Positions 1 to 32,168 of a stretch of DNA of 32,168 nt are shown piece by piece. The notes below the pieces were generated by a model. It saw nothing but the letters and a program-made list of their open reading frames with translations, was not told the DNA's origin and searched no databases. Location of the stretch: positions 1 to 32,168 of the forward strand of contig REES01000111.1 in the NCBI GenBank assembly GCA_007694935.1, given 5' to 3'. How positions within the stretch are numbered: the stretch's first letter is position 1; each line of letters starts with the position of its first letter. Origin of the DNA: Rhodospirillales bacterium. GTDB lineage: Bacteria > Pseudomonadota > Alphaproteobacteria > Rhodospirillales > Defluviicoccaceae. The position numbers were made by a program, and so were the translations under genes.

Positions 1-1414
1 CGGCGATATCAAGGTGCGCCCAGGGCGTGTCCGCCACGAACCGCTTCAGGAACTGTGCCGCGGTGATGCTGCCGCCGTAGCGGTTGCCGATATTCTTCAT
101 GTCCGCGGCATCGGACTTGATCAGCTTGTCGTAGCCCTCGCCCAGCGGCATCCGCCAGACTGGTTCGTTCACCCCGTCACCGGCAGCGATGATCCGTGAC
201 GCCAAGGCCTCGTCGTTGGAGAACAGGCCCGCGCGCTCGTGGCCCAGGGAGATCACGATGGCGCCGGTCAGCGTCGCCAAGTCGATCAGGAACCGGGGAT
301 GGAACCGCTCCTTGGTATACCAGAGCGCATCGGCGAGGACGAGGCGCCCTTCCGCGTCGGTATTGAGCACCTCGATGGTTTGGCCGGACATGGACGTCAC
401 GATGTCACCCGGCCGTTGCGCCTTGCCGGACGGCATGTTTTCCACCAAGCCGACGACCCCCACCACATTGACCTTGGCCTTGCGCCCGGCCAGCGCCGCC
501 ATCAGCCCGATCACCGCGCCGGCCCCGGCCATGTCGTACTTCATGTCCTCCATTCCCGCGGACGGCTTGATGGAGATGCCGCCGGTATCGAACGTGACCC
601 CCTTGCCGACAAAGGCCAGGGGGCCGGCATCGTCGGCCGGCTTCTCGCCCTTCCTGGGCTTGCCGGCGCCGTTCCATTGCATGACGACCAGTTGCGCTTC
701 CCGCTCACTGCCCTGGCCGACCCCGAGCAGCGCATTCATGCCGAGCTTGCGCATCTGCGCCTCGCCAAGCACCTCGACCTTGACCCCGAGCTTGGTCAGG
801 GACTTGGCCGCCGTCGCCAGGGTCTCGGGATAAACCACGTTGCCCGGCTCCGACACCAGGTCGCGGGTGAAAAACACCCCCTCGATCACCTTCTCCCGCA
901 CCTCGAACCGCGCCTGGGCGTGCTCCGGCTCGGCACAGGCGAAGGTCACGTTGCGCAGGCTCGGCTTGTCGTCCTCCTTCTCCCGGGTGAGGTACTTAGC
1001 GAACCGATAGGACCGGAGCGTCAGGCCTTCGGCCAGTTCCACCGCGATCTCGGCCGGCGACAGGGAGCACCCCTCGACGGGGTCCACCAATACCCGGGCC
1101 GCCTCCATGCCTTCCTTGGCGAGCGCGGCGTAGATGCGGCCGCCCGCACTCTGCAAGCTCAGGACATCGATCTCTGCGGGCTTGCCGAGGCCCACCAGCA
1201 GCACCCGATCCAGCCGGCTGTTGCCCGGCGCCAGCACCAGCAGTGTCTGCTCCTTGCGGCCGTGAAACCTGCTCGCGCCTATCGCCCGGCTAAGGGTCCC
1301 ACCGAGTTGCTCATCGATGGCTCGGGCCGACGGCGACAATGCCCGGCCGTCAAGAACGGCGACGGCCACGGAACCGGTTTCCGGCACACTCAGGGGGGCG
1401 AACGCTGCTTTCAT
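1..1414 (-). CDS. pepA: Leucyl aminopeptidase PepA (M17 family), 3' end beyond window
   Basis: I translated this frame by hand from ATG 1414 down to the window edge: 471 open codons with no stop. M17 aminopeptidases are cytosolic dinuclear-metal enzymes that remove N-terminal residues, preferring leucine. The family signature NTDAEGRL lies at residues 351-358. The metal and catalytic lysine motif GKGVTFDTGG starts at residue 270, and the MKYDMAGAGAV segment follows at about 291, so all expected metal ligands and the catalytic Lys/Arg pair appear present. The N-terminal 170 residues match the poorly conserved macro-like domain. The family is about 500 residues, so roughly 30 C-terminal residues are missing to the left. 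GAGAGG lies a few bases upstream of the ATG. The gene is divergent from the antiporter gene across a gap of about 290 bp. The identification is secure. Confidence 0.95.
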   Translation of the reverse strand, partial: MKAAFAPLSVPETGSVAVAVLDGRALSPSARAIDEQLGGTLSRAIGASRFHGRKEQTLLVLAPGNSRLDRVLLVGLGKPAEIDVLSLQSAGGRIYAALAKEGMEAARVLVDPVEGCSLSPAEIAVELAEGLTLRSYRFAKYLTREKEDDKPSLRNVTFACAEPEHAQARFEVREKVIEGVFFTRDLVSEPGNVVYPETLATAAKSLTKLGVKVEVLGEAQMRKLGMNALLGVGQGSEREAQLVVMQWNGAGKPRKGEKPADDAGPLAFVGKGVTFDTGGISIKPSAGMEDMKYDMAGAGAVIGLMAALAGRKAKVNVVGVVGLVENMPSGKAQRPGDIVTSMSGQTIEVLNTDAEGRLVLADALWYTKERFHPRFLIDLATLTGAIVISLGHERAGLFSNDEALASRIIAAGDGVNEPVWRMPLGEGYDKLIKSDAADMKNIGNRYGGSITAAQFLKRFVADTPWAHLDIA

Positions 1415-1706
1415 GGAGACCTCTCGTTGGGCCGAAGCGACCGCAGGATGGCGATCGGAAGCAATCTGCGATATTTAGCGGCTTGCCGGCAACAGTGAAG
1501 ACTGGGCGGGCCGGGGCAACGGCTACCCCGGGCCGGGAGCGGGAATCGGCGCCGCCGGACGACCGGTTTCGGCCATCAGTCCGAGCAACGTCGGCGCCCT
1601 CCCCCCGGATGTTCGGCGCGGTGCAGGGCCCATGGTGGATGAACTCCGCTGTGGCCCTCGCCAAGCCTGCCTCGGCCGACAGCACGGGAGCGACTGGGGA
1701 CAGACG
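1415..1706. other. Divergent intergenic region pepA / nhaP2
   Basis: This gap of about 290 bp separates two divergent genes and should carry both promoters. An open frame continues upstream of the antiporter start (from 1632), but nothing in it resembles the family. I see no convincing sigma70 hexamer pair, RNA gene or repeat. Confidence 0.5.
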
Positions 1707-3656
1707 ATGGACTTCATCCCGCTCGCCATCCTGATCGGCGCCACGCTGCTGATCGTCTGCGTGCTGTCGAGTCAGCTCGCGTTCCGCCTGGGTGCGCCGC
1801 TGCTTCTGGTGTTCCTGGGGCTCGGGCTGCTTGCCGGCGAAGACGGCCTCGGCATCGTCTTCGACGATATCCAGGCCGCATACCTGATCGGCAGCGTGGC
1901 GCTGGCGGTGATCCTGTTCGAAAGCGGGTTCGAGACACCGATGCGAAGCTATCGCATCGCCGCTTGGCCGGCGATCGCGGCGGCGACCCTTGGTGTCATC
2001 ATCACCGCAGGCCTGGTGGGAATGGCGGCGCGCTGGCTGCTCGACCTGAACTGGCTGGAGGCGCTCCTGATCGGTGCGGTGGTGGGGTCCACCGACGCTG
2101 CCGCCGTGTTCTTCCTGTTGCGTACCGGCGGGATCACTATGCGCGAGCGGGTGCGCTCCACGTTGGAGATCGAGTCCGGCAGCAACGACCCCATGGCGAT
2201 CTTCCTCACCGTCGCCCTGGTGGAGCTGATCGCCGCCGGCGCAACCGAAGTCACCTGGCACGTCGGCCTCACCTTCGCGCAGCAGATGGGCGTGGGCGCG
2301 GTGGTGGGGATCGCAGGCGGCCTGCTGATCCCGTTCGCCTCCAACCGACTGGACATGGAGCCGGGGCTGTATGCGGTGTTTTCGCTGGCCTCGGCGCTGT
2401 TGATCTTCGGTGCTGCCAGCGTGCTGGACGGCAGCGGCTTCCTCGCCGTCTACATCGCCGGCCTGATCGCCGGCAACTCCCGGCTGCGCGGCACCACGAC
2501 GCTGAAGCGCTTCCACGACGGCATCACCTGGCTGGCCCAGATCGTGATGTTCCTGACCCTGGGTCTGCTGGCGACCCCGACCCAGTTTCCGGCGGTGCTG
2601 GGCCCGGCAGCCATCCTGGGTGCGGTGCTGATCTTCATCGCCCGGCCGGTGGCCATCTGGCTGTGCCTGCTGCCGTTCCGCTTCAGTCGCAACGAGATCA
2701 CGTTCGTCGCCTGGGTGGGCTTGCGCGGTGCGGTGTCGATCTTGCTTGCGATCGTGCCGGCTTTGGGCGGCCTCGCCATCGCCCCGATGGTGTTCGATGT
2801 GGTTTTTCTCATCGTCCTGATGTCACTGGTCATCCAGGGCTGGACGATCCGGCCGACGGCGCGGTGGCTCGGTCTGATCGTGCCGCGGCATGCGGGTCCC
2901 GACAACCGTATGGAGATCGAGCTGCCGGGCCAGGCGGTGTACGAGCTGGTGGCCTATACGATCGCCGAGGACAGCCCCGTCATCCGCGGCCGGCGATTAC
3001 CGCGCTGGGCCCGGCCCTCGCTGATCGTGCGCGGCGACAAGGTCCTGTCGGTCCACACCGCCCGCGGCCTCAGGGTCGGCGACCAAGTCTACCTGTTCAG
3101 CACCCCGTCGCAGGTGCCGCTGCTGGACAAACTGTTCAGCCCCAGCCCGGAAATCACCGAGGATGACCGGGAGTTCTTCGGTGATCTCGTCCTCAAGCCC
3201 AGCGTCACCATCGGGGCCCTCGCCGAGACCTATGGCCTGCCCCTCTCGCTCGATCAGAAAAACCTGACGCTCAAGGACCTGTTCGAACAGGAGTTTCCCA
3301 AGCCTGAGATAGGCGACCGCCTGCGCATCGGCTCGGTCGAGGTGGTGGCGCGAACCGTCGACGATACCGGAATCACCAGTGTGGGGCTGTTCCTGGAGCC
3401 GACCCCGCTGTCGCGTCCCCGCCTGATGCTGTTCCAGTCGCCGGCCGAACTGTGGCTGGCGATCCGCCGCGCCGGCGCCCGACTGCGCCACCACTTGGGG
3501 AAACTGTTGCGCCGACGCGTTCGCGTCCATCCCGACAAAAAGTCCCTGCCACCGGCGAGCACACCCCGCCTCGGCTCCGGCCCAAAGCCGCCGGGGGAAA
3601 CCGATGCCGCGGCTCGCGCCGGCACCGACAAGCCGGTACGACCGGACGATCGTTAG
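1707..3656 (+). CDS. nhaP2: NhaP2/CvrA-type K+(Na+)/H+ antiporter with RCK_C and CorC/HlyC-like C-terminal domains
   Basis: This predicted inner-membrane CPA1 antiporter has 649 residues. Residues 1-390 form a dense series of hydrophobic helices. They carry GSTDAAAVF (127-135), ESGSNDP (156-162, the Asn-Asp pair typical of NhaP exchange sites) and GLRGAV (338-343). Residues about 400-475 look like an RCK_C/TrkA-C regulatory domain. Residues about 485-565 resemble the CorC/HlyC transporter-associated domain, the usual CvrA/NhaP2 order. The C-terminal tail (about 570-649) is Arg/Pro-rich. I chose ATG 1707 because GGGA lies 6 nt upstream and the first helix begins at once; the upstream in-frame ATG at 1632 would add non-homologous sequence. 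The family exports K+ or Na+ in exchange for H+, often under osmotic or alkaline control; the ion here is not shown by sequence. It converges with the DUF2270 gene, 16 bp away. Confidence 0.88.
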   Translation: MDFIPLAILIGATLLIVCVLSSQLAFRLGAPLLLVFLGLGLLAGEDGLGIVFDDIQAAYLIGSVALAVILFESGFETPMRSYRIAAWPAIAAATLGVIITAGLVGMAARWLLDLNWLEALLIGAVVGSTDAAAVFFLLRTGGITMRERVRSTLEIESGSNDPMAIFLTVALVELIAAGATEVTWHVGLTFAQQMGVGAVVGIAGGLLIPFASNRLDMEPGLYAVFSLASALLIFGAASVLDGSGFLAVYIAGLIAGNSRLRGTTTLKRFHDGITWLAQIVMFLTLGLLATPTQFPAVLGPAAILGAVLIFIARPVAIWLCLLPFRFSRNEITFVAWVGLRGAVSILLAIVPALGGLAIAPMVFDVVFLIVLMSLVIQGWTIRPTARWLGLIVPRHAGPDNRMEIELPGQAVYELVAYTIAEDSPVIRGRRLPRWARPSLIVRGDKVLSVHTARGLRVGDQVYLFSTPSQVPLLDKLFSPSPEITEDDREFFGDLVLKPSVTIGALAETYGLPLSLDQKNLTLKDLFEQEFPKPEIGDRLRIGSVEVVARTVDDTGITSVGLFLEPTPLSRPRLMLFQSPAELWLAIRRAGARLRHHLGKLLRRRVRVHPDKKSLPPASTPRLGSGPKPPGETDAAARAGTDKPVRPDDR

Positions 3657-3672
3657 AGACGAGGTCCATCGT

Positions 3673-4392
3673 TCACTCCTCCACGCCCATGCGCGCCCGT
3701 TCCGCAAGGGCCGGCAGCGGGTCGTGGCGGGGCCGGTAGGCGCGGCCGATGGCCCGCTGACCCCTGAGGGTGGTCAGCGCCACCGCCATCCACGACAGAT
3801 GGAATGCGGCCCCCATGGCCAGCGCCACCTCCCCCGGCAGCGGCCCGATGGCGGCGCGCTGCCACAACTCATCCCAGGTGGTGAGCGGTTCAGGGTGAAT
3901 TGCCAGTTTGCCCAGGTAGGTCACCAGCTGGATCAGGAAAATCCAGCTGTAGTTGCGCCGGAGGCGCCGGCCCACCGCCTCCCACAAGGAAATGTGGAAG
4001 CGGACCTCGGTGTAGTCGTCGGCCAGGATGTCGTTCCAGCGGTCGTCCACAATGACGCCCCGGCCTTCCAGCATCGGCCCGTAGAACCGGGTCTCCAGCA
4101 CCCGGATCCGCACTCGCCAGATATCGAAGAAGCGGTAGCGCCGGGCCTCGAACAGGAGGAAGACACAGACCAGAAGGCTCACCAGCACGATCGGCAGAGG
4201 CGAGGCGTCCGGCGTGGCGAACGTCACCGACATGGCGATGCCGGTCGTCACCACCGCCCAGTTGGTGGTGGCGTCCAGGCGGGTGCGCCAGATCTTGCTG
4301 CGGTACATTTCGCCCCGATAGAGGTGGGCGAGCGCGCCGATCTCGGCGGCGCCGAACTTGGGCTCGAAAGGGCGGTCTTCCCGGCCGGTCAT
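3673..4392 (-). CDS. DUF2270-family integral membrane protein
   Basis: This 239-residue protein matches the DUF2270 pattern as I remember it: an N-terminal block with LAHLYRGEMYR and WRTRLDATTNWAV (about residues 21-47), then FEARRYRFFDIWRVRIRVLE (81-100). Four membrane segments are visible at about 43-60, 66-82, 149-165 and 187-208. The hydrophilic stretch between the pairs is rich in Arg, Trp and acidic residues. The function of the family is unknown. The gene starts 12 bp after the stop of the glycerol-type binding protein and on the same strand, so the two are almost certainly cotranscribed. That suggests, but does not prove, a link to solute uptake or sensing. No catalytic motif is visible. 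Confidence 0.8.
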   Translation of the reverse strand: MTGREDRPFEPKFGAAEIGALAHLYRGEMYRSKIWRTRLDATTNWAVVTTGIAMSVTFATPDASPLPIVLVSLLVCVFLLFEARRYRFFDIWRVRIRVLETRFYGPMLEGRGVIVDDRWNDILADDYTEVRFHISLWEAVGRRLRRNYSWIFLIQLVTYLGKLAIHPEPLTTWDELWQRAAIGPLPGEVALAMGAAFHLSWMAVALTTLRGQRAIGRAYRPRHDPLPALAERARMGVEE

Positions 4393-4404
4393 GGCTTGGC
4401 GCGA

Positions 4405-6195
<1,791 letters not shown>

Positions 6196-6271
6196 CGGCG
6201 TCCTCCCTCAATCGTGACCCGATGGCTTGGCATCCCCGGGCCTTCGTGGTTGCAAACCGCGCGATTGCGAC

Positions 6272-6301
6272 TTACTTCGCGGGGCGTGTTTGGTCTATAA
6301 T
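6272..6301 (+). promoter_or_regulatory. Candidate sigma70 promoter for glpKDF
   Basis: A perfect TATAAT lies at 6296-6301 in the divergent gap. The best -35 at acceptable spacing is the weak TTACTT at 6272-6277 (18-bp spacer), so activator help is plausible. A start near 6308 would give a leader of about 130 nt before glpK. The imperfect palindrome GGTTgcaAACC sits upstream at 6248-6258. I could not recognise a GlpR operator by eye, and no glpR gene is in the window. Confidence 0.4.
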
Positions 6302-6440
6302 AACCTTTGGAGCAAGGCAGGAAAAGGGAGCGTCATCGGCTCTCGGCGAAGTGAGAACAGACAGTGCGAATGCACGGCAAGCCAATCAATCAGGCGGCCA
6401 ATTGCCAACAGAGAGCCGCCGGAACAGGGAGGGACTGTTC

Positions 6441-7964
6441 ATGGCTGATGAGTATGTGCTTTCGATCGATCAAGGAACCACCGGGTCCACGGTGTTGATT
6501 TTTGACCGAAACGCCAATATCAAAGGCCGCGCCTATTCGGAGTTCAAGCAACACTACCCCAAGCCCGGCTGGGTCGAGCACGATGCCGCCGAGATCTGGA
6601 ACGTCAGCCTCGGCGTGATCGTCAGTGCGCTGGAAGCTTCGGGCATCAAGGGCAGCCAACTCACCGCCATCGGCATCACCAACCAGCGGGAGACCACGGT
6701 GCTGTGGGACCGCAGCACCGGCAAACCGGTGGCCAACGCCATCGTCTGGCAGGACCGCCGCACCGCCGCGTACTGCGACCAGATCAAGGAGCGCGGCCTG
6801 GAAGAGATGGTCCGGGCCAAGACCGGGCTGGTGATCGACCCCTACTTCTCCGGCACCAAGGTGAAGTGGCTGCTGGACAACGTGCCCGGACTGCGCGGCC
6901 GCGCCAAGGCCGGGCAGATCGCCTTCGGTACCATCGATTCCTGGCTGGTGTGGCACCTCACGGGCGGCAAGGTGCACGTCACCGACTACTCCAACGCGTC
7001 GCGCACCCTGCTCTACAACATCCATGACCTCGCCTGGGACGACGACCTGCTGGAGCTGTTCGACATTCCCCGGGCCATTCTCCCGGAGGTGCGGCCGTCC
7101 TCCTGGGTGTATGGGCACACTGACCCCGACCTGTTCTTCGGCACCCACGGCATCCCGGTGAGCGGCATCGCCGGCGACCAGCAGGCGGCGTTGTTCGGCC
7201 AAGCGTGTTACGGCGAGGGCCGGGCCAAGAACACCTACGGCACCGGCTCGTTCGTGCTGATGAACACCGGCACCGAGGCGGTCACCAGCAAGGAGAAACT
7301 GCTGACCACCATCGCCTGGGGAATCGGCGAGGAGCCGGTGGAGTACGCGATGGAGGGAGCGATCTTCATCACCGGTGCGGCGGTGCAGTGGCTCAGGGAC
7401 GGGCTCGGCATCATCAAGTCGGCAGCGGAGACGGAAGCGCTGGCGGAGAGCCTGAGCGGCAACGATGGGGTCTATTTCGTTCCAGCGCTGGTGGGGCTCG
7501 GCGCGCCGCACTGGGACCCTTATGCGCGCGGCCTGCTGATCGGGGTTACCCGCGGCACCACCCGGGCGCACATCGCCCGTGCCGTGCTGGAGAGCATGTG
7601 CTACCAGACCCGCGACGTGGTGGAGGCGATGCACCGCGATTCAGGCATCCCGCTCAAGGAACTGCGCGCCGACGGAGGGGCCTCGGCCAACCGCTTCCTG
7701 ATGCGGTTCCAGTCCGACATCCTGGGCGTGCCGGTGGAAGTACCGGAGGTGGCGGAGACCACCGCCCTGGGGGCGGCGTACCTGGCCGGTCTCGCCACCG
7801 GATACTGGTCCAGCCGGGAGGAGATCGACGCCAACTGGAAGCTGTCCCGGCGCTACGCCCCCAAGATGCTGGACAACCAGCGCAACCACCTGTTCGGCCA
7901 ATGGCACCGGGCGGTGGATCGGGCCAAGGACTGGGCCCGGGACAACGGCAGCGGCGGGCTCTGA
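6441..7964 (+). CDS. glpK: Glycerol kinase GlpK
   Basis: This 507-residue enzyme phosphorylates glycerol to sn-glycerol-3-phosphate with ATP in the cytosol, trapping substrate that enters through GlpF. The N-terminal ATPase-fold motif DQGTTGS is at residues 10-16. [13 protein letters not shown] (about 75-87) contains the Arg-Glu pair that binds glycerol in the E. coli enzyme, and VWQDRRTA follows. The C-terminal lobe has [19 protein letters not shown] and [13 protein letters not shown], both FGGY-family hallmarks. Length matches the family (about 500). The frame is open from 6222, but ATG 6441 is right: AGGGAGGG precedes it, and family homology starts within three residues. It is the first gene of glpK-glpD-glpF. 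Confidence 0.97.
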
Positions 7965-8000
7965 GGCCCGTCGCAGGCGCCGGATGCGGAGATCGCAATC

Positions 8001-9656
8001 ATGCAACTGAGGCAGAGCAACATCAGCAAGCTGGGCCGGGTCGATTACGATGTCCTCGTCATCGGCGGCGGCATCAACGGTGCGGTCTCGGCCGCCGCCC
8101 TCTCCGGCAAGGGGGTCCGCACCGCCCTGATCGACCGCGGCGACTGGGCCGGGTTCACCAGCCAGGAATCCTCCAACCTCGCCTGGGGCGGCATCAAGTA
8201 CATGGAGACGTTCGACTTCGCCCTGGTGCGGAAGCTGTGCCTGTCGCGCAACCACCTGATCCGCAACTTCCCGTCGATCGTCCAGGAGATCCGCTTCTTC
8301 ACCAACATCCCGCAGGGATTCCGCCACAGCCGCCTGAAGTTGTGGGCAGGGACTTGGCTTTACTGGCTGATCGGCAACGGTTTCACCCGGACGCCCCGCC
8401 TTCTCTCAAAGGAACAGATAGCCCGGGAGGAGCCGATCGTCGACGTCAGCACCAGCAACGGCGGGTTCGAGTATTCCGACGCCTACCTGTTCGACAACGA
8501 CTCGCGGTTCGTGTTCGGCTTCGTGCGATCGGCCCTCAATAATGGCTGTATCGCCGCCAACTACGTCGAATCCCAGGGATCATCCCGGGATGATCAAGGC
8601 ATGTGGGTCACCCGCGCCCGCGACGTGATCGACGGCCAGGAATTCGAGATCCGGTCCCAGGTGCTGGTCAATGCCTGCGGCCCCTTCGTCGACCAGCACA
8701 ATGCCCTCACCGGGCAAAAGACCGAGCATCGCCACGCGCTGTCCAAGGGCGTGCACCTTATCGTCCATCGTCTCACCCCCAACCGCCGGGTGCTGGCGTT
8801 CTTCGCCTCGGACGGACGGCTGTTCTTCGTCATCCCCATGGGGGCGCGCACCTGCATCGGCACCACCGACACCCGGGTGGACTCCCCGTTCACCCACGTC
8901 ACCGACGAGGACCGGGAGTTCATCCTCGACAACATCAACAAGCGCCTGAAGCTGGCCAAGCCGCTCGGCAAGGAAGACATCATCGCCGAGCGCTGGGGCG
9001 TACGCCCCCTCGCCGTGAAGGGCGGCAGCGGCGGCGAAGACCGGGATTTCCTGCAACTGTCCCGCAAGCACTCCGTCGACATCAACCATCCCGAAAGGCA
9101 CATCAGCATTTTCGGCGGCAAGCTCACCGACTGCGTCAACGTCGGCGACGAGGTTTCCGACGTGGTCGGGCACATGGGCATCCCGATCCCCTACCCCGCC
9201 CATAAGTGGTATGGCGAGCCGCCCCACGCGCTCCGGCAGGAGTTCGAGCACCGTGCCCGGCTGATGAACCTGGACGGCTACACCGACCCCACCTCCACCG
9301 AGAAGCTCAGCAGCCGCTACTGGCGGCGTTACGGAATGGAGGCGTTCGATCTGCTGGAGCACATCCGCGAGGACCCCAGCCAGGCGGAGGTGCTGATCAA
9401 GGCGACCGAGTACACAAGGTGCGAGCTGCATCACAAGTCACAGCACGAGATGATCGTCAAGCTGGAGGACTTCCTCCGCCGCCGCTCCAAGATCTCACTG
9501 GTGGTTCGGGAGGACGAGATCCGCTCCTCACCCGGCCTGCTGGAGGCCTGCCGGATCCTGTTCGGTAACGCCGCCGAGGCGCGCATGGACGAGTACTTCT
9601 CGCGACACCAAAGGGACGAACCGCAACCAAAGGAGATGCTGGCGCGCGCCTTGTGA
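8001..9656 (+). CDS. glpD: Aerobic FAD-dependent glycerol-3-phosphate dehydrogenase GlpD
   Basis: A 551-residue peripheral inner-membrane flavoprotein that oxidises sn-glycerol-3-phosphate to dihydroxyacetone phosphate and passes electrons to quinone. The FAD-binding Rossmann motif VIGGGINGAVSA is at about residues 20-31. The downstream TSQESSNLAWGGIKYME (53-69) is the family's second conserved block. The central region has IPMGARTCIGTTDTRVD, and HISIFGGKLTDC lies near residue 370, as in other GlpD proteins. The C-terminal part (about 400-551) corresponds to the helical DAO_C domain. Length is normal. The ATG is 36 bp after the glpK stop with GGAGA upstream, so it is in the same operon. The product feeds triose phosphate metabolism and, in principle, gluconeogenesis toward the adjacent alpha-glucan cluster. 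Confidence 0.95.
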   Translation: MQLRQSNISKLGRVDYDVLVIGGGINGAVSAAALSGKGVRTALIDRGDWAGFTSQESSNLAWGGIKYMETFDFALVRKLCLSRNHLIRNFPSIVQEIRFFTNIPQGFRHSRLKLWAGTWLYWLIGNGFTRTPRLLSKEQIAREEPIVDVSTSNGGFEYSDAYLFDNDSRFVFGFVRSALNNGCIAANYVESQGSSRDDQGMWVTRARDVIDGQEFEIRSQVLVNACGPFVDQHNALTGQKTEHRHALSKGVHLIVHRLTPNRRVLAFFASDGRLFFVIPMGARTCIGTTDTRVDSPFTHVTDEDREFILDNINKRLKLAKPLGKEDIIAERWGVRPLAVKGGSGGEDRDFLQLSRKHSVDINHPERHISIFGGKLTDCVNVGDEVSDVVGHMGIPIPYPAHKWYGEPPHALRQEFEHRARLMNLDGYTDPTSTEKLSSRYWRRYGMEAFDLLEHIREDPSQAEVLIKATEYTRCELHHKSQHEMIVKLEDFLRRRSKISLVVREDEIRSSPGLLEACRILFGNAAEARMDEYFSRHQRDEPQPKEMLARAL

Positions 9657-9671
9657 CCATGCCCGTCAAGG

Positions 9672-9724
9672 GGGGCCGTCCGGCCCCTCCCCTGGTCAAC
9701 CAAGAACCCTCGTCAACCAAGAAC
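9672..9724 (+). repeat. Hairpin plus 17-nt-spaced direct repeat in the glpD-glpF gap
   Basis: The 96-bp glpD-glpF gap holds a GC hairpin (GGGGCC at 9672-9677, GGCCCC at 9682-9687, 4-nt loop). Two exact copies of GTCAACCAAGAAC follow, at 9695-9707 and 9712-9724, 17 nt apart; a shorter echo GTCAAG starts at 9729. There is no T-tract, so it is not a canonical terminator. It may tune glpF expression or mRNA stability. Confidence 0.5.
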
Positions 9725-9752
9725 AAAGTCAAGACAGGGAGGAAACGTCGAC

Positions 9753-10484
9753 ATGACGCCGTTTCTCGGGGAGGTGATCGGGACCGCCATCCTGATGCTG
9801 CTCGGCAGCGGGGTGGTTGCCAACGTCGTCCTGACCGGCACCAAGGGCCACAATTCGGGATGGATCGTCATCGCCTGGGGCTGGGCGATGGGGGTGTTCG
9901 TCGCCGTATTCACGGTGGCGGCGTTCAGCGGTGCCCACATCAACCCGGCGGTCAGCGTCGGCTTGGCAATCGCCGGCAAGTTCGAGTGGGCGCGGGTGCC
10001 GCTCTACATCGTGGCCCAGTTCACCGGAGCGGCAATCGGTTCCGGCCTGGTCTGGGTGTTCTACCGCAAGCATTTCGAGCAGACGGAGGATGCTGACCTC
10101 AAGCTCGCGGTGTTCTGCACCGGCCCGGCGATCCGCGATCCGGTCGGCAACCTGCTGTGCGAGATCATCGGAACGTTTTTACTGGTGTTTGCGGTGCTGT
10201 TCCTGGCCGTGTCGGTGTTCGGGCTGGGTGCCTTGGATGCCCTGCCGGTGGGCCTGCTGGTGCTGGCGATCGGCCTGAGCCTCGGCGGCACCACCGGATA
10301 TGCGATCAACCCGGCGCGTGACCTGGCGCCGCGGATCATGCACGCGTTGCTGCCGATCCCCGGCAAGCGGGACAGCGACTGGGGCTACGCCTGGGTCCCG
10401 GTGGTGGGGCCGCTGATCGGCGCCGCGTTGGCGGCGGGCCTGTACCTGCTGCTGGCGGACCCGACGGATATCCGGTTCCGCTGA
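9753..10484 (+). CDS. glpF: Aquaglyceroporin / glycerol facilitator GlpF
   Basis: A 243-residue MIP-family channel of the inner membrane. The two half-helix motifs are HINPAV (NPA at residues 64-66) and INPARDLAPR (NPA at 186-188). Asp190 directly after the second NPAR is the classic mark of glycerol facilitators as opposed to strict aquaporins. Six membrane segments can be traced. Very strong AGGGAGG sits upstream of the ATG. As third gene of the glpKDF operon it supplies passive glycerol entry, which GlpK makes effectively irreversible. The loop between helices 3 and 4 is slightly charged (about 104-117) but otherwise ordinary. The gene converges with glgX 59 bp away. Confidence 0.96.
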   Translation: MTPFLGEVIGTAILMLLGSGVVANVVLTGTKGHNSGWIVIAWGWAMGVFVAVFTVAAFSGAHINPAVSVGLAIAGKFEWARVPLYIVAQFTGAAIGSGLVWVFYRKHFEQTEDADLKLAVFCTGPAIRDPVGNLLCEIIGTFLLVFAVLFLAVSVFGLGALDALPVGLLVLAIGLSLGGTTGYAINPARDLAPRIMHALLPIPGKRDSDWGYAWVPVVGPLIGAALAAGLYLLLADPTDIRFR

Positions 10485-10543
10485 CCGACTGGGCGCGACA
10501 GGGGTGGCGGCCGTGCGGTCACAAGCCCCTGGTCGGCTTACAT

Positions 10544-12670
10544 TCAGCCCGGCTCGCGACGGACCAGCAGCACGAACGAGCGTGGCTCGACGGGATAGGC
10601 GCTGTCGTCGTCGTAATCGCCGTTGGCTGCGAACCCGTCGTCGTTGCTGGTGTCAAACACCAGCGACCAGCCATTGCCCACCTCGATCGCCGGGAGGGTC
10701 CAGTCGAGGCCTTTGTGGTGGGCGTTGAGGATGATCAGGAAGGTCTGGTCCGGCTGCGGCTCGCCCTGCGCCGTCAGAAAGTATTCGCCGGCTTCGCCCC
10801 GCAGCAGACAGCCGAGGAACGAGCCTTCGGCGGCATCCCAGTCCTCGTCCTGCATCTCGCTGCCGTCGGGCTTCAGCCACATGATGTCCTGGATTTCGGT
10901 GCCGGGGATGAAGCGGCGGTGGAAGAAGCGGTCGCGGTGGAACACGATGTGCTCGTAACAGAGGCGGATCAGGTCCCGGGTGAACTGGAGGAAGCCGGCG
11001 TCGCGTTCGACCTGGTCCCAGTCGATCCAACTGATCTCGTTGTCCTGGCAGTAGGGGTTGTTGTTACCCCCCTGGGTCTGCCCGAACTCGTCGCCAGCCA
11101 GGATCATCGGCAAGCCCTGGGACAGCAGCAGCATCGCCAGCATGTTGCGGCGCTGGCGGTCGCGCAGCTTGAGCACCTCAGGGTCATCGGTCGGCCCCTC
11201 GACGCCGCAGTTCCAGCTTTCGTTGCTGTCGGTGCCGTCGCGGTTGTCCTCGCCGTTGGCCTCGTTGTGCTTGTCGTTGTAGGCGACCAAGTCGGCCAGC
11301 GTGAAGCCGTCGTGGGCGGTAATGAAGTTCACGGAGGCCCACGGCCGGCGGCCGTGGGTATCGAACAGGTCGCTGGAGCCGGTGATGCGGGTGGCGAGGT
11401 CGCCCATTAAGCCGCCGTCGCCCTTCCAGAACCGGCGCACGGTATCGCGGTAGCGGTCGTTCCATTCGGCCCAGCCGGCCGGGAAGCCGCCGAGGCGGTA
11501 GCCGCCGTCGCCGACGTCCCACGGCTCCGCGATCAGCTTGACACGCGTCAGCACCGGGTCCTGCCGGCAGGCATCGAGGAAGCCGCTATGGTTGTCGAAG
11601 TGGCCGTCCTCCTCCCGGGCGAGGGTGGTCGCCAAGTCGAAGCGGAACCCGTCCACGTGCATTTCCTCGACCCAGTAGCGCAGGGAATCCATCACCAATT
11701 GAAGAACCCGCGGGTGGCGCAGGTCAAAGGCGTTGCCGCATCCGGTGAAGTCCATGTAATAACGCCGGTTGTCGGGCACGAGGTGGTAATAGGATGCGTT
11801 GTCGATGCCCCGGAACGACAGGGTCGGCCCCATGTGGTTGCCCTCGGCCGTGTGGTTATAGACCACATCCAAGAGCACCTCGATGCCGGCATCATGCATG
11901 GTTCGGACAAACGATTTGAATTCGTCGAGGCCGCCGTTGGAGAGATAAGTCGGATGGGGAGCAAAGTAGCCGAGCGTATTGTAGCCCCAGTAGTTGGCAA
12001 GTCCCTGGTCCACCAAGTGGCGGTCCTGCAGGAAGGTGTGTACCGGAAGCAACTCGATCGCGGTGATCCCGAGACTTTTGATGTAGTCGACCACCGCGGG
12101 CACGGCGAGACCGGCAAAGGTGCCGCGGTGTTTCTCCGGCACCGCCGGGTGGCGCATGGTGAAGCCGCGGGGATGCATCTCATAGATGATGCTTTGGTGC
12201 CATTCGGTGCGCGGCGGGGTGTCCCCCGACCAGTCGAACGCCGCCGGGTCGACCACCCGGCACTTCGGCATCCAGCGGGCATTGTTGCGGCGGTCGAAGC
12301 CGAGATCGGCCTGCTTGCCGCCGACCCGGTAGCCGAAGTGGGCATCGTGCCAGACCAGGTCCCCGACGATCGCCTTGGCATAAGGGTCGAGCAGCAGCTT
12401 GTTGGCATTGAACCGATGGCCGTGGGCCGGGTCGTAAGGCCCATGGACGCGGTAGCCGTAGAGCTGGCCCGGCTTGGCATCGGGCAGGTAGGTGTGCCAG
12501 ACCTCGTCCGTGTACTCCGGCAGGCGGATACGATGGATTTCCCGCCGGCCGTTGCGGTCGAACAGGCAGAGCTCGACCTTCTCGGCGTTCTCCGAGAACA
12601 AGGCGAAGTTGACGCCGTGGCCATCCCAGGTGGCGCCCAGCGGATAGGGCTTTCCGGGCCATACGCGCAT
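10544..12670 (-). CDS. glgX: Glycogen debranching enzyme GlgX (GH13)
   Basis: This 708-residue enzyme hydrolyses alpha-1,6 branches of short limit chains in the glucan. The N-terminal CBM48-like module begins at once (RVWPGKPYPLGATWDG). The GH13 barrel follows with NHTAEG (region II), DGFRFDLATTLARE (nucleophile Asp345), LIAEPWDVG (acid Glu382) and FITAHDGFTLADL (Asp454). The NGEDNRDGTDSNESWNCG block is typical of GlgX/isoamylase-like enzymes. I place the start at 12670 rather than at the in-frame ATG 12685: GGGAG lies 8 nt before 12670, no ribosome site precedes 12685, and the family starts MRVWPG. It is the last gene of the glg/tre cluster, 133 bp after glgB, so it may be partly independent. 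Ends are intact. Confidence 0.95.
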   Translation of the reverse strand: MRVWPGKPYPLGATWDGHGVNFALFSENAEKVELCLFDRNGRREIHRIRLPEYTDEVWHTYLPDAKPGQLYGYRVHGPYDPAHGHRFNANKLLLDPYAKAIVGDLVWHDAHFGYRVGGKQADLGFDRRNNARWMPKCRVVDPAAFDWSGDTPPRTEWHQSIIYEMHPRGFTMRHPAVPEKHRGTFAGLAVPAVVDYIKSLGITAIELLPVHTFLQDRHLVDQGLANYWGYNTLGYFAPHPTYLSNGGLDEFKSFVRTMHDAGIEVLLDVVYNHTAEGNHMGPTLSFRGIDNASYYHLVPDNRRYYMDFTGCGNAFDLRHPRVLQLVMDSLRYWVEEMHVDGFRFDLATTLAREEDGHFDNHSGFLDACRQDPVLTRVKLIAEPWDVGDGGYRLGGFPAGWAEWNDRYRDTVRRFWKGDGGLMGDLATRITGSSDLFDTHGRRPWASVNFITAHDGFTLADLVAYNDKHNEANGEDNRDGTDSNESWNCGVEGPTDDPEVLKLRDRQRRNMLAMLLLSQGLPMILAGDEFGQTQGGNNNPYCQDNEISWIDWDQVERDAGFLQFTRDLIRLCYEHIVFHRDRFFHRRFIPGTEIQDIMWLKPDGSEMQDEDWDAAEGSFLGCLLRGEAGEYFLTAQGEPQPDQTFLIILNAHHKGLDWTLPAIEVGNGWSLVFDTSNDDGFAANGDYDDDSAYPVEPRSFVLLVRREPG

Positions 12671-12779
12671 CACCAAGGCTCCCATTTGTTTGCGTGACGG
12701 GGCGTGCCAAGCTCGCGAGATCAGGCCGCGGTTGGCTTCCCTCGGAACAGAGTTGGCGTCGGATGCACTCCCCGACGGA

Positions 12780-12799
12780 GGAGCGTGACTCGTCGCTCC
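12780..12799 (-). other. Stem-loop in the glgB-glgX gap
   Basis: GGAGCG (12780-12785) and CGCTCC (12794-12799) form a 6-bp stem with an 8-nt loop, four bases past the glgB stop. On the transcribed strand no T-run follows, so a complete intrinsic terminator is unlikely. It could be an mRNA-stability element or partial attenuator before glgX. Confidence 0.35.
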
Positions 12800-12803
12800 C
12801 AGG

Positions 12804-15005
12804 CTATTCCGGCAGCAGAATCACTGCCGCCAGCGGCGGCAGCACCAGATCGATGGAATGCTCGCGGCCGTGGCAGGCGATGGGCTTGGTCATCACCGCA
12901 CCGGCGTTGCCGACGTCGCTGCCGCCGTAGAGGGCGGAATCCGTGTTGAGGCGTTCCAGATACCGTCCAGCGCGCGGCACGCCGATCCGATAGCTCTGCC
13001 GGATCACCGGGGTGAAGTTGCAGACCACGACGGCGAAATCGGCGGGATCCTTGCCCTTGCGCAGGTACGAGATCACGCTGGACTCGACGTCGGTGCAGTC
13101 GATCCATTCGAACCCGTCCGGTTCGCAATCGTGCTCATGCAGGGCGCGCTCGCCGCGGTAGAGGGTGTTGAGATCGCGCACCAACCGTTGCATGCCCTGG
13201 TGGCTGGGATCATCCAGCAGGTGCCAGTCCAGGCTGGAGTTGTGGTCCCACTCCCGCTCCTGAGCGAATTCGCAGCCCATGAACAACAGCTTCTTGCCGG
13301 GGTGGGTGAACATGTAAGCGTAGTAGACGCGCAGATTTGCGAAGCGTTGCCAGCGGTCACCGGGCATTTTGCGGATCAGCGATCCCTTGCCGTGCACCAC
13401 CTCATCATGGGACAGCGGCAGCACGAAGTTCTCGCTGAATGCATAGAGGATTGCGAAGGTCAGGCGGTCATGCACGTACTTGCGGAACACCGGATCCCGG
13501 CTCATGTAGGCCAGGGTATCGTTCATCCACCCCATGTTCCACTTGTAGCCGAACCCGAGGCCACCAAGGTAGGTGGGGCGGGAGACCATCGGCCAGGAGG
13601 TGGATTCCTCGGCAATCGTGGCGGTATCGGGCTGGTGTTCGTACAGCACCTCGTTCATCCGCCGGAGGAACCCGATCGCCTCCAGGTTCTCGTTGCCGCC
13701 GTAGGCGTTGGGGACCCACTCACCGGCGGGCCGGCTGTAATCCAGGTAGAGCATCGAGGCGACAGCATCCACCCGGAGTGCGTCGATGTGGTACTCTTCC
13801 AGCCAGAACAGCGCGTTGTTCAACAAGTAATCGGCCACCTCGTAACGGCCGTAGTTGTAGATCAGGGTGCCCCAGTCCTTGTGCCGGCCCTGGCGGGGAT
13901 CGGCATGCTCGTACAGGTTCGTCCCGTCGAAGTTGCCAAGGCCGTGGGCATCCGTCGGGAAATGCCCCGGCACCCAGTCGGCGATCACGCCGATGCCGGC
14001 GAGATGGCACCGATCGACGAAATCACGGAACTCATCCGGGCGGCCGAAGCGGCTGGTGGGTGCGAACAGGCCGATCGGCTGATAGCCCCATGACCCGTCG
14101 AACGGGTGTTCGCTGATCGGCAGCAGCTCGATGTGAGTGAAACCCATGTCCTTGACGTAGGGGATCAGGGTCTCGGCCAGCTCGGGATAGGTGAGGTAGC
14201 TGTTGCCGGCATCCACGTTGCGCCGCCACGAGCCCAGATGCACCTCGTAGATCGACACCGGCGCATCGCGGTCGATGGCCGCACCCCGCTGCTTCATCCA
14301 CTTGTTGTCGTGCCAGCGGAAGCGCTCGATATCGGTGACGATACCGGCGGTTCCCGGCGCCTGCTCGCAGAAAAACGCGAAGGGATCGAGCTTGAGCGGC
14401 AGCAGGTCACCCTTCTTGGTCATGACCGAGTACTTGTACAGGGTGCCTTCCTGCACGCCGGGCACGAACAGCTCCCACACCCCGCATTCGACCCTGAAGC
14501 GCATGGGGTGGCGCCGCTCGTCCCAGTTGTTGAAGTCGCCCACGACGCTGACCCGCCCGGCCCCGGGCGCCCAGACCGCGAAGCCGACGCCGGCAACGCC
14601 GTCCATGGTCATGATGTGGGCGCCGAGCTTTTCGTCCAGGCGGAGGTGCTTGCCTTCGGCGATCAGGTAGACGTCGAGTTCGCCGAGAAACGGGGGAAAC
14701 CGGTACGGGTCTTCCACTTCCTGCTCGCCCGCCGCGGTTTCGATGCGAAAGCGGTAGGGGAAACGCTGCTGCGACCGGCTCACCGGTCCGGCGAACAGGC
14801 CCGCTTCATGGAGCTTGGGCAGCTCGGCGATGACCTTGCCGTTGCGCAGGTCGACCACATGAACCCGCTGCGCCAGCGGAAGAAACGCCCGGATCACCAG
14901 TCCCTGGCCCTTTTCCGCGAGATGCGGCCCAAGGAACGAAAACGGATCCGGATGCCGGGCCGAGACGATCCGATCGACGTTCTGGGTCAGTTGCGGAATG
15001 GCCAT
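12804..15005 (-). CDS. glgB: 1,4-alpha-glucan branching enzyme GlgB
   Basis: A 733-residue GH13 enzyme that cuts alpha-1,4 chains and rejoins them as alpha-1,6 branches. It has two N-terminal beta modules (about 20-110 and 125-220, the second a CBM48 with [17 protein letters not shown]), then the catalytic barrel and a C-terminal beta domain. The active-site set is [18 protein letters not shown] (nucleophile Asp413), ATIAEEST (acid Glu466) and [12 protein letters not shown] (Asp534). Length and domain order match the E. coli-type long GlgB. The start is supported by AGGAAG 8 nt upstream. It sits between treS and glgX on one strand. In GlgE-pathway organisms GlgB branches the linear maltose-derived chains made by GlgE. 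No defects are visible. Confidence 0.96.
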
Positions 15006-15035
15006 AGGTGCTACTTCCTATACTACCCGAGCCGA

Positions 15036-15047
15036 TCCCGATCGGGA
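15036..15047. promoter_or_regulatory. 12-bp perfect palindrome in the treS-glgB gap
   Basis: TCCCGATCGGGA is a perfect 12-bp palindrome 31 bp upstream of the glgB start, inside the widest gap (161 bp) of the cluster. Its place suggests an operator or internal control point, but I found no convincing promoter hexamers beside it, and I see no exact second copy upstream of the other cluster genes. Confidence 0.3.
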
Positions 15048-15166
15048 CGTCGCTTCGCTCCGCGAACTCCGCCCCGCCGGGTCACGGCGTCCGCGGATCG
15101 ACACTTTAAGGGTATCGACGCCCCGGCACCAGAAGGGGATTGCTCCGGGAACGATCCGGCTCCGTC

Positions 15167-18445
<3,279 letters not shown>

Positions 18446-18474
18446 GGTACTCTCCCTGTGGTTTCTTGATCATT

Positions 18475-20901
18475 TTACCAACCGACATCCCCAATCCGCG
18501 TGATGCGGAAAATTTCGCATGGGTTCACGTACGGGTCCAACCGGATCCAGTGCTTGGCGCCTTGCCATTCCAGACGCCGGAATGAAAACAGCTCCTCGGC
18601 AATGAATCGGTCCCGCGGCCCCAGCCCCATCTCTTCCAGGGGAAAGCTTACGAAGCCGTCATTCGCGACAAACGGATCGAGATTGACCGCGATAAACAGC
18701 ATGTTCCGGCGATCCGGGGTCATCTTCCCGTAGAAGAGTATATTGTCACTGGTCGACGGATAGAATCGAAGGTTATCGAGCTCATGCAGGGCCGGGTTGT
18801 CGCGGCGGATCTGGTTGATGCGCGTAATGTAGTCCTTGATGTTCCCCGGCTGATCCCAATCCCAGACCTTGTATTCATACTTTTCGGAATTCAGATACTC
18901 TTCCTTGCCCGGGATCGGGGTCGCTTCGCACAGCTCGAAGCCGTTGTACATGCCATAGACGCTGGACAGCGTCGCCGCCAGCACCAGGCGAATCTGGTGC
19001 GCCGGCCGTCCGCCGGTCTGCAGATAGGGCGGGTTGATATCCGGCGTATTGGTAAAGAAGTTCGGCCGCAGGTACTCTTTGACATCGGTCTGAGTCAACT
19101 CGGTCAGATATTCGGTGAGTTCCTGCTTGCCGTGCCGCCAAGTGAAATATGTGTACGACTGGCCGAAGCCGATCTTGGCCATCATCTTCAGCATCGGCGG
19201 GCGGGTGAAAGCCTCGGCCAGGAAAATCACGTCCGGATGTTTTTCCTGTACCTCTCGGATCAACCACTCCCAGAATGGCACCGGCTTGGTATGGGGGTTG
19301 TCGACCCGGAAGATCTTCACCCCTTGGTCGACCCAAAAGTTGACTACAAACAACAACTCTTCCCAAAGCGACTGCCAGTCAGTGCAGTAAAAGTCGACGT
19401 TGACGATGTCCTGGTATTTCTTTGGAGGATTTTCGGCATACTTGATGGAGCCGTCGGCACGGAACAGGAACCACTCAGGATGGTCCTTGATCCAAGGATG
19501 GTCCGGGGAGCATTGCACGGCGAAATCCAACGCCACTTCCATCCCCTGGGCATGGCAGGCGGCCACGAACCGGCGGAAGTCCTCCAAGGTGCCGAGCTCG
19601 GGATGGATCGCCGTGTGCCCCCCTTCCGGCCCCCCGATGGCGTACGGGCTACCCGGATCGTCCGGCCCGGCATTGAGGGTGTTGTTGCGCCCCTTACGGA
19701 AGGTGCGGCCGATGGGATGGATCGGCACGAAGTAGACCACATCAAAGCCCATCCGCCGCACTTCGGGCAGCCGGGCCTCGCAGTCGGCAAAGGTGGCGCT
19801 GCGGCCCGGTATCTGACCCTGGGAGCGGGGGAACATCTCGTACCAGGCGGCGTAGCGGGCCTGAAGGCGGTCGACCATCACCTCCAGTTCCTTGTCATAG
19901 CGGATGGCGGTCGACCGGTCGGGCCAGCGCGCCATCATCGCCCGAACGTCCTGGCCCAGCAGCAGGGATGCCCGCGCCCCATCATCCAGGGCCTTGAACG
20001 CGTCCAGGACCGCCTGCAGCCGCTTGGCATCGTCGCCTTGCGCCCGGGCGGCCGCCTCCTCCACCAGTTCGCGCCCTTCCACCAGTTCCAGGTGCACGTT
20101 CTGACCGGCACCCAGCTTCTTTTCGACCTCATCGCACCAGGAGGCGAACAGATCCGTCCACGCCTCGACGGTGAACAGATAGCGGGCGTTCTCGTATAGA
20201 GCGATGCTGCCGGCCCATTCGGCGAGGCCGAAATTGACCTCCCGCATCGGCGACTCGCGCCACTGGCTCTCGCTGATCCGGCGGTAGAGGATCACGGCCG
20301 AGAGCTTGTCATGGCCTTCGCGAAAGATCTCCGCGGTGACGTGCAGGGTGTCGCCCACCTCCCGCTTCACGGGATAGCGGCCACAGTTGACCTGGGGCTG
20401 GACGTTCTGGATGACGATCGAACGGCTGCGCGCCTTTTCGGCCAGCGGCAGGAACAACCGATGGGCGCGGCCCCGCGCCGATTCGTCCTTGTGGTGCCGG
20501 TGGGGTGCCGCATCGTCATCGGCAGCCGGCTGCGAGGGCGTCGCCGGGGGTGATGCGGCTTCGTCCTTGGGTGGCATCGCCGTCCCGGCGACGGACGGCT
20601 TCGGGGGCGTCGCAGGATCGGTGGCCGCCTGTGTCGACGGCGGCGCCTTCTCCACTGCCGAAGGGGCGTCGGGCTTGGCGGCAACGGTCGGCCCTTGCGG
20701 GGACGGGGGAACGCCCGGAGCACCCGCCTGGCGGGGCGCGGGAGCCGCCGGGCCCTTCGCAGCCGTCGTGGCCGCCGTCGGCGCATCACCACCCGGCTTC
20801 TTGGCGCCGGCGTCCGACGCCGACGGACCTTGCGTCCCAGGATCGGACTTCGTTGGATCAGCCGGTCCCGGATTGCCCTTTCCAGAATCCTTTACCGTCA
20901 T
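18475..20901 (-). CDS. glgE: Alpha-1,4-glucan:maltose-1-phosphate maltosyltransferase GlgE with long disordered N-terminal tail
   Basis: An 808-residue GH13 transferase that adds maltose units from alpha-maltose-1-phosphate to the non-reducing end of alpha-1,4-glucans. The GlgE core starts around residue 160 (IVIQNVQPQVNCGRYPVKRE). It includes FVPIHPIGRTFRKGRNN (391-407), FRVDNPHTKP (nucleophile Asp534), FLAEAFTRPPM (acid Glu563) and a typical C-terminal beta domain. Residues 1 to about 140 are an unusual extension made almost wholly of Pro, Ala, Thr, Ser, Gly, Asp and Lys, ending in HRHHKDE. Typical stand-alone GlgE is about 650-700 residues, so this tail is extra. Start 20901 has a good GGGAGGGG. 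Base composition falls in the 3' half (28 G+C of 60 at 18841-18900). It lies 47 bp after the GH13 gene and 29 bp before treS. Confidence 0.93.
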   Translation of the reverse strand: MTVKDSGKGNPGPADPTKSDPGTQGPSASDAGAKKPGGDAPTAATTAAKGPAAPAPRQAGAPGVPPSPQGPTVAAKPDAPSAVEKAPPSTQAATDPATPPKPSVAGTAMPPKDEAASPPATPSQPAADDDAAPHRHHKDESARGRAHRLFLPLAEKARSRSIVIQNVQPQVNCGRYPVKREVGDTLHVTAEIFREGHDKLSAVILYRRISESQWRESPMREVNFGLAEWAGSIALYENARYLFTVEAWTDLFASWCDEVEKKLGAGQNVHLELVEGRELVEEAAARAQGDDAKRLQAVLDAFKALDDGARASLLLGQDVRAMMARWPDRSTAIRYDKELEVMVDRLQARYAAWYEMFPRSQGQIPGRSATFADCEARLPEVRRMGFDVVYFVPIHPIGRTFRKGRNNTLNAGPDDPGSPYAIGGPEGGHTAIHPELGTLEDFRRFVAACHAQGMEVALDFAVQCSPDHPWIKDHPEWFLFRADGSIKYAENPPKKYQDIVNVDFYCTDWQSLWEELLFVVNFWVDQGVKIFRVDNPHTKPVPFWEWLIREVQEKHPDVIFLAEAFTRPPMLKMMAKIGFGQSYTYFTWRHGKQELTEYLTELTQTDVKEYLRPNFFTNTPDINPPYLQTGGRPAHQIRLVLAATLSSVYGMYNGFELCEATPIPGKEEYLNSEKYEYKVWDWDQPGNIKDYITRINQIRRDNPALHELDNLRFYPSTSDNILFYGKMTPDRRNMLFIAVNLDPFVANDGFVSFPLEEMGLGPRDRFIAEELFSFRRLEWQGAKHWIRLDPYVNPCEIFRITRIGDVGW

Positions 20902-20948
20902 CAGCCCCTCCCGGTTTCGTTGTCAGGCGCGCGCCGTCCCGAGGCGCG

Positions 20949-22256
20949 TCAGCGTGCGAACACTCTTACCTCTCCCGGCGCCAATGTCACCTCCTTACCG
21001 GACGGAATCGGCTCACCCTTGTGTCCCGGAGTGAGTTCGCGTCCGCCGTGGATATCGCCGTCGAGCCCATGGAGGTGCACGGTAACGCCATTCCACCGGT
21101 CGGGGTTGATCAGGGTCACCGCCCAGTCGCCGCCGGTGTCGCTGCGCCGGACCAAGCAGACCGCCCGGTCGCCATCCAGCCGGACATGACGCTGGGGACC
21201 TTCCTCGTTCAGCACCGGCACCGATGCCTTCATCGCATTCACCTCGGCGATGAAGTCGGTCAGGTCGAACGCCGGGGTCTCCCAGTCGTCGGGAGTCGTC
21301 TTGACGACATGCAGCTTCTTCCGGAAGCCGTATTCGTAGCCCATCGGCATCATCACCCCCGTGGAGAAGGCGGCCGCAAAGACGTAGGTCTGACGGTACG
21401 CCCGCTCCACCACCTTGGGATCGTTGAGCCCGTGCTGGGCCAGTTCGGTGGCGAGGCGTTCGGTGTCATGAGTCTCCGGGAAGGAGACCGAGGGGGCGAT
21501 GGAGCGGAACTTCTCGTATTGTTCCAGCAGCCAGTCGGACCGGAAGTCCCACCACTTGGCGCTGTTCATCAGGCAATCGAACCCGGCCGACCGAAGCTGC
21601 TCCACCTGTTCCAGCAGGGCGCCCAGGCTTTCGGCCATGAATACGGTGTCGTCGAAATCCTTGCGGATCGCCTCGAACAGCGTCCGCCACACCGCGTTCG
21701 GCACCTTGTAGGCCGCATCGCAGCGGAAGCCGCGCACACCGAGGCCGGCATAGTACCGGACGACCTTGACGAAGTAGTCGATGATCTCCTGACGTTCGGG
21801 ACGATCGCGGAAGTCGATCTCCGCGAGGTCATACCAGACCGTCTTCTTCGACGTGTCGGCCGGGTCGATGGCATAGGGATTGGCCACTGAGCCGTCGGGG
21901 TTGCGCACGAACCAGTTGGCGTGATGCTCGGTCATCGGCGAGTCGATGGCGGTATGATTGATGACCAGGTCCATCATCACCATCAGGTTGCGCTCGTCAC
22001 AGGCCTTGACGAAGCGCTTGATCAGATCGTCGGTGGAGCGCCGCGACTTGCCGCGAAAGACGGGGTTGAGCCGATAATAGTCCTTGACGGCATAGAGGCT
22101 TCCCGATTCCCCCACGGCATGAAAGGGGTTTACGAACACGGTGTTGAACCCCATGCCCTGGATGCGGTCGAGGTGCTTCTGCCACTCATCGATGGAACCG
22201 GCCAGAAGCGGAAACAGGTTGTAGATGCGAAGCCCCTCCGCGGGTGTCGTACTCAT
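20949..22256 (-). CDS. Stand-alone GH13 alpha-amylase-like protein of the glgE cluster
   Basis: A 435-residue GH13 protein with no signal peptide, so cytosolic. It starts directly at the barrel (LRIYNLFPLLAGSIDEWQKH). The four regions are visible: MDLVINHTAIDSP (region I), GVRGFRCDAAYKVP (nucleophile Asp180), TVFMAESLGA (acid Glu209) and PETHDTERLA (Asp264). A short C-terminal beta domain ends in GEVRVFAR. It lacks the CBM48 modules of GlgB and GlgX. In many Proteobacteria, as I recall, a domain like this is fused to the N terminus of GlgE in a protein of about 1100 residues; here it is a separate gene just upstream of glgE. The substrate is unknown, but a role on the alpha-glucan or its short oligosaccharides is likely. 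GGGGAGGA precedes the ATG; glgM ends 84 bp upstream. Confidence 0.85.
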   Translation of the reverse strand: MSTTPAEGLRIYNLFPLLAGSIDEWQKHLDRIQGMGFNTVFVNPFHAVGESGSLYAVKDYYRLNPVFRGKSRRSTDDLIKRFVKACDERNLMVMMDLVINHTAIDSPMTEHHANWFVRNPDGSVANPYAIDPADTSKKTVWYDLAEIDFRDRPERQEIIDYFVKVVRYYAGLGVRGFRCDAAYKVPNAVWRTLFEAIRKDFDDTVFMAESLGALLEQVEQLRSAGFDCLMNSAKWWDFRSDWLLEQYEKFRSIAPSVSFPETHDTERLATELAQHGLNDPKVVERAYRQTYVFAAAFSTGVMMPMGYEYGFRKKLHVVKTTPDDWETPAFDLTDFIAEVNAMKASVPVLNEEGPQRHVRLDGDRAVCLVRRSDTGGDWAVTLINPDRWNGVTVHLHGLDGDIHGGRELTPGHKGEPIPSGKEVTLAPGEVRVFAR

Positions 22257-22340
22257 TGCGGTCCTCCCCTCTGGATCATTCCCCTGAACGTCGCCCCTGC
22301 CGGTCCGATGCGGCGTCGGCGCATGGCGTGCCGTCGACCC

Positions 22341-23558
22341 TCAGTTGGTTGGCCTCGGCACCAGCGACCGATACAGATCTAACGTTTGCTGAGCGATTTT
22401 GTCCCATCCGAACTGCGCCAACACCCGGCGCCGCCCGGCTTCGCCCATCCGATGACACAGTTCGGTGTCGCGGCCCAACCGATTGATCGCGGCGGCGAGC
22501 CCGGCGGCCAGGCCTTCCGGATCGGCCGGGTCGTGGGGCGGCGACGAAGACAACCCTGCCTCCACCAGAAAGCCCGTTTCGCCATCGGCGACCACCTCGG
22601 GAATGCCGCCGACGGCGGTTGCGACCACCGGCGTGCCGCAGGCCATGGCTTCCAGGTTGATGATCCCGAACGGCTCGTAAATCGAGGGGCAGCAGAACAC
22701 CGCGGCATGGGAGTACAGCGCGACGGTGGTGCGCCGGCTGACCATCTCCGGTATCCAGACGACGCCGGGACGCCGGGCGCGCAGGTCGTCCACCATGCTT
22801 TCCAGTTCCGCCTGAAGCGACGGCGTATCGGATTCGCCGGCGCACAGCACGATCTGGATGGCCGGATCGATGAACTCGACGGCGCGAAGCAGGTAGTAGA
22901 GACCCTTCTGCCGGGTCATCCGGCCGACGAACAGGACGTAGGGCGCGTCAGGGTCAATGCCGAGCGGACGCAGCACGTCGGGCCGATTGACCGGTTTGTA
23001 CTCCTCGGTGTCGATGCCGTTGAGGATCACGTGCACCCGGTCGGCGGGGACTTGGTAGAGCCGCAGCACGTCGTTGCGGGTGCTGGTGGAGACCGCGATC
23101 ACGGCATCAGCCATCTCGATCGCCGTCCGCTCCACCCAGGTGGAGAGATCGTAGCCACGGCCGATCTGCTCCCGCTTCCAGGGTCGCAACGGTTCCAGGG
23201 AATGGGTGGTCAGCACCAGTGGCGTGCCATAAAGGTGTTTGGCCAGGATGCCGCCGAACTGGGCATACCAAGTGTGGCAGTGGACGACGTCGGCGTCGAT
23301 CCCCTGGCCGTTGAAGGCGAGGCAGGTCGCCAGCGCGCGCAAGGGGGAAACGAACGGCACCGGGCAGCCAGCGAACTGTGCCGCCTCGATCTTGGTGCCG
23401 CGCACGGTGATGCCGCCTTCGACCGAGGCCTGGTCGTGAAAGCTCCGGACCTCGACGGAAGCGAGCTTGGCGAGTTCCCGCGACAGGTATTCCACATGTA
23501 CCCCCGCACCGCCGTAGATGTGCGGCGGGTACTCGTTGGTCATCAGCAGGACACGCAT
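22341..23558 (-). CDS. glgM: GT4 glycosyltransferase, GlgM-like alpha-maltose-1-phosphate synthase (GT4 'glycogen synthase')
   Basis: A 405-residue GT-B enzyme. The N-terminal half has NEYPPHIYGGAGVHV (8-22), HCHTWY (93-98) and LTTHSLEPLRPWK (116-128). The C-terminal half has FVGRMTRQKG (210-219, ADP-sugar contacting Arg/Lys) and the EX7E motif of GT4 from Glu295 to Glu303 (EPFGIINLE). Wording and length closely follow the actinobacterial enzyme (Rv1212c type), first called GlgA and later shown to make maltose-1-phosphate from ADP-glucose and glucose-1-phosphate. It does not look like the ~480-residue GT5 GlgA of E. coli. Since glgE and treS-mak follow, M1P synthase is the most likely role; automatic pipelines will probably call it glycogen synthase. 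It is the first gene of the cluster. GGGAG lies 7 nt before the ATG. Confidence 0.88.
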   Translation of the reverse strand: MRVLLMTNEYPPHIYGGAGVHVEYLSRELAKLASVEVRSFHDQASVEGGITVRGTKIEAAQFAGCPVPFVSPLRALATCLAFNGQGIDADVVHCHTWYAQFGGILAKHLYGTPLVLTTHSLEPLRPWKREQIGRGYDLSTWVERTAIEMADAVIAVSTSTRNDVLRLYQVPADRVHVILNGIDTEEYKPVNRPDVLRPLGIDPDAPYVLFVGRMTRQKGLYYLLRAVEFIDPAIQIVLCAGESDTPSLQAELESMVDDLRARRPGVVWIPEMVSRRTTVALYSHAAVFCCPSIYEPFGIINLEAMACGTPVVATAVGGIPEVVADGETGFLVEAGLSSSPPHDPADPEGLAAGLAAAINRLGRDTELCHRMGEAGRRRVLAQFGWDKIAQQTLDLYRSLVPRPTN

Positions 23559-23588
23559 CTCAGGGCTCCCGGGCGAGGTTCGACCGTG

Positions 23589-23616
23589 TTCTTACAACCT
23601 GCCGCGCGTTCGTCAA
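23589..23616 (-). promoter_or_regulatory. Candidate promoter for the glgM-GH13-glgE-treS cluster
   Basis: On the minus strand, TTGACG (23616-23611) and TAAGAA (23594-23589) are separated by 16 bp, just upstream of glgM. The start would give a leader of about 24 nt that still includes the GGGAG ribosome site at 23570-23566. It is the only clear hexamer pair I found ahead of the roughly 13-kb cluster. Confidence 0.35.
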
Positions 23617-23766
23617 TCAGTAACGCCGGCCGGCCGAGGGTTTGCCCGGACGAGGCCACCTGGACAACCTAGGCGCGAGGCGCTACCCTGAACGCAACCC
23701 GTTTCGGTCGGCGCCGCCGCGTTCCGGACATCGGGCAGCCGTTCGGCGCCGGGACACCCGAACACG

Positions 23767-24180
23767 ATGAAGGGACTGACCGACATGGTGGCCCTGGTGG
23801 TTGGCTTGGTCCTCGGGCTCGCACTTGTCGCCGGCGACGCCGCGGCGGAAGCCGTGAAGGCTGCGCAGCCCCCCTCCTGCACGCGAGAAACGCTCGGGAT
23901 CAGCGCCTGCTTCGGGCCCCGGTTGTGCGCCTGCATTCATGACCGTGGCGGCGCCGCCAGCGGCGTGCCGGCCGGCTATCGCTGGGATTGCGGCATCCTG
24001 CGTCCGCGTTGTGATCCTGCCGGACCGCCCGCGACGTTGGACCCGTTCCGCGGCCCCTTTCCGCACGCGGTGGGGATCGACCGCTCCGACCGCCGTGTCA
24101 TCGTGGACCAGGACACCCGCACCATTATCCGCGTGCCGGATCCCAGTGGCGGGGCCGATCCACCGGCAGGCGGCGATTAG
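23767..24180 (+). CDS. Small secreted Cys-rich protein of unknown function
   Basis: A 137-residue protein whose family I do not recognise. Residues 8-23 are hydrophobic, and an AAA site at 25-27 predicts Sec export and cleavage before Glu28. The mature part has six cysteines (38, 48, 54, 56, 75, 82) grouped in its first half. The even number and periplasmic destination suggest disulfide bonds. The second half is Pro-rich and contains DRSDRRVIVDQDTRTIIRV. A second in-frame Met at residue 7 (23785) could also start a good signal peptide. It stands between the divergent glgM and the codirectional SRAP gene, 86 bp upstream of the latter. Codon bias and the leader argue that it is real. Confidence 0.65.
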   Translation: MKGLTDMVALVVGLVLGLALVAGDAAAEAVKAAQPPSCTRETLGISACFGPRLCACIHDRGGAASGVPAGYRWDCGILRPRCDPAGPPATLDPFRGPFPHAVGIDRSDRRVIVDQDTRTIIRVPDPSGGADPPAGGD

Positions 24181-24266
24181 GCGCACCGTCCGGTGTTCCG
24201 GTCCGACCGCCGCGGACGGCAACCGCCACGCTTGCGGCCGCACTCCAGGCCGGGTCAAATGCGCGC

Positions 24267-24935
24267 ATGTGCGGACGCTACGATCTATATGAGACGCCGC
24301 GGGATGTCGCCGACTGGTTCCGCGTCGCAGGGCCGGTGCCGAGTTTCCCGCCTCGCTACAACATCGCGCCGAGCCAGGAGGCGCCCGTCGTCCGGCTTGA
24401 TGCGGACGGCGACAGGGAACTCACCATGCTGCGGTGGGGCCTGGTGCCGTTCTGGGCCGAAGACCTCAAGATCGGCTATCGCACCATCAACGCCCGCGCC
24501 GAGACGGTGCACCAGAAGCCCGCGTTCCGCAGCGCCTTTCGGCGGCGGCGCTGTCTGGTGCCCGCCACCGGCTACTTCGAATGGCAGGCCACGGGCAGCG
24601 GCAAGCAGCCGTGGCGGTTCGTCCCCGCCGAAGGGCCACTGTTCGCCTTTGCCGGGCTGTGGGAGCGATGGGAAAAGTCCGACGCCCCGGTGGAAAGCTT
24701 CACCATCATCGTCACCGACGCCAACGACCTGGCGCGCCCCGTCCACGATCGCATGCCGGTGATCCTCGACCCCGGCGACCATGATGCCTGGCTGATGTGC
24801 AACGATACCGACGCGGCGCGGGCCCTGCTCAAGCCGTATTCCGTCGAGCGGATGCGCGCCTATCGGGTTTCCCGGCGAATCGGCAATCCGCGCAACGATG
24901 ACGCCGGCCTGATCGAGCCGGCAGCCGATCCATGA
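24267..24935 (+). CDS. SRAP-domain protein (YedK/HMCES family), abasic-site DNA-protein crosslinker
   Basis: A 222-residue SOS-response-associated peptidase (SRAP) family protein. These proteins bind single-stranded DNA and use Cys2, freed by removal of Met1, to form a stable thiazolidine crosslink with abasic sites, protecting them during replication. The start is fixed by MCGRY. The catalytic set matches E. coli YedK positions: Cys2, Asn75 (INARAET), Glu105 (GYFEW) and His160 (RPVHDRMPVIL). The conserved WGLVPFWA is at 57-64. Length is normal. The stop overlaps the start of a 33-codon ORF (ATGA). No LexA box was obvious upstream. It is not functionally tied to the carbohydrate genes. Confidence 0.95.
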   Translation: MCGRYDLYETPRDVADWFRVAGPVPSFPPRYNIAPSQEAPVVRLDADGDRELTMLRWGLVPFWAEDLKIGYRTINARAETVHQKPAFRSAFRRRRCLVPATGYFEWQATGSGKQPWRFVPAEGPLFAFAGLWERWEKSDAPVESFTIIVTDANDLARPVHDRMPVILDPGDHDAWLMCNDTDAARALLKPYSVERMRAYRVSRRIGNPRNDDAGLIEPAADP

Positions 24936-25033
24936 CGGACGAGACGTGCTTCGAGGTGCCGTTCCTGCTGGGGCTGACGCCGGGCCGATACGTCGCACCG
25001 CGGCATCCGACCAGACCGGCTGTTGCCCGCTGA
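24932..25033 (+). CDS. Possible 33-residue small protein overlapping the SRAP gene
   Basis: A short ORF starts with ATG 24932 in a 4-base ATGA overlap with the SRAP stop and ends at TGA 25033. It begins MTDETCFEVPFLLGLTPGRY and ends with a basic, Pro-rich tail. The overlap is the arrangement used for translational coupling, but no Shine-Dalgarno is needed or seen, and no family is recognised. It could equally be a chance ORF or a remnant. Confidence 0.3.
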   Translation: MTDETCFEVPFLLGLTPGRYVAPRHPTRPAVAR

Positions 25034-25061
25034 TCCGGCGCCCCCTGACCTGCCCTCCGGT

Positions 25062-26453
25062 CTATCCGAACACCACCCCGGGCAGCCACGTGGCCAGTTG
25101 CGGGAACGCCAGCAGCATCGCCATCGCCGAGACCTGCAACGCCACGAACGGAATGACACCCCGATAGATCTGGCCGGTCGACACCTGGGGCGGCGCCACC
25201 CCCCGCAAGTAGAACAGCGAGAACCCGAACGGCGGGGTCAGAAAGCTGGTCTGCAGATTGAGCCCCACCATCACCCCCAGCCAGACCGGGCTTACGTCCA
25301 TCGCCAGAAGGATCGGCGCGGTGATGGGGATGACGATGAAAATGATCTCGAACGTGTCCAGGATGAACCCCAGGACGAACATCAGCAGCATGACGAACAG
25401 CACCGCGCCCACCACGCCGCCGGGCAGGCCGTGCAGAAACTCCTCCACCAGGTTGTCGCCGCCCATCATCCGGAACACGACCGAGAACACCGAAGCGCCC
25501 AGGATGATGACGAAGATCATGCAGGTGATGGTGGCGGTCGACAGCATCACCTCCTGCATCAGGCGGAGGCGGAGCCGGCTCCTGAGGGCGGTCAGCAGGA
25601 TCGCCCCGACGGCGCCGACCGATGCGGACTCCGTCGGCGTCGCGATGCCGCCGAGGATCGAGCCCAGCACCGCCACGATCAGGATCATCGGCGGAAGCAG
25701 GGAAACCAGCACGTCGCGAAGCAGCTGACGCCTCTGCTCCGAGGTGACCTCCAGTGCCGGGCAGCTCGACGGATCGGTGATCGCCTTGAAGGCGACCCAG
25801 CCCATGTAGAGGCCGACCAGGACAAGGCCGGGGATGAACGCCCCGGCAAACAGATCGCCGACCGACACGGGGGTGGGCGCAAAGTTGCCTTTGGCCATCT
25901 GCACCTGGGCGTTGATCCCGGCCAGCATGTCGCCCATGAAGATCAGCACCGTCGAGGGCGGAATGATCTGGCCGAGGGTGCCGGACGCGCAGATCACCCC
26001 GGTCGCCATTTTGGGGTTGTAGCCGGCCCGGAGCATCGCCGGCAGGCTGAGCAGACCCATGGTCACCACCGTGGCGCCGACGATGCCGGTGGATGCTGCC
26101 AGCAACGCCCCCACCAGCACCACCGAGAGGCCGAGCCCGCCGCGCAGAGTGCCGAACAGCCGACCCATGGTCACCAGCAGCTTCTCGGCGATGCCCGAGC
26201 GTTCCAGCATCACCCCCATGAAGATGAACAGCGGCACTGCCACCAGCACCTCGTTCACCATCAGCCCGGTGTAGCGCTGGGCGATGCCGGACAGGTTGGA
26301 AGGATCGAATGCGCCCAGTGACCAGCCGATCATGCCGAAGAACAAGGATGTGCCGGCCAGGGCGAAGGCGACCGGGTAGCCCAGCAACAGCACCCCGATG
26401 ATCCCGAAGAACATCAGCAGCGCCAGCACCTCGCCGATGACGACGGTATCCAT
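25062..26453 (-). CDS. dctM: TRAP transporter large permease subunit DctM
   Basis: A 463-residue inner-membrane protein with about a dozen hydrophobic segments, the catalytic subunit of TRAP transporters. These import organic acids or related solutes with a Na+ gradient. Typical stretches are VLLLGYPVAFALAG, VPLFIFMGVMLERSG and PPSTVLIFMGDMLAG (an IPPS-like re-entrant motif), ending in TPPFGFSLFYLRGVAPP. I chose ATG 26453; the longer frame to 26705 lies inside dctQ and reads as Ser/Arg-rich nonsense. The start is 4 bp past the dctQ stop, so the pair is cotranscribed. A charged loop near residues 210-240 makes it a little longer than the smallest DctM. The substrate cannot be inferred, because no binding protein accompanies it. 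Confidence 0.93.
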   Translation of the reverse strand: MDTVVIGEVLALLMFFGIIGVLLLGYPVAFALAGTSLFFGMIGWSLGAFDPSNLSGIAQRYTGLMVNEVLVAVPLFIFMGVMLERSGIAEKLLVTMGRLFGTLRGGLGLSVVLVGALLAASTGIVGATVVTMGLLSLPAMLRAGYNPKMATGVICASGTLGQIIPPSTVLIFMGDMLAGINAQVQMAKGNFAPTPVSVGDLFAGAFIPGLVLVGLYMGWVAFKAITDPSSCPALEVTSEQRRQLLRDVLVSLLPPMILIVAVLGSILGGIATPTESASVGAVGAILLTALRSRLRLRLMQEVMLSTATITCMIFVIILGASVFSVVFRMMGGDNLVEEFLHGLPGGVVGAVLFVMLLMFVLGFILDTFEIIFIVIPITAPILLAMDVSPVWLGVMVGLNLQTSFLTPPFGFSLFYLRGVAPPQVSTGQIYRGVIPFVALQVSAMAMLLAFPQLATWLPGVVFG

Positions 26454-26457
26454 CGGT

Positions 26458-27006
26458 TCACCGGCTCTCGTCGTAGCGGAGGTGCTCGGGCAGCAGGTGC
26501 TGCCGGCCTGCCAGCACCAGGATGCTGCGGAGCGCCATCGCCAGCCCCTGCAAGCCCACCACCACCGCGAACACGATGATGAAGGTCTTGACCACATACA
26601 GCCCCGGCAGGCCGCCGATATTGCCCGAGGATTCCATGAAGCGCCAGGAGCGCGCCACGAAGGCCCAACTGTAAGCGATGATGACGTAGACGAACGGGAG
26701 GACAAAGGCGACGAAGCCGATCAGGTCGATCCAGGCCTTGGTGCGGAGCCGGGCCGAACGATAGAAGATATCGACACGGACATGCCGATCCTTCATCAGG
26801 GTGTATCCAGCCATGCCCATGAACATCAGGCCATTGAGCCAGACATAAAGGTCCTGCATCCAAATGTAACCGGTGGCGAAGAAGTACCTCAACACCACGA
26901 CGGTGAAACACACCAACACCACGCCCAGGGAAAACCACGAGAACAGATGCCCCAAACCGGTGTTCAATGCGCTGATCAGACGGATGCTGAATGCCAGCAG
27001 GTGCAT
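26458..27006 (-). CDS. dctQ: TRAP transporter small permease subunit DctQ
   Basis: A 182-residue four-helix membrane protein, the small subunit that pairs with DctM. Helices can be placed at about 20-38, 50-66, 92-112 and 133-155. WMQDLYVWLNGLMFMGMAGY followed by KDRHVRVDIFY is the family's best conserved block. Start 27006 (MHLLAFSIRL) is preceded by GGGAGG; the frame is open to 27129, but the added residues lack family character. Nothing upstream encodes the periplasmic DctP, which is commonly the first gene of such operons. The extra C-terminal tail LLPEHLRYDESR is cytoplasmic. Assignment as DctQ is firm; the specific substrate is unknown. Confidence 0.92.
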   Translation of the reverse strand: MHLLAFSIRLISALNTGLGHLFSWFSLGVVLVCFTVVVLRYFFATGYIWMQDLYVWLNGLMFMGMAGYTLMKDRHVRVDIFYRSARLRTKAWIDLIGFVAFVLPFVYVIIAYSWAFVARSWRFMESSGNIGGLPGLYVVKTFIIVFAVVVGLQGLAMALRSILVLAGRQHLLPEHLRYDESR

Positions 27007-27601
27007 GTCGCCTCCCAAGCTTTTTCGGCGGTCGCAGCCAGTCCTGCCACCCGGCACCGGACGGCCCGCCGCGGTTGGGCGGGAGGATAGCATCGTCGTG
27101 ACGGGTTTGCTGAAAAACACGACAGCCACCGCACCGCGCGGTCGCTGCGCGCGCCCCCATCGCCATGCGCTTCGGGAGCGTCCCCATCGTGCTCTTCCCG
27201 ACGACGCTCAGGGCTGATGCATGGCGCCGGTTACCGTTCGGCCGCCCCCAAAATCGCGTCGACAACGCCAGCCGTGCATGGCCGAATCGATGATGGTCGA
27301 GAGCGGGGCTTGGCCTCTTGCCTCACGGAGACGGACCCACCTGCAATGCAGTCACAGACCGTTGCGGTGCCCCCGGCGACCAAGCCGTACCAGTGGACCG
27401 CCGACGCCCTGGCCCGACCAGTCCTCCGCCGGGCGTTTTCGTCACCGTGCCGGTCGATCTTTCACCTTCTTGAGAATGGCCGCTGAATCGGACATTCAAG
27501 CCGGCTTTCGGGCGGTGGTGGACCCCGAACCAGACCCGGCGGCAGCGCGGGTCGGCATCTCAGGACTTGCGCCGGATCGCGACATGGTGTGAATCCCGGG
27601 A
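27007..27601. other. 595-bp divergent region without a convincing gene
   Basis: Short open frames exist here (for example plus strand from 27221 and from 27217), but they lack ribosome sites, have Arg/Pro/Ser-rich shadow composition and match nothing I know. The region is long for this compact segment. It should hold the dctQM and pmtA promoters. I searched it by eye for remains of a DctP-type binding protein and found none. No RNA gene was recognised. Confidence 0.5.
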
Positions 27602-28243
27602 ATGAGCAGCATCCGGCCCAGTCCCCGACGCCTGGACGTCGCCGCCGTGATCGCCGCGTACCGCCGGTACGCGGGGATGTACGACTGGGTGTTCGGCCCC
27701 GCGTTTCGCTGGGGCCGACGCCGTTCGGTCGCCCGCATCAATGCGCTCGGCTGCCGCCGGGTGCTCGAGGTCGGCGTCGGCACCGGGCTGTCGTTGCCGC
27801 GCTATCGCCGTGACATCCGCATCGTCGGCATCGACGTCAGCCGCGACATGTTGGCGGTGGCCAAGCGGCGGGTCGAGGAGGAGCGGCTGACCCACGTCGA
27901 TCTGCTGGCGGAGATGGACGGCGAACAACTGGCGTTTGCCGATCACGCGTTCGACGCAGTGGTTGCGATGCACGTCATGTCGGTGGTGCCGGATCCGCAG
28001 CGCTGCCTCGCCGAGATGCAGCGGGTGTGCCGACCCGGCGGCACCATCCTGGTCTGTAACCACTTCGCTGCCGGCAGCGAGAAGTGGTTGACCCGACGCA
28101 TGGAGCCGTTCGCCAAGTGGCTCGGCTGGCGGCCGGACTTCACCTTGACCGACATGCTGGCCGGCAGTTCCCTCGGCGTCGCCGCCAACGACCCGGTGCC
28201 CCCGTTCGGCCTGTTCAACTTGGTGATCCTGCGCAACGATTGA
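27602..28243 (+). CDS. pmtA: Phosphatidylethanolamine N-methyltransferase, PmtA (Rhodobacter type)
   Basis: A 213-residue class I SAM-dependent methyltransferase. YRRYAGMYDWVFGPAFRWGRR (20-40) is the characteristic N-terminal block of bacterial PmtA. RVLEVGVGTGLSLP (53-66) is the SAM-binding glycine motif, GIDVSRDML (76-84) supplies the acidic ribose contact, and AMHVMSVVPDPQRCLAEMQRVCRPGG follows. The end, PFGLFNLVILRN, is also typical. These enzymes methylate phosphatidylethanolamine up to phosphatidylcholine at the inner membrane. Specificity within this family can vary, so the exact lipid substrate is inferred. The Shine-Dalgarno is modest (GGGAATG region). It is followed after 98 bp by the SLC13 permease gene on the same strand. 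Confidence 0.87.
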   Translation: MSSIRPSPRRLDVAAVIAAYRRYAGMYDWVFGPAFRWGRRRSVARINALGCRRVLEVGVGTGLSLPRYRRDIRIVGIDVSRDMLAVAKRRVEEERLTHVDLLAEMDGEQLAFADHAFDAVVAMHVMSVVPDPQRCLAEMQRVCRPGGTILVCNHFAAGSEKWLTRRMEPFAKWLGWRPDFTLTDMLAGSSLGVAANDPVPPFGLFNLVILRND

Positions 28244-28341
28244 GCCTGACCCACCTGGCCACACCGTCGTTCGTTGCCATCACGGCAGCAACGCGATAAT
28301 CCCGGTGCCGATCCGGCCAACGAGGGGGAGGAAGCACCGCG

Positions 28342-30168
28342 GTGACGGGAGAGGCGATCTACACGCTGGCCGTGCTCGGCATCGCGGTGGTGCTGTTCGC
28401 GAGCGATCGTATCCGCCTCGATGTGGTCGCCCTGTTGGTCTTGCTCGCCCTGTTCCTGGGCGGTGTGATTACCCTGGAAGAAGCACTGGCGGGCTTCAGC
28501 GATCCGGTGGTGCTGATGATCGCCGCCCTGTTCGTGGTGGGGGAGGCCCTTGCCACCACCGGTATCGCCTTCTCCCTGGGCGACTGGCTGATGCGGGTGG
28601 GCGGCGCAAGCCAGACGCGGCTGCTCGCCCTGCTGATGGCGACGGTGGCCGGCATCGGCGCGTTCATGAGTTCCACCGGCATCGTCGCCATCTTCATTCC
28701 GATCGTGCTCCGGATTTGCCGCAAGACCGGGTTCAGCCGGTCGCGGCTGATGATGCCGCTGGCCTTCGGGGCCCTGATCAGCGGCATGATGACCCTGATC
28801 GCGACCCCACCCAACCTGGTGGTCAATGCCGAGTTGCGCCGAGCCGGGCTGGAGCCGTTCGGGTTCTTCGACTTCACGCCCATCGGGGTCGCAGTCCTGG
28901 TTGTGGGGATCGCCTTCATGCTGGCGGTGGGCATGCGCCTTCTGCCGCAGGATGCCGGCAGCGGCCAGCGCCGGGCCAAGGGCCGCTCACTCGCGGAGCT
29001 GGCGGCCCCCTATGGGCTTGCCGACCGGGTGTATCGGCTCCGGATCGCGTCCGGCTCGGCCCTGGTGGGGCAGACCCTCGGCGCGCTCAAGCTCCGCACC
29101 CTGTTCGGGGTCAATGTGGTCGGCCTGGAACGCCAGGGCCGGTTCGGCCGGGAGATCACGCCGGCCCTCCCCCACACCCGTTTCCGGGACGGGGACATCA
29201 TCTACATGGTGGCGACCCGGGAGCCGGCGGTGCATTTCATCGAGAAGCAGTCACTCGAGCCGCTTCCGATCGATGACAGCCTGCGCCGCGACGTCTGGCA
29301 GGAGTTGGGCATCGCCGAGGTGCTGATCGCGCCCGATTCCAAGCTGATCGGGCGCACCCTGGAGCAGGCGGCGTTCCGCTCCCGCTACCACGTCAGCGTG
29401 CTCGGCATCCAGCGCAAGGGCAAACCCATTGCCGGCAGCCTGGTGAGTGAGCCGTTGCAGTTCGGCGACGTCCTGCTGGTCAGCGGCGCCTGGAAGGACA
29501 TCGGCGCCCTTCAGGCCGACCGCAGCGAATTCCTGGTGCTCAACCTGCCGGAGGAAGTGAAGGACGTGGCCCCGGCCCGACGCCGGGCGCCGCTGGCGAT
29601 CGCCATCATGGTCGCGATGATCGTGGCGATGACCTTCGATCTGGTTCCCAACGTGGTCGCAGTGATGGTCGCAGCCCTTGCCATGGTGGCGGTTCGCACG
29701 GTGAGCATGGACGATGCCTATCGGGTGATCAACTGGCCGAGCCTGATCCTGATCGCCGGCATGCTGCCCCTCGCCACCGCCCTCGGCAACACTGGCGCCA
29801 CCGCACTGATCGCCGATGGCTTGGTGGGCTCGATCGGCGGGTTCGGGCCCTACGCGATGATGGCCGGCCTGTTCGTCATCACCGCCGTGGTCGGTCTGTT
29901 TGTGTCCAACACCGCCACGGCGGTGCTCATCGCGCCCATCGCCATCGCTGCCGCCTTGGACATGGGGGTCTCGCCCCACGCCTTCGCCATGACCGTGGCC
30001 GTCGCGGCTTCGGCGGCCTTCATGACCCCGGTGTCAACACCGGTGAACACCCTCGTGGTGGCGCCGGGCAACTACCGATTCGTCGATTTCGCCAAGGTGG
30101 GTGTGCCGATGACCATCCTGGTCGCGGTGGTCGCGCTGATCCTCCTGCCGCTGCTGTTCCCGTTGTAG
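28342..30168 (+). CDS. SLC13/DASS-type permease with two internal RCK_C domains
   Basis: A 608-residue membrane protein with a split transport domain. The N-terminal half (about 1-202) has STGIVAIFIP and ATPPNLVVN. The C-terminal half (about 415-608) has SNTATAVLIAPIA and TPVSTPVNTLV; SST at 110-112 and SNT at 522-524 are the ion/substrate hairpin motifs of the family. Between them lie two soluble RCK_C (TrkA-C-like) domains, about 220-305 and 310-395, each with a pattern of the type ...S.LVGQTL...L...FGV.V....R.G. Such proteins are putative Na+-coupled anion or sulfate carriers; the RCK_C pair may bind a nucleotide regulator. The start is GTG 28342, with GGGGAGGA 10 nt upstream; the ligand is unknown. 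Confidence 0.9.
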   Translation: MTGEAIYTLAVLGIAVVLFASDRIRLDVVALLVLLALFLGGVITLEEALAGFSDPVVLMIAALFVVGEALATTGIAFSLGDWLMRVGGASQTRLLALLMATVAGIGAFMSSTGIVAIFIPIVLRICRKTGFSRSRLMMPLAFGALISGMMTLIATPPNLVVNAELRRAGLEPFGFFDFTPIGVAVLVVGIAFMLAVGMRLLPQDAGSGQRRAKGRSLAELAAPYGLADRVYRLRIASGSALVGQTLGALKLRTLFGVNVVGLERQGRFGREITPALPHTRFRDGDIIYMVATREPAVHFIEKQSLEPLPIDDSLRRDVWQELGIAEVLIAPDSKLIGRTLEQAAFRSRYHVSVLGIQRKGKPIAGSLVSEPLQFGDVLLVSGAWKDIGALQADRSEFLVLNLPEEVKDVAPARRRAPLAIAIMVAMIVAMTFDLVPNVVAVMVAALAMVAVRTVSMDDAYRVINWPSLILIAGMLPLATALGNTGATALIADGLVGSIGGFGPYAMMAGLFVITAVVGLFVSNTATAVLIAPIAIAAALDMGVSPHAFAMTVAVAASAAFMTPVSTPVNTLVVAPGNYRFVDFAKVGVPMTILVAVVALILLPLLFPL

Positions 30169-30426
30169 CGGACGGCAAGTCACAGCGGCGGGCTGGCGCG
30201 ACTGCCCGTTCGCAGGGCGCCAGAGCCACGGTGTGGCATTCCGGCAACGATCTGTTGCGGAATGGTGCAGGCGTGTGATCGTGCATGACGATTTGATGCG
30301 AACCGCATAATGTTTGCAGATCAGTTGCGGTTTGCCGCCCCAGGGGCATCACTTCGTTGCAGAGGCTGTCGGCGGCATCGTGACTCCGACGTGTTGAACA
30401 AACGGCTCAAGTAAGGAGAAGGCATC
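30169..30426 (+). promoter_or_regulatory. Intergenic region with inverted repeat and presumed promoter of the outer-membrane gene
   Basis: ATTCCGGCAAC (30238-30248) and GTTGCGGAAT (30254-30263) form a 10-bp stem with one bulged base and a 5-nt loop. With no T-run it is more likely an operator or RNA structure than a terminator. Further down, CATAAT at 30306-30311 is a fair -10 without a good -35. AAGGAGAAG just before 30427 is a strong ribosome site. Confidence 0.4.
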
Positions 30427-30951
30427 ATGAAGCGTTTTCTTGTCGCGCTGCCCGTGGTGGCGCTCGCTTGGTCACCGGCGCTCGCTCAGGAAGTGCCACC
30501 CTACCATCCCGATCCCGGCCCGGTTGCCGGCAACTGGGAATGGACGCTGACCGGTAGTGGTCTTTCAACGAAGGAGTTCGACGACAACGCGTTCGGCTTC
30601 ACCACCAGCGTTGGTTACTACTGGACCAAGAACATCCTGTTCTCGTTCCGGCAATCCATTGCGTTCAGTGTCGGCAGTGACGTGCGCGATAGCTGGGCCG
30701 GCGTGTCACGCGTCGCCGCGGACTATCAGTTCGATTTCGGCAGGTGGCAGCCGTTCATCGGCGTCAACTTCGGCGGTATCTATGGAAAGGATGTCCGTAA
30801 TACCGCGGCGGCCGGGCCCGAGATCGGCTTGAAGTACTATGTCAACGAGTCGACGTTTGCATTCGGCATGGTCGAGTATCCGATCTCCTTCCGCGACGGC
30901 ATTGATGAGGCTGTGCTTCAGTACTCCGTCGGCCTCGGTGTGAATTTCTGA
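30427..30951 (+). CDS. Small outer-membrane beta-barrel protein
   Basis: A 174-residue protein with a clear Sec signal peptide (MKRF, hydrophobic 4-15, SPALA with cleavage after Ala20). The mature part consists of alternating aromatic/polar strands such as FGFTTSVGYYW, ILFSFRQSIAFSV, VSRVAADYQFDF and WQPFIGVNFGGIYG. It ends in YSVGLGVNF, with the C-terminal phenylalanine used by the Bam machinery. About eight short strands can be drawn, compatible with an OmpW/OmpX-like or opacity-type barrel, though I cannot assign the family. It lies 91 bp upstream of an OmpA-family lipoprotein gene on the same strand, so both may form an envelope operon. No ligand or function is evident. Confidence 0.75.
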   Translation: MKRFLVALPVVALAWSPALAQEVPPYHPDPGPVAGNWEWTLTGSGLSTKEFDDNAFGFTTSVGYYWTKNILFSFRQSIAFSVGSDVRDSWAGVSRVAADYQFDFGRWQPFIGVNFGGIYGKDVRNTAAAGPEIGLKYYVNESTFAFGMVEYPISFRDGIDEAVLQYSVGLGVNF

Positions 30952-31042
30952 TCGGACGTTTTCGGTCGAGGTTGTCCTGGCGGCCGCACGGTCGTCGAGG
31001 CAATCGCAGCGACGATCGGAGCCTGACATGGGAGGGGTTGAT

Positions 31043-31861
31043 ATGAAGTGGTTGTTCACTGCCGCGGTCGCCTCAGTGGTGGCCGTCGGCCTTTCGGCCT
31101 GCGAGACGCGGCCGCTCGATGAGGCGCGAGCGATGGCGCCGACGGGTAGCGAATTCGACCGGGCGCTTGCCGAGAACTATATCGCATTGTCCGACGTCGA
31201 GTATCGCTCGGGTGACCGGCGCGACGGCGGCGCCTACGCCATGCGGGCGCAGATGGTCCGCCAGGGTCAGACGGTGCTGCCCGAGACCGTCGATCAACGC
31301 GCCTTCATCACCGAGGAGGAAGCGCCCGACCTGATCGCCGGCCGCAGCCGGCTGATGGCGGCATTCGACCAGGGCGGGCGGAACACGGCACCGCGTGATG
31401 CCGCCAACGCCCAGGCCCTGTTCGACTGCTGGCAGGAGCAGACGGCGGAAGGCCTCCGACCGGCCGACATCGCCGCCTGCCGCGACGGCTTCTTCCTGGC
31501 ACTGGAGAAGGTCGAGGCGAGCCTGATGCCGGCCGCCTACCTGGTGTTCTTCGACTTCGACCGGTCCGAACTCACCGCTGAGGGTCGGGACATCGTTCGC
31601 GCGGCCGCCGCATCGGCGCAGGACCGGCCGTTCGTGCGGATCGTCGCCACCGGTCACACCGACACGGCCGGCTCGGCCCAGTACAACCTGGGCCTGTCAC
31701 AGCGCCGGGCAGACTCGGTGCGGTCGTACCTGATGACCCTGGGCATCCCGGCCGACCGGATCCAGACCCGGGCGCTCGGCCAGACCCAGCCGCTGGTGCC
31801 GACCGGTGACGGCGTGCGCGAGCCGCAGAACCGGCGGGTGGAGATCGACATCCAGCGCTAA
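31043..31861 (+). CDS. OmpA-family outer-membrane lipoprotein
   Basis: A 272-residue lipoprotein. The signal peptide ends in the lipobox LSAC with lipidated Cys20, so the mature protein is probably anchored in the outer membrane; Glu21 after the Cys fits sorting there. Residues about 21-160 are helical and charged, without a recognised domain. Residues about 164-272 form an OmpA peptidoglycan-binding domain: YLVFFDFDRSELT, ATGHTDTAGSAQYNLGLSQRRA (diaminopimelate-contacting Asp207 and Arg222) and EPQNRRVEIDI. I start at 31043 because GGGAGG lies 7 nt upstream and MKWLF makes a proper leader; ATG 31028 overlaps that ribosome site. A terminator follows 30 bp after the stop. It probably tethers the outer membrane to the wall, but is not Pal by context. 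Confidence 0.88.
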   Translation: MKWLFTAAVASVVAVGLSACETRPLDEARAMAPTGSEFDRALAENYIALSDVEYRSGDRRDGGAYAMRAQMVRQGQTVLPETVDQRAFITEEEAPDLIAGRSRLMAAFDQGGRNTAPRDAANAQALFDCWQEQTAEGLRPADIAACRDGFFLALEKVEASLMPAAYLVFFDFDRSELTAEGRDIVRAAAASAQDRPFVRIVATGHTDTAGSAQYNLGLSQRRADSVRSYLMTLGIPADRIQTRALGQTQPLVPTGDGVREPQNRRVEIDIQR

Positions 31862-31891
31862 GTGTTGCTGCGAACGCTACGTTGACAGGAA

Positions 31892-31931
31892 GGGGGGATG
31901 ACCTCGGCGGAGGTCTCCCCCCTCACTTTTT
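31892..31931 (+). terminator. Intrinsic terminator after the OmpA-family gene
   Basis: GGGGGGA plus GACCTC (31892-31898, 31900-31905) pairs with GAGGTC plus TCCCCCC (31910-31922), with one bulged T and a GGCG loop, a 13-bp GC-rich stem. TCAC and then five T at 31927-31931 follow. It lies just after the lipoprotein stop. Confidence 0.75.
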
Positions 31932-31997
31932 CAGCCCACGCCCGGCCGGATCGGGTGAATTCATCCGGGCAATACACGCCATCGATGGCCGCTCACG

Positions 31998-32029
31998 ACG
32001 GTACGCATCAACGCGTACCGTTTTTTTTT
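31998..32029 (+). terminator. Second, very strong intrinsic terminator
   Basis: ACGGTACGC (31998-32006) and GCGTACCGT (32013-32021) form a perfect 9-bp stem with a 6-nt loop, followed directly by eight more T (32022-32029). It is a textbook plus-strand terminator. It may be a back-up for the first one, 76 bp upstream. I see no gene of its own between them. Confidence 0.85.
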
Positions 32030-32083
32030 CTTTGCTCGTTATCGCCGGCCAAACGTCCCGAGCCGAAAGCCGCATTCCTGCCT

Positions 32084-32155
32084 TGCCCGGGCACGTCCCG
32101 CGCATCCACGCCCCTTCGTCCCCTGTCCGGTCTTGCCCGGGCTTGGCCCGGGCAC
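32084..32155. repeat. REP-like GC palindromes at the right edge
   Basis: TGCCCGGGCA occurs at 32084-32093. TGCCCGGGC, TTG, GCCCGGGCA at 32134-32154 is a perfect 9-bp inverted repeat with a 3-nt loop, flanked by CTT and CACCCACG. The wording resembles the dispersed palindromic intergenic repeats common in alphaproteobacterial genomes. No gene is seen from 32030 to the end of the window; an open minus-strand frame there looks spurious. Confidence 0.6.
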
Positions 32156-32168
32156 CCACGTCTTGCCT

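Follow-up and report, generated by a model that had tools for sequence, protein, structure and literature searches.

The window, the whole stretch of DNA that was analyzed, spans 32,168 nucleotides of contig REES01000111.1 (assembly GCA_007694935.1) from a Rhodospirillales bacterium of the Defluviicoccaceae. The gene of interest (20949..22256, minus strand, ATG start) encodes a stand-alone GH13 protein of 435 residues, which we call GH13N and which is homologous to the domain at the N terminus of long GlgE proteins. It lies in a same-strand run with the order glgM/GT4, GH13N, glgE, treS-pep2, glgB, and glgX. The run is composed of a glgM/glgA-type GT4 glycosyltransferase gene (22341..23558, minus strand; TIGR02149 at 514.7 bits, cut-off 302.4), GH13N, the maltosyltransferase gene glgE (18475..20901, minus strand; P0005, 808 residues; PF11896 at 3.2e-55 and PF21702 at 4.2e-16), a treS-pep2 fusion encoding a trehalose synthase-maltokinase (15167..18445, minus strand; TIGR02456 and TIGR02457 above cut-off), the branching enzyme gene glgB (12804..15005, minus strand; NF003811 and TIGR01515 above cut-off), and the debranching enzyme gene glgX (10544..12685, minus strand; TIGR02100 above cut-off). 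The earlier note, which named no strand, had read a 435-residue GH13 protein directly upstream of glgE, and this is borne out, with glgE beginning 47 bp downstream. The gaps before GH13N and treS are 84 bp and 29 bp, respectively. The GH13N ATG is preceded by AGGGGAGGA, a Shine-Dalgarno-like stretch, and a similar stretch precedes the start of glgE. The same-strand run, short gaps, and Shine-Dalgarno-like stretches are the arrangement expected of an operon, and we predict that the genes form one. A simple sigma-70 scan of positions 18300-24100 returned no promoter-like site, and shuffled sequence gives 1.0.

Two features of the neighboring genes deserve mention in their own right. The GlgE protein carries an N-terminal extension of about 155 residues ahead of its N/S domain (20437-20901, minus strand) that is of low complexity and rich in proline, alanine, and lysine. 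The first gene of this GlgE run, in a proteobacterium, is the GlgM/GlgA-type GT4 gene (22341-23558, minus strand); the accessible part of a 2024 review states that bacteria other than actinomycetes make maltose-1-phosphate via TreS-Pep2 only (PMC11046441), and glgM is listed in the accessible part of a Defluviicoccus genome paper (PMC9041414).

GH13N matches the Pfam models Alpha-amylase (4.6e-14) and hDGE_amylase (1.7e-18), the latter confined to residues 5-112; the GlgE N/S domain PF11896 is not among its Pfam matches at E 0.01, and none of the NCBIfam models scores above cut-off. Its AlphaFold model (pLDDT 94.6) has a (β/α)8 GH13 barrel and a C-domain, and the chains listed by both fold searches with this model are GH13 proteins. 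Among solved structures, GlgE cores come closest in fold (Z 39.1, rmsd 2.7, 401 residues, 20% identity), followed by the GH13_48 chains 3dhu (Z 37.8) and 4gkl (Z 35.8). An AlphaFold model of the fused protein, in which a homologous domain precedes GlgE, has a pTM of 0.58, and a PDB search with it puts GlgE on top.

Because hDGE_amylase is the best Pfam match, we considered whether GH13N is a 4-α-glucanotransferase like the first half of the eukaryotic-type glycogen debranching enzyme (GDE), which would make acceptors for GlgE, MalQ, or TreY by moving short chains from one glucan to another. The same model matches a MalQ-fused homolog (5e-17), and PDB profile matches to GDE chains reach about 1e-17. 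However, the match covers only profile positions 4-113 of 439, such that the first approximately 110 residues of GH13N match the GDE glucanotransferase domain (PF14701) and the remaining profile is unmatched. Moreover, the partner amylo-1,6-glucosidase domain PF06202 has no matches in this genome, which is 97.6% complete, in a search for which 7 of 14 controls were positive. GDE is also absent among the 50 chains listed in the structural search, an absence that excludes nothing. A GDE-type debranching pair is therefore rejected, given the missing PF06202 match and a profile match that does not extend beyond the first quarter, and we keep the glucanotransferase reaction as a weaker rival that we regard as unlikely.

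Homologs of GH13N are found both as separate genes and as fused domains. A scan of GTDB species confirmed at least 572 relatives, the best 80 of which were analyzed, a sample that is biased to close relatives. These 80 homologs come from several phyla at 46-92% identity, which rules out that GH13N is a chance open reading frame. Among the best 80 of at least 572 loci, the homolog is fused ahead of GlgE in 32 (48-58% identity) and is a separate gene directly upstream of GlgE in 25; 17 have no GlgE in the locus DNA and 6 could not be judged. When the 17 GlgE-free loci were rescanned at E 1e-5, the GlgE matches were GH13N itself and nothing else. In the same set of 80, GlgM is the gene directly upstream at 10 of 25 separate, adjacent loci but at 0 of 32 fused loci; restricted to loci with sufficient upstream DNA, the counts are 10 of 24 and 0 of 30. 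Two Defluviicoccus MAGs are among the closest of these 80 loci (61-63% identity), a genus described as glycogen-accumulating in the accessible part of its genome paper (PMC9041414). At G028:C62:16627-18156 (and L063, on a contig of equal length), the GlgE adjoining a stand-alone GH13N has an internal stop and a split match, indicating either that the gene is broken or that the assembly is faulty.

Nearer to the source genome, 17 of 60 genomes have a GH13N match at E <= 1e-10. Three of them, all from the same order (G020, G044, and G053), encode the matching domain (50-54% identity) and GlgE in a single frame, although the G053 contig stops within the fused gene. A tblastn search matched 124 plasmid records, the top five of which are Azospirillum genes annotated as "maltotransferase domain-containing protein" (48-50% identity). 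One Azospirillum plasmid gene, read in its entirety, encodes 1106 residues with GlgE as the C-terminal part, which bears out the earlier note on proteobacterial proteins of about 1100 residues with a GH13 domain before GlgE. The N-domain of such long proteins in Azospirillum, Dongia, and Marinobacter is 48-53% identical to GH13N, falls in the same clade, and has the same order before GlgE, but it is covalently fused to GlgE, whereas GH13N is a separate gene; the Azospirillum N-domain and GH13N share an intact catalytic triad. A profile built from 57 GH13N domains matches all 27 of the N-domains excised from long GlgE proteins (22 alphaproteobacterial and 5 named sequences), with E values in this set from 1.9e-5 to 2.8e-206, the weakest matches being partial.

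Our phylogenetic analyses place GH13N and the long-GlgE N-domains in one clade, with support of 100/100 in a careful maximum-likelihood tree and 99 in a quick tree of 63 rows. The careful tree contains 45 of the 63 rows, including 9 of 18 degenerate N-domains (those that have lost triad residues, discussed below); the 18 rows left out are long-branched ones, namely a GH13_48-like row, an amylase, GlgB, and one degenerate domain, and rows thought redundant, among them two further degenerate domains. Inside the clade, the degenerate N-domains (9 rows, 100/99) separate from the intact domains, both fused and separate (15 rows, 88/84). In the careful tree the GlgE catalytic cores form the sister group of this clade (99/96), and the clade stands apart from GH13_48-like, MalA, TreS, TreZ, and GlgX rows. 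In the 63-row quick tree, the fork uniting GlgE, GH13N, and one long-branched GH13_48-like row has support of 84 without a clear order among the three. Given that GH13_38, GH13_45, GH13_20, and other subfamilies are absent from the tree, "sister of GlgE" is valid for this sample only. Since the tree and the nearest fold both point to the GlgE core, a long GlgE with the fused domain resembles two related barrels in tandem.

The same tree bears on the simplest alternative, that GH13N is an ordinary, unrelated α-amylase that lies beside glgE by chance. The GH13 fold, the generic Alpha-amylase Pfam match, and the nearness in fold of GH13_48 enzymes would be consistent with it; however, GH13N joins the long-GlgE N-domains rather than an unrelated subfamily, and in the best 80 of at least 572 loci the homolog is fused to GlgE in 32 and directly upstream of it in 25. 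The tree and the fusions contradict this candidate, which we hold to be very improbable. The earlier note had also proposed that GH13N may be the N-terminal domain of long GlgE in detached form. The homology holds, as the fusions, the profile, and the tree agree; the word "detached" goes further than the tree does, since at least five changes between the fused and separate states are needed on a 71-row tree rooted on a long branch, from which 13 Azospirillum-group rows were pruned beforehand. With this number of changes and an unsure root, both fission and repeated fusion are possible. Three distant taxa that have GH13N and GlgE, a Marinobacter (L045), a Rubrobacter (L046), and an Eremiobacterota MAG (L044), are nested among the proteobacterial rows; this nesting suggests lateral transfer or mis-binned contigs.

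To describe the active site, residue conservation was read from an alignment of 57 GH13N domains, including stand-alone and GlgE-free ones, and subsite columns were compared between 21 GH13N and 18 GlgE rows. The three carboxylates named in the earlier note are D180, the catalytic nucleophile (GFRCDAAYKVP; codon 21717..21719, minus strand), E209, the acid/base (codon 21630..21632, minus strand), and D264, the third carboxylate (ETHDT; codon 21465..21467, minus strand). They align with the corresponding catalytic columns of GH13, and each is invariant in 57 of 57 domains, confirming that identification. H263 is likewise present in 57 of 57, in a column that is proline in the GlgE of this locus and histidine in the Rhizobium GlgE that was compared, and a cysteine precedes the nucleophile (C179) in 50 of 57.

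The phosphate site distinguishes GH13N from GlgE. The phosphate ligands of GlgE are N352, K355, Y357, and N395 in Streptomyces coelicolor numbering, according to the accessible part of PMC4526890, and every one of the 18 GlgE rows has all four. The GH13N rows have threonine for K355, tryptophan for Y357, and alanine for N395, each in 21 of 21 (the last being A181, codon 21714..21716, minus strand, where the GlgE rows have asparagine in 18 of 18). The N352 column, in a gap-rich stretch, is serine in 16, asparagine in 3 (including N126 of the GH13N studied here), and alanine in 2 of the 21 rows, so that this GH13N has lost the phosphate site at three of four positions, not four. The loss of three ligands predicts that GH13N should not use maltose-1-phosphate and makes it unlikely that the protein is a second, maltose-1-phosphate-using GlgE, a candidate we reject. 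Further differences from the GlgE core (GH13_3) are the lack of the N/S domain and, in the column of GlgE Q324, the usual GH13 histidine (H101; 20 of 21 rows and 56 of 57 in the larger alignment).

In common with the GlgE core, GH13N retains the triad, a −2-subsite aspartate, and an acceptor-site tryptophan. D143 (codon 21828..21830, minus strand; invariant 57/57) occupies the column of GlgE D359, a −2-subsite residue according to the accessible part of PMC4526890, and aligns with Asp135 of AmyB. The WWD motif, W235-W236 (codons 21549..21554, minus strand; WW in 57/57), places W235 in the column of the GlgE acceptor-site residue W448, for whose alanine mutant the accessible part of PMC5076824 reports a kcat/Km of 94 per M per s, against 19000 per M per s without the mutation. 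The other GlgE −2 residues are changed: the loop containing K264 and N268 (RKGxNN) is absent, K534 is valine in 21 of 21, and Y535 is valine in 20 of 21. Since K264, N268, K534, and Y535 are not kept, D143 is the one residue of this set on which a maltosyl preference would depend.

The GH13_48 maltogenic amylases, AmyB (4gkl) and the Lactobacillus plantarum enzyme (3dhu), offer a second point of comparison. They share with GH13N the cysteine before the nucleophile, the equivalents of His103 and Asp135, and the stand-alone size. Unlike GH13_48, GH13N does not close CSR-VII with the hallmark GQ (both the consensus and the protein studied here have GY), lacks the RKG stretch, and has WW; it also stands apart from the GH13_48-like rows in the tree. 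The accessible text of PMC11239784 states that this GQ is preserved in 85.5% of GH13_48, that Asp135 belongs to the non-reducing-end site of AmyB, the Thermotoga neapolitana enzyme, that AmyB releases maltose, and that the L. plantarum GH13_48 enzyme is exo-acting from the non-reducing end. It also states that this aspartate is not conserved outside GH13_48; contrary to that statement, our alignments show its equivalent in both GlgE and GH13N.

Homology to the fused N-domain, an intact triad, the loss of most of the GlgE phosphate pocket, and the gene context are shown by computation. Beyond these, we infer a maltosyl specificity, an exo mode of action, and a possible complex with GlgE. We hypothesize, with about an even chance of being right, that GH13N is a GH13 enzyme, the sister paralog of the GlgE core, that acts on maltooligosaccharides or glucan ends and most likely releases or transfers maltosyl units. 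It would use a retaining GH13 mechanism on α-1,4-linked maltooligosaccharides or the non-reducing ends of glucan, and would take off or transfer maltosyl units, a prediction based on the kept aspartate of the −2/non-reducing-end site (GlgE D359, AmyB Asp135) and the kept acceptor-side tryptophan. Released maltose could be re-phosphorylated to maltose-1-phosphate by the Pep2 domain of TreS-Pep2 and re-added by GlgE, and chains trimmed by GH13N could serve as GlgE acceptors, such that the pair could both trim and extend chains.

The contexts in which homologs occur without an adjacent GlgE extend this picture. In a Desulfobacca genome (L089:3670-7302), a GH13N domain is fused behind MalQ (GH77) in a single ORF of 1211 residues; a second Desulfobacca MAG has a like 1211-residue ORF (L080:62-3694), the domains having been checked in L089 only. 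A MalQ ORF lies directly upstream of the homolog in L095, L102, and L106, about 0.8 kb upstream in L098, and about 1.7 kb upstream in L107, and in L102, L098, and L107 this ORF continues into a GH13 domain, a putative TreY. In L067, a MalQ gene followed by TreS-Pep2 lies directly downstream. A GlgC-type gene adjoins the homolog in L054, with GlgX beyond it, and a GlgA-type gene lies two ORFs upstream in L100. Two alphaproteobacterial genomes (G186 and G334; loci L214 and L215) have the order GH13N, TreZ, TreY, with GlgE on another contig, and L214 has a KaiC-like gene just upstream.

GlgE, MalQ, TreY, and TreZ all handle maltooligosaccharides. Because homologs also adjoin MalQ, are fused to it, or precede TreZ-TreY, we read GH13N as a general maltooligosaccharide module, and homologs in loci or in a genome without GlgE indicate that a role dedicated to GlgE is not general. 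The adjacency and fusion to MalQ also count in favor of the glucanotransferase reading discussed above. At the level of genomes, 11 of 397 Pseudomonadota have a GH13N match at E <= 1e-40, a threshold too strict for most degenerate GH13N domains, and 68 have GlgE; GlgE is present in 10 of the 11, with G772 as the exception. In a class sample, GlgE is present in all 13 genomes where GH13N is matched at E <= 1e-50, but nine of these have the two fused, which makes the co-occurrence weak evidence.

Many N-domains of long GlgE proteins have lost the catalytic residues. Among 387 alphaproteobacterial genomes at least 90% complete, the source genome included, 46 have GlgE and 23 have GlgE frames of at least 1000 residues; in the remaining frame of the 23 (G209/L207) no GlgE motif was located, and in the 22 that were read the N-domain triad is intact in 6, has clearly lost at least one residue in 14, and is ambiguous in 2 (L197 and L212, which were kept out of the degenerate set). 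The residue assignments for the weakest N-domains, such as L200, L205, and L210, come from poor alignments. Of five named long GlgE proteins, that of Azospirillum has an intact triad and those of Caballeronia, Burkholderia pyrrocinia, and two Rhizobium are degenerate. In Rhizobium the nucleophile aspartate is replaced by leucine, the acid/base glutamate by tryptophan, and HD by PF; Caballeronia has the latter two changes, and B. pyrrocinia has only a glycine for the glutamate. These Rhizobium, Burkholderia, and Caballeronia N-domains resemble GH13N in clade and position, are 24-29% identical to it among the matches listed (40 of 124 plasmid rows), and have the WWD motif in all four read, but their triad residues are lost, whereas those of GH13N are intact. 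The proposal in the earlier note that the two activities work on the same substrate is accordingly not general, given the degenerate alphaproteobacterial N-domains and the GlgE-free loci.

These losses raise the possibility that GH13N serves GlgE mostly as a glucan-binding or structural partner without catalysis, its intact triad being residual. Fused N-domains that have lost at least one triad residue persist, and their pattern of retention is uneven: across 18 clearly degenerate domains, columns that never vary in intact ones (52 in all) are kept at a mean of 39% and the three triad residues in 4, 1, and 2 of 18, yet S232 is kept in 18, W242 in 17, W236 in 16, and W235 in 15, with the WW motif in 15. 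The kept tryptophan cluster suggests a glucan-binding or contact surface. However, R178, G173, and G212 (16 of 18 each) and D96 and N384 (15 of 18 each) are also kept, so the pattern may be partly structural, and an invariant triad in all 57 GH13N domains, stand-alone and GlgE-free ones among them, is unexpected for a dispensable active site. We consider a chiefly non-catalytic role for GH13N quite unlikely; in the rhizobial and Burkholderia-type long GlgE proteins read here, in contrast, the domain has become a pseudoenzyme, perhaps a glucan-binding module.

Returning to the catalytic reading, we offer a broader and more tentative proposal, one that we hold somewhat short of an even chance: GH13N would represent an undescribed GH13 subfamily, sister of the GlgE core, in which an α-glucan "trimmer" works in tandem, back to back, with GlgE as the "extender", the two being sister barrels. 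The trimmer would occur as a separate protein or fused to GlgE or MalQ, and in rhizobial and Burkholderia-type lineages it would have become an inactive pseudoenzyme that grips glucan and may either hold the polymer for GlgE or determine its chain length. The fused architecture as such is already on record, as genes are annotated "maltotransferase domain-containing". Titles and the openings of abstracts, and the accessible part of the review PMC11046441, yielded nothing on the additional domain that long GlgE proteins carry, and a 2011 paper on GlgE distribution may mention it. The stand-alone copy with its intact triad could be purified and assayed by itself, and comparison of GH13N with fused-intact and fused-dead copies would part a catalytic from a glucan-binding role. 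These observations suggest that glycogen-storing bacteria, relatives of Defluviicoccus among them, trim or prime the glycogen of the GlgE pathway while it is being made.

Elsewhere, the source genome encodes MalQ, a second GlgX, two more GlgB genes, TreZ, TreY, and a match to a GT5-type synthase. It also has another GH13 protein, in a frame of 745 residues (G000:C144:21100-23334; L158:5101-7335), for which no NCBIfam model matched at 1e-30.
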